Assembly (NCBI GenBank): GCA_026387665.1
Contig: JAPLLG010000007.1
Location: 248,001-312,000, forward strand
Length of the DNA: 64,000 bases
Reading direction: 5' to 3'
Origin: Nitrospirota bacterium
GTDB taxonomy: Bacteria > Nitrospirota > Nitrospiria > Nitrospirales > Nitrospiraceae
Shown here: positions 1 through 64,000 of the stretch, one piece after another
Numbering within the stretch: position 1 is the first letter of the stretch
Layout of the letters: each line of letters opens with the position of its first letter
Notes under the pieces: generated by a model
Told to the model about the DNA's origin: nothing
Database searches by the model: none
Seen by the model: only the letters and a program-made list of their open reading frames with translations
Translations under genes and position numbers: made by a program

Positions 1-1221
<1,221 letters not shown>

Positions 1222-1721
1222 GAGTATCCTCTCAAGCCCTCAGCTGCATCATCGTTGGCAGCGCTCGCACGTGGTGAACCATGGGAAATTGTCCTGAAAC
1301 TCAATGAATAGCGAATAGCAATACAGTTGATGATCTCTGTCGTGTGTGTCAGCTAAAGAGGGTGACCTGTGAAGGACTTACTGGTTTGCGCCTGGTATTA
1401 ATCAGGATACGACTCTGTCTCATAACTGCGGATATTGTCGCAAGCAGGAATTCATGCCGAGCTGATTCATCTCTATCACTTGAGCAGTTGTGGCTTGTTT
1501 CGAGATGCGTCCAGAGAGTCTTGTGTGTGGAGAGAACACTGAACCGAGCTGAGATGTTAGCCAGAGGATAACGCGGGCGGCGCGCCTTGTCAACAGGAAT
1601 CACGCTCTTTTTCGCCAGCCTCCGGTTCTTCCTCTTTCCCCTCGTCCAGCCGGCGGCGCGGTTGCAGCAGAAAAGACTGGTGTGCTACATGAGGAGATCC
1701 TTCATCGAGGCCCACGGTCTT
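1222..1721. other. Intergenic region between rho and the DUF2203 gene
   Basis: About 500 bases between divergent genes. Roughly 1280-1560 is visibly less GC-rich than the flanks. I see no convincing open frame, tRNA or repeat. Long rho leaders are common because Rho often controls its own synthesis, so part of this stretch may be rho leader and promoter. That is inference; no clear sigma-70 promoter was found. Confidence 0.4.
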
Positions 1722-2135
1722 ATGGAACACGACAACGAACAAGAACAACACGAGCGCATGTTCACGCTGTCCGAGGCGAACCGCCTGATCCCCCAGCTGA
1801 ACGCCAAACTGATCTCGATCCAACAAGCCAAGGCCGTCCTGGCCCGCACGAAGGAAGAGATCAAGAAGGCCAGCGCGAGGTCCGAGTATGGCGGCGGCAG
1901 CACCGTGGGGCATCTCTATATCTCAGGCCTGCAACAGGTCAGCACCAATCTTCAAGCGATTCAGGAGCTCGGCATCCTGGTGAAGGATCTGGATCTCGGC
2001 CTCTGCGACTTCCCCCATCTGCATGACGGCCGGGTCGTCTATCTCTGCTGGAAGCTCGGCGAACAGGAAGTGCGCTGGTGGCATGAAACGACCACCGGCT
2101 ATAAAGATCGCTCCCCGATCGAAGACCTGGCCTGA
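1722..2135 (+). CDS. DUF2203 family protein
   Basis: Small soluble protein of unknown function, 137 residues from the chosen start. The core runs from FTLSEANRLIPQLNAKL through a helical stretch rich in Lys and Glu to FPHLHDGRVVYLCWKLGE and VRWWHE, the pattern I associate with DUF2203. The frame is open upstream to a TTG at 1587, but the extra N-terminus is Phe/Leu/Arg-rich and unlike the family. ATG at 1722 has a weak GAGG about 11 bases upstream, and ATG at 1758 is also possible. No biochemical role is known to me. The YCII gene follows 32 bases later and may be cotranscribed. Confidence 0.75.
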   Translation: MEHDNEQEQHERMFTLSEANRLIPQLNAKLISIQQAKAVLARTKEEIKKASARSEYGGGSTVGHLYISGLQQVSTNLQAIQELGILVKDLDLGLCDFPHLHDGRVVYLCWKLGEQEVRWWHETTTGYKDRSPIEDLA

Positions 2136-2167
2136 GCGCAACGGCACACCCCACCCGCGAGACATCC

Positions 2168-2446
2168 ATGAAATTCGTCATTCTCGGATTCGACGGTCCC
2201 GACGGAGAGGCCAAGCGAAAAATCTATCGCCCGGCGCATCTCGCCAATATGGAACCCCTCGACGCGCAAGGCCGCGTCGTGCTGGCAGGTCCGCTCACAG
2301 ATAAAACCGGAAGCCTGATCATCATTGAGGCAGACTCGCTAGAAGAGGCGCAACGGTTCGCGAACGAAGACCCCTATACAGTCCATGGCGTGTTTGAACG
2401 GGTCGAGGTCCACCCCTTCACGCAAGTCTTCCCCAAAGAACGATAG
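2168..2446 (+). CDS. YCII-related protein (YciI-like)
   Basis: 92-residue protein with the ferredoxin-like fold typical of YCII proteins. Visible hallmarks are the beta strand MKFVILGFDG, the RPAHLANMEPL segment with the conserved His, GRVVLAGPL, and the C-terminal DPYTVHGVFERVEVHPF block with the conserved Asp-Pro and His. YCII proteins are small, poorly characterised enzymes or sensors; some have dehydrochlorinase-like activity in other bacteria. No substrate can be inferred here. It lies just downstream of the DUF2203 gene on the same strand. Confidence 0.85.
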   Translation: MKFVILGFDGPDGEAKRKIYRPAHLANMEPLDAQGRVVLAGPLTDKTGSLIIIEADSLEEAQRFANEDPYTVHGVFERVEVHPFTQVFPKER

Positions 2447-2617
2447 GCCAACGGCCCACCGTTACTTGCCAGATAGAGCCCATGTACAGCGTGAGCTCCT
2501 TTCACTGACCCCCTCGCACGGCACACGATTGCGCAAGCCCCGTAACATGCTGAATACAGGCCAACAATCAGCCAGATATCACAGAATCCTGTGGCAGACT
2601 GCGGCCTCACGCCTGGT

Positions 2618-2647
2618 TTGACAGGACAAAAGAGCCAATCTTATAAT
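2618..2647 (+). promoter_or_regulatory. Perfect-consensus sigma-70 promoter of the oxidoreductase operon
   Basis: TTGACA at 2618-2623 and TATAAT at 2642-2647, separated by 18 bases. Both hexamers match the consensus at all six positions. Transcription would start near 2654, about 210 bases before the first operon ATG at 2867. No other gene on this strand lies between, so it most likely drives the five oxidoreductase genes. Confidence 0.8.
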
Positions 2648-2653
2648 AACCGA

Positions 2654-2866
2654 CGCTTTGCTGCCGTGATTGGCACCTGCCGCCAGCGCCCGCATTGTTA
2701 GGACGAAAGGCCTAAGCCTTCTTAGTTCGATAGCCCAAAATTTCGCATCGGTGGGCCTTCTGCGAGGTTGCGGGTGACTTGGAAAAAGCTTAGAGTAAAG
2801 AAAGTCTAGATCATCAGAAAACCTGTATTTCTCGTTCCTTAACCCCTTGCCGGAGAGTAAGCCGCA
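2654..2866 (+). other. Long 5' leader of the oxidoreductase operon
   Basis: About 210 untranslated bases between the predicted start point and the ATG at 2867; together with 2447-2617 this makes a 420-base stretch without a gene. The leader has short self-complementary pieces such as GGCCTAAGCC near 2710-2720. It ends with GGAGAGTAAGCCGCA directly before the start codon, which supplies the ribosome binding site. I recognise no known riboswitch class. Confidence 0.4.
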
Positions 2867-3502
2867 ATGACTCAGTATCGCGTCCTTCCAGGCCCGGAAC
2901 ATTTCCTTCCTCCATCGGCTGCAAGCATGGGGATCTGCTTGCCAAACCCTGGGGAAGCTCATATCAACGGTGTCATCGTCCCAGAGGAAAAGGCATACGA
3001 AGAAGCGGCGAAGCAATTCCTCATGGCCAAAGTGCCGACCATTTTCCCGGGCCCTTTGGTCCTGTGGGCGTGGAACGAGAAGGCGGCCAAGAAGGCCACC
3101 GCCGTCCGGCACCTCTACAACACGCTCAAAGAATGCATGCAGCCTGGGCAAACGCCTATGCTGATCCCGATGCCGGACTACCGCCCCAAATACCCCAAAA
3201 TCAATCCCGAAGTCGAAATCAATCCCAACCACCCGAACCTGACTATCTGGCACAATAAAATCGATTGCTGCATGTTCATCGGGGTCCATTGCCACCAGGC
3301 AAACCTGGCGCTCAAAATCATTCGTGGCGGCACCTCCTGCTACACGATTGCCATGTGCGCGCAAGCCGGCCATGAAGACGCCATGCTGTCGTTCCGCGAC
3401 GCATCGGTCGAAAAGATCATGAAATTGGCCGAGTGGGTGAAGAAGTTGAAAGGGACAGTCCAACCACGGCTGACGTCAGCAAAGAGCGGAGCTTCAAACT
3501 AA
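2867..3502 (+). CDS. 2-oxoacid:ferredoxin oxidoreductase, epsilon-type accessory subunit
   Basis: 211-residue first gene of a five-gene cluster. It resembles the small subunit often annotated as carbon-monoxide-dehydrogenase beta-like in the five-subunit pyruvate/2-oxoglutarate:ferredoxin oxidoreductases of Hydrogenobacter and Nitrospira. Visible blocks are PNPGEAHINGVIVPEEKAYE, IFPGPLVLWAWNE, WHNKIDCCMFIGVHCHQAN and GGTSCYTIAMCAQAGHEDAM. The CC and HCH residues could bind a metal, but this is unproven. It lacks the thiamine and ferredoxin motifs, so it is an accessory subunit. The start ATG has GGAGAG upstream. The alpha subunit follows 39 bases later. Confidence 0.8.
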   Translation: MTQYRVLPGPEHFLPPSAASMGICLPNPGEAHINGVIVPEEKAYEEAAKQFLMAKVPTIFPGPLVLWAWNEKAAKKATAVRHLYNTLKECMQPGQTPMLIPMPDYRPKYPKINPEVEINPNHPNLTIWHNKIDCCMFIGVHCHQANLALKIIRGGTSCYTIAMCAQAGHEDAMLSFRDASVEKIMKLAEWVKKLKGTVQPRLTSAKSGASN

Positions 3503-3541
3503 CACGTTTGAAGCTCTGAAGAGAGTGAAAGGAGCTGAACC

Positions 3542-4750
3542 ATGGCAGACACACATTCGGTCATCGGCACAAAGAATAAAAAAGGGCAGACCTTTACCGA
3601 CACCTGGAAGATGATGAACGAGGCGCCACGCACGCCGTCGTTCTATACGGGCAGCGAAGTCATTAAAGAAGCCCTCCGGCGGGCCAGCTGCGACGTCATG
3701 ATCGCCTACCCGATTACCCCGCAGAGCGAAGCGGCCGCCTTGATTGGCGAACTCTTTGCCGAGGGCTACATCGGCGACTACTTCCGCGGCGAGAGCGAAT
3801 TCGCCGTCATGTCACAATGCGCGGGAGCGGCCTTCGGCGGCGCGCGCGTATTTACGACGACCGCGGGCCCCGGCACGATGCGCGCGATGGAGAACTTCCC
3901 GATGTGGTCCGGCGCACGGTTGCCGATCCAGATGATCGTCACCTGCCGCGGCATCAATTCACCGCTCTCGATTCAGCCCGACACACTCGAAATCGCCTAT
4001 CTATTGAATACCGGCATGCTCGTCTGGCATGCGGAAACCGCGCAGGACTTCTTCGATTGGATCCTCATGGGGTACATGGTCTCGGAAGAGCCGGATGTGC
4101 ACCTTCCCTTGGCGCTCTGCTGCGACGGGTTCTTCGTGACGCACACCAAGGACGTGGTCAACCTGACCCCGGCCGACATGTGCCTGCCTCCCTATGACCC
4201 CTACCGCTCGCCCGTGCCCTGCATGGACATGGAATGTCCGCCGGTCCGGATGATGCGCGATCCCTTCGTCATGAAGAGCAACTACATCAGCTACGCCACC
4301 CACGCGTCCTGGCAGCAAGAAGTCTGGGCGGCAGTGGAACGGTCCCGCAAACACACGATCAAGTGGTTGAACGGGCTGATCGAAACGGAAAATACCGACG
4401 CCGACGTCATCATCGTCGCCTCCGGCACGGCCGTGTCACAGGGCCGCGAAGCCATCCGCCTCCTCGAAGATGAAGGCATCCGTTGCGGGCTGGTCAAGGT
4501 CAAAGTCTTGCGGCCATGGCCGGGCGAAGAAATCCGCGAAGCCACGAAGAACGCCAAACACATCATCGTCCCGGAATTCAATGTGACCGGCTGGCTGGCC
4601 AAGGAAATCAAAGCCACCATCCCCAACAGCGAACGGGTGCACGCAGGCCCGCGCGTCTGCGGCGGCATGACGATGCCACCGGAAATCATCGTCTCAGAAA
4701 TCAAGACCCTGCTTGGGATGACCACCGTGTCGATGGCCAGTCGAGGCTGA
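3542..4750 (+). CDS. 2-oxoacid:ferredoxin oxidoreductase, alpha subunit
   Basis: 402-residue alpha chain of a pyruvate or 2-oxoglutarate:ferredoxin oxidoreductase, the enzyme that carboxylates acetyl-CoA or succinyl-CoA in the reductive TCA cycle. The N-terminal pyrimidine-binding domain contains the hallmark AYPITPQSE (about residues 59-67) and GESEFAVMSQCAGAAFGGAR; the C-terminal domain carries VIIVASGTAVSQGREA and the conserved VLRPWP. A good ribosome site (AAAGGAG) sits nine bases before ATG. Sequence alone does not tell pyruvate from 2-oxoglutarate specificity. Nitrospira genomes carry near-identical paralogous clusters for both. Confidence 0.92.
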   Translation: MADTHSVIGTKNKKGQTFTDTWKMMNEAPRTPSFYTGSEVIKEALRRASCDVMIAYPITPQSEAAALIGELFAEGYIGDYFRGESEFAVMSQCAGAAFGGARVFTTTAGPGTMRAMENFPMWSGARLPIQMIVTCRGINSPLSIQPDTLEIAYLLNTGMLVWHAETAQDFFDWILMGYMVSEEPDVHLPLALCCDGFFVTHTKDVVNLTPADMCLPPYDPYRSPVPCMDMECPPVRMMRDPFVMKSNYISYATHASWQQEVWAAVERSRKHTIKWLNGLIETENTDADVIIVASGTAVSQGREAIRLLEDEGIRCGLVKVKVLRPWPGEEIREATKNAKHIIVPEFNVTGWLAKEIKATIPNSERVHAGPRVCGGMTMPPEIIVSEIKTLLGMTTVSMASRG

Positions 4751-4812
4751 TCGGACCGAGGCAAACAAGCACTACACGCCCTGAATAAGACGCACGTATT
4801 GAGGAGGCCATC

Positions 4813-5718
4813 ATGAGCAAGGAACGTATCAAGATTTCTGAAGACCTGTACGACATCATGCCGTCCGACTATCAAGACCTGGTCAAGAGCGCGACCTACG
4901 GCAAAGAAGACCGGGGCTGGAAGGATATCGGCAACAGCAAGGAACTGATCGAGCAGCATTCTCTCTGCGCCGGCTGCCCGGAATCCATGGCCTTCCGCTA
5001 CATCCTGGCCTCCTTGCCTAACCCCGAAGACACCGTCATGGTCGGCTCCACCGGCTGCACCAGCCTGGTGTTCCCCATGGTGGCCGTGCACAACATCCAC
5101 TCCCTCTTCGGCAACCAGAACGCCATCGCCTCCGGCTTGAAGCGCGCCTTGAGCGTCCGCTTCCCGGGCCGGACGAAAGACGTGGTCGTGCTGGCCGGCG
5201 ACGGCGCCACCGTCGATATCGGCCTCGACATGACGTTGCAGGCCTGGTTCCGCCAGGAGAAGTTCACCACGATTTGCTTCGACAACGAACTGTACGCCAA
5301 CACGGGCGGCCAGGAGAGCGGTCTGATGCAGAAGGGCTTCGTGGCCAAGATGGCACCGGTCGGGAAGCTCTTCGACAAGGTTCGCCTGCCGGAAATCGCC
5401 CGCGAATCGGGCTGTCATTACGTGGTGCAATGCACCGTCAGCAAACCGTCCCTCATTGAGAAGGTGATCAAGAACGCGGTCATGATCGCGCGCGAAATCG
5501 GCCCGACTTATCTCCAGCTCTACACACCCTGCATTCTCGAAATCGGGAAGAACAGCATGGAAGGGCTTCAGGAGATGCGGGATTCTGAGAAGCCGACCGA
5601 GCGCTTCGCCTACAAAGAGTACATCAGCGAACCGGCCAAGCAGCTCCTGGCAGAGATGGCCGCCAAGGACAAAGAAAAGAAGGCCGCGGCCAAGCAGCTC
5701 GCCGCTCAGGGCGCCTAA
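4813..5718 (+). CDS. 2-oxoacid:ferredoxin oxidoreductase, beta subunit
   Basis: 301-residue catalytic chain that binds thiamine diphosphate and a [4Fe-4S] cluster. CAGCPES near residue 53 supplies two cluster cysteines. GDGATVDIGLDMTLQAW followed by ICFDNELYANTGGQESG is the thiamine-diphosphate/Mg motif (GDG...N...TGGQ). The C-terminus is a Lys/Ala-rich tail (KDKEKKAAAKQLAAQGA). It follows alpha after 62 bases, with GAGGAGG before the ATG. It works with alpha, gamma and delta to pass two electrons to or from ferredoxin. Confidence 0.93.
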   Translation: MSKERIKISEDLYDIMPSDYQDLVKSATYGKEDRGWKDIGNSKELIEQHSLCAGCPESMAFRYILASLPNPEDTVMVGSTGCTSLVFPMVAVHNIHSLFGNQNAIASGLKRALSVRFPGRTKDVVVLAGDGATVDIGLDMTLQAWFRQEKFTTICFDNELYANTGGQESGLMQKGFVAKMAPVGKLFDKVRLPEIARESGCHYVVQCTVSKPSLIEKVIKNAVMIAREIGPTYLQLYTPCILEIGKNSMEGLQEMRDSEKPTERFAYKEYISEPAKQLLAEMAAKDKEKKAAAKQLAAQGA

Positions 5719-5742
5719 TCCGATTCTGAAGGAGAGACGATT

Positions 5743-6450
5743 ATGATCAAGAAAAGACTGAACATCCGGATGTCGGGATTAGGCGGGCAGGGCGCCGTCA
5801 CTGCCGCGCATGTCATGGCCATGGCCGCCAACCGCGACGGCAAGTTTTCGATCTCCAATCCCTTCTTCGGCGCCGAAAAGCGCATGGCGCCGGCGGAGAG
5901 CTATTGCCGGATCGGCATTGAGCGGATCTACGACCGCGGCGAGCTGGTATTCCCCGACGTCATCCAGGTGTTCCATCCGCAGGTCATCACGATGGGGAAG
6001 AGCTACACGATGCCCTTCTACTCCGGCGTGAAGGAAGGCGGCCTCGTCATCATCAACTCCGACCAGGAGTTGCTGTCGGCCGATGACATTGAACGGCTCA
6101 AGAGCCTGAACGTCGCCTTGTTTTACATCGCGGGCACCGAGCTCGCGATCGAGGTGGCCGGCACCGAATTATCGACGAATATGGCGATGATCGGAGCGGT
6201 CGCGGGCATCACCAAGTGCGTCTCCATGGAATCCCTGGACGGCGCCTTGCAGGAACGGTTCGGGAAGAAGTTCGTCGCCTCGGGCGGAACCGCGTCCCTG
6301 GACGAAGCAATCAAGAAGAAGTTTGCCAAGAAGGAAATGTTGCTGGCCAAGAATCTGGCAACCGTGAAGGCGGCCTATGATATCGCCAGTAAATGGGCCG
6401 AAGAGAATAAGTATGAGCTGCGAGTCGGCAATCCTGCCGTCGCCGCTTAA
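5743..6450 (+). CDS. 2-oxoacid:ferredoxin oxidoreductase, gamma subunit
   Basis: 235-residue gamma chain. The N-terminus NIRMSGLGGQGAVTAAHVMAMAA is the glycine-rich GxGGQG signature of POR/KOR gamma subunits, followed by FGAEKRMAPAESYCRIG and the central NSD segment. Length is normal for the family. It is separated from beta by 24 bases and from delta by 18, with AGGAGAG before its ATG, so the genes form one transcription unit. Confidence 0.92.
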   Translation: MIKKRLNIRMSGLGGQGAVTAAHVMAMAANRDGKFSISNPFFGAEKRMAPAESYCRIGIERIYDRGELVFPDVIQVFHPQVITMGKSYTMPFYSGVKEGGLVIINSDQELLSADDIERLKSLNVALFYIAGTELAIEVAGTELSTNMAMIGAVAGITKCVSMESLDGALQERFGKKFVASGGTASLDEAIKKKFAKKEMLLAKNLATVKAAYDIASKWAEENKYELRVGNPAVAA

Positions 6451-6468
6451 CGAGAGAGAAGGAACCGC

Positions 6469-6747
6469 ATGTATAACGTAGCGCAAGTCATCGATGAAAA
6501 ATGCGTGGCCAAAAAGGGATGCCGCCTCTGCATCATGTATTGTCCCGAGGCCAACTGCCTGGATCTCAATTCGACCAAGATGGTGGCCGAAGTAACGATT
6601 GACCGCTGCAAGGGCTGTGAGCTCTGCGTGGTCGTCTGCGACGCGGCGAAGCACAATGCCATCAGCATGCAAGCCGTCAGCGCCACCGGGCAGCTGATTG
6701 CTCATAAGGGCGAGTCCGCCGCCATTGGGCAAGCCTACCAAGGATAA
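6469..6747 (+). CDS. 2-oxoacid:ferredoxin oxidoreductase, delta (ferredoxin-like) subunit
   Basis: 92-residue iron-sulfur subunit that carries electrons from the beta-chain cluster to ferredoxin. The second cluster motif CKGCELCVVVCD is canonical (Cx2Cx2Cx3C). The first is stretched: C12, C18, C21 and C25-Pro, so the spacing after the first Cys is five residues instead of two, with an extra Cys at 30. Both probably still bind [4Fe-4S] clusters. It is the last gene of the operon and is followed directly by a hairpin terminator. Confidence 0.88.
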   Translation: MYNVAQVIDEKCVAKKGCRLCIMYCPEANCLDLNSTKMVAEVTIDRCKGCELCVVVCDAAKHNAISMQAVSATGQLIAHKGESAAIGQAYQG

Positions 6748-6776
6748 TTGTTTCGTGTAGCGGGCTTCCCGCGCAA

Positions 6777-6808
6777 GACCCCATGGCGCCTGCGCTATGG
6801 GTTTTTTT
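6777..6808 (+). terminator. Rho-independent terminator after the oxidoreductase operon
   Basis: ACCCCATGGCGC at 6778-6789 pairs with GCGCTATGGGT at 6792-6802 (one bulge, two-base loop), and is followed by a run of seven T. It lies 30 bases after the delta stop codon. Confidence 0.8.
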
Positions 6809-6833
6809 GTTGGTGCCGCTGGGGAGGGAACAG

Positions 6834-7103
6834 ATGGAAGCTGAAGACAACGTCATTCATGAGCTCCTGCAAGAGATTGCCGGACTGATCAACGAGTACC
6901 CCAAGGTGCTCGAACGGCGCGCCGCCGATATCCATGCCAGCGGGAAGGACCCGGACTTGGCGCAGGCGCTCGTCAAGGCTGCCGACACCATGCGCGACAG
7001 CGGCAATCTCTACCTGACCTGGGCGAAACACTACGCCTCCGTCGCCGCAGGTAATACGGATGCAAGTTCGGATGAAGACGAAACTCAGGATTTCGACGTC
7101 TAA
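6834..7103 (+). CDS. Small hypothetical protein
   Basis: 89 residues, mainly alpha-helical and acidic at the C-terminus (DASSDEDETQDFDV). The frame extends upstream into the terminator, but ATG at 6834 has a clear GGGAGG six bases before it, giving MEAEDNVIHELLQEIAGL as the start. No cysteine, signal peptide or membrane segment is seen. I do not recognise the family. It sits alone between the oxidoreductase terminator and tRNA-Asn. Confidence 0.7.
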   Translation: MEAEDNVIHELLQEIAGLINEYPKVLERRAADIHASGKDPDLAQALVKAADTMRDSGNLYLTWAKHYASVAAGNTDASSDEDETQDFDV

Positions 7104-7204
7104 CGGAATAGCGTCCAGCAAAACAAGTTCTGCGCCGATCGAAAAAAGTCTCCCCCCCGCCGAAATCTTTTGCTAGAATGCGCAGTCCGATATGGCGGTC
7201 TCGT

Positions 7205-7279
7205 TCCCCGGTAGCTCAGTGGTAGAGCAGCCGGCTGTTAACCGGCTGGTCGCAGGTTCGACTCCTGCCCGGGGAGCCA
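7205..7279 (+). tRNA. tRNA-Asn (anticodon GTT)
   Basis: Full cloverleaf: acceptor stem TCCCCGG/CCGGGGA, D arm GCTC...GAGC, anticodon stem GCCGG/CCGGC with loop CTGTTAA (anticodon GTT), T arm GCAGG..CCTGC with TTCGACT loop, discriminator G and encoded CCA. An extended -10 box TGCTAGAAT at 7171-7179 lies suitably upstream. Confidence 0.97.
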
Positions 7280-7286
7280 CCATCGC

Positions 7287-7320
7287 AAGGCCTTCGAGAC
7301 CTCTCTCGAAGGCCTTTGTC
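7287..7320 (+). terminator. Terminator after tRNA-Asn
   Basis: A perfect 11-bp stem (GGCCTTCGAGA / TCTCGAAGGCC, 7289-7299 with 7304-7314) with a CCTC loop, extended by flanking AA/TT and followed by a T-rich tail (TTTGTCGTTTT). It begins eight bases after the tRNA 3' end. Confidence 0.85.
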
Positions 7321-7391
7321 GTTTTCGCAGACGCACTACCCGCTTCGCCGCTGGGTCACCATTCATACTGCGGAGCCATAGAAGATTCTTT

Positions 7392-8408
7392 ATGATGACG
7401 TCTAGGGCACCTGACTGGCGCGAGTTCACACCGGCAACCCTGCTCCGCAACCAGCACCTCATGACGATCGTTCCAGGCTATTGGCCGCGCCGGGCCCTGC
7501 TATCCGGCATACCGGCCGAATCACGACTCTTCACCACCGATCCCAAGACCCAGTTGCTCGGCTTCTGCCATTGGCAGCCAAACCGGACAGGCTGCCAGAC
7601 CCTGTTGCTCGTGCACGGGCTTGAAGGCTCCAGCGAGTCCCACTACATGCAGGGGATTGCCACGAAAGCCTATCGCGCAGGGATGAACGTCATCCGCCTG
7701 AACCAGCGGACCTGTGGCGGAACCGAACGGCTGACGCCGACCCTCTATAACAGCGGCCTGAGTCAGGACTATCGAGCCATCGTCCAGGAATTGGCGAGCC
7801 TGGATAAACTCACCCGTATCTGGCTGGTCGGCTATTCAATGGGGGGGAATCTCGTCCTGAAAGCAGCAGGCGAACTCGGCTCGTCAGAGGCGGCTCTGGC
7901 CGGGGTGATCGCAGTCTGTCCGAATATCGATCCCACCCAATGCGCCAAAGCCTTGGAAGAGCCTCGCAACTGGCTCTACCACTATCACTTTTTGACCAAG
8001 CTCAAATCGCGCATGAAGCGCAAGGCAGCGCTCTTTCCAGAGAGATGGGACCTCACAGGGCTGGACCGCATCCACATCATCAGCGAGTTCGACGACCGAT
8101 ACACGGCCCCGGACGGCGGCTACGCCAGCGGGCCAGACTACTACGATCGCGCAGGGTCGCGGCACGTACTGGAAAAGATTGCCGTGCCGACCACCGTCGT
8201 CACAGCGCAGGACGATCCCTTTATTCCCTATTCGATGTTTGCCCTTGCGGCCATCAAGCGGAACCCCCTCATCAGGCTGATGGCCCCCCACCATGGAGGC
8301 CACTGCGGGTTCCTTCAGGGGGCACGGAACAATGAAGACAGGTTTTGGGTGGAAAACCGAATCGTCGAATCGATCAGAACAGCAGGAGAGAGCGATCAGG
8401 CAGTCTGA
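7392..8408 (+). CDS. YheT-type alpha/beta hydrolase
   Basis: 338-residue serine hydrolase of the YheT/UPF0017 group, cytosolic. Visible features are the oxyanion region LLVHGLEGSSES (about residues 71-84), NQRTCGGTE typical of YheT, nucleophile elbow GYSMGGN with Ser149, the acid in AQDDPFIP, and the catalytic His in HHGGHCGF near the end. Members are esterases of unclear natural substrate. The start may be either of two adjacent ATG codons (7392, 7395). The gene ends by overlapping the 3' end of the convergent pafA by 13 bases, with no terminator hairpin between them. Confidence 0.88.
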   Translation: MMTSRAPDWREFTPATLLRNQHLMTIVPGYWPRRALLSGIPAESRLFTTDPKTQLLGFCHWQPNRTGCQTLLLVHGLEGSSESHYMQGIATKAYRAGMNVIRLNQRTCGGTERLTPTLYNSGLSQDYRAIVQELASLDKLTRIWLVGYSMGGNLVLKAAGELGSSEAALAGVIAVCPNIDPTQCAKALEEPRNWLYHYHFLTKLKSRMKRKAALFPERWDLTGLDRIHIISEFDDRYTAPDGGYASGPDYYDRAGSRHVLEKIAVPTTVVTAQDDPFIPYSMFALAAIKRNPLIRLMAPHHGGHCGFLQGARNNEDRFWVENRIVESIRTAGESDQAV

Positions 8409-9880
8409 AGATGGGTCCGTACTTCTTTCGCGTAGGTCTTAAACGGATCCGGCATGGGGAAGGGTTCCTGCCCGCGCAATTGGAAGATCGACCAGTTGAT
8501 CACATAGGAGGGAGAAAACCGCGCGTCCAGCGAAGACCCAGCCGCCTCAACCGGAAGTCCCGAAGCCAATAAATGCCGTACGAGTTCACCGCGCCCAAAG
8601 GCCCTGGTATTGCGGGGTGGATGGTCCATGGCTAAGGTAATCGCCTTGTCGGTCGTGAGCCGAGGAACCCGCCCCTCTTCCATCAGACCGTAATAGAGCC
8701 CCTTGCCTTGATGGAGATTGTGATACTCCAGGTCGAGGCTCTTCAGCGCCGGATCTGCCCAGGTTAGTTGTTCCGCCTCGCGAAAGGTTTCCAGCAGCCA
8801 GAGTTTCGAGGCCCAATCCACCCGGCCCACCAGATTCGTATAGTCCCCGCGAAGGTCACGCAACACCGCTTCCCATTGATCGAGGACCCAATCGGTTTCG
8901 TCGTCCTGCCCCCGATAATGTTCCTGCGCCGCTGCGAGAAAGGCTTCCTGAATATCGATCGCCGAGATCGACTTCCCCGATTGCAGCCTGACGATCCATT
9001 GCCGCTCCTGATCCTGCGACAGTTCCTGCATCGTTTCGACCGGCTCATGGAGCTCCAGGCCGCGCGGCGCATGGCCCTCTTCGATCAATTGCAGGACCAG
9101 GCCCGTCGTGCCCAACTTCAAGGCCGTCGCCACCTCGGCCATATTCGAATCGCCGAGTAACAGATGAATGCGGCGGTATTGATTCGGGTCTGCCAGCGGC
9201 TCATCTCTGGTATTCACGATGGCGCGATTCTGCTGCACCCATTCGAAGAAGTCGTTCACGATGTAGTCGGCCCGCTGAGAAATCTGGAACGGCATGGCAG
9301 GCTGCTGCCCATGGCGCATGTTTGCTCCACGCGGCACGATGAGCCGATCCATCTGGATCCAGGCATCCTGGGGACCGGCCATACCGACACGTCCTGCCCC
9401 GGTAAAGATCTGTCTGGTGACCAGGAACGTCACGAAAGGCCCGAGGCCGCGCCTGGTAAAGGGGAAACCGCGCGTCACGAGATAGTTCTCGTGCGACCCG
9501 AAGGTCGCATCGGTTTCATGGTCCACATTGTTCTTGATCAAGGACACCTGGTCGGCCAAACCGAGCTCGTGAACGGCGTCCTGTAGCAACTGATCGCCGG
9601 CCCGGTCGGCAGCCACCACATCGCTCAGCGATTCACATTCCGGCGAAGCCCATTCCAGATGGCCCATGTCGAGATACATACGCCCGGCGTTGGTGAGAAA
9701 TCCTCCGTTGCCGGGCGGTTCATCATGGCCCCGATGGTGCAGATCCAGGACGCCACGCCGTTGCACGTGAAAGAGATGGTCGCGAATCTTGTGGGCAAAC
9801 CAGGTGGGAGAATGGTCCGGCGGGTCTTCATTCACCAAGAGTCCGTATTCGGTTTCCAATCCGAAAATACGGTTCAACAT
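8396..9880 (-). CDS. pafA: PafA-type ligase for UBact/Pup
   Basis: 494-residue member of the Dop/PafA family (glutamine-synthetase-like fold). It is predicted to use ATP to join the C-terminal glutamate of the small modifier to lysines of target proteins. The N-terminus is the hallmark FGLETEYG, with GSHENYL, FTGAGRV and HLLLGDSNMAEVATALKLG downstream. ATG at 9880 lies one base after the prcA stop (TAA-A-ATG), so translation is coupled. PafA is preferred over Dop because it is the last gene of the operon, as in actinobacterial mpa-dop-pup-prcB-prcA-pafA; the two enzymes are homologous, so the assignment rests on gene order. Confidence 0.85.
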   Translation of the reverse strand: MLNRIFGLETEYGLLVNEDPPDHSPTWFAHKIRDHLFHVQRRGVLDLHHRGHDEPPGNGGFLTNAGRMYLDMGHLEWASPECESLSDVVAADRAGDQLLQDAVHELGLADQVSLIKNNVDHETDATFGSHENYLVTRGFPFTRRGLGPFVTFLVTRQIFTGAGRVGMAGPQDAWIQMDRLIVPRGANMRHGQQPAMPFQISQRADYIVNDFFEWVQQNRAIVNTRDEPLADPNQYRRIHLLLGDSNMAEVATALKLGTTGLVLQLIEEGHAPRGLELHEPVETMQELSQDQERQWIVRLQSGKSISAIDIQEAFLAAAQEHYRGQDDETDWVLDQWEAVLRDLRGDYTNLVGRVDWASKLWLLETFREAEQLTWADPALKSLDLEYHNLHQGKGLYYGLMEEGRVPRLTTDKAITLAMDHPPRNTRAFGRGELVRHLLASGLPVEAAGSSLDARFSPSYVINWSIFQLRGQEPFPMPDPFKTYAKEVRTHLQTA

Positions 9881-9881
9881 T

Positions 9882-10712
9882 TTAGTTCGCCACGACTGAT
9901 TGAAGCGCCTTCGGCAGGAGCCGTGACAGATCGGCTGGCTTGAGCGAGCGGTACTTGGAGGTGCCGGGAGCCTGCCGCTCAAGGACCGCACATTCAAGCG
10001 TCCGGCCTCCCGCAATGCTCCGCACATGTTCCATCAGCACGTCGGCACTCGGAATCGCAGCGGCCGCTGAAGCGGTTCCGCTTGCCTGTGGCTCGGTTGC
10101 AGCCTGCTGCTCCGCCTCTTCCTGTTGATGCGCGAGGGAACCAATCGCCCAGGCACGCAAGGTCAGATCCAACGCCTGCTCCAATGACAGAGTGGCAGGC
10201 ATCTGCGCCTTGAGATAGGCCGTCATTTTCGTCTGGGCAGCGGGAGTAGCAGCCAAAACCGCGCACCCGGTCATTTCCTCGAACGTGCCATCGTAGTTGA
10301 TCGTCAGAAGCGCATCCTTCTCCGGCTTCTGCCCCAACTCCGCCACCAGAATACGTACGATGAACGGCGCCTTATAGACTTCCTCAAAGGCCTGTTTGAT
10401 GACGGGGGCAATGCCGTATTTCACCAACCGCGAGCCAGTGACATCAGAGGGCGAACGGTTGAACCCTTCGACATGCGCCATTTCGAGCAGGCTGAAGCGC
10501 AGTTTTTCCAAATCGGTGGGGTGCCCCATTCCGCCCAATGCCAGCCGATCATAGATCTCGTAGAGCTTCGGAGTCCCTTTGCTCACCGTGGCCAGAAGGA
10601 TGCCGCCCTCATAAGTCAGAGCCACAACCGGGCTCCCCTGCTTGAACTGCTCATCCAGATACTGGCGGCGATTGCCGACTGCTTCTACCCAGCGATAGGG
10701 TTCTTCATACAT
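9882..10712 (-). CDS. prcA: 20S proteasome alpha subunit
   Basis: 276-residue alpha-ring subunit of the bacterial 20S proteasome, gating entry to the protease chamber. It has YEEPYRWVEAVGNRRQYLDEQF at the N-terminus, SPVVALTYEGGILLATVS, and a long Ala/Gln-rich stretch (about residues 195-225). It has no catalytic Thr. The start is taken at ATG 10712, with AGGTGG upstream and eight bases of overlap with prcB; an upstream ATG at 10733 is less likely. The C-terminal region after residue 225 is longer than the core fold needs and may be a family-specific tail. Confidence 0.9.
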   Translation of the reverse strand: MYEEPYRWVEAVGNRRQYLDEQFKQGSPVVALTYEGGILLATVSKGTPKLYEIYDRLALGGMGHPTDLEKLRFSLLEMAHVEGFNRSPSDVTGSRLVKYGIAPVIKQAFEEVYKAPFIVRILVAELGQKPEKDALLTINYDGTFEEMTGCAVLAATPAAQTKMTAYLKAQMPATLSLEQALDLTLRAWAIGSLAHQQEEAEQQAATEPQASGTASAAAAIPSADVLMEHVRSIAGGRTLECAVLERQAPGTSKYRSLKPADLSRLLPKALQSVVAN

Positions 10713-11478
10713 AACGCACCACCTGTGATTCATAGAGGGGTTTCAAAGTCGCATCCGGCACCGTCTGCACACCGGCTCCTGTAATCAGCTTGATCACGGG
10801 ATAGAGGCTCGCCTCCCGGTTCACGCCGCCGGTCGCCGAGTCGAATTCCGCCGCGCTGGTGAGCAATCGCAAGGCCTGCACCATCGCCTGCTCTTCCGGC
10901 AGCTGATTGAGGGGCTGATCGCCCCAGGTATTCAAATAATGCAGGATGCCCCTGATCGTGGGAGAACCGGACCCGGACACGGCATATTCCACCCCTTCGA
11001 ACTCCGCCCCGAGGATGTCGTAGAAATAGATCTTAGCCGAACCCTGCTCCAGATCGTAGCCGGCAAACACCGGGACGACCGCGCCGGTCCCGGCCAAGGC
11101 AGCCGGCACATTGTCCTTCAAGAGCTTGGAGATAGCGCGCAGCTTGCCGTCGAAACTCAATTCCTGGAGCTGCGTTCTCCGGTAATATTTGAAGGAATGT
11201 TCCAGGACCCGCACCATTTCATAGGCTGTGGCAGGAACTCCGGCAATGGCCATCACACTGTGCCGATCGATCTCCAGCACCTTGTCCGTGCGATCGTACA
11301 TCACCATATTGCCGGCGGTCGCGCGACGGTCGCCTGCCACCAGCACACCATCGCGATACTTGAAAGCCAGAATCGTCGTGGCATTCGTCAATGCATGGCC
11401 GGCCCCCATCGCCGCCGGCACACTGAGCGTATAGCCCTGCTCTTTCAACAGCTGAAGAAAATCCCCTTGCATCCCCAT
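10705..11478 (-). CDS. prcB: 20S proteasome beta subunit
   Basis: 257-residue catalytic subunit. The active-site Thr is residue 34 (ALTNA|TTILAFKY), exposed by autocleavage of a 33-residue propeptide. Counting from it, Asp17 (AGDRRAT) and Lys33 are conserved, so it should be active. The residue before Thr is Ala where the M. tuberculosis subunit has Gly. The later SGSGSP and DSATGG motifs are present. The start is ATG 11478 (MGMQGDFLQLL), just after a GGGGG-containing ribosome site; the frame extends upstream into repeat R1, which should not be coding. Confidence 0.93.
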   Translation of the reverse strand: MGMQGDFLQLLKEQGYTLSVPAAMGAGHALTNATTILAFKYRDGVLVAGDRRATAGNMVMYDRTDKVLEIDRHSVMAIAGVPATAYEMVRVLEHSFKYYRRTQLQELSFDGKLRAISKLLKDNVPAALAGTGAVVPVFAGYDLEQGSAKIYFYDILGAEFEGVEYAVSGSGSPTIRGILHYLNTWGDQPLNQLPEEQAMVQALRLLTSAAEFDSATGGVNREASLYPVIKLITGAGVQTVPDATLKPLYESQVVRYV

Positions 11479-11521
11479 TTTTCCCCCTTCTCCCCTATTG
11501 AGCGACGGCCTTACCTTCCAT

Positions 11522-11617
11522 GAGGGGTGGGCGGGCGGTCCTCCACTGCGCGCGTCCAACGAGGGCCTTCCCAGGCCGCGCGTTGCGCGAGCACAGAGGA
11601 CAGCCCTCCTACCCCTC
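11522..11617. repeat. R1 structured repeat, copy a
   Basis: 96-bp palindromic element between ubact and prcB. The outer arms (GAGGGGTGGGCGGGCGGTCC and its near-complement at 11596-11617) enclose a conserved core: ACTGCGCGCGTC, an inner stem CAACG/CGTTG, a further GGCC/GGCC hairpin, then GCGAGCACAG. Four other copies lie at 13383, 23728, 26240 and 29272. The element is not coding. Confidence 0.85.
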
Positions 11618-11624
11618 TCAGATC

Positions 11625-11819
11625 TTATTCTCCCGTCCGTTGCCGATACCGCTCCGCCTGCTTCGGATCCACCTTCCGCATACGCTTGAGCAAGTTATCT
11701 TTGTCCGGAGACCCGGTCTCAGGCCTCTTCGGCCCCCCGCCCTCCTCGGACGGACTCGGAGCCTTCGGCATCGGATTGCCAGGCCCTTCCCGGCGTTCCG
11801 GCATTGAGCTGTAGTTCAT
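11625..11819 (-). CDS. ubact: UBact, Pup-like protein modifier
   Basis: 64-residue, disordered, Pro/Gly/charge-rich small protein, the Gram-negative counterpart of mycobacterial Pup. It is attached through its C-terminal residue to lysines of proteins, marking them for the proteasome. The C-terminus KVDPKQAERYRQRTGE ends in Gly-Glu, the form that needs no prior deamidation (mycobacterial Pup ends Gly-Gln). Its ATG overlaps the dop stop codon (ATGA), with AAAGGAG seven bases upstream, which fixes the start; a second Met at residue 6 is possible. The residues after about 40 (DNLLKRMRKV) should form the helix that docks on the ATPase. Confidence 0.9.
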   Translation of the reverse strand: MNYSSMPERREGPGNPMPKAPSPSEEGGGPKRPETGSPDKDNLLKRMRKVDPKQAERYRQRTGE

Positions 11820-13342
11820 GATCGGGACTCCTTTTCTCTATTCCATGCAGTCAGCGCATCCATCGGGGAGGCCGCTCGTTCAAAAATCTGCGCACAGGCT
11901 TGTACATCCTCCGGTTTAAAGAGGTCGCCCATCTCCAACGTTCTCGATAGCAGCCCCCCGCTGAACTGAATCCGCTCCCACTGCATCGATTTGATCTGAT
12001 CAGGGAACCGCCTGATACAGAGGCCGCGAATACCCGCCCTGGTATCGGCCGGACCAGCCACCAAGGCCGATTCAATGTCCTGCTCCAAGGTCATCCGCCA
12101 GGCCTTCCCCTCTGCCTCCAGCCCCAGAAAGAGCCCGCGCTCCGGATTCACATTATGGTACTCCAAATCCAAACTGGCCAGCCAGGGGTCCTCCCAGCCG
12201 AGCTTCTCTTCCTGCATAAACGTTTCCAACAGCCAGAGCTTGGTGACCCAATCGAGCTTCCCGACCAGCTGCTGTCGATCACCGGCCAGCAATCGCAACG
12301 TGGCAGCCCATTCGCGCAGGATCCAATCGGTCTCTGCATCAGCCCCGGCCAAATGTTTCTGAGCCGCGAGATAATACTGTTCTTGAATGTCGAGGCCCGT
12401 GATGGTACTGCCGTTTCTCTGACGAACCGTGGCCTTCAAGTTCTGATCGCGAGAAAGCTGCTTCACTGCGGTAACAGAATGTTCCAATTCAAGCACCGGG
12501 GCAGCCCCTCGCGCGATCAACTCCAGGGCCAACTGCGTCGTCCCAACTTTCAGGGCCGTGGCGTATTCGCACATATTGGCATCGCCGATGATGAGATGGA
12601 GCCGCCGATATTTTTCCCGCACCGCGTGCGGCTCGTCCCTCGTATTCAGAATTGGCCGGTTATGCATCGTATCGACGCTCAGATCCGTCTCCATGAAATC
12701 GGCCCGTTGGGAGAGCTGATAGGAGCCTGGCACGAATCCGCTCTCCTGCCCCTCCACCCCGACTTTGCCGGCTCCGGCAATGATTTGCCTGCTGACCAGG
12801 AACGGCAGCAGCCCAGCGGTCAGCGCAGGGAAGGGAATCGAACGTGAGAGGAGATAGTTATCGTGGCAACCGTAACTATGGCCGTGGAAGTCCGTATTGT
12901 TCTTGTAGAGCTGCACCGGAGATCCGCCGAGCACCTGGTTGCGACGCTCCGCCGCCCGCTGAGCGATCCGCTCCCCGGCCCGGTCATGGGCGAGAAGATC
13001 TTTCAACGTCCGACATTCCGGCGTGGAATATTCAGGGTGCGTATGGTCGTTGTAGAAGCGGGCTCCGTTCGGAAGGACCAGGTCGCTCTTCATCTCATGA
13101 AACGAAAAAGGCCGATGGGCATCGACCTTGGCGAACTCGTCTTCTTCTTTGTCCTGTTGCAGACCTAAGACCCGGAACCCCCGCGCATCCTCATGAGGGT
13201 CTTCCCCCCCATAGTCCCAGCGCCTCTCGAACGAAGCAGTCAGATGGGCCCGCACCAGCTCCATCGACTCCACGACCGGATCGACCGCCTCCTGGTCTTC
13301 CCTCGTGATCCCATACTCTGTTTCGATCCCGAACAGCCGCAT
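11816..13342 (-). CDS. dop: Dop-type depupylase/deamidase homologue
   Basis: 508-residue Dop/PafA-family enzyme. N-terminal FGIETEYG, GCHDNYLLSR, IIAGAGKVG and HLIIGDANMCEYATALKVG mark the family. Between about residues 40 and 90 it has a longer charged insertion (GEDPHEDARGF...EFAKVDAHRPF) than PafA, consistent with the Dop loop. In actinobacteria Dop converts Pup-GQ to Pup-GE and also removes Pup from substrates. Here the modifier already ends in GE, so only the removal activity would be needed. Position directly before ubact supports the call. Confidence 0.85.
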   Translation of the reverse strand: MRLFGIETEYGITREDQEAVDPVVESMELVRAHLTASFERRWDYGGEDPHEDARGFRVLGLQQDKEEDEFAKVDAHRPFSFHEMKSDLVLPNGARFYNDHTHPEYSTPECRTLKDLLAHDRAGERIAQRAAERRNQVLGGSPVQLYKNNTDFHGHSYGCHDNYLLSRSIPFPALTAGLLPFLVSRQIIAGAGKVGVEGQESGFVPGSYQLSQRADFMETDLSVDTMHNRPILNTRDEPHAVREKYRRLHLIIGDANMCEYATALKVGTTQLALELIARGAAPVLELEHSVTAVKQLSRDQNLKATVRQRNGSTITGLDIQEQYYLAAQKHLAGADAETDWILREWAATLRLLAGDRQQLVGKLDWVTKLWLLETFMQEEKLGWEDPWLASLDLEYHNVNPERGLFLGLEAEGKAWRMTLEQDIESALVAGPADTRAGIRGLCIRRFPDQIKSMQWERIQFSGGLLSRTLEMGDLFKPEDVQACAQIFERAASPMDALTAWNREKESRS

Positions 13343-13382
13343 CTTCGTTCCCGTACTCCTCGCCCCCCAGGGACAGAATCAC

Positions 13383-13479
13383 GACAAGGTGGCTGGGGTG
13401 CTCTCAACTGCGCCCATCGAGCGAGCACATTCTGATCGTGCGCGCTCTGGGAGCAAAGAGAGCCCCCAGCCACCTGTCC
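13383..13479. repeat. R1 structured repeat, copy b
   Basis: 97-bp copy between mpa/arc and dop. The arms (GACAAGGTGGCTGGGG... with ...CCCCCAGCCACCTGTCC) differ in sequence from the other copies but are complementary to each other. The core has ACTGCGCCCATC, inner stem GAGCG/CGCTC, then GCAC/GTGC, and GGGAGCAAAG. Its right end reaches three bases from the mpa stop. Confidence 0.85.
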
Positions 13480-13481
13480 CT

Positions 13482-15239
13482 TTAGATAATCTGTCCTATC
13501 AATTTTTCTTCTGTCTGCCGCCCTCTCCGGAACGAGGAGACTCCGACGACCTGCTCCGGATGGTGATCGAGGAGCTTAAGCCATTCTTCCGCTGCATCGT
13601 CGGGCGGCAACATCTCGCCCTCCCGGAACTCTGCATGTACGGAGCTGACCAGATCGTCCAGGGTCATGCCGCCTGGCTCGCCCGCGCCTGACGCAATCAT
13701 CCGGTCAATCGCCCGTTCCTTCGCCCGTTGCACAATAGAAGACAAGATCGCGCCGCTGATCAGATCACCCCGATAGAGCACCTTATTCTGTCCGCTACGG
13801 AGCCTGATCGAGAGGAGCCGGTTTTCATCGACGCGCGAGAAGATCGCAGAAAGCGCATGGTCGATGAGGTCGGCGCAGGACTTCTTCCGGTCCCCGCCGT
13901 GCTGGTCGATCCATTGCCGGTCCAGAGGCAGGTCCTCCGTCAGATACACATTCAAAATCGCGGCAGCCGAGTCACGATTGGGACGGCTCACTTTGATCTT
14001 GCGATCGATGCGGCCTGGCCTGAGCACAGCCGGGTCGATTAAATCAGGCCTGTTCGAAGCCAGAATGATCACCACATCCTGCAGCGATTCGATTCCGTCC
14101 ATCTCGGAACAGAACATCGGCACGAGGGTGCTGGAAATATTGAAGGACCGAGAGGCCCGTCTCGTGCCGAGCACCGACTCCGCTTCGTCGATGAAAATAA
14201 ATGGCAGAGCCCCTTCCTTCCGACGAGCGCGGGCCTGGGCGAAGAGATCACGGACCATCCGCTCCGATTCTCCCAGCCACATATTCAAAATTTCCGGCCC
14301 CTTGATATGGAGGAAGGCTCCGCGAGTCACCGGCGGTTTATCGCCCTTCGCGCCGACCGTAGCCTTGCTCGCCTCCCCCACCAGCTTGGCGAGGCTGGCG
14401 GCAGCCGCCTGTCCGATCAAAGTCTTGCCGCAGCCGGGAGGACCATACAATAAAAAACCCTTCGGCTGAGTAAACTTAAAGCGCTGAAACGTGTCCGCAT
14501 GGAGCAGGGGATACTCGATCGCCTTCTTAATGGCGGCGATCGCCTCCGTTTGCCCGCCGATCTGCTCCCACGTGACGGTAGGAACCTCGTCCAGGAGGTG
14601 GGACTTGGACTTTTTATCTTCAAGTTTTTCAATCGCCACATGGAGGCTTGGCTCGATCCGCACCTCATCGCCCGCTTTCAGGTCCACCCCGAGCAGATCG
14701 CTCGACCGTTGGAGGATCAAGACCTGCCGACCCATCTCCTGCTCGAACCGAAGTCGCCCATCCGGCAAGGCTTCCGCGACTTTCAACACGGGGCCATTCC
14801 GGTCATAGCCCAGAATCTTAATGACGGCGAAGGCTTCGTTGACGAGAATCTGCGCGCCGATCTTCAGCTCCGTAGCCTGCACCCTGGGATCGACGCTGGC
14901 ATAATACTCAGCGCCCCCCACCAGGATCCTGGCAAGGCCATCGCCCGGCACCTCAAGCAAGGTGCCGATCCGGTTGGCCGGCGCGATAAGCTTCGCGATG
15001 ACGTCAGCGGCTTTTTTGAATTCGACTTCTCGCTGCAGTTGCGCCGCTTGGCCAAGAGTCACGGCATGGCGCAGCTTGTAGAGGATCTTCTGCCGGGGGT
15101 CACTGTCGGGAAATGAGGCGAGACATTCTTCTATCAGCTCAAGCGGGTCGGACCCCATGCGCATCGACGGATTCGCAACGTCCTCCGGCTTCCTGTTGAG
15201 TTCTGGGTCCTGTGGTTCAGTGGGTCGGCGATCACTCAT
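13482..15239 (-). CDS. mpa: Proteasome-activating AAA+ ATPase (Mpa/ARC)
   Basis: 585-residue hexameric unfoldase that feeds tagged proteins into the 20S core. It has an N-terminal coiled-coil segment (about residues 45-85), an OB-fold interdomain, then the AAA+ module: Walker A GPPGCGKT, Walker B FIFIDEAES, sensor ILASNRPD and arginine finger RPGRIDRK. ATG 15239 has GGAGG eight bases upstream; the preceding in-frame TTG is unlikely. The C-terminus is KLIGQII; mycobacterial Mpa ends GQYL, whose penultimate Tyr docks on the core, and here that position is Ile. First gene of the proteasome operon. Confidence 0.93.
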   Translation of the reverse strand: MSDRRPTEPQDPELNRKPEDVANPSMRMGSDPLELIEECLASFPDSDPRQKILYKLRHAVTLGQAAQLQREVEFKKAADVIAKLIAPANRIGTLLEVPGDGLARILVGGAEYYASVDPRVQATELKIGAQILVNEAFAVIKILGYDRNGPVLKVAEALPDGRLRFEQEMGRQVLILQRSSDLLGVDLKAGDEVRIEPSLHVAIEKLEDKKSKSHLLDEVPTVTWEQIGGQTEAIAAIKKAIEYPLLHADTFQRFKFTQPKGFLLYGPPGCGKTLIGQAAAASLAKLVGEASKATVGAKGDKPPVTRGAFLHIKGPEILNMWLGESERMVRDLFAQARARRKEGALPFIFIDEAESVLGTRRASRSFNISSTLVPMFCSEMDGIESLQDVVIILASNRPDLIDPAVLRPGRIDRKIKVSRPNRDSAAAILNVYLTEDLPLDRQWIDQHGGDRKKSCADLIDHALSAIFSRVDENRLLSIRLRSGQNKVLYRGDLISGAILSSIVQRAKERAIDRMIASGAGEPGGMTLDDLVSSVHAEFREGEMLPPDDAAEEWLKLLDHHPEQVVGVSSFRRGRQTEEKLIGQII

Positions 15240-15315
15240 CAATGGTCCTCCATGCGGAACAGATAAGTAATCCTAGCATAGCGACATCATGGATTGCCGC
15301 TACTCACGCCACCGC

Positions 15316-16449
15316 TTAATTGACGGCTTGCAGGGTCACGGAGACCCGTTCCCGGCTGGTTCCCCGTAGGATTTCGACCGTGACCCGGTCGTTGACCTTG
15401 TGCCGTTCCATCACATCCATCAGTTCGTCCAGCGTCCCAACCTGCTTGCCGTCGACCGAAAGGATGATGTCGCCCAATTCCACCCGACCGGTGGCGGTTT
15501 CACGCGCGCCCTTCAACCCTGCCTGCTCCGCCCCGCTGCCAGGCGACACCTTGCCGATAATCAGCCCCTTGATCCCCCACCGCTTGGCCATCGCATCTGG
15601 CACGAGCGAGACCCCGAGCCCAGGACGGATAAGCTTGCCGTACCTGATCAGCTCCGGCACGATGCGGTTGACCGTATCCACCGGCACAGCAAAACCAATT
15701 CCCGCGAAGGCCCCGCTGGGGCTCATGATCTGCGTGTTCACTCCGATCAAGCGTCCGGCGCTATCCAGCAGCGGCCCGCCTGAGTTTCCCGGATTGATGG
15801 CGGCATCGGTCTGGATGACCCCTTCAATCGTCCGGTTCGTCAAGGACTTGATCGTCCGCCCCAAGGCGCTCACCACGCCGGTCGTCAGCGTATGGTCGAG
15901 GCCGAAGGGATTCCCGATCGCCAAGACCTTCTGCCCGACTCGCAGATCCCGCGAGGTCCCGACTGCGAGGGGCGAGAGCGCTTCTTCCGACGCGCGGACC
16001 TGCAGCACCGCCACATCGTGATCGGGATCGGCGCCGATGAGCGTGGCCTTATGCTCCGTCCGATCCGCCAGCGTGACGGTGATCGAATTCGCCCCGTAGA
16101 CGACATGAAAATTGGTGACGATATGCCCCTGCTTGTTCCAGACGAATCCCGATCCGGACCCCTGCGGGACTTCAAAGAGATTGAACGACCAGGGATCCCG
16201 TTGAATTGCGGTGTTTGAGATAAAGACGACGGATTTCGTGGCCCGCTCGAAGACAGCCATCGTGGCCCGCTCGTCCTCACCCAACTCGGCTGGCGGGGGC
16301 GCTACGACGCGCGGCTTCCCTTCAGGACCATCATAGGTTCCACCTAGCGGCTTCCCCCATTCTCCTGTCGACAAACCAGGCCAGAGACTGAGACCCAAGA
16401 GTCCCGCCGCCACGAGAGCTCTGCCTGCCACATGCCCCTTCGCCATCAT
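15316..16449 (-). CDS. HtrA/DegP-like periplasmic serine protease
   Basis: 377 residues. An N-terminal signal peptide (ALVAAGLLGLSLWPGLSTG) is followed by an S1C trypsin-like domain with the full catalytic triad: His115 (VTNFHVV), Asp145 (DPDHDVAVLQV) and Ser223 (GNSGGPL). One C-terminal PDZ domain starts near residue 270 and includes GLIIGKVSPGSGAEQAGL. It is a quality-control protease in the periplasm; a single PDZ resembles DegS or many HtrA-like enzymes rather than two-PDZ DegP. The start overlaps the stop of the yjbQ-like gene by four bases (ATGA), so the two are coupled. Confidence 0.92.
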   Translation of the reverse strand: MMAKGHVAGRALVAAGLLGLSLWPGLSTGEWGKPLGGTYDGPEGKPRVVAPPPAELGEDERATMAVFERATKSVVFISNTAIQRDPWSFNLFEVPQGSGSGFVWNKQGHIVTNFHVVYGANSITVTLADRTEHKATLIGADPDHDVAVLQVRASEEALSPLAVGTSRDLRVGQKVLAIGNPFGLDHTLTTGVVSALGRTIKSLTNRTIEGVIQTDAAINPGNSGGPLLDSAGRLIGVNTQIMSPSGAFAGIGFAVPVDTVNRIVPELIRYGKLIRPGLGVSLVPDAMAKRWGIKGLIIGKVSPGSGAEQAGLKGARETATGRVELGDIILSVDGKQVGTLDELMDVMERHKVNDRVTVEILRGTSRERVSVTLQAVN

Positions 16450-16868
16450 TCACCCATGATTTGGATAATCAATTCCCTGGTCCTGGCTCTGGTATCGAAA
16501 TCGATGACGACAATCTGTTGCCAGGTCCCCAACAGGAGCGCGCCGTCCTGAAAGGGAATGGTGACCGACGGCCCTTGCAGCTGACCACGCAAGTGGCTGT
16601 GGCCATTGTCTTCACCGGCATTTCTCGTATTGTGCTGCCAGGCAGGATCGCCCGGCACAGTCCGGTCCCAGAAGGCTTTGGTATCGGCCCTGATGCCTGG
16701 CTCATCTTCGATGATCATCACCGAGGCAGTCGTATGTTTGATGAAGACCGTCACGATCCCTGCCGCCAGCTTGGCTCCGGTCAGGGCCTCGGCCACGGAC
16801 TTCGTCACGTTTTCGATCTGCGCGTCTCCCTGCATAGCGAGATGCAATGACACAGTCTTGACCGTCAT
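16446..16868 (-). CDS. YjbQ/UPF0047 family protein
   Basis: 140-residue cytosolic protein. Family signatures are GIVTVFIKHTTASVMIIEDEPG, HNTRNAGEDNGHSHLRGQL and the closing IVVIDFDTRARTRELIIQI. The His cluster forms a metal-like site in known structures. E. coli YjbQ has weak thiamine-phosphate synthase activity in suppressor assays, but the true role is unsettled. It sits between the HD-domain and HtrA-like genes, two bases after the former and overlapping the latter, so the three form one operon. Confidence 0.9.
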   Translation of the reverse strand: MTVKTVSLHLAMQGDAQIENVTKSVAEALTGAKLAAGIVTVFIKHTTASVMIIEDEPGIRADTKAFWDRTVPGDPAWQHNTRNAGEDNGHSHLRGQLQGPSVTIPFQDGALLLGTWQQIVVIDFDTRARTRELIIQIMGE

Positions 16869-16870
16869 CG

Positions 16871-17740
16871 TTATGACTCCATCGCCCGGAGGGCACGGCG
16901 TTCGGCGCCCGTCAAAGCACCGCCGCGAGCCTCCTCCAGAATGACATCGAACTCGCCCTGCGCCGTCAACCGTCGCAAGGCCCCCATCACCGTACTACTC
17001 AAGATGCCGTCCCGCTGCAGGGTCTCCAAATAGGCAAAGGCATCGACCAAGGTTTCCTTTTTCCGCACATAGTAGTCCCTGCCGCGGCGCTGGTTGCTAT
17101 AGGCCTCGAACTGCTCGCAGGCAACAAGGATCTCCGCCAACTGCTTGACCCAGGGCTGGGCGGAGGCCAGCTTCTCCGGATAGTAATAATAGAGCATCAC
17201 CTGCTGCATCCAGGGTTTCCAGGTCACGCCCATCTTCTTGATGGTGGGCCTGACCGCGCGCAGCCGGCGGGCCAGCCTGCGCGCATAGCCCAGCCTCATC
17301 TCGACCTGTTCCTTGGCCCAGGCCGTCATGGCAATGCCGTCTGCCTCAAGATCTTTTCTGTAGCAGCGGAGGAAGGCTTCCGTCTCACGTCCGTAGGTCG
17401 TGTATTGATGAACAGCTCTCCATTCCCGCGGCCTCGTCGGAATCCCTCGCTCCTTGGCCCAGGACCAAATCTTTCCGAAGAGTTGTCGCTCCAATCCGGC
17501 ACGACCCAGGTCATGGAGCAGACAGGCGATCTGATATTGGCGGACCAGCTCGGCCCCATGACCCAGCTCTGCCGCCACAGCCGCGCACATACGGGCCGTC
17601 CGCACCGCATGGGGCCGGTCGTAACCGCGAATAATCCGGCCCGAATGATCCGGGTGCGGATAATCGTAGAGTTTCATGAGCTGAGAGAGGAGCGCACGGG
17701 GGACCAGCAGCGGAGCATCTGTATGGGAAGATGGCATCAT
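16871..17740 (-). CDS. HD-domain phosphohydrolase-like protein
   Basis: 289 residues from ATG 17740; a TTG 18 bases upstream is an alternative. The first half holds a metal-dependent HD domain: RPHAVRTARMCAAVAAELG, then CLLHDLGRAGLERQLFG with the His-Asp pair, and a later conserved His in RAVHQYTTYGRE. The second half has an Arg-rich helix, a WKPWMQQVMLYYYYPEKL segment and IAxLEILVACEQFEAYSN-like helices typical of HD-GYP-related proteins, but no GYP motif. The substrate is unknown. First gene of the HD-YjbQ-HtrA operon. Confidence 0.8.
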   Translation of the reverse strand: MMPSSHTDAPLLVPRALLSQLMKLYDYPHPDHSGRIIRGYDRPHAVRTARMCAAVAAELGHGAELVRQYQIACLLHDLGRAGLERQLFGKIWSWAKERGIPTRPREWRAVHQYTTYGRETEAFLRCYRKDLEADGIAMTAWAKEQVEMRLGYARRLARRLRAVRPTIKKMGVTWKPWMQQVMLYYYYPEKLASAQPWVKQLAEILVACEQFEAYSNQRRGRDYYVRKKETLVDAFAYLETLQRDGILSSTVMGALRRLTAQGEFDVILEEARGGALTGAERRALRAMES

Positions 17741-17885
17741 GAATGAGACTGCCTGCAAGCCTAGGGGTGACAGATCAAGCCGCGAGGAGAATACGTTCGC
17801 CGACAGACCCTGTCAAGACGCGGCAAGGCTCGATGAAAGTCCTGATCTCTGCTATGCTCCGACAAAAGCGGAGGTCCCCTCGACC

Positions 17886-18308
17886 ATGACCAATCCAACC
17901 TGCAAAGCCTGCTCGACCAACTGGCCCGACAAAGACCGTTTCATCGCAGACCTCAGCCTCACCAGGGTCTATCTGCATGAAGATCAATTCTTCCCCGGCT
18001 GGACCGTCCTCTTCCTCAAACGCCATGCGACCGAACTGTTTCAACTGACCAAAGACGAACGGTCGCAATTGATCGAGGACGTCAGTCTCGTTGCCCAGAC
18101 TCTGGCCCAGGTCTATGGGGCCAGGAAGATCAATTACGAGCTCCTCGGCAACCAGCTCCCTCACATCCACTGGCATATCATTCCACGGCTGGCCACAGAC
18201 CCAGCCCCTCTGGAACCAGTCTGGCGGGTCGAGCACGAACCGGTGCAGCTGGCACCATCAGACTTACAGACACAGATTCAACTGATTCAAAAACAGCTCC
18301 GGTCCTGA
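17886..18308 (+). CDS. HIT-family protein
   Basis: 140-residue histidine-triad nucleotide hydrolase or transferase. The signature HIHWHIIPR (His-x-His-x-His) sits at about residues 97-105, preceded by FFPGWTVLFLKRH and NYELLGNQLP as in Fhit/Hint-like proteins. Two Cys near the N-terminus (CKACSTNW) could help bind zinc. ATG 17886 has GGAGG about 11 bases upstream; the open frame further upstream overlaps the divergent HD gene start and is unlikely to be coding. Confidence 0.88.
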   Translation: MTNPTCKACSTNWPDKDRFIADLSLTRVYLHEDQFFPGWTVLFLKRHATELFQLTKDERSQLIEDVSLVAQTLAQVYGARKINYELLGNQLPHIHWHIIPRLATDPAPLEPVWRVEHEPVQLAPSDLQTQIQLIQKQLRS

Positions 18309-18372
18309 ATGGTCACTTCGGCAGGAACCACGATTCCCGCGACTCCCCGCTACCATCCAGATCAATCCCGTG

Positions 18373-18378
18373 TATAAT
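18373..18378 (+). promoter_or_regulatory. Probable -10 box of the TPR-protein gene
   Basis: TATAAT at 18373-18378, 30 bases before the ATG at 18409. No good -35 hexamer is visible 16-18 bases upstream, so the call is tentative. Confidence 0.35.
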
Positions 18379-18408
18379 GCGCCCGACACTCAGAGGCTGG
18401 AGCATCCT

Positions 18409-19575
18409 ATGTCTCCGATCACACATCGAGTCACGCTCCCCATCCTCCTCTCTACCTGCCTCCTCCTGTTCCCCTCCGTCCCTTCGTCGCTCGCAGAGAC
18501 AGCCGCCGAGCCTGACGATGCCGTCAGGGCTCTGAGTCACTTGCGTGAACAGGTCCGCGCCGCGCCCCAAAGCCTCGACCATCGGCTCAAACTGGCGGAC
18601 GCCCTCTATCGGATCGGCGATCTCGACACAGCCATCGACGAATGTCGCGTGGCCCTCGCGCTGAAACCGGATCACGCCCTGGCCCATCTCCAGCTCGGCA
18701 TCGCCCTCATGGCCAAACAGGACTGGCGGCCCGCGCTGACGGAGTTGCGAGACGCGGCCCGGCTCAATCCTGCATTGACTCAGGCCCACTACAATCTCGG
18801 CACCGCCTACTACACGACCGGCAATCTCAAGGGAGCGATTGAGTCCTATCGGCAGGCGCTGGCCTTACAGCCCTCCCTGCTCGACGCCCGCTACCGCCTG
18901 GCTCTGGCATTGAAATTCAACCATCGCGACCAGGAATCCATCCAGTTCATGAAAGAAGCGGCAGCGGGCGGCGTCCCGCAAGCGCAATATGCTCTGGGTC
19001 AGGCCTACCGCACGGGCCAGGGAATCGAAAAGAACGGAGCCCTCACCATCTATTGGTGGAGCAAATCGGTCGAGTTCGGCCATCAGCCGGCCGCCTCCTC
19101 CCTCTCTCTGCTCCGCCAGCTGGCCCTCTCCAAGGTCCAACCGGAACAGAGCCGCCTCGAAGCCCTGAAGGCCTTTCAAGGCTATCGCGAAACATTATGG
19201 GAGAACGTTCCAGACCTTGCCCGCAGCGGCAACGAGACCCTGGGGACCACGTTGCTGAAACAGAACCACGCCAACAAGGCCGTCTCCGTGCTGCTGCAAG
19301 AATGCTACGCCCTCAGCGACGTGGCGCTGGCCGAGCTGGCCAGGATCTATGAGACTGGCTGGGAGCCCCAGCTTCCTCCCTTCGACAAGAACATCCTGGC
19401 CTGTATTGAAACCACCGCGGGCGACAGCTTCATGCCGGCCAAGAAAATTCTCGCCCGCATCTACGGCAAGGGTCTCGGCGTAAAACAGGATAAACAGAAG
19501 ATGGAACTGACTCTCAAGGGGTTACCGAAGGATGAGATCAAAAAAGTCCTCAACCAGCTGACTCCCGCCCCCTAA
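18409..19575 (+). CDS. Exported TPR/Sel1-repeat protein
   Basis: 388 residues from ATG 18409 (GGAG eight bases upstream). A signal peptide (LPILLSTCLLLFPSVPSSLAET) directs export. About residues 45-185 carry four tetratricopeptide repeats, for example ALAHLQLGIALMAKQDWRPALTEL-type helices and AHYNLGTAYYTTGNLKGAIE. From residue 190 come Sel1-like repeats (GVPQAQYALGQAYRTGQGIEK and MPAKKILARIYGKGLGVKQDK). Such proteins are protein-protein scaffolds in the periplasm or outer membrane; no partner can be named. Codon use is like its neighbours. Confidence 0.85.
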   Translation: MSPITHRVTLPILLSTCLLLFPSVPSSLAETAAEPDDAVRALSHLREQVRAAPQSLDHRLKLADALYRIGDLDTAIDECRVALALKPDHALAHLQLGIALMAKQDWRPALTELRDAARLNPALTQAHYNLGTAYYTTGNLKGAIESYRQALALQPSLLDARYRLALALKFNHRDQESIQFMKEAAAGGVPQAQYALGQAYRTGQGIEKNGALTIYWWSKSVEFGHQPAASSLSLLRQLALSKVQPEQSRLEALKAFQGYRETLWENVPDLARSGNETLGTTLLKQNHANKAVSVLLQECYALSDVALAELARIYETGWEPQLPPFDKNILACIETTAGDSFMPAKKILARIYGKGLGVKQDKQKMELTLKGLPKDEIKKVLNQLTPAP

Positions 19576-19628
19576 ACACTTCTTCACATGACTGACCCAA
19601 CATCTCTACCCAGCTCCAGACCAGTACG

Positions 19629-20840
19629 ATGGAATTGGGAGCGAGGCTCAGTCTCCGCATGAGGCCTGAACGGATTCCCAGAAATGTGTGGGTGGCCGGA
19701 TGGGTCAGCTTCCTCATGGACGTCAGCTCCGAGATGGTCTATCCCCTCGTGCCCCTGTTTCTCTCGTCCGCGTTCGGCGCGAACAAATCGGTCATCGGGC
19801 TGATCGAAGGGATCGCGGAAGCCTCGGCCAGTGTCCTGAAACTTTTTTCCGGCGTCCTGGCAGATCGGTTCGGCCGGCACAAACTCTTGATGGGGCTTGG
19901 CTATGGGATCTCGACCCTCTCCCGCCCCGCCTTGGCCCTGGCGGGCGGGTGGGGACTCGTGCTGGCCTCCCGGTTTGTCGACCGGGTCGGGAAGGGCATC
20001 CGCACCGCGCCCCGCGACGCCATCATCGCGGCCTCTACGCCGGCGACGCAGCTTGGCGCATCCTTCGGCTTGCATCGAGCCATGGACGCGGCAGGAGCGG
20101 TCGTGGGGCCTGCCATCGCCATCCTCATCCTGGCCCTCTGGGAAGCCAACTATCGGCTGGTGTTCTGGCTCTCCATCCTGCCAGGAATCGCGGCGGTCCT
20201 CTTAATCGTTCTGTGCATCAAGCCAGATAACCGGGAGCAGAAAGTCGCGAAGCCCATCTCCTGGTCTCTGGAAGGATTCGACCGGCGCTTCGTGCAATTC
20301 CTCTTCGTCATCGGCCTCTTCTCGCTCGGCAATTCCAGCAACGCCTTCTTGATCCTCAAGGCTCAAGCGGGGGGCATGAGTCCCGCCTGGATCTCCGTCG
20401 TCTATCTCCTGTTCAACGTATCCTATGCCCTCCTTTCGATTCCAGGCGGCCTGCTCAGCGATCGGTTCGGCAGACCCTGGGTCATCATCGGAGGGTTCAG
20501 CCTCTCCGCCCTGGTCTATGCAGGATTCGCCATGGCAGACAACCCCTGGCCCATCGCGGCCCTCTTCATACTCTACGGCTGTTATATGGGCGTGACGGAT
20601 GGAGTACAGCGGGCCTACCTGGCCACGCTGGTCTCGGAGCAGCGTATGGCCACAGGGTTCGGCCTCTATCACATGGTGGTGGGACTCGCGATTCTCCCGG
20701 CCAGTCTGCTGGCAGGGTTGCTCTGGGACCATATCAGTCCCGCAGCCCCCTTCTGGTTCGGCTCAGGGATGGCGGCCCTCGCGCTGCTATTGTTCGTCAA
20801 ATTTTCCTGGCAGGATCTGAGAACAGGAAGGGAAGCGTAA
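19629..20840 (+). CDS. Major facilitator superfamily transporter
   Basis: 403 residues with about 12 hydrophobic segments. The MFS loop motif between TM2 and TM3 is seen as GVLADRFGRHKLLMGLGYG (A motif), repeated in the second half as GGLLSDRFGRPWVIIGGF. VDRVGKGIRTAPRDAIIAAS resembles the group of MFS proteins with the GKGIRTAPRDA signature, often annotated as multidrug or quinolone efflux-like; the substrate is unknown. It ends 18 bases from the convergent antitoxin gene. Confidence 0.9.
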   Translation: MELGARLSLRMRPERIPRNVWVAGWVSFLMDVSSEMVYPLVPLFLSSAFGANKSVIGLIEGIAEASASVLKLFSGVLADRFGRHKLLMGLGYGISTLSRPALALAGGWGLVLASRFVDRVGKGIRTAPRDAIIAASTPATQLGASFGLHRAMDAAGAVVGPAIAILILALWEANYRLVFWLSILPGIAAVLLIVLCIKPDNREQKVAKPISWSLEGFDRRFVQFLFVIGLFSLGNSSNAFLILKAQAGGMSPAWISVVYLLFNVSYALLSIPGGLLSDRFGRPWVIIGGFSLSALVYAGFAMADNPWPIAALFILYGCYMGVTDGVQRAYLATLVSEQRMATGFGLYHMVVGLAILPASLLAGLLWDHISPAAPFWFGSGMAALALLLFVKFSWQDLRTGREA

Positions 20841-20858
20841 AGGGTCTGAGCGCTCCGA

Positions 20859-21146
20859 CTATGCAGCGGTGCGTTTACGCACCACTCTCTTGAGAGAGGC
20901 ATTTCCTCTGCGCGGACGTTTGGATACCCCTGCCGCAGGACCAACAGCATTAAGCAATGCACGGAGCGCCCGGTTCACGGAGTTCGCATCAGGAAAGGCC
21001 TTCGTCAAGTCTGGCTCAACAAGCACAAGATTCGTCCCGGCCTGTGCCCGCTGATAATACTTACCCCGGACACCACCCTTGAGCTTCGTCAAATCATATT
21101 CAGGCCGAAGATCATCCTTCATCGATTTAGCTGAAATCTTCCGCAT
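20859..21146 (-). CDS. Probable antitoxin of a BrnT-type pair
   Basis: 95-residue basic protein. The block DLRPEYDLTKLKGGVRGKYY followed by NLVLVEPDLTKAFPDANSVN and RALRALL is a common partner of BrnT-like toxins, distinct from classical ribbon-helix-helix BrnA. A strong ribosome site (AAGGAG) precedes ATG 21146. The gene overlaps the toxin 3' end by 20 bases, in toxin-first order. The Lys/Arg-rich tail (SKRPRRGNASLKRVVRKRT) suggests contact with nucleic acid. Function is inferred from the pairing. Confidence 0.75.
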   Translation of the reverse strand: MRKISAKSMKDDLRPEYDLTKLKGGVRGKYYQRAQAGTNLVLVEPDLTKAFPDANSVNRALRALLNAVGPAAGVSKRPRRGNASLKRVVRKRTAA

Positions 21147-21405
21147 ATTGTCTCCTTTCTTTCGGTGTCGCCCTTCTGGCGCTTATGATCCGAATCCCAT
21201 TTCCACGAGCACAGTGCGAGAGAAACAATACCCGGCCTCTTGCCGAGAGCCCGATAGTAATTTCGCGGAGCTCTCTATCCGAATGGTCCGGATCATCGAA
21301 TGTAAGCGCCACTGTATCCTGAAACACCGAAGCCGCTTCTTCAAATGAAACACCGTGCTTCCGGCGGTTGGCTTGAGCTTTCTTCGAATCCCACTCGTAT
21401 ATCAC
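21127..21405 (-). CDS. brnT: BrnT-family toxin (DUF497)
   Basis: 92-residue ribonuclease-fold toxin. Hallmarks are EWDSKKAQANRRKHGVSFEEA at the N-terminus, FDDPDHSDRELREITIGLS, and the C-terminal RIISARRATPKERRQYAE with the conserved Arg-rich helix. BrnT toxins cut RNA and are held in check by the partner encoded downstream. The start is GTG at 21405, with no clear ribosome site, which would favour higher antitoxin synthesis. It lies in a small accessory patch. Confidence 0.85.
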   Translation of the reverse strand: MIYEWDSKKAQANRRKHGVSFEEAASVFQDTVALTFDDPDHSDRELREITIGLSARGRVLFLSHCARGNGIRIISARRATPKERRQYAEDFS

Positions 21406-21483
21406 GCTACTACGATAGCATGGCTCGGCACCCTAAGGTCAACCCGCGACACACCGCATGAGCGCGCCCGCACTCAACTCACG

Positions 21484-21921
21484 TCAGCAGCAAGTCGGAT
21501 CGGCGGAGGCGGGGTCGAACGATTCCGCTCGGACGTCCAAGATCAGTTCATAGGGGGCCATAGGCGAAAAATTCGAGCGGAGATTCACGCACTTCCCGAC
21601 CACATTGGCTTGCACGCTCCGCTCGATGAACGTCGCGAGGCGGAGCAAGTCCGCCAAGGGACCGCCGATCCATTGCTCGGTGATTTCCGTTTGATGCGAG
21701 GTGCCGATTTCGAGATTCATGGCCGGTCCAAGCTGGGTATATTCCGACAGCCGATCGTTCGCCGGATTAGACGCATACGAACGGATCTCAGCCGCAAACT
21801 TCCGCAAGCCCGTCACCGATCCGACAATGCGCCATTCCTTCGCAACATCGCTCTTACCGCAATAAAAACCCAACTCGCGCCAAGCCCGACGCGTTGATTC
21901 TTTCGCTGCATCACTAGCCAT
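21484..21921 (-). CDS. Hypothetical protein
   Basis: 145 residues. ATG 21921 follows AAGGAG by eight bases, so it is very likely translated. No signal peptide or membrane segment is present. Features: WRELGFYCGKSDVAKEWRIVGS near the N-terminus, a central TEQWIGGPLADLLRLATFIE helix, FSPMAPYELILDVRAESF near the end, and a Cys-Cys C-terminus. The overall look (single compact domain, accessory neighbourhood) resembles immunity proteins, but I do not recognise the family and this is only a guess. Confidence 0.6.
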   Translation of the reverse strand: MASDAAKESTRRAWRELGFYCGKSDVAKEWRIVGSVTGLRKFAAEIRSYASNPANDRLSEYTQLGPAMNLEIGTSHQTEITEQWIGGPLADLLRLATFIERSVQANVVGKCVNLRSNFSPMAPYELILDVRAESFDPASADPTCC

Positions 21922-21940
21922 TCCATAACTCCTTTGGTCG

Positions 21941-22059
21941 GATGCTGAAAAAGCCCGCCAGCTTCGTTCTCAGCTCATCGAAATCCTCAACGTACCCCTG
22001 AGGGTACGCCTCCGGTTTCGACTCGCCTACGGCCTCGCTGGACGACCTTTTTGAGCATC
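21941..22059. repeat. R2 repeat, copy 1
   Basis: 119-bp element with terminal inverted repeats (GATGCTGAAAAAG at 21941 and CTTTTTGAGCATC ending at 22059), subterminal CCGCCAGC/GCTGGACG, and a central hairpin CGTACCC-CTGA-GGGTACG. Other copies lie at 27270 and 63662 (the latter inverted). Confidence 0.85.
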
Positions 22060-22117
22060 CTCCGAATCAAGAAAAGATTCCCCTTTTAATGTCCCACATC
22101 GAAAAACAATTGGAGCA

Positions 22118-22972
22118 TTAAGAATTTGGTGCATCGTGATTTTCCTCGAAAAATAATTCCCCATCACGATCGCCGAATTTATAAGAGCATCTTTTAGGCC
22201 GATAAAGAGTCCTGCCGACAATCAAAACCTTCAACAAGAACTCGGACCCCTTCAAAGCCCTACTCTCTCCTTTATATGGAAGCGTCACTTCTATTTGCTT
22301 AGAGAGAATTGTACCTTGATCACTCTTGTCGATAGTCTCGCGAATAATTCCCTGCCTAAACGGCTCGCCAGGACATAAGTGGATCGCTCGAAAATCTCCA
22401 GCGGGTAATAGTGAATATGCTTCAGGACTCTTCTGCACAACACTAATCTCCTCGCAATAAATTTCCACATTATCTATTTGATTCGCACTGGTATTTTCAA
22501 TCACGATACAGATCTGCCGGAAGAACCTCCCTGACTGAACCATCTGGGGATACATAACGGCTGCGGCTGCAGACTGGAGAGTAGTTGGCTCATGCGTCAC
22601 ATCTGGCGCGCAGCGCGCATCATTTATATCAAACAAGATACTGATGTCTGATTTTTTAAGTATCTGAAGCTCGCTCGAAAGATCCTCTACTAGCTCACAC
22701 TTCTTACGATACAGCGAATACGGAGCCACCAGAAACACAAAGAATATTGTGGCAAAAATACCAATTGCCGTAATCGGAAATACTTGTGTCATGACCGTAG
22801 GCCATATCCATTCAGACGCCTTCGCTCTCCCGTAATTTGAATAAATAAGGTAATCCGCAATAGGGAGACAGAAATATGAAATAGCAATGGTAAGCCAATG
22901 CGCCTTAAAGGCAGACCACATGAGACAAAAAACTTCCTCGCAAAACAATCGATAGGTGATCTTTCCTCTCAT
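22118..22972 (-). CDS. Hypothetical membrane protein
   Basis: About 284 residues from ATG 22972 (a GTG lies one codon upstream). Two transmembrane helices in the first 90 residues (WLTIAISYFCLPIADYLIY and FPITAIGIFATIFFVFLVAP) are followed by a soluble C-terminal domain of about 190 residues. The gene is markedly more AT-rich than the surrounding DNA, which suggests recent acquisition. No ribosome site is obvious at the chosen start; an internal ATG (MWSAFKAHWL) with GAGG upstream is a possible alternative. I do not recognise the family. Confidence 0.6.
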   Translation of the reverse strand: MRGKITYRLFCEEVFCLMWSAFKAHWLTIAISYFCLPIADYLIYSNYGRAKASEWIWPTVMTQVFPITAIGIFATIFFVFLVAPYSLYRKKCELVEDLSSELQILKKSDISILFDINDARCAPDVTHEPTTLQSAAAAVMYPQMVQSGRFFRQICIVIENTSANQIDNVEIYCEEISVVQKSPEAYSLLPAGDFRAIHLCPGEPFRQGIIRETIDKSDQGTILSKQIEVTLPYKGESRALKGSEFLLKVLIVGRTLYRPKRCSYKFGDRDGELFFEENHDAPNS

Positions 22973-23045
22973 CACTTAATGGCCCTTGCAAGCAAGCTTA
23001 AGGGGGCCGACTCCTTTGTTTCTCATGTACCGTTCCATGCGCTAA

Positions 23046-23519
23046 CTAGGAGCCTCCACGTAACTTGACGCGTGCTAGCGTTTCCGATGACTCAAGCACC
23101 TCAATCAGAGACTCCGTTGAAGGCGAGTCAGAGGATTCGCGCAAGCTGGAGACAACGTGAGTGAACTCCTGAATGAAAATCTCACGCTGTTGTCCGTCCT
23201 CAATGGTGAATTGAACGAACGTTCCACTACGAGTCTTCACTTGGATGAGAAATGCCGCCTGTTTGACATCCGTTACCTTCTTCCGCTTTTTGATCAGGTG
23301 TTCATAAGCAGCCCACAACATGCCTCCAACCTCGATGAGGTCTGCTGTTATACCAAGAACAGCAACCCAGTCGAACGCCGCGCCCGCAATAACGCCAGGC
23401 CTAGGCCTCCACTCGTAGACCGGAAGATCTGGAGATTGCTCCGCAAGGAATCGCGGCAGTTCATTCAACTGAACATCGGCACGAATTGATGCACCAACAA
23501 GACTCAGCTCTTGCGGCAT
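23046..23519 (-). CDS. Hypothetical protein with one membrane segment
   Basis: 157 residues from ATG 23519, which has GGGAG six bases upstream; a TTG four codons upstream is less likely. The N-terminal half (LVGASIRADVQLNELPRFLAE) is soluble, followed by a hydrophobic helix (GVIAGAAFDWVAVLGITADLIEVGG), a basic patch (KKRKKV) and a C-terminal alpha/beta part. It shares the accessory patch with the toxin pair. I do not recognise the family. Confidence 0.55.
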   Translation of the reverse strand: MPQELSLVGASIRADVQLNELPRFLAEQSPDLPVYEWRPRPGVIAGAAFDWVAVLGITADLIEVGGMLWAAYEHLIKKRKKVTDVKQAAFLIQVKTRSGTFVQFTIEDGQQREIFIQEFTHVVSSLRESSDSPSTESLIEVLESSETLARVKLRGGS

Positions 23520-23964
23520 TGAGACTCCCAACTGTTGAATATGCTAACCAGCATAAAACGCCGAGTCAGGCTACACATTGCGCGAGATTGTCGCGTGACT
23601 TCACCAACTTGTCAACGCACGCCAGCACGGTCAACATACTGCATGAGCTATCCCTTGCTGTGCGCATCCACTGAACACACCGTCCCCGCAGGAGAAATCA
23701 CCTCAGGCTTGTTCATTTTCTCTTCACGGGGGCGGCCTGTTGATCTCCCACTGCGCGCGTCCAACGAGGGCCTTCTGAGGCCGCGCGTTGCGCGAGCACA
23801 GGAGATCAACAGGCTGCCCTCCCAATCTTTCTGAGCGTACGCGTTCCGCGAGCAAGAAGGATGGCCTGGCGGCGCCCCTCTCTCTTGGAGAGGCCGCTCA
23901 CTCCGAACCAGACACTAGATGGTGATAACAGGGGAAAAGGTGACGGGATGGAACTTGCGAGGTG
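23520..23964. other. Intergenic region holding R1 copy c
   Basis: 445 bases between the hypothetical gene and tRNA-Thr. About 96 of them are repeat R1 (listed separately). No convincing open frame, integrase remnant or copy of the tRNA 3' end was seen in the rest. Confidence 0.5.
23728..23823. repeat. R1 structured repeat, copy c
   Basis: 96-bp element. The outer arms GGGGGCGGCCTGTTGATCTC and its near-perfect complement close a core almost identical to copy a (ACTGCGCGCGTC, CAACG/CGTTG, GGCC/GGCC, GCGAGCACAG). The arms are unrelated in sequence to those of copy a, although the core is the same. Confidence 0.88.
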
Positions 23965-24040
23965 TGGAGCCGGCGATCCGGATTGAACGGACGACCTGCT
24001 GTTTACGAAACAGCTGCTCTACCAACTGAGCTACGCCGGC
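23965..24040 (-). tRNA. tRNA-Thr (anticodon CGT)
   Basis: Cloverleaf on the minus strand: acceptor GCCGGCG/CGCCGGC, D arm GCTC..GAGC, anticodon stem GCTGT/ACAGC with loop TTCGTAA (anticodon CGT, reading ACG), T arm GTCCG TTCAATC CGGAT, discriminator T and encoded CCA. A possible promoter lies upstream: TTGAGG (24082-24087) and TAAGTT (24059-24064) with 17-base spacing. Confidence 0.96.
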
Positions 24041-24142
24041 CCTCGCGAAGGAACCCACAACTTACACGGGTTTTTTCTCAGCCTCAAGAGGTTTTTCGTT
24101 CCATGGCGGAACAGAGGCCGGAACCCGTTGCTTTGATGACGA

Positions 24143-26116
24143 TTATTTAAGCTTGGCGACCGGTTGCAGCCTGGCCAGAGACCCCTGGCCCGCCCCTGGG
24201 AGACAAAGAGGCTCCTGCTCCTTGCCGTACTGCTCACGAGCCACCTTCAACACCTGCCCCCTCGTATAGGTACAGAGTTCGCCAGCCAGGATCGTTCCGT
24301 TTTTATCCAGGTCTGCCGCCCCCCCCATCCCTTTGAGCAATTGATAGGCAAACAGGCCATGCTGGCCCGGATCGTAACTATAAGACTCCTGGATCGACCG
24401 GTTGCCGACCATCCAGAGAATCCTTTCCTTCCCGCCCCCCTGCTGCTCCCACAAAGGCCCGATCGCGCTGGCCACCTCCTTGCCAGGCGCCAATTCAAGC
24501 GTGAGGTCGAGCATCACGATGGCCTGCTGAATCGGCAAACTCAGCAAAGATTCCTGCAACCGGCGTAGCGAATAGAGTCTCGCGCTGGAGGTCGGCGTGC
24601 TGTCGAACAGCAACAACGACACGGCCCCGGTCGTGGGGTCCACGACTCCCCGGCCCGTGACCGAGACATAAACCACGGTGGTCGGGTCCAGATGCATCGG
24701 CAGCCACTCGTCCAAGACCTCGACCAGGTCGCTCTTGAGGGCATGGGCATCCAGAAGGGTGCGCACTCGCTCGTGAGGAATGCCTCCGACCGATTTGAGA
24801 TAGCTGGCCATGACCTCCGCATCCCTCGTGGCATACTTGACCCGGGCCAGGCCGCTCTCCCGAAACTGCCCCACGCCAATGACAATACCCACGGCCTTCG
24901 GCTGTTTGAGCAGGCCCGTCCACTTCGGAAGTTGATCGACATCCACCGGCTGCGCCTGAGCCTCCTTCGCGGATTCAGGCTTCATGGCCACCAGAAACTT
25001 CTTGGCGTTGGGCAACTGGACGGACGAGGACCCGGCACGCAGGATCAGCGTCAATTCCGCCTGCACCGCCTCTTTGACCAGGCCGACCTTGCCATCCACC
25101 GTCACGCGCTTGACCTCGCCTGGCTGGAGATCGCCGATGGAGACCAGGCTGGGAATCCGCTCGATCAAGGGAGGCATGGCGGTCACAGACAATTCGACCG
25201 CCTTGGCAATTCCCGGCCCTTCATTTTTGACTTCCAGTTCGATCGCGATGGCTTCCCCGCTATGGACCACCTGATTGCGGTTCTCGTCTCGGACGATCGC
25301 CCGGAAGATCACCTTGGCAGACTCGTCCAATGGAACCGGCGCAGATCCTGATGCAGCCGATTGCGGCGCGACTGGCTTGGGTGCAGGAACGGAAATCCCG
25401 CTGCCTGCCACAGGAGAGGGAGGAGGAACAGCCGCCGCAGTAGCCTGGGCGCGTCCGGCCTTCCGTGCATCTGCTGCATTGAGGATCTTGCTCGATGTCC
25501 CCAGTTGCTTGGCCATGCCGTCCGTCACAAGGCCGAAGGCCTCTTGAGCAATCTTGTCCAGGCCCTTCACTTCGCAGGAAACGGCAGTGACCTCAACCTC
25601 GCCTCGGCCGATGCTTTGAATTTTCTTACTGTGCAGGACCGTGCCATCGGCAGCCGTATAGGCGAAATCCAATCCCACTATGACGGTGGCGGGATAGCTT
25701 CTATTGGCCTGTCGCACGACCGCCAGATCGAGATGGATGATGCCCAGCGCCACATCGACATAGCCGTCCGGCACAGACGAGGGGCCCGCCTCGCCGGTCA
25801 GGACCTTTTCAAAGACGCGGCCGGTTTTATGTTTGAGTGCATCCTGCAATGGAGCGGCGAGCAACAAGGATTGCGGCTGGCCGCAGGCATCCTGATAGGA
25901 GAGCTGCGCCCCGGCGATGCTGGCATCCGCGCGAAGCTGGACGGTGAGCGGAAGATAATAGCCGATGGTCGCGCCATTCCGATTTGAAAAGAGCGAGCAG
26001 CTCGTCAACGTCGCAATACAGAGCCCGGCCCCAACCCATGAGGCGGCACGAAATAGAAGAGATGGTCGCGTTGAATCAATCACATGCACCACATTCTTAT
26101 ACAGAAAATCACTCAA
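24143..26116 (-). CDS. Lipoprotein with degenerate caspase-like domain
   Basis: Up to 657 residues. The N-terminus has a lipoprotein signal (GLCIATLTSC, Cys about 40), then an unknown domain, a Pro/Ala linker (about 230-275), a CARDB-like beta domain (about 285-385: ELEVKNEGPGIAKAVELSV) and a C-terminal caspase/metacaspase p20-like fold starting VGIVIGVGQF. At the catalytic positions the fold reads SVTGRG where active enzymes have SGHG, and MLDLTLE where they have LDAC, so both His and Cys are lost. An EF-hand-like loop (DLDKNGTILAGE) follows. The start is uncertain: no ATG precedes the lipobox, only TTG 26116 or later GTG codons. Confidence 0.75.
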   Translation of the reverse strand: MSDFLYKNVVHVIDSTRPSLLFRAASWVGAGLCIATLTSCSLFSNRNGATIGYYLPLTVQLRADASIAGAQLSYQDACGQPQSLLLAAPLQDALKHKTGRVFEKVLTGEAGPSSVPDGYVDVALGIIHLDLAVVRQANRSYPATVIVGLDFAYTAADGTVLHSKKIQSIGRGEVEVTAVSCEVKGLDKIAQEAFGLVTDGMAKQLGTSSKILNAADARKAGRAQATAAAVPPPSPVAGSGISVPAPKPVAPQSAASGSAPVPLDESAKVIFRAIVRDENRNQVVHSGEAIAIELEVKNEGPGIAKAVELSVTAMPPLIERIPSLVSIGDLQPGEVKRVTVDGKVGLVKEAVQAELTLILRAGSSSVQLPNAKKFLVAMKPESAKEAQAQPVDVDQLPKWTGLLKQPKAVGIVIGVGQFRESGLARVKYATRDAEVMASYLKSVGGIPHERVRTLLDAHALKSDLVEVLDEWLPMHLDPTTVVYVSVTGRGVVDPTTGAVSLLLFDSTPTSSARLYSLRRLQESLLSLPIQQAIVMLDLTLELAPGKEVASAIGPLWEQQGGGKERILWMVGNRSIQESYSYDPGQHGLFAYQLLKGMGGAADLDKNGTILAGELCTYTRGQVLKVAREQYGKEQEPLCLPGAGQGSLARLQPVAKLK

Positions 26117-26239
26117 CTAGCACAACCAGCACAGTTATTTCCTATAGGCCACAACGAGCGGCTAACGAGATAGCCGCCACGTTCCTCAGCCTCTTTCCAG
26201 AAAGGGCCAGGGCCTTTCCCTCTCAACACCTCTCCTCAA

Positions 26240-26336
26240 GGGAGTGGCCAAGGTTGCCCTTTACTGCGCGCATCGAACGAGCACCTTCCCAGCGTGCGCG
26301 TTCTGCGAGCAAGAAGGGCACCTGGCCGCGCCCTCC
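26240..26336. repeat. R1 structured repeat, copy d
   Basis: 97-bp copy in the 260-base gap between the divergent caspase-like gene and ubiA. The arms GGGAGTGGCCAAGGTTGCCC and their imperfect complement flank ACTGCGCGCATC, inner stem GAACG/CGTTC, GCAC/GTGC and GCGAGCAAGA. Confidence 0.85.
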
Positions 26337-26376
26337 GCAATTGACAGCCCCTCACCCCTCGGCTAAGTTCAGGCCC

Positions 26377-27264
26377 ATGATTGAATCTTCTTCACCGGCG
26401 CAGGGGCCGAAACTGTCCTGGTCTGCCATCAGCCGACTCATCCGCCTACAGAGCCAGACCGGAACCTGGCTGCTCCTGCTCCCGACCCTCTGGTCCCTGG
26501 TCTTGGCGGCGCGCGGCCTGCCGCCCCTCCACTTGCTGGCCATCTTCGTCGCAGGGTCTTTCGTGATGCGGAGCGCCGGGGTCGTGTTGAACGATTTGGC
26601 GGACCGCTCGTTCGACCGGCATGTGACCCGCACGCTGGTGCGGCCCCTCGCCTCCGGCGAACTCAGCGTCCCTCATGCCCTGCTGGTCCTCGGCTTCTTT
26701 CTCGCTCTGGCTGGCCTGCTCGTGCTGCTGCTGGACCCTCTGACGATCCTCCTGAGCCCGATCGCCATCCTCCTGGCTGCCCTCTATCCCTTTGCAAAAC
26801 GGGTCATCCATATTCCGCAAGCCATGCTGGGCATCGCCTTCGGCTGGGGCACCATCATGGCCTGGGCCGCCTCGCGGGGTGCCATCGACGCGCCTGCCTG
26901 GTGCCTCTTTGCTGCGACGGTCTGCTGGGCGATCGGATACGACACGATCTACGCCCTGCAAGACAGGGAGGACGATCGCAGGATCGGCGTGAAATCATCG
27001 GCCCTGCTGTTCGGCCCATCCACCTGGATCGCCGTCGGCACGGTCCTCTGCGCGATGCTGTTGCTGCTGGGACTGGCTGGCTGGCTGGCCCAGATCGGCT
27101 GGGTCTACTATGCAGTGCTTGCTGCTGTGGGAGGTTGGTGTCTGAGGCAAGCAGGACAGATCAGGGGAGTTGTCTCGGCCCCTACCGCCTTCCACATGTT
27201 TCAACAACATGTGTGGGTAGGAGCCGTAATCTTGATTGGAATGATCGCGGGATTTCTGTTCTAG
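26377..27264 (+). CDS. ubiA: 4-hydroxybenzoate polyprenyltransferase (UbiA family)
   Basis: 295-residue integral membrane prenyltransferase that joins a polyprenyl chain to an aromatic ring in quinone synthesis. The first Asp-rich motif is NDLADRSFD (after RSAGVV) and the second is GYDTIYALQDREDD, followed by IGVKSSALLFG. Both match E. coli UbiA closely (NDYADRKFD and DTIYAMVDRDDD), which favours UbiA over the menaquinone-pathway MqnP. About eight to nine membrane helices. ATG 26377 is the first Met after the R1 repeat; the long upstream frame runs through the repeat and the divergent gene and is not coding. Confidence 0.9.
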   Translation: MIESSSPAQGPKLSWSAISRLIRLQSQTGTWLLLLPTLWSLVLAARGLPPLHLLAIFVAGSFVMRSAGVVLNDLADRSFDRHVTRTLVRPLASGELSVPHALLVLGFFLALAGLLVLLLDPLTILLSPIAILLAALYPFAKRVIHIPQAMLGIAFGWGTIMAWAASRGAIDAPAWCLFAATVCWAIGYDTIYALQDREDDRRIGVKSSALLFGPSTWIAVGTVLCAMLLLLGLAGWLAQIGWVYYAVLAAVGGWCLRQAGQIRGVVSAPTAFHMFQQHVWVGAVILIGMIAGFLF

Positions 27265-27269
27265 CAAGA

Positions 27270-27385
27270 ATGCTGAAAAAGTCCGCTAGCGTCGTTCTCG
27301 CTTCGCTCAGCCCCTCAACGTACCCTACGGGTACGCCTCAGAGCTTCACTCGCTGCGGCCTTGCTAGACGGCCTTTTTGAGCATC
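27270..27385. repeat. R2 repeat, copy 2
   Basis: 116-bp copy between the convergent ends of ubiA and the diheme cytochrome gene. The termini ATGCTGAAAAAG and CTTTTTGAGCATC form an inverted repeat; the central hairpin is CGTACCC-TA-CGGGTACG. The A-run/T-run ends and position fit a bidirectional terminator. Confidence 0.85.
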
Positions 27386-27400
27386 TTGCGGTTGCGGCGA

Positions 27401-28417
27401 TCAGCCAGCCGGCTTTTCGATCGGGGCATCCGGCTTCGGCGCGCGCAACGTACCCAAGTACATCGTTACGGCCTTGGCATCGGCATCGCTGAGCCCGAGC
27501 GCCGGCATTCTGGTTTCTGGCTTCATCGCCTGAGGATTCTTCACCCAGCGATAAATCCAGGTCCCGTTCAAACGAAATCCTGCCCGGTCGAGCGCCGGTC
27601 CGACTTTGCCGCCTTCTGTGCCGATGCTGTGGCAACCGTTGCAGCCGTACTTGTTCGAATAGAGACGTTTGCCGTGCTCCACCATCTCCGCCACCTGCTC
27701 CGCCTTCACGGTCAGATCGGGACGGGCGACGTTCGCGCCTTTCCCAGGTCTGGTGGTGAAATTGGTCACAGCCGCCTGAGCCACGTCGAGTTCTTTTTTC
27801 GCCTGCACCATGGTAGCCAGTTCTTTGGCATAGGTGGACTCGTCTGCCTCAACGTCCTTCTTCAACTCTTCGCTCTTCTTTTCTGCTTCGTCGCTCGCCT
27901 TCTTTTCGGCCGCTTCGTAGGCCTGCTTGGCCTGGTCTGACTTGCTCTGAGCCGCTTGGAGCGCTGTCGCCAGCTCTTTCTTCCGTTCCTCGACTTTAAA
28001 CTCCAGCTTCATGCCGTGGAGGCCGCGGACATAGCCGACGATCGCCCAGATTTCGTCTTCCGACAGGGTGTACTTGAAGGTCGGCATGGTGGGCACGGCG
28101 AAATCGTCGTCGCCGATCTTGTCGCCACCGGGACTCGTGTCCTTCATGTCGCGGGAAATCGTATTGAAAATGTCTTCGTCCTTGAAGGTGCCCATCTCCG
28201 ACTTGTTCGAGAGATCTTTGGGCTTCGGATCCGGCATCGACGACCAATTGAATCCTTCGTTCTGGCGTCCGTTCTCTCCGTGACAATGCATGCAGTAGTG
28301 GCTGTAGAGTTCATGCCCCTTCTGCTGTTGCTCGCTGGCGCAGCCGCCTGCCACCATGGCCCACAGGCCGATCAGTCCACCTACCGTTCCTAGTGCAAAG
28401 AGCCGAGCCGCCTTCAT
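27401..28417 (-). CDS. Diheme cytochrome c lipoprotein with central coiled coil
   Basis: 338 residues from ATG 28417, overlapping the previous stop by ATGA. A lipoprotein-like signal (WAMVAGGC, Cys26) is followed by a first c-type heme domain (C42MHC45H46), a charged coiled coil of about 75 residues (about 140-215, rich in Glu/Lys/Ala), and a second heme domain (C259NGC262H263) with the axial Met in MPALGLSD. Two cytochrome domains held apart by a helical spacer suggest an electron bridge across a distance in the periplasm. Last gene of the respiratory cluster. Confidence 0.88.
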   Translation of the reverse strand: MKAARLFALGTVGGLIGLWAMVAGGCASEQQQKGHELYSHYCMHCHGENGRQNEGFNWSSMPDPKPKDLSNKSEMGTFKDEDIFNTISRDMKDTSPGGDKIGDDDFAVPTMPTFKYTLSEDEIWAIVGYVRGLHGMKLEFKVEERKKELATALQAAQSKSDQAKQAYEAAEKKASDEAEKKSEELKKDVEADESTYAKELATMVQAKKELDVAQAAVTNFTTRPGKGANVARPDLTVKAEQVAEMVEHGKRLYSNKYGCNGCHSIGTEGGKVGPALDRAGFRLNGTWIYRWVKNPQAMKPETRMPALGLSDADAKAVTMYLGTLRAPKPDAPIEKPAG

Positions 28418-29241
28418 GCTGATTGCCCTTTCTTTAGCTTGCGGATCAGAATGAACTGAAATCCGAGAGCCAGGCCCACGGCGAGAGCCGCGTAATAATA
28501 GCCGGAGTAGTCCGGTGGCGCTTCTGCGCGGAAATACCACCAGGAAGAGACCGCCTTTTGCGATCCCTTCTCTTTCAGCTCGCCGCTTGCGTCCTTCTTC
28601 CCGTCCCAGACGGCGAAGGCGATGTTGATGAAGCCGCCGGTCGTGATCTGCGTATCTTCCTCCGGATGTCCGGTGGCGAGTGGCCTGGTGAAGACCACTT
28701 TCCAGGTGCCGTTGGCATAGGCGCCCTTGGCTTTCACGTCCTGGTGCTGCTGCACGCTGAGCGTGCCGAAGCCCTTGGCATTCATATCCACGCCTTTGGC
28801 GTCTTTATTCTTCCAATACCAGATGTTGACCGGGCCGCCTTCCACCTGCGCCATGGGCTGGCCATGCGCGAAGTGGGCTTTCTTGTCGCCCACCATGAAT
28901 TCAATGGCGGCGGCATCGTCCGGATCTTCCGAGGGATCGGCATATTCCAAGAGAATGGCGACGTTCGTCCCGTCATGCAGGGCGCGCACGCTCAGGTCCC
29001 GGACCGTCGCTTCCAGAATGCGGTTCGGCCAATGGACTTGCGGCGACATCGGGAAGGTGGCCGGAATCGCGCTGCTCCAGACCGCGGCATTCGGGTCATC
29101 GGCCGGCAAGGAGCCCTTCACCATCGGGGCGCGAACCGCGATGCCCTCTTGAGCTGCAACAGGTTCCGCAACGAGGGATCCCATGGCCAGCAATACACCG
29201 GCAACAACGCCCGTGGCGATTTTACTCAGTCCATGCTTCAT
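28414..29241 (-). CDS. Ethylbenzene-dehydrogenase-gamma-like heme b protein (NxrC-like)
   Basis: 275 residues from ATG 29241 (AGAGGA nine bases upstream). A signal peptide (VVAGVLLAMGSLVAEPVAAQ) is followed by the beta-sandwich typical of the gamma subunits of the DMSO-reductase family (ethylbenzene dehydrogenase, nitrite oxidoreductase NxrC), which bind one heme b. Supporting blocks: WPNRILEATVRDLSVRALHDG, ILLEYADPSEDP, GGPVNIWYWKN and the C-terminal ISFAVWDG-like INIAFAVWDGKKD. A C-terminal membrane helix (YYYAALAVGLALGFQFILI) anchors it. No molybdenum subunit is encoded nearby; the neighbours are cytochromes, so the partner is unclear. Confidence 0.85.
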   Translation of the reverse strand: MKHGLSKIATGVVAGVLLAMGSLVAEPVAAQEGIAVRAPMVKGSLPADDPNAAVWSSAIPATFPMSPQVHWPNRILEATVRDLSVRALHDGTNVAILLEYADPSEDPDDAAAIEFMVGDKKAHFAHGQPMAQVEGGPVNIWYWKNKDAKGVDMNAKGFGTLSVQQHQDVKAKGAYANGTWKVVFTRPLATGHPEEDTQITTGGFINIAFAVWDGKKDASGELKEKGSQKAVSSWWYFRAEAPPDYSGYYYAALAVGLALGFQFILIRKLKKGQSA

Positions 29242-29271
29242 AAGTTTCGTCCTCTCTCTACTCACTTCTCA

Positions 29272-29364
29272 GAGGGTGGGGCTTTGTGCCTTCCACTGGC
29301 GTCCACCGAGCGCCTTCCGAGCCTGCGCGGTGCGCGAACACAGAAAGCCTAGAGGCCTACCCTC
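29272..29364. repeat. R1 structured repeat, copy e
   Basis: 93-bp copy inside the respiratory operon, directly after the stop of the upstream cytochrome gene. The arms GAGGGTGGGGCTTTGTGCC and imperfect complement GCCTAGAGGCCTACCCTC enclose ACTGGCGTC (shorter than elsewhere), inner stem CACCG/CGGTG and GCGAACACAG. Confidence 0.8.
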
Positions 29365-29366
29365 GT

Positions 29367-30086
29367 CTACTCCCACGTTCTGGGAGATTGATGCGCGCCA
29401 TCATACTCGCCCATGATGATTTTCCAGATCCACTCGTCGGGCAATTCGACTTCCCAGCGCGGCATCGCAGACTTCCACGGCATGCCCTCGATCGGGAGGC
29501 CGACGCCGCCCTTCTTGATGCGCCAGAAGAGATAGCTTTCCTGGAGCATGGCGATCGTCGTGGGATCGGAGAAGTTGGCCGGAGGAGGATTGAATCCTCT
29601 GGCGGCCGGGCCCTTCCCGTCGAAATTTCCGCCGTGGCAGGGGGAACAGAATGCGGCATAGAAGCCCTTCCCCTGCTGGATGGTGTCTGGTGTCTTGGCG
29701 ACAGGATTTGAGAGGCCGGTATATTCGCCTGGCGGAGCCGGATGGATCGTCCGGTTTTCGGCAGGCGGCGCATCGCTGGTCGCCGTGCTGTTATAGGTCT
29801 GCCAGCCGACGATCAGGGGGAACAGCAAGAGCACTCCGTACCGGAGCACTTGCAAGCTGCCGATGTTCTCTCCGGTCAGGAACCGCTGGATCGGACCCCA
29901 GAAGGCGTCTTTGGACTCTCCGCTCAAGGTGGCGAAGATCACAATGCCCGACGTCGTCAGCATCAGATACAGGAAGATCAGACTGGCTGGCAGCGGCGCC
30001 GAGCCAGGGATATTCGGCACAACGAACTTCAAGATCGTGTAGACGATCCCGATCAAGATGACCGGCTTGAGCAACGAGCCCCCCAT
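29367..30086 (-). CDS. Membrane-anchored monoheme cytochrome c
   Basis: 239 residues. Two or three N-terminal membrane helices (about 8-24, 34-52, 80-96) are followed by a periplasmic c-type domain with C147SPC150H151 and a likely axial Met in GMPWKSAMPRWE. The start ATG has AGGAGG upstream. It lies 9 bases after the previous cytochrome gene. It is probably a fixed electron carrier of the same membrane complex. Confidence 0.88.
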   Translation of the reverse strand: MGGSLLKPVILIGIVYTILKFVVPNIPGSAPLPASLIFLYLMLTTSGIVIFATLSGESKDAFWGPIQRFLTGENIGSLQVLRYGVLLLFPLIVGWQTYNSTATSDAPPAENRTIHPAPPGEYTGLSNPVAKTPDTIQQGKGFYAAFCSPCHGGNFDGKGPAARGFNPPPANFSDPTTIAMLQESYLFWRIKKGGVGLPIEGMPWKSAMPRWEVELPDEWIWKIIMGEYDGAHQSPRTWE

Positions 30087-30095
30087 ACGTTCCTC

Positions 30096-30719
30096 CTAGT
30101 GCGCTTGCGCCACGTCTACTGGACCGGACTGAGCGACCTTCACCGGGGCGGCAGACGCCTGTCCCGGCACTTCGAGTTCAGCGACATTGACGGAAATCGG
30201 TTCCCCGCTCATTTGCTGCAGGAAGGCGATGACCGACAGAATTTCATTCTTGGACAGCCCGATCGGGTTCTTATTGATGTAGGGCATCCGGGCCGGATAT
30301 TCCTTCGGCTGGCCTTCGTGGCGGTAGTCGAGATAGATGTAGGCCTGCGGTTGCGTCAAACTTTCAAAGAGAAATTCGCGGCTCAGCTTGGCGCCGATCC
30401 CTTTCAGGTCCGGGCAGCGGGCCGATTCGCTGGGCCCGATCGTATGGCAGAGCGCACATTGGCCCTTGCTGAAAAAAATCTTCTGCCCGATGGTCGCCAT
30501 GTCGGTCGGCGTTTTCACCGTGGCAATGTCGAACTTCTCCTCGACCGGCGGCAGGGATGCCATCTGCGGCACCGACAGCGCGACGAGCGTGAAGAGGCCG
30601 AGAACGATCGCGACGAATCCGATGACCCGGACGAACTGGGCTCGAATCAGGAGTAGGATCAGGGCTCCGCTCCCCACAATCATCAGACCGATCAACTGCA
30701 ATTTAGCAACTTCGCTCAT
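30096..30719 (-). CDS. Membrane-anchored monoheme cytochrome c
   Basis: 207 residues. Two N-terminal membrane helices (LQLIGLMIVGSGALILLLI and VIGFVAIVLGLFTLVALSV) precede a c-type domain with C88ALC91H92 and the axial Met in YPARMPYINKN. The ribosome site AGGAG lies just before ATG 30719. It follows the CydA-like gene after 27 bases. The Pro/Ala/Val-rich tail is probably exposed in the periplasm. Confidence 0.88.
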   Translation of the reverse strand: MSEVAKLQLIGLMIVGSGALILLLIRAQFVRVIGFVAIVLGLFTLVALSVPQMASLPPVEEKFDIATVKTPTDMATIGQKIFFSKGQCALCHTIGPSESARCPDLKGIGAKLSREFLFESLTQPQAYIYLDYRHEGQPKEYPARMPYINKNPIGLSKNEILSVIAFLQQMSGEPISVNVAELEVPGQASAAPVKVAQSGPVDVAQAH

Positions 30720-30746
30720 AGGACTCCTCTTGCGAAATCGATCGCC

Positions 30747-32525
30747 TCAGCTATGCGGCGCCTTCGCCTTATCGCTCATCGTGGCTACCCAGAAGATGAA
30801 CGCGACAATCATGCAGAAAACAAATGTATTCAAAGCCATGATCGCAGCGGCATACCCGAGCGCCGGCGAAAATGCGTATTGCGACGAATCCCGGAGCACA
30901 CCGTACACGTGCCAATGGACGCGCGAGGACGACCTGGCGTAACCCATCAGCGTCATGAGCAGAATGACCATGATCGCATTAAGAACGAGGGCATAGCCGG
31001 CGCGAGGCGGCATCTTCCCCCAGACCATTTCCGTCGTAGTCTTGGCGCTCTTCAGCAGCAGGGCCGTCAGCGGCGTGATCGTCAACATGACGAAGAGCAC
31101 GATCAGCACTTGCGACGTCGAGAAGTAGTTGATGCGGACGATGGCCGGCACGAAGTAGCCCCAGACGCCCAGGACGACGACGGCGATTCCGGCGAGGACC
31201 AGCAGGGAGCTCATGACCGCTTTCGCGGCCTTCGCCCATCCGGCAGTCTCTTCCTTACCCGCGCGCCAATACATGATGAAGCTCATGAACGTGACGAGAA
31301 TCATCAAATTCGACACGGTCATTTTCGCTGACATGACGCCGAAGACTCCCAACAACGGATGGTGGGTGCCTCCCATCTTTCGCGCTTCTTCCAAACTCGC
31401 CACGAGCGAGTGAGGCGTCATCCAGACACCGAGACACAAGAGCAGAATGATCAGCATCGACAGCATCGGCTTCCGGTACTTCAGCTCGGAGCCGGGAATG
31501 CGATAGGTGATCCCCAGCCAGAAATAGTAATTCGAGCCGAGGAAGAGCACACCGATGAGCATGGCCTGAAGAATGAAGAGCCAGGAGAGGAAGCCGCCCA
31601 TGAGCGTGATGCCCATCTGCTGGTTGTACTGATAAATTTCGCGCATGAGCCAGTAGCCGGCAAAGGGGAGCGGCAGGAGGCCGAACACCCCGATGAAATT
31701 CCCGACATAGCCCATCCAATCGTAGTGGTCGCGTTCTTCCGCGTTCCTGGCGGACAGGTAGCGAATCCCGGCATAGGCGCCGCAGATGTAACCGCCCAGC
31801 ACCACGTTCGCGATCAGACGGTGAATGTTCACCGGCCACCAGGTCGGATTCCAGGTCGCGGCCCAGGCCCTGGCAAGGTCCGAGCCCTCGGCGAGCACGA
31901 CCGGACTAGCCTGGAACGTCGCCCAGGAGTTCGGCACGATCATGATGAAGAAGGCGAAGAAGTTCAGCATGAAGCCGAGGAAAATATGGAACTTCTTCTT
32001 GCCGCCGTCCTGCATCGCATCCCAGCCATACCAATAGAGGTACAGGGTCGCGGTCTCGACCAGGAACAGGAGGCAATAGACGATGAACGAGGGAAAGAAA
32101 ATATCGGTCAGATAGTTCATCAACTTGGGATAGAAGGAGATCAGCAGGAACAACAGAATGCCGCCGAAGAGCGCCGTCGTGGCATAGGCGGAGGTCAAAA
32201 GCTTGGTAAACTCCTTGGCGAGTTTGTCGTAGCGCTTTTCGCCGGTCTTCCAGGCGACGACTTCGCACAACCAGGCGAATATCGGCACGCCCAACACAAA
32301 CCCTGCGAGCAGCAAATGGAGCTGCGCGACAACCCAGACGAGGTTGCGGCTGCCGATGTAGGGAATATCGCGATATTCGGTCGCGGCGGCCGGTGCGACA
32401 TCGGCCCCGAAGGCCAGCGCGGGAAGACTGAGGAGGCCCACGGCCCACAACAGCCCTGAGAGCATCCCCCCCTGGCCTTTGACGGCCTGGAGAAGTCTCT
32501 GAATCCATCCACCCTGTTGTTGCAT
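30747..32525 (-). CDS. Cytochrome bd-like oxidase subunit I homologue
   Basis: 592 residues from ATG 32525 (GTGAGG upstream). A signal-like N-terminus precedes about 14 membrane helices. It is related to CydA: His70 (VAQLHLLLAGFVLG) matches the first heme ligand, VETATLYLYWYGWDA matches the ESTFVGLFFFGWD block, and PVNIHRLIANVVLGGY matches the second His. The GRQPW quinol loop is missing; WMTPHSL occupies the corresponding region. No CydB gene is present. Nitrospira genomes encode several such bd-like proteins, some proposed as terminal oxidases. Here it is flanked by cytochrome bc components, so it may be an electron-transfer subunit instead. Confidence 0.85.
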   Translation of the reverse strand: MQQQGGWIQRLLQAVKGQGGMLSGLLWAVGLLSLPALAFGADVAPAAATEYRDIPYIGSRNLVWVVAQLHLLLAGFVLGVPIFAWLCEVVAWKTGEKRYDKLAKEFTKLLTSAYATTALFGGILLFLLISFYPKLMNYLTDIFFPSFIVYCLLFLVETATLYLYWYGWDAMQDGGKKKFHIFLGFMLNFFAFFIMIVPNSWATFQASPVVLAEGSDLARAWAATWNPTWWPVNIHRLIANVVLGGYICGAYAGIRYLSARNAEERDHYDWMGYVGNFIGVFGLLPLPFAGYWLMREIYQYNQQMGITLMGGFLSWLFILQAMLIGVLFLGSNYYFWLGITYRIPGSELKYRKPMLSMLIILLLCLGVWMTPHSLVASLEEARKMGGTHHPLLGVFGVMSAKMTVSNLMILVTFMSFIMYWRAGKEETAGWAKAAKAVMSSLLVLAGIAVVVLGVWGYFVPAIVRINYFSTSQVLIVLFVMLTITPLTALLLKSAKTTTEMVWGKMPPRAGYALVLNAIMVILLMTLMGYARSSSRVHWHVYGVLRDSSQYAFSPALGYAAAIMALNTFVFCMIVAFIFWVATMSDKAKAPHS

Positions 32526-32550
32526 GGCCCTCACCTCATCATCTCCCACG

Positions 32551-33567
32551 TTACGGTTTCTTGGCGGCAGGCGGAGCCGGCGCGGTTGCTGCCGACGTTT
32601 TCACTGCATCTGTGCCTGCCTTACCATTGCCCTTGCTCTTCTTCGTATTGGCCGCGTCGGCTTCTGCCTTCTGTTTTTCCAGCGCCTCGACTTGCGCGGT
32701 GAGCTGCGCCAGCATCTTCTCATCTTTATTGAGCGTCTCGACCGGCTTGAAGACGTGCGCCGCCTTCACTTCCGGCTTCTTACAACATTCATGCGGATGA
32801 GGCGTAAAGACCGGCAAGGACGACCAGAACAGAAGCGACAAAACCACCGCCCCTCCGGTCAATGCCGTCAACATCAACCCTTGGTCCGCCGGCACCCGCA
32901 TCAGGTCCCAGCGGGTAATCAGCTTTTGATAATTCTCCGACGCAGGAGCGGCCGACTCCACCGTGCCGCGGATGATCCGCCCCACGAGCCACAGACCGGC
33001 GACTGACAGGCCCAGCAACATCCCTGTGGCCACCGTGCCCCAGAGGACCAGCTCAATACTGATTTTTTCCGCGACCGGCACGAACTTGAGAAAGTCCATC
33101 TCGAACATCGAATGGGACGCCGCAATCGCGGTTTCTGTCGTGAAACTCACCGCGACCCAGAGGACCGGCAGAAAGAGCCCGCCGACCAGCGCGCATTTCC
33201 ACCAGAGCGTCAGCCCTAATCCCTCTTGTGGTTCACGCTTCAGCTGTTCGAGGAAAAATGTGCGGCCCACGACCCCGAGCGCCCAGATATCGATCGGAAT
33301 CGACAAGAGGAACAACAACGGAATGCCGACCCCTTCGCCGAGGTGCGACTCCAAGCCGAGGGTAATCGTGGGAAGCGCAAACACGGTGACTGGACTCGTC
33401 AGGAGCATCAAGAAGGCGAGACCGATTCTCGTCTCAAAATGCACCATCCCGAGCGACAGAAACAGGAGCACGAAGGCCAGCTTGATGGGCAAGCCGGTCC
33501 AGAAGGCGGGCCAGAGAATGCCGAGCCCGAGCTGCGTGGGACACATTGAGTCGCGTTCGTTGCTCAT
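32551..33567 (-). CDS. Unknown polytopic membrane protein of the respiratory cluster
   Basis: 338 residues with about seven membrane helices, then a hydrophilic C-terminus with HPHECCKK (possible metal site, about residue 258-265), a short coiled coil ([21 protein letters not shown]) and a Lys/Ala/Pro tail ending AAKKP. It lies between cytochrome b and the bd-like gene with gaps of 31 and 25 bases, so it is surely part of the operon. I do not recognise the family. The His/Cys cluster near the membrane face is suggestive of copper or iron binding, without proof. Confidence 0.7.
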
Positions 33568-33598
33568 AGCAGGCCGAATCCGTTCTGCGAGATCGCCA

Positions 33599-34711
33599 CT
33601 AATCCAAAAACTCTCGGTTGATAATGGCGGAGATCGTGAAAATCAGGATCGCAGCCATGACCACCACCCATCCGATCAGCGCAACAGGCCGTTTGAAAAT
33701 ATTCCGCTCCGGATCCCGGTCGATGAAGGGCAACGCGGCCAGCAGGGCCATGAAGGCGCCAGGCAAGGCCATCGCCCCGACAAACTGTCCGAACTCGCCG
33801 GAAAACATCTTCAGACGCAGCAGCTGGAACAAGAAGAGGAAGTACCACTCCGGCTCCGGGTGATAATCGCCCGGGTCAGGCGTCGCCTCTTCCAGCAAGA
33901 CCACCGGCTCCCAGAAGGCCAGGGCGCAGATGCAGGCAAACACGGTCGCCATCCCGACGATGTCTTTCCAGATCTGTCGCGGGAAGAAATAATCGGTCTT
34001 CGCCTTCAGCTCTGCCGGCGTGCCCCGGAATGGGCCGGCCGGTCCGGCCGTTCTGAAGAGGAAGAGATGCAACCCGGCCAACCCCATCAGGGCGGCGGGG
34101 AGCACCATCACGTGAATGACAAAGAATCGGCTCAACGTCATTTGGCCTGGCGTCGCGCCTCCCTTGAGGAACCGCGCCATGAAGTCGCCCAGCAAGGGCG
34201 TCTTGTCCATGATCTCGACGCCGACGGTCGTGGCCCAATAGGCCCGCTGGTCCCACGGAAGCAGATAGCCCGTGAAGCCAAATCCCATGACGATGCCGAA
34301 GAGCGCCAAGCCCACCAACCAGATCAGTTCGCGCGGCTTCTTGTAGGCGCCCCAGAGAAAGACTTGGGACATATGGGCGAAAACGCAGACCACCATGGCC
34401 GTGGAGCCCCAGAAGTGGTAGCTCAGCAGGAACCAGCCATAGTCGACGTCATGCAGAATATACTGAGTGCTAGCGTAGGCATGGTCGGCGGTGGGCACGT
34501 AGTAGAACATCAACAGCACGCCCGTGATGGCCTGCATGATGAAGATGAACAACAACACCGACCCGAAGACATAGGCCCAGCGAGAACCGCCAGGAACCGG
34601 CTCATTGAGCATCTTGGCTGCGAGCAGTTTCAGTCCGACTCGCTCATCGACAAAGTCGATGATTTTTTCGACGATCGTTGCCTGCGCGTTAGGAGAAGGG
34701 GTGTGGCTCAT
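33599..34711 (-). CDS. Cytochrome b (full-length, bc/b6f type)
   Basis: 370-residue diheme quinol-oxidising subunit. Heme ligand pairs are visible in [16 protein letters not shown] (13 residues between His) and [16 protein letters not shown] (14 between, as in b6). [11 protein letters not shown] and the quinol-site motif PEPEWYFLF (PEWY) are present, so N- and C-terminal halves are fused. The gene begins directly after the Rieske stop (TAG ATG). With the Rieske protein it forms a quinol:cytochrome c oxidoreductase core. Confidence 0.95.
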
Positions 34712-35644
34712 CTAGACAATCCGCGTTTGGGACTTCGTCCCGGCTTTGAATTCCATATCGATAATTTGCACTTCTCCGCTCGCGGATACCTGAATCGGCA
34801 GCGGGTCGAGAGGGCGCGGCGCCGGGCCATCCAACACCTTGCCTGCCGCATCGTAGATGCTCAGGTGGCAGGGACAGAGGAACACTTGCCCAAGGACTTT
34901 ATGCTGGCGCCATTTAAATCCGCATCCGAGATGGGGACATTTGCCGGAAAAAGCGACGTAGGGCACGTCCTTCTTATTGGTCCAGATCGTCTTCCCCAGG
35001 ACATCACGGAATTCCATATCTTTGCCCTGGTACACTTTTTCGAGGACCGCAGGGGTCGCCTTTAACACCCACACGTTCTTTTCGATCTCGGCTTCCGGCA
35101 GATAAGCCTCTTTGACCTTGCGCTTATACTTGAACTGGGTCCCTGCGTCATCCGCCTTGATCTTCCCGACGTTGCCGATCTTCAGCCAGCCGTTGTCGAA
35201 CGGGGCATACATCGGCTTCATCAAGTACTTCAGCACGGGGTAGGCCAGCGGCAACCCGATAAAGAGCCCGATCACATGGGTCAAATTTGTGAAAAACGTC
35301 CGCCGCTTAACGTTACGCTCCAGCTCAGGGAACGGCACGAGCACTTCGCCCGGCGTGACCTGCAGATGGTCCTCTAAATGCGGGATCTCTACTTCATGGG
35401 TCGTGACATAGTCCTCGCGCTTGAACGGAGCGAACTCCAGGAAATCCGCCTTGGACATCCGCAATTGCACCAGGCCGTCCGTCACGGTCTCGACCGCGCA
35501 CATCGGCACCTGCCGATCCTCTGTGCCGCTGACCGACACGACAAGGTCGCTGATCTCGTGAGACAGCGGGTCGACGATGACCTTGGTCACTTCTCCGATT
35601 TCTTGATCCGCGCCGCGGACTTTTGATTTCAGTTTAGGCTGCAT
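34712..35644 (-). CDS. Rieske iron-sulfur protein with N-terminal PRC-barrel domain
   Basis: 310 residues. About residues 1-80 form a PRC-barrel-like domain (VRGADQEIGEVTKVIVDPLSHEI), which is unusual for a Rieske subunit. One membrane helix (about 118-142) follows, then the [2Fe-2S] domain with C236PH238LGC241 and C257PC259H260; ligands are C236, H238, C257 and H260, with C241-C259 as disulfide. The usual Gly after the last His is Leu here. The gene follows the cytochrome c gene by one base and abuts cytochrome b. Role: transfer of electrons from quinol to c-type cytochromes. Confidence 0.93.
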   Translation of the reverse strand: MQPKLKSKVRGADQEIGEVTKVIVDPLSHEISDLVVSVSGTEDRQVPMCAVETVTDGLVQLRMSKADFLEFAPFKREDYVTTHEVEIPHLEDHLQVTPGEVLVPFPELERNVKRRTFFTNLTHVIGLFIGLPLAYPVLKYLMKPMYAPFDNGWLKIGNVGKIKADDAGTQFKYKRKVKEAYLPEAEIEKNVWVLKATPAVLEKVYQGKDMEFRDVLGKTIWTNKKDVPYVAFSGKCPHLGCGFKWRQHKVLGQVFLCPCHLSIYDAAGKVLDGPAPRPLDPLPIQVSASGEVQIIDMEFKAGTKSQTRIV

Positions 35645-35645
35645 G

Positions 35646-36452
35646 CTACTTCTTCTTAATCGGCTTTGGCGTGGCCACCGAGGTATTCTTAAAGGTCCCC
35701 AGCCAGGAGGCGAGCGCCACGACGTCCTTCTCCTCCATGAGGTCCTTGTACTTGTCCGGCATCTTGCCCTTCTCGTACTCCTTCTCGAAGCCCTCGGCCA
35801 TAAAGCTCTTGGGGTCGAGAATCTTCTGCTTGATCTCGTCGACTGAGAGATAGCTGGCGATGTTGTCCAACTCAGGACCGCGCTTCTTGCCGCCCTCGCC
35901 CTTCAGCTTGTGGCAGTTATAACATTCTTGCAGCTGCCACTGCTCTTCGCCCAACTTCATGAAGTCCCCGGATGCCGCGCCGGTCGTGGCCGGAGGCGCG
36001 CCTGGCCCGCCTGCCGCCTGATCCTTCGTCGCCTGGTCTCCGCCCAGATCCTTAAGCCGCGCCGACAACACCTTCACTTGCTCGTCCAACGCCTTAGCCC
36101 GCGCGATCAATTCATCGGCCTTGCCCTGCTCGGTCGCGGCCCGCTTCGGCTTCAAGATCTTCTCGATCTTGCCCTTTTCGTCCTCCGGGTCATATTGCGG
36201 CCACATCGAGGCGCCGGAAATATAGACCGTGCAGAGCACGATATAAAAGGCCACCAAGACCGCCACGGACTTGATCCCGCTCATCGGCTTGACCGCCGGC
36301 GCATCCAGGATCATGAAGACAACGGCCCCCAGCATCGCATAGGCGAAGAACATCATCTGGAAGATGACGGGGAACTCGAACGCCCTCGTAAAGCCTACGA
36401 GTGCGCCTCCCACCACCAGGCCGATCACCAGCTTCTTAATCACATTCCCCAT
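35646..36452 (-). CDS. Membrane-anchored monoheme cytochrome c (upstream of Rieske)
   Basis: 268 residues. Three N-terminal membrane helices (about 8-25, 28-50, 62-82) are followed by a helical Lys/Glu/Ala-rich linker with a coiled-coil section (about 92-138) and a c-type domain with C177YNC180H181; the axial Met may be in GKMPDKYKDL. It lies between the second CydA-like gene and the Rieske gene. It probably takes the cytochrome c1 role in the complex. Confidence 0.88.
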   Translation of the reverse strand: MGNVIKKLVIGLVVGGALVGFTRAFEFPVIFQMMFFAYAMLGAVVFMILDAPAVKPMSGIKSVAVLVAFYIVLCTVYISGASMWPQYDPEDEKGKIEKILKPKRAATEQGKADELIARAKALDEQVKVLSARLKDLGGDQATKDQAAGGPGAPPATTGAASGDFMKLGEEQWQLQECYNCHKLKGEGGKKRGPELDNIASYLSVDEIKQKILDPKSFMAEGFEKEYEKGKMPDKYKDLMEEKDVVALASWLGTFKNTSVATPKPIKKK

Positions 36453-36522
36453 ACAAATCCTCTTTCCTTCAGTAGGCGTTCCACACCACGGTTACGTGGC
36501 CCCGGCAGGGACTGGACTACCC

Positions 36523-38193
36523 TCAGGCGTGCCCCTTCGAATCGGAAGGCCGCAGGGTCACGAGAATGGCGAAGCTCACGACTGCGTAAAAGACGACCGT
36601 AATCCCGGTGATCCACCAGGCGGAGTACGACAACGTCGGCGTGAAGGACTCCGCGGTAAAGTCGGGCAACAAATTGTACGTGTGGTAGTACTTCCGCAGC
36701 AGCGAACGGACGGCGCCCATCAAGCCCATCGTCCAAATCGCGCTGAAGGCCAGGAAGATCAGGACGAACTGGGAGATGAAATCGATCTTCCCCCAGACGA
36801 TCGTGCCCTGGCTGATGGCCCGGTTATAAATCACATAATTGACGACCGTGACGAACACCAGCGTGAAGGCCGCCGAGTTCTTGGCCGGCATCAACGCCAG
36901 GAAGTTCCAATCAGACGGCAGCTCCAACTCCGCCACCAACTTGGCGCCGGTGGGCACGAATCCATGAGGCGTCAGCCAGATGGCATCGCCCACGACAACC
37001 ATCAAGAAACCGACCTTGATGACCGTGCTCGCCGAAACAGTCAGCGGGATAAAGCGGCCGATAGTGAACGGCGCCAGCAGCATGGGCAGCAAGAACGCCA
37101 GCGACGTCGGGTCCGGGACCGGATAGTCTGTCAGCACCTTGGTCATGACCAGTGGGAGCAGCACCATCACGACGGGAGCCAGGATCGTCATCCGAACCTT
37201 CTCGACTCCTTCGATGCGCTTCATACTGAGCCAGATATAGTAGTTACTGGCCAGGAAGATGAGCCCGATCATCGCGCCCTGCATTTCGAAGAACATCGAG
37301 AGCTGGTCGGCCATCATGTAGGGGCAGATCGAGGCATCGTAATCGCAGAGCTCATAGGCCAGCAGATAGCCCATGAAGGGCAGGAACAGCAATGCGCCCA
37401 CGCCAATCAGATTGCCGACAAAGCCCATCCAATCGTAATAGGCCCGCTCTTCATCCTTCTTCGCCCCCATAAACATGTAGGCCGCAATCAAGCCCGCCAC
37501 AAACCCACCGAACGTCACGTTGCCAACGAGGCGGTGAAGATTAAGCGGCATCCAGCTGTAATTGAAGATCTTGTCCCACAGGGACGCGGTGGCGAGGAAC
37601 TCTTGCGGCGAAATCCCCTCGGCTTTCACCGGAGTATTCATAAACGACGTCGGCCCGTCGATCACGAAGAGCGTGATCGTGCCGATCAGATTCAAGAGCA
37701 CACCCAGGGCGATATGGCGGGCCTTCTTCTCACCCTTCCAGGCGTCCCAGGTATAGAAATACATGTACAGCAAGATCGTTTCGCTGATGAACAACAGTGG
37801 ATAGATCACTGCGAACAACAGATAGAAATGATTGATGAGCCATGTCGTGAACTGCGGATAGGTCGCCAGCAACACGAAAATAAAGAGGCCCCCGGTCAGG
37901 GCAGTCATACTGTAGAGGATGACCGTCACTTTCGTGACCTCTTTCGCCAGGCGATCGTACCGGGGATCCTGCTTCCGATACCCCAACCATTCTGAGATGA
38001 CGACGAAGATTGGAGCGCCGAGAATAAACCCGGCAAATAGAATGTGAAGCTGGGCGACGACCCATACCGCGGTCCGGTTCCCCGTGTAAGGGAACTCCAC
38101 GGGTGGCGCGCCGGGAGCCTGGGCATATGCCGCTCCTCCGAACAACGCCAGAAGCGCGAATGCCGCCACGAGACTGCGCTGCCACGTTTTCAT
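36523..38193 (-). CDS. Second cytochrome bd-like subunit I homologue
   Basis: 556 residues with a signal peptide (LVAAFALLALFGGAAYAQA) and about 14 membrane helices. It is a paralogue of the 30.7-32.5 kb gene: His50 (VAQLHILFAGFILG), ISETILLYMYFYTWDAW and PLNLHRLVGNVTFGG line up with CydA heme-ligand regions. GRQPW is absent, and the region reads IWLTPHGFVP. No CydB partner. Having two CydA-like proteins flanking the bc core in one operon suggests both are membrane subunits of one assembly. Confidence 0.85.
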   Translation of the reverse strand: MKTWQRSLVAAFALLALFGGAAYAQAPGAPPVEFPYTGNRTAVWVVAQLHILFAGFILGAPIFVVISEWLGYRKQDPRYDRLAKEVTKVTVILYSMTALTGGLFIFVLLATYPQFTTWLINHFYLLFAVIYPLLFISETILLYMYFYTWDAWKGEKKARHIALGVLLNLIGTITLFVIDGPTSFMNTPVKAEGISPQEFLATASLWDKIFNYSWMPLNLHRLVGNVTFGGFVAGLIAAYMFMGAKKDEERAYYDWMGFVGNLIGVGALLFLPFMGYLLAYELCDYDASICPYMMADQLSMFFEMQGAMIGLIFLASNYYIWLSMKRIEGVEKVRMTILAPVVMVLLPLVMTKVLTDYPVPDPTSLAFLLPMLLAPFTIGRFIPLTVSASTVIKVGFLMVVVGDAIWLTPHGFVPTGAKLVAELELPSDWNFLALMPAKNSAAFTLVFVTVVNYVIYNRAISQGTIVWGKIDFISQFVLIFLAFSAIWTMGLMGAVRSLLRKYYHTYNLLPDFTAESFTPTLSYSAWWITGITVVFYAVVSFAILVTLRPSDSKGHA

Positions 38194-38231
38194 GATGTTT
38201 CGCCGCCCCTCCTCACGTGATTGAAATCAGC

Positions 38232-38810
38232 TTACTTGCCTGCCGGAGCTGCTGGAACTACTGCTGGCGCTGCAGCCGGTGCCTCTGCTGGGGCCGCTGC
38301 CGGTGCTGCCGCTGCTCCTGCAGCCGGCACGCTCGCCGCATCAACCCAGGCATTCTTCTCGGTGTCCCAGCCCTTGCCGGCTAACCCGAAGTTCCGCTCA
38401 AACAACACAAGCTTCCAGCGATCTTCGTCTGACAACTTGCTCTTCCAGGCCTTCATCTTCGTGTTCGGCACCCCTTCGGAAATCCGCCAGAACCACACGG
38501 AATCGGAATAAAGGCTCATCCGATCGCCCTTCCGGAAATCACGGGCGCCCGCCTTGACCGGCTTGCCATCCTTGCCGTGGCAGCTGGCGCAATTCACATC
38601 GGGATTCGTCTCGCCGATGAAGAGCTTCCGCCCTTCTTCCAGCTTGGCCGCATCGGTCCACCAACCGGCCGGCATATGGTTTGCCGCATACTCAGCAGGA
38701 GCTGGCGGAGGCGGAACGACCGGCCCTTCGCTTTCTCCCCCACCGCAGGCCACCATGAACAGTCCCATTCCTAACACAACCGCCAACTGCGTAGCCTTCA
38801 TCTGCTTCAT
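38232..38810 (-). CDS. Monoheme cytochrome c lipoprotein, first gene of the respiratory cluster
   Basis: 192 residues from ATG 38810 (AAGGAG nine bases upstream; the longer frame lacks a ribosome site). A lipoprotein signal ends at Cys22 (LFMVACGGG). A c-type domain has C74ASC77H78 and an axial Met likely in VPNTKMKAW. The tail is an Ala/Pro low-complexity stretch of about 35 residues (VPAAGAAAAPAAAP...), probably an extended periplasmic linker. It precedes the CydA-like gene by 38 bases and begins the operon. Confidence 0.9.
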   Translation of the reverse strand: MKQMKATQLAVVLGMGLFMVACGGGESEGPVVPPPPAPAEYAANHMPAGWWTDAAKLEEGRKLFIGETNPDVNCASCHGKDGKPVKAGARDFRKGDRMSLYSDSVWFWRISEGVPNTKMKAWKSKLSDEDRWKLVLFERNFGLAGKGWDTEKNAWVDAASVPAAGAAAAPAAAPAEAPAAAPAVVPAAPAGK

Positions 38811-38867
38811 AACTCTTGCTCCTTTGTTCCAGACCCTATCGATCACGTGTCACTTTCACACCAAGAC

Positions 38868-38915
38868 GAAAAAAAGCGCTTTCACCAGGGGGATAATCAC
38901 CCCTGCAAAAGCGCT
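38868..38915 (-). terminator. Terminator upstream of the respiratory operon
   Basis: Minus-strand stem AGCGCTTT/AAAGCGCT at 38875-38915 with an inner CAGGGG/CCCCTG stem, followed on the minus strand by seven T (38868-38874). It would end transcription coming from the 39009-39548 gene and insulate the respiratory operon. Confidence 0.8.
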
Positions 38916-39008
38916 AATCCTAACGAATCCTGTGACGCCACTCGTACTCCCCCGCCACTTTATTGACCGACCCGGCGAGGCGCACATCAGCCCCACGGAC
39001 CGCTTAAA

Positions 39009-39548
39009 TTATGTTCGTCGCTTCCCCTGAGACTGTCCTCGTTTCTGTTCCCGCTTCCGCCGTGACCGGAGTATTTTCGCCCCGATAAACCCGCCGACTA
39101 CGACCGCTACAGCCCCCAACCCCAGATAGACCCACTGAGGAGCCCGCTCTCTGTCGTGAATACAACCGGTCCCGAAATTAACCTGGATCTTGCGTTCCGC
39201 CTCGAGATCCTTCGGGTCAAACCAAATTTTCTGCTGCTGCTGCTCTTCCCTGGCTTCAATCAACAACGGATCGCCAAGATTATCGTTATGGAGGTGAAAC
39301 GTCGCTTTATAGTACCCGTCTCCATCCGTCTTGACGATCTGTCCGTAGGAGATTCTCGTATCCTTGACGAGCACGTCGATATTCGACGCCCCTCTTCCAT
39401 CGGTCCCGCACACGAAGCCTTCGACCGTAAACCGATGGTCCGCCTCATGCGTCGCAAACACGACCGACGGGAGGCCACCCACCATGACAATGGCCAGGAT
39501 CCAATCCCGCCATCGCGACTCACTCTGTACGGTCTGTCTACGCCTCAC
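39009..39548 (-). CDS. Exported protein with carboxypeptidase-regulatory-like domain
   Basis: 179 residues. Signal peptide (WILAIVMVGGLPSVVFA), then a beta-sandwich of the CarboxypepD_reg type (FTVEGFVCGTDGRGASNIDVLVKD, YYKATFHLHNDNLG), a C-terminal membrane helix (VYLGLGAVAVVVGGFIGAKIL) and a basic tail (RSRRKREQKRGQ). The start codon is GTG 39548 with no clear ribosome site; no better start precedes the signal peptide. It lies upstream of the respiratory operon but is separated from it by a terminator. Function unknown. The 252 bases upstream hold nothing I can name. Confidence 0.7.
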   Translation of the reverse strand: MRRRQTVQSESRWRDWILAIVMVGGLPSVVFATHEADHRFTVEGFVCGTDGRGASNIDVLVKDTRISYGQIVKTDGDGYYKATFHLHNDNLGDPLLIEAREEQQQQKIWFDPKDLEAERKIQVNFGTGCIHDRERAPQWVYLGLGAVAVVVGGFIGAKILRSRRKREQKRGQSQGKRRT

Positions 39549-39800
39549 GTGCTCTAAACTGATGCCTCTTTCCGTCGCCGAGCTCTTGGATCCGCCTCAC
39601 ACAACAGAAAGTTCGATCACCAACGAATCCGGCCATTTTGAGGCCGACCCTTTTAACATAGCCCCTACCCTTTGTCAACGAATTGACAGCATGATCGAAC
39701 AGGGAGTAAAGCCCCGTTCCACGCGCCCTGAGAGGGCCAGCTGCGATGAGTTGGGTATAGGAAAACGAAGAAGAAATGATGCGGTCAGTCGGCGGAGAAC

Positions 39801-40196
39801 CTACAGGATTCCGCGTGCTTTTGCGTCGGCTGCAACCCGTTCTACTTCGGCTCGCCGCTCCGATTCTTTCTTGGAAATCCAGGTCTCCCAGGATTTCCCT
39901 GTCGCCGTGTCTTCGCCGGTAAAGGCGATCGTCGCGATCTGGTCATAACGAATTTTCTGCGCAATGGAACTATCGGAGGGAAACAACTCCAGAGAGGATT
40001 CGGAGCCGCTCACTTGCCGGTTGAACAGATATCCAACGAGGGACTCGCCGGACTTCAATGCAATCGTCACATCGCCGCGATAGTCGAATGCCAGCTCCAC
40101 CGCTTCCGCCAACTCAGCGAACGAGGCCGGTCGAAACACACGGCCCTCCAGCGAGCCTGCCACTCTGTCGACGCTATGGTTTTTCGTATCAGTCAT
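39801..40196 (-). CDS. Hypothetical protein downstream of hpnH
   Basis: 131 residues from ATG 40196 (MTDTKNHSV), with only a weak GAG-type ribosome site. A beta-rich core (FDYRGDVTIALKSGESLVGYLFN, IRYDQIATIAFTGEDTA) resembles an Sm/PRC-like small barrel, and the C-terminus is a charged helix. No signal peptide. It is 79 bases after hpnH on the same strand and may be cotranscribed with it. I do not recognise the family. Confidence 0.6.
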   Translation of the reverse strand: MTDTKNHSVDRVAGSLEGRVFRPASFAELAEAVELAFDYRGDVTIALKSGESLVGYLFNRQVSGSESSLELFPSDSSIAQKIRYDQIATIAFTGEDTATGKSWETWISKKESERRAEVERVAADAKARGIL

Positions 40197-40275
40197 TGCG
40201 CACTCGTCAAACCTAAAATGTGAAACGTAAAACAGGACAGGCTGGTGAACGCACAGCGACACGGCCTGCAATCTA

Positions 40276-41292
40276 TCACCGCGAAGTCGGACTCATCGTC
40301 AGCTTGACAGTCCGGCCGAACCCGGACAATGTGCCAAACGTATCTTCGACGGCAGAGGCTTCGTAACCGCAATGCACCATACAGTCGGCGCATTTCTCAT
40401 TCCGCCCTGTTCCGTAACGATCCCACTCCGTGCTCTCCATCAGCTCACGGAAAGTCTTGGCGTAGCCCTCTTGCAGCAAATAGCAAGGCTTCTGCCACCC
40501 GAAGACGTTATAGGTCGGATTGCCCCAGGGCGTACATTCATACTCCCGCCGGCCCATTAGGAAATCCAGGAATAGCGGTGACTGATTGAACTGCCACCCC
40601 TTCTTCGGGCTCCCTAAAATACGGGAAAATAACTCTCTCGTGCGCTCCCGTTTCAAAAAATGCTGTTGGTCCGGCGCCTTCTGGTAGCTATAGCCTGGCG
40701 AGACCATCATGCCCTCGACGCCGAGCTCCATCATGGCATCGAAAAACTTCCGCATCCGCTCCGGGTTGGCATCGTCGAAGAGGGTCGTATTGGTCGTGAC
40801 CCGGTGTCCCCGCTTCAGCGCCGCCTTGATCGCCTTCACCGCCACGTCATAGACGCCATCGCGGCACACGGCCAAATCGTGCTCGTCCTTCAAGCCATCC
40901 ATATGGACGCTGAACGTGAGGTATTTTGACGGCTGATACTCGTCGAGCTTTCGCTCCATCAAAATCGCATTGGTGCAGAGATACACGTACCGCTGCTGCG
41001 CAACCAGCCCGCTGACGATCGACGCCATCTCAGGATGGATCATCGGCTCACCGCCGGGGATGCTGACGATCGGGGCTCCGCATTCCTCCGCCGCAGCCCA
41101 ACATTCTTCAGGCGTCAACCGCTTGTCGAGCACATGGTCGGGATATTGGATCTTCCCGCAACCGGCGCAGGCCAAATTGCAACGGAACAGGGGCTCCAAC
41201 ATCAACACGAGCGGATACCGCTTCACCCGATTCACTTTCTGGGTGAGCACGTACTTCGCGACGGTAAACATCTGGGAAATCGGAACGGCCAT
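40276..41292 (-). CDS. hpnH: Adenosyl-hopene transferase HpnH (radical SAM)
   Basis: 338-residue radical-SAM enzyme that adds the 5'-deoxyadenosyl group to hopene (diploptene), the first step in making C35 hopanoids. The cluster motif is C38NLAC42AGC45, followed by SIPGGEPMIHPE. A second Cys set near the end (NEKCADCMVHCGYEASA) fits the family. The next enzyme, the HpnG-like phosphorylase, is at 49.0-49.8 kb. AGGAG precedes the start. Family call is firm because length and both Cys regions match. Confidence 0.95.
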   Translation of the reverse strand: MAVPISQMFTVAKYVLTQKVNRVKRYPLVLMLEPLFRCNLACAGCGKIQYPDHVLDKRLTPEECWAAAEECGAPIVSIPGGEPMIHPEMASIVSGLVAQQRYVYLCTNAILMERKLDEYQPSKYLTFSVHMDGLKDEHDLAVCRDGVYDVAVKAIKAALKRGHRVTTNTTLFDDANPERMRKFFDAMMELGVEGMMVSPGYSYQKAPDQQHFLKRERTRELFSRILGSPKKGWQFNQSPLFLDFLMGRREYECTPWGNPTYNVFGWQKPCYLLQEGYAKTFRELMESTEWDRYGTGRNEKCADCMVHCGYEASAVEDTFGTLSGFGRTVKLTMSPTSR

Positions 41293-41333
41293 TCCGCTCT
41301 CTCCTCTTATTTATCCTGCGTCTGTATGGTGAG

Positions 41334-41352
41334 CAGCTGCGAATCGCAGCTG
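41334..41352 (-). promoter_or_regulatory. Perfect hairpin in the hpnH leader
   Basis: CAGCTGCG-AAT-CGCAGCTG: an 8-bp perfect stem with a three-base loop, 42 bases before the hpnH start and not followed by a T-run. It is part of a 229-base gap between hpnH and tRNA-Cys. It could be an operator or an mRNA structure; function unknown. Confidence 0.4.
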
Positions 41353-41521
41353 GACTTGCGCTGAAAAAAGTTTCGTAACCCTAACATTATCTTCCATGAG
41401 CGTCAATTTTCCCCACCTGCCCCGCCGCAACATTCAACCGGCGAGAAATAGGCGGGGCGAAATTCCGAGGGTATCGAAAACCACGCGCCCTCACAGGACC
41501 GGGGATCACGCATACGAGGAT

Positions 41522-41597
41522 TGGAGGCGCCGAGCGGGGTCGAACCGCTGCATCGCAGTTTTGCAGACTGCTCCCTTAACCACTTGGGTACGGCGCC
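41522..41597 (-). tRNA. tRNA-Cys (anticodon GCA)
   Basis: Minus-strand cloverleaf: acceptor GGCGCCG/CGGCGCC, D arm with CCC...GGG, anticodon stem GCAGT/ACTGC with loop CTGCAAA (anticodon GCA), T arm AGCGG TTCGACC CCGCT, discriminator T and encoded CCA. Confidence 0.96.
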
Positions 41598-41605
41598 CCG
41601 CGCGC

Positions 41606-41635
41606 ATTATAGCGAGCCTTGTTCCCGTATCTCAA
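41606..41635 (-). promoter_or_regulatory. Promoter of tRNA-Cys
   Basis: Minus strand TTGAGA (41630-41635) and TATAAT (41606-41611) with an 18-base spacer. The predicted start is within about three bases of the mature tRNA 5' end. Confidence 0.7.
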
Positions 41636-41680
41636 CTTACCATTTAACGGAATATCGAATAGCCCGCGACAGGCATGCGA

Positions 41681-42862
41681 TCAGCGGTTGGGCAATACGG
41701 GGATTTCTTTCCCGAGCGTCGAAGGTTCATCCGACGGCGGAGTCATCGGCTCCCATCCTTCGTTCGACGAAGCCACCGACTCCCCATTTCCTTCAGCTTC
41801 CTTTTCCTTGGCCATCTGCTCGACCTCTTGAATCAAGGTGTCCATCAACTCTTCGATGGGCACCTTGCGGACGAGCTTGCCCTTCTTGAAGAGGATACCC
41901 TTGCCTTCACCACCAGCAATCCCGATATCCGCTTCCTTGCCCTCGCCGATCCCGTTCACGACACAGCCGAGAACCGACACATTGAGCGGGGTCTTGATAT
42001 GACCCAGCTTCTTTTCCAATTCGTTGGCCAACTTCACCACATCGATCTCGACACGACCACAGGTCGGACAGGCGATGACATTGATCCCGCGATGGCGCAG
42101 CTCGAGCGACTTCAGGATCTCGAACCCCACCTTCACTTCCTCGACCGGATCAGCGGCCAGGGACACACGCAAGGTGTCGCCGATGCCCTGCGAGAGCAAG
42201 TAGCCAAGCCCCATGGTCGACTTAACGGCCCCCGTCATCAACGTTCCCGCCTCTGTAATACCGATGTGCAAGGGATAATCGGACTGGTGCGCAAACAACC
42301 AATAGGCATCAATCGCATGGTGCACGTCGGAGGCCTTGAGCGAGACCTTCATGTTCGTGAAGCCCACATCCTCTAACGCATGTACGGCATTGAGGGCCGA
42401 CTCGGCCAAGGCTTCCGGCGACGGCCAGCCATACTTATCCAGCAGCGGACGCTCGAGCGAGCCTCCATTGACGCCGATGCGTAAGGGAATGCCTCGCTCG
42501 TTGACGGCCTTAATGACTTCTTCAACTTTCCACCAGGCCCCGATGTTGCCGGGGTTGATCCGGACGCAATCGACAACCTCGGCAGCCTTCACCGCCAGCC
42601 GATGGTCGAAATGAATATCCGCGATCAAGGGCACCGTCATCGCCGCTTTGATCTGGGGCAGCACCGCCGCCGCCTCATCGTCCGGCACGGCCACACGGAT
42701 GACTTCGCACCCGGCCGCCTCCAGCTGACGAATTTGCTCGATCGTGGCAACGACATCGCGCGTATCGGTCGAACACATCGACTGCACAGAGATCGGCGCG
42801 TCTCCACCGATCTTCAGCTTGCCGACCGTGATCTGCCTGGTTTTCCGTCTCGTAATATGCAT
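41681..42862 (-). CDS. ispG: 4-hydroxy-3-methylbut-2-enyl diphosphate synthase
   Basis: 393-residue MEP-pathway enzyme (GcpE) that reduces methylerythritol cyclodiphosphate. The N-terminal barrel has VQSMCSTDTRDV, LIADIHFDHRLA and VRINPGNIG; the C-terminal [4Fe-4S] domain has ACPTCGRVEIDV and NVSVLGCVVNGIGEGKEADIGIAGG. The C-terminus carries an extra acidic tail of about 40 residues (EGNGESVASSNEGWEP...) not needed by the family. It follows dxs after 53 bases and is probably cotranscribed. Confidence 0.97.
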   Translation of the reverse strand: MHITRRKTRQITVGKLKIGGDAPISVQSMCSTDTRDVVATIEQIRQLEAAGCEVIRVAVPDDEAAAVLPQIKAAMTVPLIADIHFDHRLAVKAAEVVDCVRINPGNIGAWWKVEEVIKAVNERGIPLRIGVNGGSLERPLLDKYGWPSPEALAESALNAVHALEDVGFTNMKVSLKASDVHHAIDAYWLFAHQSDYPLHIGITEAGTLMTGAVKSTMGLGYLLSQGIGDTLRVSLAADPVEEVKVGFEILKSLELRHRGINVIACPTCGRVEIDVVKLANELEKKLGHIKTPLNVSVLGCVVNGIGEGKEADIGIAGGEGKGILFKKGKLVRKVPIEELMDTLIQEVEQMAKEKEAEGNGESVASSNEGWEPMTPPSDEPSTLGKEIPVLPNR

Positions 42863-42915
42863 GACTGGTGTTCGTCCGGTACTTTTGCCTTTTTACTTAT
42901 TCATTTTGACTTGCA

Positions 42916-44865
42916 CTAGCTTCCCTGCTCATCTCCATGCGGCAACCGATCGGCCAAGGACGCGAGCGTGCGCTGCTCGCGCGAGGGAGCCGGCGCCTGA
43001 CCGATCAATTCCTTCACGCTCTGATAAATGCCCTCCGCTGTCAGCCCGTACCGTTCGCGCAGGAAATCCTGCGGCCCCTGCTCGATGTACCAATCAGGCA
43101 ACCCGAGGACCCTCGTTCTCACATCCGTGACGCCACCGTCGGACAGGGCCTCGAGGACCGCGGACCCGAACCCGCCCATCTTACAGCCCTCTTCCACCGT
43201 CACCACATAGCGAACCTTCTTCGCCACCTCGACGATCAAGTCCTGATCCAGCGGCTTCACAAAACGCGCATTCACGACCGCGGTGGAAATACCTTCCTGC
43301 TCAAGCCGCTTCGCCGCCGTCACCGCATGCCAGACCGGCACACCGATCGCGATGATGGCGACCTCCGTGCCTTCCTGCAGCAGCTCGCCCCTCCCCATCG
43401 GCAAGGCCTTCGGCTCCCGATCCATCGTGACGCCCAGGCTCAGTCCGCGCGGATACCGCACCGAGGCAGGCCCGTCATGCTGAACACAGGTTTTCAACAT
43501 ATGCTGCAACTCATTTTCATCCTTCGGCGCCATCACGACCATGTTCGGCATGTGCCGCATAAACGCATAGTCGAAGGCCCCGTGATGCGTCGTCCCGTCT
43601 TCCGCCACCAGCCCACCTCGGTCGATGCAGAAGGTTACCGGCAGATTCTGTGTCGCGACGTCATGCACCACCTGGTCATAGGCCCGCTGTAAAAATGTGG
43701 AGTAGAGCGCCACGACCGGACGAAGGCCCTGGGTCGCAAGACCGGCCGCAAAGGTCACCGCATGCTGCTCGGCAATGCCCACGTCATAGATTCGGTCCGG
43801 AAACTCTTTCTCGAAAATATTCAGGCCGGTTCCCTCGCACATCGCAGCCGTAATCGCGACGATCCGCTTGTCCGCTCGGGCCAGCTTCACCAATGATTCG
43901 ATGGCAATCTGCGTATAGGATGGACGGGCCGCTTTTTTCGCGGGGACTCCGGTCTCCCGCACAAAGGGAGGACAGGCATGGAACCACACGGGATTCTTGA
44001 CCGCCGGCTCGTAGCCCAACCCCTTTTTCGTGATGACATGGAGCAGCACCGGCCCCTTCATCTTCAGCACATTTTCCAAGGTAGGCAGCAGATGCTCGAA
44101 ATTATGCCCGTCGATCGGTCCCGCATACCGGAACCCCAACTCTTCAAAAAGCAGCCCCGGAAGGATCGCGCCCTTGGCCAACTCTTCAGCGCGACGAGCC
44201 CACTTCTGCATGTCATGCCCGATGTGAGGGATTTTCCCCAGCAAGTGGCCAGTTTCCTCCCGCATCTTGGTGTAAAACTCTCCGGTAAAGGTCCGGTTCA
44301 AATAGGAGGAAATGGCGCCCACGTTCTTCGAAATAGACATTTGGTTGTCGTTCAGAATCACCAGGAAGTCTTTGTCCAGGCCACCTGCATGGTGCAAACC
44401 TTCCAGGGTCATCCCGGCCGTCATAGCTCCATCCCCGACCACACAAACCACTTTATGCTTCTGCGCCAATTGCTCACGGGCTGCGACCATTCCATAGGCG
44501 GCAGACACACCGGTGCCGGCATGGCCCGCATTGAACGTGTCGTAGACGCTTTCCTCGCGCTTGGTGAAGCCGCTCATGCCCCCGTACTGACGAAGCGTGT
44601 GGAATTGCTCCCTGCGGCCCGTGAGCAATTTATGGGCATAGGCTTGATTGCTGGTGTCCCATACGATCTTGTCCTTGGGCGTATCGAGCAGGTAATGCAG
44701 GGCGACCGTCAGTTCAATCACTCCGAGGTTCGAGGCCAGGTGACCTCCGACGTTAGAGACCACGCCGATAATCTGTTCCCGCAACTCCTGACACAAGACA
44801 GGAAACTGCGCCGGCGATAGCCGCTTCAGATCGGCAGGGCTTTGAATGGTCTTCAAGATCGACAT
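42916..44865 (-). CDS. dxs: 1-deoxy-D-xylulose-5-phosphate synthase
   Basis: 649-residue thiamine-diphosphate enzyme that condenses pyruvate and glyceraldehyde-3-phosphate, first step of the MEP pathway. Motifs: GVIELTVALHYLLDTPKDKIVWD, the ThDP site VCVVGDGAMTAGMTLEGL, YAGPIDGHN, and the pyrimidine domain DVGIAEQHAVTFAAGLA and DRGGLVAEDGTTHHGAFD. ATG 44865 has AAGGAG nine bases upstream; the longer frame to 44904 has none. First gene of the dxs-ispG unit. Confidence 0.97.
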   Translation of the reverse strand: MSILKTIQSPADLKRLSPAQFPVLCQELREQIIGVVSNVGGHLASNLGVIELTVALHYLLDTPKDKIVWDTSNQAYAHKLLTGRREQFHTLRQYGGMSGFTKREESVYDTFNAGHAGTGVSAAYGMVAAREQLAQKHKVVCVVGDGAMTAGMTLEGLHHAGGLDKDFLVILNDNQMSISKNVGAISSYLNRTFTGEFYTKMREETGHLLGKIPHIGHDMQKWARRAEELAKGAILPGLLFEELGFRYAGPIDGHNFEHLLPTLENVLKMKGPVLLHVITKKGLGYEPAVKNPVWFHACPPFVRETGVPAKKAARPSYTQIAIESLVKLARADKRIVAITAAMCEGTGLNIFEKEFPDRIYDVGIAEQHAVTFAAGLATQGLRPVVALYSTFLQRAYDQVVHDVATQNLPVTFCIDRGGLVAEDGTTHHGAFDYAFMRHMPNMVVMAPKDENELQHMLKTCVQHDGPASVRYPRGLSLGVTMDREPKALPMGRGELLQEGTEVAIIAIGVPVWHAVTAAKRLEQEGISTAVVNARFVKPLDQDLIVEVAKKVRYVVTVEEGCKMGGFGSAVLEALSDGGVTDVRTRVLGLPDWYIEQGPQDFLRERYGLTAEGIYQSVKELIGQAPAPSREQRTLASLADRLPHGDEQGS

Positions 44866-44963
44866 AGCAGATGCTCCTTTGCGTATATGCAGGGGCTCGC
44901 ACAACGAACTGGACTCAGATGAGTATGGCGCAGCAGCATAGCAGCTTAGACACTAGCAAGGGC

Positions 44964-44992
44964 ATCCTCACACAAAAGTCACGTATTGTCAA
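44964..44992 (-). promoter_or_regulatory. Candidate dxs promoter
   Basis: Minus strand TTGACA (44987-44992) and GAGGAT (44964-44969) with 17-base spacing, about 99 bases before the dxs ATG. The -35 box is perfect, the -10 box poor. Confidence 0.45.
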
Positions 44993-45073
44993 GCAGTTAG
45001 CTGGCTCAGTCGTGAACCCACGTCCCGTATGGCTCGAATCGGGAGTGCGCGTCCGATCCCTCGCAATGGTCGA

Positions 45074-46276
45074 TCAATAGGGGAAGTCCAGGCCTGCAAA
45101 GATCGCTCCCCCCTCCCGGCTATAACCATAGTCGACCCGCCCGACGACATTAGGCCGAACGACTCCGCGAAATCCGATACCAGGAGTCAATCGATAGCTA
45201 TGAAAGCTGACTTTTTTATAGTCGTTGAAGACCTGTCCTGTATCCAAAAACGGGGCAATCTCGAAGTCCGCATTGACGCCCGCCACCTTTGCGCGGGCCA
45301 AATGAATGCGCTCCTCGATGCTGAGCGACAGGAGGTGCTTGTCAATGAAACGATCGCCGCCGAATCCGCGCAGGTTGTTTTGCCCCCCCAGCGAACTTTG
45401 CTCGAAGAACGGGACTTGCGACCCGATCGTCGCCTGTAGATCCCCCCGCACGACCAGGATCGCGCGCTTCGATTCGCTGGGGAACAGCTTCTTCACCTCG
45501 ATCTCATAGCGGGAGTAGACGGGATGATCGCCGTTGCGGAGACTCTGGTTGAGCTCCGCGTAGGCCGTCACGGCCATCCCATCAGTCGGCGACACGAGAT
45601 TATTGCGCGTATCATAATAGAACGTTGCCCGGTGCCCCAGAATAAGCGACTCGCCCTGCACCCCATCCACCTGAGGAAATCGGTCGCCGGTAAAGGGGAG
45701 ATCCGTCGCGCCTTTTTGCAGATGCACGTCGCGAAGCCGCTGCCCGACGGCAATCTGCGTCACTTCGTTCGCATGGACCCCGAACCGCCAGTTCAGCCTC
45801 GTTTCACGCGCCGTGTAGTTCGTTTCCTTCGACTCCTGCGTGGCTTGCCCGATGTCAAAGAACCGCGAGGTGGCATTTTTGAAAAACGAAGCGCCGAAAT
45901 TCAACGAGTAGCGGCCCTGATTAAACGCCGGATCGGCGTAGCTGAATACCACCTTGCGCTCGATCCGTTCCGTGAAGGAGCCGATGAATCGCAGCTCCCG
46001 TCCGCCCGGCTCGTAGCGAAACACATTGAGCGCGCCGCGCGTCCCGACGATAGAGTTTCGAATAAGCATCGGCGCGACGATATACTTCAACTCTCCGTCC
46101 GGATCCGTGATTAGAATCGGCACGAGCAGGCCGGCGTCACTCCCATCGTTGCGGGTGCTCGACACGGAAGGAACCGGAAAATATTCGACGCCGGCTGTGA
46201 CCTGCTCCGGCAGCGCGATGAGACTCGCCACACAGGACACGAACACAACGGCGATGAGGCCGCGCAGGCTGAGCAT
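45074..46276 (-). CDS. BamA/Omp85-like outer-membrane beta-barrel
   Basis: 400 residues. Signal peptide (LIAVVFVSCVASLIALPEQVTA), no POTRA domains, then a barrel of the surface-antigen/Omp85 type with alternating strands (FYYDTRNNLVSPTDGMAVTAYAE, QSSLGGQNNLRGFGGDRF containing the RGF motif, PGIGFRGVVRPNVVGRVDYG) and an aromatic C-terminus (FAGLDFPY). RGF is a hallmark of loop 6. It is the last gene of the shc-hpnG-mla operon, so it may export or insert lipids at the outer membrane. A role in hopanoid transport is inference from position. Confidence 0.85.
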   Translation of the reverse strand: MLSLRGLIAVVFVSCVASLIALPEQVTAGVEYFPVPSVSSTRNDGSDAGLLVPILITDPDGELKYIVAPMLIRNSIVGTRGALNVFRYEPGGRELRFIGSFTERIERKVVFSYADPAFNQGRYSLNFGASFFKNATSRFFDIGQATQESKETNYTARETRLNWRFGVHANEVTQIAVGQRLRDVHLQKGATDLPFTGDRFPQVDGVQGESLILGHRATFYYDTRNNLVSPTDGMAVTAYAELNQSLRNGDHPVYSRYEIEVKKLFPSESKRAILVVRGDLQATIGSQVPFFEQSSLGGQNNLRGFGGDRFIDKHLLSLSIEERIHLARAKVAGVNADFEIAPFLDTGQVFNDYKKVSFHSYRLTPGIGFRGVVRPNVVGRVDYGYSREGGAIFAGLDFPY

Positions 46277-46293
46277 GGAATTCCTGAAGCGAG

Positions 46294-46947
46294 TTACGGA
46301 GCTTTAATCTTATCGGATTTCTTGCGAAGCTGGTCCACGAGGTCGGCATACGACGAGTCGCGAAGAATCTTTGAAAACTGTCCGCGGTAATTATTCACCA
46401 GGCTCACCCCGTCCACCACCACGTCGTAAACCCGCCACTCCACACCCTTGTTGAGGAGCCGGTAGTCAAGAGGGATTTCGGTCTTACCAGTGAGCACCTT
46501 CGTGCGCACCTCGGCATAGTCTTTTTCCGTCCGTTCGTTGATGTACTGCACGCCCTCACCGGAATAGGTCTCAATCTTGTCCGCATAGGAGTTGGTGAGC
46601 AGCGTTCTGAACAGTCCAACGAACTCCTGTCTGTCTTTGTCGGCCAATGTTTTCCACGGAGCCCCGAGCGCCCGGCTGGACATTTCTTGATAGTCGAACC
46701 GGTCCCCGACAGCTTTCTCCAAGCGTTGCCGACGCTCTTCCGCTCTCGGCGATTGCTTAAGCTCCTTGTCCTGGATAATTTTCAACACGTCATCGATGGT
46801 GCCTTTCATGGCCTCAGTTGCGCCACCAGCCACTGCCGGCTGGACGGCCACCCAACCAAACAACGCGAGCGCACAGACCACTCCGCTCGCGACCCTGCCC
46901 CAGCTCCATCTCTGCGCCTGCACCACGGCAGATCCCTTGATCTCCAT
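46294..46947 (-). CDS. mlaC: MlaC-type periplasmic phospholipid carrier
   Basis: 217 residues from ATG 46947 (GGGAGG five bases upstream). A signal peptide (VVCALALFGWVAVQPAVAGG) precedes the MlaC/Ttg2D fold: DVLKIIQDKELKQSPRAEERRQRL, RFDYQEMSSRALG, WKTLADKDRQEFVGLF and the YDVVVDGVSLVNNYRGQFSKIL C-terminal block. It ferries lipids between MlaFED in the inner membrane and the outer membrane. HpnM of hopanoid clusters belongs to the same family. Confidence 0.93.
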   Translation of the reverse strand: MEIKGSAVVQAQRWSWGRVASGVVCALALFGWVAVQPAVAGGATEAMKGTIDDVLKIIQDKELKQSPRAEERRQRLEKAVGDRFDYQEMSSRALGAPWKTLADKDRQEFVGLFRTLLTNSYADKIETYSGEGVQYINERTEKDYAEVRTKVLTGKTEIPLDYRLLNKGVEWRVYDVVVDGVSLVNNYRGQFSKILRDSSYADLVDQLRKKSDKIKAP

Positions 46948-46992
46948 ATCGCCTCCCTTATGAGCGTCCAATCCAGCGCCGCCGCCGGCCCA

Positions 46993-47436
46993 TCAGTTCA
47001 CTTTGCCATGCACATACTGGCTGACCAATTCCTCCAGATCGAGACCCGATTCCGTATCGCGGATCGTTTCACCAGGCTTCAGCGGATCGCCCCCTCCACC
47101 CGGAGACAGGGCCAAGAACTTCTCGCCGATGATTCCACGAGTCTTGATCGAGGCAATGGTGTCCGTGTAGAGCTTGACGGTGTTGTTGACCGCCAGCTTC
47201 ACCATCGCGCGATCCTCGTTGAGCGTAATCCCGCGGACCCGCCCGACTTCGACGCCGGCGATTTCAACAGTCGACCCGGCCTTGAGCCCCGAGGCGGTAT
47301 TGAACTGCGCGTCCACTTCATAGACGTCGCCCCCGACCAGCTCGAGCTTTCCTAGCTTGATCGACAGGTACCCGAGGCATAAAATACCGACGAGCACGAA
47401 GAAGCCGACCATAATCTCTAACTTGGCTTTTTCCAT
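46993..47436 (-). CDS. mlaD: MlaD-type MCE protein
   Basis: 147 residues. One N-terminal membrane helix (EIMVGFFVLVGILCLGYLSIKLG) is followed by a single MCE domain (YEVDAQFNTASGLKAGSTVEIAGVEVGRVRGI...IKTRGIIGEKFLALSPG). MlaD forms the hexameric lipid channel on the periplasmic face of MlaFE. It lies 16 bases after mlaF. Confidence 0.95.
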   Translation of the reverse strand: MEKAKLEIMVGFFVLVGILCLGYLSIKLGKLELVGGDVYEVDAQFNTASGLKAGSTVEIAGVEVGRVRGITLNEDRAMVKLAVNNTVKLYTDTIASIKTRGIIGEKFLALSPGGGGDPLKPGETIRDTESGLDLEELVSQYVHGKVN

Positions 47437-47452
47437 TCTTGCTACTCCTCCC

Positions 47453-48217
47453 TCACCCTACGTGCGACCCTGGCAACACCACCGTCCCGCCGACGGAAAT
47501 GAATTCTTGAATGTTCGGATCGGTAATCTGCTGGAACTCAGCGGCCGGGGCCATCGCCGCAATCTTGCCATTCCGGAGCATCGCCACCCAATCGGAAATC
47601 GCGAAGATCTCCGGAATTTCATGGCTGACCATGACCGCCGTAAAGCCGAACCGTCGTTGCGTCGCGACGATCAAATCATGAATTGATTTCGCCATCAAGG
47701 GATCCAGTCCGGTTGTCGGCTCATCGAACAGGATGATCTCCGGCTCCATGACCAACGCGCGCGCCAAACCCGCCCGCTTGCGCATGCCTCCGCTCAACTC
47801 GGCGGGAAACTTGTGGCCCATCCCCACCAACCCGACTTGCGCCAGCTTTTCCTCGACCCGCCGCGTCACCTCCGGCCCCTTCATCCGTAATTTCTCTCGC
47901 AACGGAAACGCCACGTTCTCAAAAACGGAGAGGGAATCGAACAGGGCCGCGCCTTGGAACAGCATGGCAAACCGCTTCCGCACATCGTTCAACTTCGTGC
48001 CGGATAAGCGGGAGATCTCCACATCGCCGATCCAGACTTCGCCGCGATCCGGCTGCAGGAGCCCGATCATGTGCTTAAGGAGCACGCTCTTTCCCGACCC
48101 ACTCCCACCGATGATGGTCGTCAGCTTGCCGACGGGAATCGAAAGATCCACCCCTTGCAGGACCGGCTGCCCACCCAACTTCTTTTCGATGCCAATCAGC
48201 TTGATCATGGGTGTCAT
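47453..48217 (-). CDS. mlaF: MlaF ABC transporter ATPase
   Basis: 254 residues from ATG 48217, overlapping the mlaE stop (ATGA). Walker A GGSGSGKS, Q-loop, ABC signature LSGGMRKRAGLARAL, Walker B IILFDEPTTGLDP and H-switch VSHEI are all present. It powers the lipid transport complex. The longer frame from 48247 lies inside mlaE and is unlikely. Confidence 0.95.
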   Translation of the reverse strand: MTPMIKLIGIEKKLGGQPVLQGVDLSIPVGKLTTIIGGSGSGKSVLLKHMIGLLQPDRGEVWIGDVEISRLSGTKLNDVRKRFAMLFQGAALFDSLSVFENVAFPLREKLRMKGPEVTRRVEEKLAQVGLVGMGHKFPAELSGGMRKRAGLARALVMEPEIILFDEPTTGLDPLMAKSIHDLIVATQRRFGFTAVMVSHEIPEIFAISDWVAMLRNGKIAAMAPAAEFQQITDPNIQEFISVGGTVVLPGSHVG

Positions 48218-48987
48218 AACAAAACCGAGGTGAGAAAATAATCCCACACGAGAATGACCACCGAGCTCAGCACCACCGCTTCCGTAGTGGCCGTCCCCAG
48301 CCCCTCTGCGCTCTGTCTCGTATGGTACCCTTTATAGGAACAGATCCAGGTGATGATCAGCCCGAAGCTGATCGACTTGAGAATTCCGCCGTAGATGTCT
48401 TTCCATTCCACGGCCGACTCGATCGAATTCCAATAGGACCCCGCGTTGACTCCCAGCAGATCCACCCCGACGACATAGCCGCCATAGATACCGACCACAT
48501 CGAAGATGGCCACGAGCAACGGCACCCCGATCAACCCGGCCACCAGCTTCGGCGCGATCAAATACTGCATCGGATTGATCGCCATGGTATCGAGCGCATC
48601 GATCTGCTCGGTAATCCGCATGATGCCGACTTCCGCCGTCATGGCCGAACCGGCCCTGGCGGTTACCATTAATGCGGCTAACACCGGCCCCAGCTCCCGG
48701 ATCATGCTCAAGGCCACCGCGGAGCCCAGCAACCCCTCTGAGCCGAACTTCCGCAAACTATAGTAGCCTTGCAGCGCGAGGACCATGCCGGTGAACCCGG
48801 CGGTCAAGACCACAACGAATGTCGATTTGTATCCGATAAAATGGAGCTGCTTCAGCATGTGGGAAAACCGGAAGGGAGGCCTTGTCAGCCAGGCAAAGGC
48901 CGACAAGACAAACAGCAGCATGCGGCCCATCTCCTGCACGCGAGTGACCACCGACGCACCAAGCCGTTCAACCATATTCAATACCAT
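48214..48987 (-). CDS. mlaE: MlaE permease
   Basis: 257 residues with five to six membrane helices; the MlaE family block is seen as TGMVLALQGYYSLRKFG, LGPVLAALMVTARAGSAMTAEVGIMRITEQIDAL and IPRVLA-like LVAGLIGVPLLV. ATG 48987 has AGG six bases upstream; a GTG one codon earlier is possible. It lies four bases after the HpnG-like gene. Together with MlaF and MlaD it forms the inner-membrane lipid pump. Confidence 0.95.
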   Translation of the reverse strand: MVLNMVERLGASVVTRVQEMGRMLLFVLSAFAWLTRPPFRFSHMLKQLHFIGYKSTFVVVLTAGFTGMVLALQGYYSLRKFGSEGLLGSAVALSMIRELGPVLAALMVTARAGSAMTAEVGIMRITEQIDALDTMAINPMQYLIAPKLVAGLIGVPLLVAIFDVVGIYGGYVVGVDLLGVNAGSYWNSIESAVEWKDIYGGILKSISFGLIITWICSYKGYHTRQSAEGLGTATTEAVVLSSVVILVWDYFLTSVLL

Positions 48988-48990
48988 CAC

Positions 48991-49839
48991 TTACCTGAGC
49001 TCACGACGTAAGCCGCCGCCCGCTTCCGCATAATGTTGGAACCATTCCGTCAATCGATCCGCGGCTACCCGACTCTGTTGCCGAAGCCGATTTAACCCCG
49101 CCAAACTGGACGGACGGCTGATGAGCGACCATATACCTTGAACCCAGCCAGTGGGCCTGAGAAAGAGATTGAAGTCAAGCGGAAGATCTTCATCCTCGAG
49201 ATCGGAGACCGTCCGCATGATCGCCATGGGCATTCCTTGTTCCCGAGCCGCCGCTGCAATGGCGGCGCTTTCCATATCAAGTCCGGTCGCACCGGTCAAC
49301 TGGCGCAGTCGACGCTTCTCCTCGGCCTGCCACAGTACGATCGGCACAGATACGACCGCTCCCGTTCGCACGACCATCCCTGCATCCTGCGCTACGGCAA
49401 AACAGCCCGACAGCACAGCCTCATCGCACAGCAGAGAATCGCCCTTCATCATCCCGGCCTCTTCGATATCGAGAGGGAAAACCTCCGTGCCCAACATGAG
49501 GTCTCCCACCTGAGCCGGTGCGAGCGCACAAGCGAAACCCGTTGATATGACCAGCGACATGGCCTGCGTCGCGAGCACCTTTCGCGCGACCCTGCCAGCC
49601 GCCTCGGGACCGACGCCGGTCTGGATCAGCCAGTAGGCACGATCCCCGCTCTGCCCGATATGACAACGGACGCCCGCGACCGTCGCCACACGATCCGTGG
49701 GAAGTGCGCGCCTGACAGCCTGCAGTTCCCAGCGAGTCGCGGCAAAGATGCCAATGGGAAGTACCGAAGATTCTGAGCAGGATGGCCCCGCGCCAACGAC
49801 GGAAGTCGAAGAAATGCTCACGGATTGGCTCGATGGCAC
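48991..49839 (-). CDS. hpnG: HpnG-like adenosylhopane phosphorylase
   Basis: 282 residues of the nucleoside-phosphorylase superfamily. FAATRWELQAVRRAL, VISTGFACALAPAQVGDLMLGTEVFP and the substrate-binding GLDMESAAIAAAAREQGMP (MTA/SAH-nucleosidase-like Met-Glu-Ser) are visible. HpnG removes adenine from adenosylhopane (made by HpnH) to give ribosylhopane. Position next to shc supports HpnG over a general MTA nucleosidase. The start is GTG 49839, overlapping shc by 22 bases; no ATG precedes the core. Confidence 0.85.
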   Translation of the reverse strand: MPSSQSVSISSTSVVGAGPSCSESSVLPIGIFAATRWELQAVRRALPTDRVATVAGVRCHIGQSGDRAYWLIQTGVGPEAAGRVARKVLATQAMSLVISTGFACALAPAQVGDLMLGTEVFPLDIEEAGMMKGDSLLCDEAVLSGCFAVAQDAGMVVRTGAVVSVPIVLWQAEEKRRLRQLTGATGLDMESAAIAAAAREQGMPMAIMRTVSDLEDEDLPLDFNLFLRPTGWVQGIWSLISRPSSLAGLNRLRQQSRVAADRLTEWFQHYAEAGGGLRRELR

Positions 49840-51998
49840 CCAGACGCCACCACCTGCTCCCGCACTTCATCCGCCCGCATTTTCCCGCGCGTCCGCAAAT
49901 TCCGATACATCGCCAAGGCCCATAAGGGAAAATATTGGCAGTACCAATGGTAGCGGAGATAAAACACCCGGGGGAATCCGGTGCCGGTATGGCGGACCTC
50001 TTCCCAGGAACCGTCTTTCATTTGATGGCGCAGCAGATACTGGATGCCGCGCGCAACGCTGAAGGCATCGGTCATCCCAGCCGACATCAGCCCCATGATG
50101 GCCCAGGCTGTTTGGGAGGGGGTGCTGTCCCCCTTCCCGCTCCACTCAGGATCGTCGCCGTAGGAATGACAGGACTCGCCCCATCCGCCATCGGGATTCT
50201 GCTTCGACTCAAGCCAGGCGACGGCCCGACAGATATAGGGTTCCGAAAGGTCTACGCCGATCGCGCGAAGGCCGGCCAGCACAGACCAGGTGCCATAAAC
50301 ATAATTCACGCCCCACCGGCCGTACCAACTGCCGTCAGCCTCCTGCTCTCGCTTGAGGAACCGGAGGGCCGGCGCCACGGCTGGATGGGTCTGATCGTAG
50401 CCCAACGCCGCCAGCATCTCGAGACAACGTCCGGTCAAATCTGACGTGCTGGGATCGAGCAGCGCATGGTGGTCGGCAAAGGGAATGTAGTTGAAGACGA
50501 TGCGATTATTATCCTTGTCGTAGGCCCCCCACCCGCCATCGGACCCTTGCATGGCGAGGACCCAATTCGTCCCCCGCTGAATGGATTCTTGCAGATCGGC
50601 AGCCTGAGCCATCCGGACTTTCGAAAGCGCCATCAACACCACGGCTGAGTCGTCCACGTCGGGATAGAGCTCGTTTTCAAACTGGAAGTACCAGCCGCCC
50701 GGCTCCGCGTTCGGAGACGAAAACTTCCAATCGCCGACCAGCTTCGTCTGGCGCGAGGCCAGATAGACAGCCGCTTTCTGAAGCGAGGGATGATCCTGTG
50801 ACATCCCGGTTTCGATCAAGGCGTTCATGAGCAAGGCCGTATCCCAGATCGGCGAATGACAGGGCTGAAGATGCAGCGCCTCGACGCGCTGCTCGCCGAT
50901 CGACACGGTATCGTAGACTTCCAGCGCTTCGATTTCCTGAAACGCCTTTCGCACCAAGGGATCGTCGACCTCATAGCCTAGGCAGCGAAGGGCCACGATC
51001 GAATTCGCCATGGCCGGATAAATCGCCCCCAGTCCTCCGCTGCCCTTGATATGGTCCAACATCCAAGTGGCAGCCCTGTGCAAGGCCTTCTCTCGCAGCC
51101 AACTGAGCGGCATCTTGTCGTAAAGTTTGAGCACCCCGTCCAATTGAACGAAGAAATTATGCGGGGTGAACCATCGCTGGTCCTTATTGAAAGGCGGCAC
51201 GTCGCGATAACGAATCTGCGCCCGGGGGAAGAGATACAGTTCGTCAATCCCCTGCTCCGTGGGAATACGGCAGACGGGCCGATTCGCAAACACCACCAAC
51301 AAGGGAATCAAAACCGCGCGAGACCAATAGGAAATCGCATAGATGCTGAAATAGAACCGCTTCGGCAGGAGCATGATCTCCGGCGGCATGCTCGGGAGGC
51401 CTTCCCAATCGTACTGCTCGAACAGGGCCAAGGTGATTTTCGTAAAAACGTTCGCGGAGACCACGCCGCCCTTGGCATGAATGCAGTCGCGGGCCCGCAG
51501 CATGTAGGGCTCGTCGGCCGGAATTCCACTCAACTTCAATGCGAAATAGGCCTTCACCGACGCGCTGATCTCCGAGGGGCCTCCGTAGAAAATCGGCCAG
51601 CCACCATCGGGCAATTGCATGGCACGGAGATAGCGGACAGCCTTGCGCTCCCGCTCAGGATCGACCCGATCGAGAAACCGCCGCAACAGGATATATTCAG
51701 AGGTCAAAGTCGTATCGGCTTCGAGTTCGGCAACCCAATAGCCTTCAGACTCATGTTGTCTGAACAAAAACCAGGCTTGACTGCGTCTGACCGCGTCATC
51801 GAGCGCATCCACCTGACTGACTGAGTGGCTGGTGGGGCGGCGGGCCGCAATGTCGAGCGGTACGGAGAGCGGAGACTTATCCGACACCAACCGCAACGGT
51901 GGGGCCTTGGGCGACTCGGTCGCCAAGCCCAACTTCTCCGGAACGGAGACGAAGAGACTATCCGATAGGCGGCCTAGAAACGCTCGAATCAGGTTCAT
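49818..51998 (-). CDS. shc: Squalene-hopene cyclase
   Basis: 726-residue triterpene cyclase that folds squalene to hopene at the membrane. The catalytic acid motif DVDD is at residues 447-450 (YPDVDDSAVVLM). Several QW repeats are present (LPDGGWPIFYGG, QGSDGGWGAYDKDN, EADGSWYGRWGVNY, QNPDGGWGES, MKDGSWEE). The C-terminal TGTGFPRVFYLRYHWY closes the family signature. ATG 51998 starts the shc-hpnG-mlaEFDC-BamA-like operon. A palindrome overlaps its promoter (separate entry). Confidence 0.97.
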   Translation of the reverse strand: MNLIRAFLGRLSDSLFVSVPEKLGLATESPKAPPLRLVSDKSPLSVPLDIAARRPTSHSVSQVDALDDAVRRSQAWFLFRQHESEGYWVAELEADTTLTSEYILLRRFLDRVDPERERKAVRYLRAMQLPDGGWPIFYGGPSEISASVKAYFALKLSGIPADEPYMLRARDCIHAKGGVVSANVFTKITLALFEQYDWEGLPSMPPEIMLLPKRFYFSIYAISYWSRAVLIPLLVVFANRPVCRIPTEQGIDELYLFPRAQIRYRDVPPFNKDQRWFTPHNFFVQLDGVLKLYDKMPLSWLREKALHRAATWMLDHIKGSGGLGAIYPAMANSIVALRCLGYEVDDPLVRKAFQEIEALEVYDTVSIGEQRVEALHLQPCHSPIWDTALLMNALIETGMSQDHPSLQKAAVYLASRQTKLVGDWKFSSPNAEPGGWYFQFENELYPDVDDSAVVLMALSKVRMAQAADLQESIQRGTNWVLAMQGSDGGWGAYDKDNNRIVFNYIPFADHHALLDPSTSDLTGRCLEMLAALGYDQTHPAVAPALRFLKREQEADGSWYGRWGVNYVYGTWSVLAGLRAIGVDLSEPYICRAVAWLESKQNPDGGWGESCHSYGDDPEWSGKGDSTPSQTAWAIMGLMSAGMTDAFSVARGIQYLLRHQMKDGSWEEVRHTGTGFPRVFYLRYHWYCQYFPLWALAMYRNLRTRGKMRADEVREQVVASGCHRANP

Positions 51999-52095
51999 TA
52001 TCGTAATGGTCTATGGAAAATGTAGGTGGATGGAACAGCGCAGGTACTCTGCGTTGCGCCCATGAGGTTCGAGCGACGAGCGGCATATTTATCGC

Positions 52096-52142
52096 ATATA
52101 CCCGCATACGGGTATATACCAGACCCCCCTGCGTCGAGTCAA
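52096..52142 (-). promoter_or_regulatory. shc promoter with overlapping dyad operator
   Basis: Minus strand TTGACT (52137-52142) and TATATA (52113-52118), 18-base spacer. A perfect 9-bp inverted repeat (ATATACCCG-CATA-CGGGTATAT, 52096-52117) covers the -10 box and the start point, about 100 bases before the shc ATG. The TACCC...GGGTA core looks like CsoR/FrmR-type operators; no such regulator gene is in the window. Confidence 0.6.
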
Positions 52143-52197
52143 GAAATGCGGAACGGAAGTCCTTTGAAACACGAACGTTTTTGCCCGTCCTGTCTGT

Positions 52198-55100
52198 TCA
52201 AACGGACTGCAAATTTCCGAGTCTCACCGACACGATTTTCGAGATGCCTGGTTCTTCCATGGTCACCCCGAACAACGAATCGGCGATGGCCATCGTCCGC
52301 TTGTTGTGAGTAATGACCATAAACTGCGCCCCCTCGGAGAGCTCACGCAAGACGCCGGTAAAACGTCCGATATTCTCTTCGTCCAGCGGCGCGTCGATTT
52401 CGTCGAGGATGCAGAACGGCGTCGGCCTGATCAGGAAGCTCGCAAAGAGCAGAGCCATCGCCGTCAGGGTCTTCTCGCCACCCGAGAGCATCGTGATGCT
52501 CTTCAACCGTTTGCCCGGCGGTTGCACCACGATATCGACTCCAGGCTCCTGCGGTCCGCGCCCTTCCGTCGTCTCATCCGCCAGCACTTCAACCAACTGA
52601 AGTGCGGCCCTGCCACCGGGGAAGAACTTGACGAACACCTCACTGAACTTCTGTTGAAGCTCGGCGAACGTAGTGGCAAACATATCTTTTGTCGTGAGGT
52701 TGATCCGCTGAATGATTTCCTTCAACGAACTGATCGACGTGGAGAGATCCTGCTCCTGCGTCGTCAGGAACCGATACCGCTCATCCAACTCTTGATGCTC
52801 ATGAATAGCCGCCAGATTGATCGGGCCGAGACGGTCAAGCTTCTCGCGAAGCTTCTGCAACTGCTCTCTCAGCGCCACCTCGTCCACGACCGGTTGCTCT
52901 TCCGGCACAGGCGCCTCCCCGAGGGACAGTTGCTCATCCGTCATCTCTACAATTGGCGCATTAAGCAGCGTCGCAAGGTCAACCTGGTAGGTTCCAAACA
53001 GCGTGGATTCGACCGTGCCCAATTGCACCCGAACTTCCGCCTTCTTGACCTCCAGCGCCATGCGGGACTCGCGAAGAGACGAGACCACGTGGCGCACCTC
53101 CTCCAATCCGGCATCGAGCTGATGCGCCAAGGCCATGTCCTGCGCCTGAGCTTCTTGCAGCTCGACCAACTGGGCCTTGACCAGGGCGGACGACTCACTC
53201 AGCCCACGGCAACGCTCTTCTTGCTGCTCCCGTTCAATCCGGCTCTGCTCGATCGAAACCGCGAGTCCCTCGACATGGCGCGTCAAGGCCTCAATCCGCA
53301 CGGTCGCGTCCTGTTGCTGCTGCGAAAGCCGCAGGAGGTCGCGCCGGTGATGTTCGCGGGTCGTTCTGATTTCCTGCGCCACCAATTGCGCCTCGGTGAA
53401 TCGCTGCTGGAGCCCTTGCGTATCCTGGTCGATCTGCGCCACCCGGTCGCGCACGCGACCGACCTCGGCTTCCTGGCCTGCCTTCTCCGCCATCCACTGG
53501 GCGAGCTGCGCCTGCGTGGATTGCACCTCATGATTGAGCCGCTGCACCTCGGCTGAGCCTCGCTGCGCATCATTCGTCAAGGTATCGATCCGCCTGGTCA
53601 AATCTCCCAGCACATGCTGGAGCCCGGCTTCGTCTTTTTGCAGTGAGAGCCCGCGCATTTCCGCGTTCCGCAGCGACTCCACCAGTTGCCGGCTCTGCTC
53701 GCGCAACTCCTGTCCCTGCACCAGCAATCGTTCCCGCCGCTGTTTGCCCTCTTCAACAGCCCCGGTCAGAGCGGCGCGCTGCGCGTCCAGGTGCAGCACC
53801 TCTCGGCGCCGCTGCAACAGACCTCCGGTCTCACTGACCTGTCCGCCCGTCATCACTCCGGCTGCATCCAACACTTCCCCTGCGCGCGTAACAAGGACTG
53901 GCCCATCGGGAGCCGCATAGGATTGCTGCGCCCACAAGGTCGTGGCATCCGTGAGCGTCTCCACGAATAGGATCCGGTCGAACAGATAGTCACGGGCCGC
54001 TTCACGCTCACCCTGCACAGAAATCAAATCGACCGCGCGGCCGATCACCCCGGACTGGCCCTCCAACGCAGGCCACCAGGATTGTGACGCCGCGTCCCGA
54101 GCGGCCCAACGAGGCTGCTGCGGAATGAAGGTGCCCCGACCGAGATCTTTCCCTTTGAGAAACGCAATCGCCTCACAAGCCGCGGCAGGGCTATCGACAA
54201 ACCAGCCCTTCACCCGCTCGCCCAAAATCGCTTCCACCGCCCGGTCCCAGCCTGCGGGCACGACCAGCCATTCGGCAATCGCATCACGAACCCCGGCACA
54301 GGCCTTGAGGGCCGTGGACTCTTCGTCGCCGCGCCGCCCATATCCCATATCTTCCTGCAACACGCCTTGCAACGTCCGGAGATGCGAATCGACTGAGGCC
54401 AGCTCTTCCGACTGGCGCAAGACCGACTGATCGACTTCGACCAGCTCGGCCGCGACATGCTCGCTCGACTCCTCTACCGCCTGCCGCTGCCGGCGCAGAT
54501 CCGCAACCAACTGCTCTGCCTCCTGGCAGGCCTGCTGGAGCGTCTGGCGCTTATCCGCGGCGGTCACATGCTGCAGACGAAAATCTTCCTGTTCACGAAC
54601 CAGCCGCGCCTCACGATCCGCCGCTTCTTGAATGCGCGTCGCCAATTGCACCAGCGTCTGTTCGGTATTGGCGACCAGCACCGCCAGATTGAGGACGTCC
54701 CGACGCCCTCGTTCCTCTTCAGCCAGGGCAGCGGTTCGTTGCTGAACCAGCTCCTTCATTTCCCCCTCGAGCGTGGCGAAGGCCTGCTCCCGCTCCGTAC
54801 ATTCACGCTCCAATGCGACCAGCATGTCCTCGAGGGCTGCCGCTTCCACTGCGCTCTGCTGCTGCTCCTGGGTCAGGCGTTCGAGTTCCTGCCCTCCCTG
54901 GCTCTGCTGCTGCGCATAGAGCTCACCGCGATTACGCTCGACTTCCGACGCCGTCAAGGCCTGACTCTGTTGCTGCTCGAGCTTCGACAGCTCATCCCGC
55001 CGCTGCCCGATCGCCTCGCTCGCCGTGGCAATTGCAAATTTGACCTGCTCAAGCTCGGCATTCAAACGCGCCAGCTCAGCGGCCTGTCCTGACTCGCGAT

Positions 55101-55884
55101 CCTCCAGCTGTTGCAGCTCCGCCTCGACATCCGTGATCGTCGCGCGAAGGACACGATATTCGTTCGTAAGCAGCTGGATCTCCAGCGACTTGGCCTCTTG
55201 ATGCAATGTTTGATAGGACCGCGCCTGCCGTGCTTGCCGCTCAAGCGAATTCAACTGCTTCTTCACCTCGGCGATAATGTCCCGCACGCGCAAGAGGTTT
55301 TGCTGCGTCGAATCCAACTTGCGCAATGCCTCCGCCTTTTGCTTCTTATAGCGAATGATGCCGGCAGTTTCTTCGATCAACTCGCGCCTATCTTGTGGCG
55401 AGGCATTGAGGATCTGATCGATTTGCCCCTGGGCAATGACCGTGTGCCCCTTGGTCCCGGCCCTGGTGTCCAACAGGATGCTCCGGACATCCTTCAACCG
55501 GCAGACAGTCTTATTGATGAGGTATTCGCTCTCGCCATTCCGATAGAGACGGCGCGTAATCATCAGCTCCTGATATTCCGACAGTTGGCTCGACAAATTG
55601 GACTGGGGGTCCACATTGATCCGGTCCAGTCCGCTGATCACGAGCGAAACCTCGGCCATACCGAGCGGCTTCCGCAACTCAGTGCCGTTAAAAATCACAT
55701 CTTCCATCTTCTCGCTGCGCAGCGCCTTCGTGCTCTGCTCACCAAGCACCCAGAGGATCGAGTCCACGACATTGCTCTTTCCGCTCCCGTTCGGCCCCAC
55801 GATGGCGGTGACGCCATCCGGGAATTGAATCTTGGCTTCAGCGAACGACTTAAACCCCAGCATCTCAAGGGATTTCAGATACAT
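52198..55884 (-). CDS. smc: Chromosome segregation protein SMC
   Basis: 1228-residue condensin ATPase. N-terminal Walker A GPNGSGKS (30-37), two long coiled coils, a globular hinge (about 510-650, including [19 protein letters not shown]), and a C-terminal head with signature [17 protein letters not shown] and Walker [16 protein letters not shown]. Slightly longer than the usual ~1180 residues. No ScpA/ScpB gene is in the window. It probably starts a single-gene unit; shc downstream has its own promoter. Confidence 0.97.
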
Positions 55885-56048
55885 CGGCGACTCCTTCGGT
55901 AGCGTGTCTCGAAAGAACTCAAGCGGGAGAATGTCGAATTTTGTAGCACAGGGCTAACAAGAAATCAAAGAAAAATACTGCCAGTGGTAGGCAGGCAGAC
56001 GAGGACCTACAACATTTAGGGAGAGGGTGCTATGGCGACGAAAATCTG

Positions 56049-57011
56049 CTACCCGGCCTGAACCCCGACAGACTTGTTGGAAGACTCAATAGTAATCAGC
56101 TCTTTAGGGAGGAGAAACTCGACGTCTTCTTCGACCACGGTCAGGTCTTCGACCTCTGCCGGGCCGAAGGTCTTGAGGTAGGTCACCACCTCTTCAACTA
56201 AGACTTCCGGAGCCGAGGCACCGGCGGTAATCCCAACCGCTTTCACATTCGAAAGCCAAATGGGATTGATGTCGGAGGCGGCATCGATCAAGTAGGAGGC
56301 GATCCCGCACCGCTCCCCTAATTCCCGCAACCGGTTGGAATTCGAACTATTAGGCGACCCGATGACCAGAATGACATCCACCAGCGAGGAGAGCGCCTTC
56401 ACCGCATTCTGGCGATTCTGTGTCGCGTAGCAAATATCTTCCTGATGGGGCCCCTTGATATGCGGAAACCGTTTATTAAGCGCACCGACGATATCCCGGC
56501 ATTCATCGACGCTCAACGTCGTTTGCGTGACATAGGACAAATCGTGGGTATTCTCGACCTGCAGCTTCTCGACATCTTCCACCGAGGAGACCAGATGGAA
56601 CTTGTCCGGGATCTGCCCGAGCGTTCCGATCACTTCGGGATGGCCGGCATGGCCGATCAGGATGAGGTCATAGCCCTGTGTATAGTCGCGATTGACCTCG
56701 TTATGGACCTTGATGACCAGCGGACAAGTGGCATCGATCACATGCAGCCGGCGCCGATTCGCTTCGTCCCAGACCGACTTGGCAACGCCATGGGCACTGA
56801 AGATCACGACGGACCCTTCCGGCACTTCTCCCAATTCTTCCACGAACACGGCACCCTTGGTGCGAAGCGAGTTCACCACATGCCGGCTATGGACGATTTC
56901 GTGCCGCACATAGATCGGCGCGCCGTACTTCTTCAACGAGAGATCAACGATATCGATCGCGCGGTCGACTCCGGCGCAAAACCCGCGTGGATTGGCGAGA
57001 TAGATCTTCAT
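56049..57011 (-). CDS. ispH: 4-hydroxy-3-methylbut-2-enyl diphosphate reductase
   Basis: 320-residue final MEP-pathway enzyme (LytB), a [4Fe-4S] protein making IPP and DMAPP. Cluster cysteines: Cys12 ([13 protein letters not shown]), [12 protein letters not shown] and [32 protein letters not shown] and the C-terminal [13 protein letters not shown] are present. ATG 57011 has AAGG seven bases upstream. A 12-residue tail after the core ([11 protein letters not shown]) is present. It stands alone, divergent from phoB. Confidence 0.97.
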
Positions 57012-57162
57012 CAGGATACCTTCCCTTCGTCCCCATATACGCACAAATCATTGCCGTTCACCTTACGTCAGAGCAGCCGGCTCCGTCAACATAATTGGCC
57101 CCGATCGACAGGCCCTGTCGGCCTCTGATCGGCCCCCGGCATACCAGTCCTTCCCGCCAGTC

Positions 57163-57191
57163 TTGACAGTCTGCCCCCTCACCCGTAGGCT
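57163..57191 (+). promoter_or_regulatory. Candidate phoB promoter
   Basis: TTGACA (57163-57168) and TAGGCT (57186-57191), spacing 17. The predicted start point would be only about six bases before the phoB ATG at 57205, giving an almost leaderless mRNA, consistent with the lack of a ribosome site. Confidence 0.5.
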
Positions 57192-57204
57192 GGCGCCACC
57201 AACC

Positions 57205-57915
57205 ATGCCAAGCCCTGGACACAAAAAAATCCTCATCGTCGAAGATGAGCAGGACATTCTCCAATTGATCACCCTCTACTTAGAGAAAGAGGGCTTTCGA
57301 ACCGTATCGGCTAAAACTGGAGCAGAAGGCCTCCGGCAAGTGAAACAGGAAAAGCCGGATCTGGTCGTCCTCGACTTGATGCTGCCAGAGATGGACGGCC
57401 TGGAGGTTTGCAAACGCTTGAGATCCGCTCCGGACACGGCGCTGCTCCCCATCATCATGTTGACCGCCAAGGCGGAGGAGTCCGACACAATCATTGGGCT
57501 GGAGCTGGGAGCCGACGACTACGTCACCAAACCCTTCAGCCCCAAAACTTTGGTCGCCCGCGTCAAAGCCCTCTTCCGGCGGCTGGAGCGAAAACCGAGC
57601 GAGAACCCCGCCCAATATCACTATGGCGACCTCGTCATGGATCTGGCGCGGCACGAAGTCCGGGTGCAGAGCACCGAGGTTCCCCTCACGGCGAAAGAGT
57701 TCGGCCTGCTCGAACAGCTCTTGCGCAATCCCGGCCGGGTCCTGACGAGGGAAATCCTCCTGAGCACCATTTGGGGGTACGACTACTACGGGACGACAAG
57801 GACCGTCGATGTCCATGTCCGCAGACTCAAACAGAAGCTCCCCTCGCTCAACGACGCGATCATGTCTGTCAAATCTCTAGGCTATAAACTCAAAGAGTTG
57901 GATCCGTCAGCATGA
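57205..57915 (+). CDS. phoB: PhoB-type response regulator
   Basis: 236-residue OmpR/PhoB-family regulator. Receiver domain with acidic pair Glu13/Asp14, phospho-acceptor Asp57 (VVLDLMLPEMDG) and the Lys of VTKPF; DNA-binding winged helix from about 135 (LTAKEFGLLEQLLRNPGRVLTRE, RTVDVHVRRLKQKL). Its stop overlaps the sensor kinase start (ATGA). Neighbouring pit suggests phosphate control, though no Pho box was identified. Naming as PhoB is by context and similarity. Confidence 0.88.
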   Translation: MPSPGHKKILIVEDEQDILQLITLYLEKEGFRTVSAKTGAEGLRQVKQEKPDLVVLDLMLPEMDGLEVCKRLRSAPDTALLPIIMLTAKAEESDTIIGLELGADDYVTKPFSPKTLVARVKALFRRLERKPSENPAQYHYGDLVMDLARHEVRVQSTEVPLTAKEFGLLEQLLRNPGRVLTREILLSTIWGYDYYGTTRTVDVHVRRLKQKLPSLNDAIMSVKSLGYKLKELDPSA

Positions 57916-59750
57916 CCCTCTCCATCCGGTGGAAGGTCACAATTGGAACCCTGCTGGTCCTCGCCTGCGGACTGCTCATCGCCCGCACCCTGGCGATTCG
58001 TTCCCTTGAACAACAGGAAATCGTCCGCTCGAAACAGATACTGGAGACGCGAACCAGCCTCGTCGCCTACGGACTGCAACCGTTTCTGGCGCAACCACGC
58101 ACCCCGGCTTCGACCGCCCAGCTACAAACAGCCATACGGGATCTCAGCTCGCTGGCCCTCGCGCGTATAACCGTCGTCGCTCCCGATGGACAGGTGTTGG
58201 CCGACAGCGCCGTGCCGGACAGCAGCCTCGCGGCGGTGGAGAACCATCTGGCGCGGACGGAAATTCAGCAAGCGATGGCCACAGGACGAGGGACGGACCT
58301 GCGCAGGAGCCACACCACCGGTGAGCGCACTCTTTATCTGGCGATCGGATTGCCCAGCCAGAATCAGGCGGCGCCCTCCGTCTTCTTGCGGCTCGGGCTG
58401 CCAATGACCACCTTCGACCGTGAAGTGGACAAGTTGCACAAGAACCTGGCCCTCGCCTTCGGGATCGCCTTCCTGATTGCCATCGCGCTGAGCGTGGGGC
58501 TCGCGCGCAGCATCACGAAGCCCCTCTCCGATATTGCAATCGCCGCGCGGCAGCTGGCGGGCGGCGATCACGACGTTCGCATCAGAACCGGATCGCGGGA
58601 TGAGGTCGGCCTCCTGGCCGACACGCTCAACCAGATGACGGACCAGCTAAAAGCCAAGATCCATGAACTCTCCGAAGACCGGGGCCAACTCCTGGCCATG
58701 CTGACCTCGATGGTCGAAGGCGTGATGGTTCTGGACGATCGTGGCCGCATCCTCCAAGTGAATCCGGCCTTGGAACGCATGTTCGCCGTCACACGATCGG
58801 AGACCCGCGGACGCCCCTCGTCCGATGTATTCAGACATCCCGAGTTGAATACGCTGATCGCAACCGTGCTCGCCACGAGAACCGGACAGCAAGACGAGAT
58901 CGTCCTGCTGCCGGGGGGGCAATGTCTCCACATCGAAGCGGCGATCGCAGGCGGAGAGCGGGAGAACGACGCCTGCGCGATCCTCGTCTTCCACGACATC
59001 ACCGAACTCCGGCGGCTGGAAACCATTCGAAAAGATTTCGTCGCCAACGTCTCACATGAACTCCGAACCCCCCTCACCTCGATCAAGGGCTATGTCGAAG
59101 CCCTGCTCGACGGCGGGAAAGACGATCCGGCGACCAGCGCCAAGTTCCTGGATATCATCCTCAAGCAAAGCGACCGGCTGAATTTGATCCTGGAAGACCT
59201 CCTCCAGCTCTCACGAATCGAATCGGGAAAGATCCAGTTCAAGCGGGACCCCCTGCCGATCCAGCGAGTCATCGAACGGACGCTAGCCATGATCAAGCCC
59301 GTAGCGGACAAGAAGGGGCACCAACTCGTGTCGCAGGTGACTGACGGTCTGCCTCCGGTGCTCGGCGATGAAGACCGGCTGATGCAAGTCCTCTCCAACT
59401 TGCTCGATAACGCCGTCAAATACACCGTCGAGCGAGGCACCATCACCGTCGCGGCCCGCCCGGTTTTTGACAAGACCGAACGGCCTACGCTGACCACGGC
59501 GGTCGAGCTAAGCGTGACCGATACCGGCATCGGCATCCCCGAACGGGATCGTCCTCGCATCTTCGAACGATTCTATCGAGTCGATAAGGCCCGCTCGCGG
59601 GAATTAGGCGGCACAGGGCTCGGGCTGGCGATCGTCAAACACATCGTCGAGGGGCTGGGAGGGCGGGTGTGGGTCGAGGCAAACATTCCAACCGGCAGCC
59701 GCTTTGTCGTCCGGCTGCCCGCGCAACCGATCAATCCACCGGTTAGCTGA
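57912..59750 (+). CDS. phoR: PhoR-type sensor histidine kinase
   Basis: 612 residues. TM1 (about 8-26), a periplasmic domain (about 27-172), TM2 (about 175-195), HAMP, a PAS domain (about 250-355: MLTSMVEGVMVLDDRGRILQVNPA), HisKA with His382 (FVANVSHELRTPLTSIKGY) and HATPase (NLLDNAVKYT, VTDTGIGIP, GGTGLGLAIVKHIVEG). It phosphorylates the coupled response regulator. A periplasmic domain this large is unlike enteric PhoR and resembles stimulus-sensing forms. The 3' end overlaps the convergent pit gene by eight bases. Confidence 0.92.
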   Translation: MTLSIRWKVTIGTLLVLACGLLIARTLAIRSLEQQEIVRSKQILETRTSLVAYGLQPFLAQPRTPASTAQLQTAIRDLSSLALARITVVAPDGQVLADSAVPDSSLAAVENHLARTEIQQAMATGRGTDLRRSHTTGERTLYLAIGLPSQNQAAPSVFLRLGLPMTTFDREVDKLHKNLALAFGIAFLIAIALSVGLARSITKPLSDIAIAARQLAGGDHDVRIRTGSRDEVGLLADTLNQMTDQLKAKIHELSEDRGQLLAMLTSMVEGVMVLDDRGRILQVNPALERMFAVTRSETRGRPSSDVFRHPELNTLIATVLATRTGQQDEIVLLPGGQCLHIEAAIAGGERENDACAILVFHDITELRRLETIRKDFVANVSHELRTPLTSIKGYVEALLDGGKDDPATSAKFLDIILKQSDRLNLILEDLLQLSRIESGKIQFKRDPLPIQRVIERTLAMIKPVADKKGHQLVSQVTDGLPPVLGDEDRLMQVLSNLLDNAVKYTVERGTITVAARPVFDKTERPTLTTAVELSVTDTGIGIPERDRPRIFERFYRVDKARSRELGGTGLGLAIVKHIVEGLGGRVWVEANIPTGSRFVVRLPAQPINPPVS

Positions 59751-60735
59751 ATCTGGTCACAATCACATAGATGAGCGACCCCAGCAGGGCGGAGCCAGGC
59801 AGTGTGAAAACCCAGGCGTAGAGGATTCTGGTGGTGAGCCCCCAGCGGACCGCCGAGAGCCGTTTGATCGCGCCAACCCCCATGACCGAGGTCGTGATGG
59901 TCTGAGTCGTACTCACCGGCAGACCGATGTGGGCCGTCACGAGCAGCACCGCTGCCGCGCCGGTCTCCGCCGCAAACCCGTGCACCGGCTCCAGCTTCAC
60001 GATGCCCATCCCCAGCGTCCGGACGATCTGCCACCCGCCCACCGCCGTACCCAATCCCATCGCCACCGCGCAGGCGCCGATCACCCATCCCGGCACCTCA
60101 CCGGAAGGAATCTGCCCGGCAGAGAGCAGGGCCAGCGTAATGATCCCCATGGCCTTCTGCGCGTCGTTGGCCCCGTGACTGAAGGCCATGAAACAGGCGG
60201 ACACGAGCTGCAGCCGTTTGAACAGCCGCGTGGCCAGGCTCCTGGTCACGCGAAAACAGACCCAACTGATCAGCACCATCAACGAGAGTCCGATGGCAAA
60301 ACCGAAGAACGGCGCGAGCACCATGGCTTCCATCACAGGCCGGAGCCCGGACCACTTCACCATGGTCCAGCCTCCATGGGTCACCGCCGCCCCGACCAGG
60401 CCGCCGATCAAGGCGTGAGAAGAGCTGGTCGGCAAACCCAACAACAACGTAAAGAGATTCCAGAGGATCGCACCGGCCAAGGCCGCCGCCACCACTTCCT
60501 GGGTGACTAAAGCCGGATTGACGATTCCCGACCCCACCATCTTGGCCACAGCAGTCGACATGAAGGCCCCGGCCACATTGAGGACGCCGGCCGCCATGAC
60601 CGCCACAAAGGGACTCACGACTCTCGTCGAAACGACGGTCGCAATCGCATTGGCGCTATCATGCCACCCGTTCGAAAAGTCGAACAGGAGCGCCAGCACC
60701 ACGACCACCAATAACATTCCGGTCAGTTCAGGCAT
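59743..60735 (-). CDS. pit: Low-affinity inorganic phosphate transporter (PiT family)
   Basis: 330-residue membrane protein with ten or so helices. The two PiT signatures are FDFSNGWHDSANAIATVVSTRV near the N-terminus and AFSHGANDAQKAMGIITLAL in the middle; GLPTSSSHALIGGLVGAA and GLPVSTTQTITTSVMGVG are the paired repeats. It imports phosphate (as metal-phosphate) by cation symport. The DUF47 gene upstream is its usual partner. Convergent with phoR. Confidence 0.95.
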   Translation of the reverse strand: MPELTGMLLVVVVLALLFDFSNGWHDSANAIATVVSTRVVSPFVAVMAAGVLNVAGAFMSTAVAKMVGSGIVNPALVTQEVVAAALAGAILWNLFTLLLGLPTSSSHALIGGLVGAAVTHGGWTMVKWSGLRPVMEAMVLAPFFGFAIGLSLMVLISWVCFRVTRSLATRLFKRLQLVSACFMAFSHGANDAQKAMGIITLALLSAGQIPSGEVPGWVIGACAVAMGLGTAVGGWQIVRTLGMGIVKLEPVHGFAAETGAAAVLLVTAHIGLPVSTTQTITTSVMGVGAIKRLSAVRWGLTTRILYAWVFTLPGSALLGSLIYVIVTRFS

Positions 60736-60743
60736 GATCCATC

Positions 60744-60850
60744 CGTGAAACGTGAGACGTAAAAGGTGAAAGGTCCGGAATCATTTTGGCAGGGACAGAA
60801 CGATCATGACGCTCTCTCTTGCCTCCACGTTTCACCTTTCACGTCTTACG
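60744..60850. repeat. Inverted heptameric tandem repeats
   Basis: 60744-60778 reads as five 7-base units (CGTGAAA CGTGAGA CGTAAAA GGTGAAA GGTCCGG) and 60823-60850 as four units on the opposite strand (CGTAAGA CGTGAAA GGTGAAA CGTGGAG). They face each other across 44 bases in the pit/DUF47 gap. A short relative (TGTGAAACGTAAAA) occurs near 40215. Confidence 0.6.
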
Positions 60851-60854
60851 TGCA

Positions 60855-61475
60855 TTAGTGGTGTTTGATCGCAATCCGCTCAAGAATGTTCGCGACATCT
60901 TCGCAGCGGTCGGTTCCCGCTTCGAAGTTCTCGTAAATTTCTTTCCACTTAATCACCGCGATCGGATCGGTTTCTTTTTCAAAGAGGGCCGAGATCGCAT
61001 CGCGGGACACTCGGTCCGCCTCATTCTCCAGGCTATTCACGCGCACGCTGCATTCTTTCAACTCGGGATGCGCAAGCCCCAACCGGTCCACTCCGCTCCC
61101 CACGGCCACAGACGCCTGATACAGGATGTCCGCCAGCTTGATCGCCATCGGGGTCGGCTTCGTCACTTTGTATAACACGAAGCGGTCGGCGATCGCCTCC
61201 GTGACATCCAGAATATCGTCGAGGGCGCTGGCCAGATCGTGAATATCTTCCCGATCGATCGGCGTAATAAATGTCCGGTTCAGGCGAAATGCAATGTCAT
61301 GCGTGATGCCATCGCCAATATGCTCAACGTCTTTGATCCCCTGGGCCTGTTCGATGGGGGACCGAAAGTCTTCCATCATCACCTTGAGGAGGCGGCTCCC
61401 CTCAATCATATTATGTGCGGCCTTCTTGAACAGCTCAAAGAAGGCCTCTTCTCGAGGGATCAATCCAAATAACAT
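60855..61475 (-). CDS. DUF47/PhoU-like partner of Pit
   Basis: 206 residues from ATG 61475 (AGGAG eight bases upstream). All-helical PhoU-like protein: FFELFKKAAHNMIEGSRLL, IKDVEHIGDGITHDIAFRLNRTFITPIDREDIHDLASALDDILD and NEADRVSRDAI are the family core with its metal-binding Glu/Asp-x3-Asp pattern. DUF47 proteins regulate PiT transporters. It precedes pit by about 120 bases. Confidence 0.9.
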   Translation of the reverse strand: MLFGLIPREEAFFELFKKAAHNMIEGSRLLKVMMEDFRSPIEQAQGIKDVEHIGDGITHDIAFRLNRTFITPIDREDIHDLASALDDILDVTEAIADRFVLYKVTKPTPMAIKLADILYQASVAVGSGVDRLGLAHPELKECSVRVNSLENEADRVSRDAISALFEKETDPIAVIKWKEIYENFEAGTDRCEDVANILERIAIKHH

Positions 61476-61554
61476 CGCAACACTCCTCGGTTCAAATACA
61501 ATGAGCTTTGTGCGCGGCCGGATGATGGCCTGCACACCGAGCCGTCACAGCCTT

Positions 61555-62547
61555 TTACCAACGAACCAACCCTGTCGCCCACGTCACGCCTCCGCCAAAA
61601 CTGCCCAGGAGGACCATGTCATTAGGCGAAATCTTCCCCGACCGAACGGCGTAATCGAGCGCAATCGGCAAGGAAGCCGACGAGGTATTGCCATAGCGGC
61701 CGATCACGGAACAAACCCGTTCCGGCGAGACCCCCAGCCGCTTCGTGAGCTGACCGAGAATCCGCCCGTTGGCTTGGTGCAAGACCAGTTGCGCAAGATC
61801 TTGCAGATCGACACCGAACTCTTTCACGATCTCCTGGATCGCCTGCTCCAACCGCTTGACGGCCAGACGAAAGAGCGGCGCCCCCTGCATCCGCAACGTA
61901 TGACGCTTCCCCTCAACCGTTTCCGCCGTCGTCGGCATCCGCGAGCCTCCGGCTGGGATCATAATCAAACCATGCTGAGACCCGTCTGCATGGAGGCGAA
62001 TCCCCAAAATGCCACGCCCGGGCGGGCAGGTCTCTGGCTCGCCCCGCAAGACCACCGCACCGGCTCCATCGCCGAACAAGAGCACGGTATCGCCATCAGC
62101 TGGGTCGATAGAACGGGACTTCACCTCCGCTGCCACAACTAGACAGGTCCTGACCTGGCCACTCCGAATCATTGCATCGGCCATCGAAAGTCCATAGAGA
62201 AAGCCCGAGCAGGACGCCGCCACATCGAAGGCCGGGATCGTGCCACAACCGAGCATTCGCTGCACATGGCAGGCCGTGGAAGGAAAAACCGAGTCGGGAG
62301 AGGTCGTCGAGAGCACGATCGCCCCCAGCTCCGACACCGGGAGCCCTGCCGCGTCAAGCGCCTGCCTGGCTGCCTTCACCGCAAGATCGGAAGAGGCCTG
62401 GGAGGCAGAAGCCCAGCGCCGTTCCTCAATCCCTGTCAGGCGAAAGACATCCGCCGGGTCGAGGCCTAACGAAGCCCCCACCTCGCGATTCGACACCACC
62501 CGTTCCGGGAGGTATGAGCCAGTCCCAATAATCTTCGTCCGTATCAT
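61555..62547 (-). CDS. fabH: 3-oxoacyl-ACP synthase III
   Basis: 330-residue ketosynthase that starts fatty-acid chains from an acyl-CoA and malonyl-ACP. The triad is Cys113 (AASCSGFLYGLS), His in LHQANGRI and Asn in GNTSSASLPIA; RLTGIEERRW and GDGAGAVVL are also typical. ATG 62547 (MIRTKIIGTGSYLPE) is chosen over the long upstream frame, which has no ribosome site. Standalone gene; no plsX or fabD next to it. Confidence 0.93.
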   Translation of the reverse strand: MIRTKIIGTGSYLPERVVSNREVGASLGLDPADVFRLTGIEERRWASASQASSDLAVKAARQALDAAGLPVSELGAIVLSTTSPDSVFPSTACHVQRMLGCGTIPAFDVAASCSGFLYGLSMADAMIRSGQVRTCLVVAAEVKSRSIDPADGDTVLLFGDGAGAVVLRGEPETCPPGRGILGIRLHADGSQHGLIMIPAGGSRMPTTAETVEGKRHTLRMQGAPLFRLAVKRLEQAIQEIVKEFGVDLQDLAQLVLHQANGRILGQLTKRLGVSPERVCSVIGRYGNTSSASLPIALDYAVRSGKISPNDMVLLGSFGGGVTWATGLVRW

Positions 62548-62675
62548 AGGTCTGAGTACTGCTATGCGATTCGTGACAATGTCGGCGGGATTATAGGTCT
62601 CGGTGCCACAGGGGTCAACTCGTCGGCCCACATCATTGCATTCAACTCGCGCTCCTGTTACATTTTCACGCAGTG

Positions 62676-63608
62676 ATGGTACGTTCCTTTCCCATACTGA
62701 CCTCTACTTCACGACTCGCAACGGCCCTCGGCTTGTGCGCGGTGATCTTTTGCGTCGTCACCGCCTGCTCCAGCACACCCAAGACACAAGATGCCGCGAA
62801 GAAAGCCCTGAGCGGCACCGACGAACAGATCTTCCTGGGCGATACGATCGAAAAGAACTACGACCCCAACGTCATCATGAAGCGGGGCGAAGCCTTCTTC
62901 GAAAAAGAAGAATACGCGGAAGCGATCACCGAGTATAACCATTTCCTCGACCTCCATCGCACCCATACCCTCGCCTCCTATGCCGCATTCCGGATCGGCG
63001 AAAGTCAGATGAAACGGGGCAAGGGAATCGATCGTGACCCGGAACCTGTCCAAAAAGCCATCGAAGCCTTTGAACGGCTACGGAAAGATTTCCAGGGAAG
63101 CCGGTACGACGGCCAAGCGCTCGAGAAGATCCAGGAATGCCACGACCTCCTGGCGCAGATGCATCTCTTCGTGGGCGAATTCTATTATCGACGAGGCTCC
63201 TATCTGGCCGCCGCCCATCGTTTCGAACAGATCATGAAATTGTACCCGGACAAGTCGGTCGCGCCAGACGCCTTATACTTTCTGGCGCTCAACTACCATG
63301 ACCTTGGTGCAGACGATTGGGCCCGTGAACAGCTGACCCTGTTGGCAGAAAAATACCCTCGCAGTAAACATTCCCAAGAAGGCGCCAGCCTGCTCGCGAA
63401 AATCAGCGGAGGAAAATCCGCGACCTTGCTGGCCAAACATACCGAACCAGCGCCTGCTTCCAGTACACCGACGACGCCCCCATCGAGCGATCAGCCGAGT
63501 CTAACATCGGGGCTCATCCCCTCTCTCACGGCCGAATCGTTCCGTCTTCCTTCCGCCACGGCATTGGGCCAATCTTTCGTGACCTGCCGCCTCGGCGCCT
63601 GGTGCTAA
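62676..63608 (+). CDS. bamD: Outer-membrane assembly lipoprotein BamD
   Basis: 310 residues from ATG 62676 (a GTG one codon earlier is possible). Lipoprotein signal ends in VVTACSS. TPR-like repeats follow (GEAFFEKEEYAEAITEYNHFL, SRYDGQALEKIQECHDLL, GSYLAAAHRFEQIMKLYPD, KYPRSKHSQEGASLLAKI), the BamD arrangement of five helical pairs. A Pro/Ser/Thr-rich C-terminal tail of about 60 residues, ending VTCRLGAWC, is unusual. BamD works with BamA in barrel insertion. Confidence 0.88.
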   Translation: MVRSFPILTSTSRLATALGLCAVIFCVVTACSSTPKTQDAAKKALSGTDEQIFLGDTIEKNYDPNVIMKRGEAFFEKEEYAEAITEYNHFLDLHRTHTLASYAAFRIGESQMKRGKGIDRDPEPVQKAIEAFERLRKDFQGSRYDGQALEKIQECHDLLAQMHLFVGEFYYRRGSYLAAAHRFEQIMKLYPDKSVAPDALYFLALNYHDLGADDWAREQLTLLAEKYPRSKHSQEGASLLAKISGGKSATLLAKHTEPAPASSTPTTPPSSDQPSLTSGLIPSLTAESFRLPSATALGQSFVTCRLGAWC

Positions 63609-63625
63609 TCAATAACAGCTTTGAA

Positions 63626-63660
63626 GCTAACTGCTGAAGGCTGATTGCTGACGGCTAGCA
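63626..63660. repeat. Heptameric repeat (GCTGANN)
   Basis: Five consecutive 7-base units, GCTAACT GCTGAAG GCTGATT GCTGACG GCTAGCA, directly after bamD and before R2 copy 3. Confidence 0.55.
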
Positions 63661-63661
63661 G

Positions 63662-63780
63662 GATGCTCAAAACGTTCGTCCAGCAAGGCCGCAGCCGATG
63701 GAAGCACCGGAGGCGTAGCCCCTGGCTACGTTGAGGATGCTTTCGAGGCGAGAACGAAGCTGGCGGACGTTTTCAGCATC
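63662..63780. repeat. R2 repeat, copy 3 (inverted)
   Basis: 119-bp copy in opposite orientation, between the convergent ends of bamD and ccdA. Its central hairpin is CGTAGCC/GGCTACG, where copies 1 and 2 have CGTACCC/GGGTACG: paired changes that keep the stem. Confidence 0.85.
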
Positions 63781-63787
63781 CTGCAGC

Positions 63788-64000
63788 TCACTGGCCGAGG
63801 TACCAGCCAACCCCATGCTGTTCCAGGAAGCTGGTAATCATCGTGAGGGTATTGGCGTAAATCATGATACCCACGATGATCAGCAAAACCCCGCTCACAG
63901 TCGATACGCCCCACAAATATAAACGCGCCTGCTTAAAGTAGGCGAGGAAGCGATCCACTCCCAGCGCGGTCAGAAACAACGGCAGCCCCAAGCCCAAGGA
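63788..64000 (-). CDS. ccdA: Cytochrome c biogenesis protein CcdA (C-terminus only)
   Basis: The visible 70 residues read SLGLGLPLFLTALGVDRFLAYF and YLWGVSTVSGVLLIIVGIMIY, the final helices of the DsbD/CcdA membrane reductase that supplies reductant to apocytochrome c in the periplasm. The rest lies beyond the right edge. It fits a genome that makes many c-type cytochromes. Confidence 0.85.
   Translation of the reverse strand, partial: SLGLGLPLFLTALGVDRFLAYFKQARLYLWGVSTVSGVLLIIVGIMIYANTLTMITSFLEQHGVGWYLGQ

Follow-up and report, generated by a model that had tools for sequence, protein, structure and literature searches.

A Glu-ending UBact tag and a retained Dop-like enzyme in a Nitrospira-type bacterium that also encodes a Pup system

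The closest described relative of the locus analyzed here is the UBact conjugation system (Lehmann et al. 2017, BBRC 483:946, cited in PMC12751074). That system shares with our locus a PF20513/NF033388 modifier, linked Dop/PafA homologues, 20S subunits and an ATPase, and we see no difference in kind; what our analysis appears to add is the switching of the modifier's last residue between Glu and Gln and a class-wide coexistence with Pup. The pairing of a Glu-encoded tag with a retained Dop also has a precedent. In C. glutamicum, Pup ends in Glu and Dop is kept, which a 2012 report explains by depupylation (PMC3511204), the differences being that the tag there belongs to the Pup and not the UBact family and that PafA and Dop are canonical. 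The same report notes two whole systems in one genome of Leptospirillum ferrooxidans L1/L2, with the same gene order and with a second tag that, like UBact, lacks GGE. That case concerns one species, whereas here both tags occur in 77 genomes of the phylum.

The window, by which we mean the whole 64,000-nucleotide stretch that was analyzed, carries a single minus-strand cluster in the order ATPase-Dop-UBact-PrcB-PrcA-PafA, comprising two PF03136 proteins, 20S beta and alpha subunits and an AAA ATPase. The ubact gene (11625..11819) encodes a 64-residue modifier that scores 77.2 bits against Pfam PF20513 (cut-off 27.8) and 81.4 bits against NCBIfam NF033388 (cut-off 35). It does not match the Pup model PF05639, for which the only match in this genome lies on another contig, C8. 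An earlier note had described this tag as ready for ligation and not in need of deamidation, and both points stand, as the reading frame ends RQRTGE followed by a stop and Glu is thus encoded. The overlap that the note reported between ubact and its Dop homologue is also present, the TGA of the dop-like gene (11816..13342, minus strand, 508 residues, PF03136 543.7 bits; DopA below) and the ATG of ubact sharing the sequence ATGA, although only 27 of the 59 related operons have this arrangement. Downstream lie genes for a PrcB-like beta subunit (10705..11478, minus strand, with a likely ATG at 11478 inside ORF 10705-11559; PF00227 90.5 bits), a PrcA-like alpha subunit (9882..10733, minus strand; PF00227 36.4 bits and TIGR03691 81.9 bits, the latter under its cut-off) and a PafA-like enzyme, the probable UBact ligase (8396..9880, minus strand, with a likely ATG at 9880 inside ORF 8396-10027). 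Upstream of dop is the gene for an Arc/Mpa-like proteasomal AAA ATPase (13482..15242, minus strand).

All six genes stand together in 57 of the 59 related operons, the two exceptions being one cut by a contig end and one in which no beta subunit was detected. Of 80 named Nitrospira loci, 72 likewise have the whole operon, and the remaining loci end early. Judged from its genes, the cluster is an operon for UBact tagging in a Nitrospira-type bacterium and encodes a complete system. Two intergenic elements were seen. The gap between ATPase and dop (13343..13481) can form a long, very stable hairpin (fold z-score -6.5), and the gap between ubact and prcB holds a palindromic dispersed repeat (11535..11622) that occurs at least 40 times in the genome, including one copy near window position 23755 and one about 110 bases past pup on contig C8 (C8:217559-217622). 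In sister genomes the ubact-prcB gap is occupied by this palindromic repeat or by repeat-like sequence of another kind, or is nearly empty. Directly upstream of the ATPase gene, on the same strand, inspection showed a gene for a trypsin-like PDZ protease of the HtrA/DegP kind (15316-16449).

The proteasome components carry the expected core features. The beta subunit has the N-terminal Thr of a mature chain (A|TTILAF), ORF residue 61 aligning with residue 1 of mature PrcB in structure 1q5q, and each of the 59 UBact-set beta subunits inspected has TT[IV] after A or G. The ATPase matches PF00004, PF17758 and PF16450 and has the tandem OB and AAA domains of Arc/Mpa and Walker A/B motifs; it was compared with structures 5kwa and 7px9, and it scores 426 bits against TIGR03689, below the cut-off. 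Its AlphaFold model had a mean pLDDT of 57.6, too weak for judging an N-terminal coiled coil. The ATPase ends in GQII, without the penultimate Tyr of the GQYL-type docking tail, and its relatives end in NQII, GQII, RAIE and similar sequences, while the Pup-set ATPases keep the Tyr (GHYL or GHYF).

Assigning the eraser and ligase roles required more than model scores. DopA scores 457.3 bits against the Dop model TIGR03688 (cut-off 492.3) and 365 bits against the PafA model TIGR03686, in both cases under the cut-off, and we call it Dop-like and not Dop proper. The PafA-like enzyme scores about equally with TIGR03686 (323 bits, cut-off 551) and the Dop model (320 bits), and indeed all enzymes of the window's UBact operon fall below the NCBIfam equivalog cut-offs. 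The Dop and PafA roles are thus assigned by analogy, and the residues are a better guide than the scores. Identity between DopA and actinobacterial Dop is only about 41-43%, yet DopA has in common with the enzymes of the Dop-Pup structures (4b0r, 7oxv-7oyh; PMC8599861) and of the Dop/PafA reciprocal mutants (PMC7947786) the active-site residues and the Dop-loop. In A. cellulolyticus Dop, catalysis and Mg2+ binding fall to E8, E10, Y92, D94, E99, H155 and H241 (PMC8599861). Alignment to 4b0r/9cku places the DopA catalytic Asp, whose loss the earlier note had named as a point against its reading, at D99, equivalent to D94; it is kept together with all six Mg2+ ligands, namely E7, E9, Y97, E104 and both His. 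All seven residues are invariant in 126 distinct DopA sequences. The Dop-loop (the W-x-Y..E-x-P..D-x-R-G segment) is present in DopA and absent from both PafA groups, including all 59 sequences of the PafA-like enzyme. At the positions taken from the reciprocal mutants as separating Dop from PafA (PMC7947786), DopA is of Dop type at many and has the Dop-type residues S27, V31, H95, S101, P103, F208 and E210, and the PafA-like paralogue has PafA-type F84, L93 (mostly) and A101. The alpha-loop of the PafA-like enzyme is a third conserved type, neither Dop nor PafA. Collectively these residues suggest that DopA is likely the eraser and the PafA-like product of the last gene likely the ligase.

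In an unrooted tree the UBact-set Dop-like and PafA-like enzymes form one group (98/98), opposed to the Dop and PafA of the Pup set, and the Dop-loop is common to the Dops of both sets despite this pairing. An AU test against a single Dop clade was marginal (p 0.045) and not significant once long branches were removed (p 0.09). It is possible from these sequences that the UBact-set ligase had a second origin by a separate duplication.

The earlier note had also counted two family genes and a complete tagging system. The complete system is indeed encoded, but PF03136 genes number four in this genome, the window and contig C8 holding a pair each, and a second system had been missed. The cluster on C8 consists of an Mpa-type ATPase (tail GHYL), Dop, 20S beta and alpha subunits and PafA; its Dop, PafA and ATPase are canonical, at 545, 563 and 740 bits, above the cut-offs. 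The Pup of this genome ends VQKGGE and is encoded 46 kb from the C8 dop-prc operon. A pup gene outside the dop-prc operon was seen in the window's family (in our genome, L007:7255-7452 and L005:6831-13239 on C8) and in its sister family, and in other families of the class pup has stayed between dop and prcB. Among 245 genomes of the phylum, UBact was present in 84, Pup in 113 and both in 77. Exactly four Dop/PafA genes were found in 72 of the 77 two-tag genomes; with Pup alone, 28 of 36 genomes have two, and with UBact alone, 5 of 7. Contamination was rejected as the source of the second system, as both tags occur in 10 single-contig genomes and our assembly is 99.83% complete with 0.23% contamination. 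We did not find this phylum-wide coexistence described in the literature searched, which does not take in the founding UBact paper.

To place the Glu ending of the window's tag among its relatives, we compared UBact C-termini. In 59 further genomes of the phylum the tag ends in Glu in 47 and in Gln in 12, with DopA always alongside; a second UBact-like match in one genome (G139) proved to be fortuitous, lying within a longer reading frame. A tree of DopA, PafA-like enzyme and ATPase was built from 106 non-identical complete operons drawn from the 59 genomes and the 80 named Nitrospira loci, which include N. moscoviensis and Ca. N. defluvii; one UBact copy (L205), frameshifted near its end, was left out. 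Of these 106, 82 end in Glu and 24 in Gln, and no other residue was seen. The last residue is the most variable of the final 24 positions, and the four residues preceding it never change. The tree requires at least 17 Glu/Gln changes, and the estimate under a two-state likelihood model is about 15 changes from Glu to Gln and 18 from Gln to Glu; these counts rest on a FastTree topology, some of whose forks are weak. In the genus to which the window belongs, the tag ends in Glu in four genomes, our own among them, and in Gln in five. The Pup of the second system varies as well, with 60 Glu and 10 Gln among 70. The earlier note had found it surprising that Dop should be retained beside a Gly-Glu tag. 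This impression does not survive the comparison: Glu is the majority state, Dop is present through all of the changes, and a Glu-ending UBact beside a retained Dop is the norm, not an anomaly. As a narrow claim, it is explained and ordinary.

What keeps Dop in place is probably a single hydrolase activity that serves both deamidation and tag removal; we hold this as part of a fuller explanation that covers the operon, ligation and the separate Pup set. UBact made with a C-terminal Glu would be phosphorylated by the PafA-like ligase and joined to lysines, as homology suggests, and tagged proteins would pass to the cognate ATPase and 20S core. DopA, its active site intact, would cut the gamma-amide of the last residue, the leaving group being ammonia for a Gln-ending UBact and the substrate lysine in deconjugation. 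Deamidation would then be used where Gln is encoded and deconjugation always, so that removal and recycling would keep the DopA activity under selection as Glu and Gln replace each other by drift at the last position. The UBact set would work beside the canonical Pup set in the same cell, the two presumably being separate. If Dop served for deamidation alone, decay would be expected in Glu-ending lineages, and none was seen. Relaxation in these lineages was rejected, as the rate of DopA relative to the PafA-like enzyme and to the ATPase is equal in Glu and Gln lineages (p 0.66 and 0.48), a comparison confined to end branches that would miss weak relaxation. In one Gln-ending, UBact-only, single-contig genome (G019) the only two PF03136 genes are DopA and the PafA-like enzyme; DopA, as its sole Dop, must deamidate there if UBact is used. 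In the literature searched we found no evidence, enzymatic or proteomic, of UBact being conjugated or removed.

The earlier note had gone further and made removal the essential job of Dop. The intact Dop beside a ready-to-use tag agrees with it, and the published reasoning for C. glutamicum Pup (PMC3511204) runs the same way; the note's reading splits removal from deamidation, which are probably one activity. In the strong form of that reading, in which DopA of Glu-ending species has become a dedicated deconjugase for which deamidation is irrelevant, we regard it as unlikely. A pure deconjugase in Glu lineages would block changes back to Gln, yet these are frequent: the Glu-to-Gln changes inferred within Glu-ending clades need a deamidase that is already there, which implies that the ability to deamidate survives in Glu lineages, and the seven catalytic and metal residues are identical in Glu and Gln lineages. 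A less probable alternative is that the erasers are shared, DopA serving Pup or the Pup-system Dop serving UBact, with dop kept for the other tag. Both sets do sit in one genome and both tags end in Gly-Glu, but DopA is kept in UBact-only genomes, Pup-only genomes have their own Dop, there are two paralogues per tag, and DopA always lies inside the UBact operon. That DopA is kept by its tight operon linkage only, or as a non-catalytic partner, for instance in UBact binding or ligase regulation, is very improbable given the invariance of its seven catalytic and metal residues across deep divergence. Returning to the single-activity explanation, the repeated Glu/Gln switches offer a natural experiment that bears on whether a single activity underlies both deamidation and deconjugation.

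The earlier note had proposed GE-lysine as the proteomic remnant of conjugation. The remnant left by trypsin would instead be TGE, because the last Arg of UBact is R61. From residue masses, trypsin remnants should add 287.112 Da for UBact (TGE) and 243.086 Da for Pup (GGE), and since these differ, the targets of both ubiquitin-like codes could be mapped in one sample in a single proteomics run.

UBact relatives were also found on viral contigs of IMG/VR. Seven contigs carry four distinct sequences, all ending QRTGE; the viral gene matches PF20513 at 54.9 bits and stands alone on each (L272, 6388-6546; L271, 3809-3967; L273, 628-786; L274, 2232-2390; and L275, L276 and L277). Their neighbors are of T4 type, including deoxynucleotide monophosphate kinase, cytosine methyltransferase, a TET-like dioxygenase, gp32 and alpha-glucosyltransferase. 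Beside the viral ubact genes the seven contigs showed no genes for Dop, PafA or the proteasome, single-protein queries found no Dop/PafA relatives on viral contigs, UBact had no match in named phages, and no description of viral UBact was found in the literature searched. Synonymous change far exceeds non-synonymous change, a pattern indicating that viral UBact is under purifying selection. The Glu ending of all four sequences fits a ready-to-use tag, four being too few for a test. Pup is present in viruses as well: a search found 42 viral contigs with a stand-alone pup (L278-L319), and in the 36 examined no other genes of the system lay nearby within the sequence stretch available. Such viral copies suggest that phage-host conflict has proteasome tagging in bacteria among its targets. 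Tentatively, and with some doubt, we propose that many Nitrospira cells run two separate proteasomal codes, one based on UBact and one on Pup, that a dedicated ligase, eraser, unfoldase and 20S core serves each code, and that phages may exploit these codes through ligation-ready tags (UBact-GE on T4-like contigs and Pup on many others) that would steer the host ligase and proteasome during infection. Pup in viruses is not without precedent, because a gene of Streptomyces phage Dagobah (L320:2878-3114) is annotated 'ubiquitin-like protein Pup'. The 36 viral Pup sequences examined end in GGE or GGQ, one divergent copy excepted, and two contigs, L313 and L316, carry the same Pup apart from a Glu/Gln difference.
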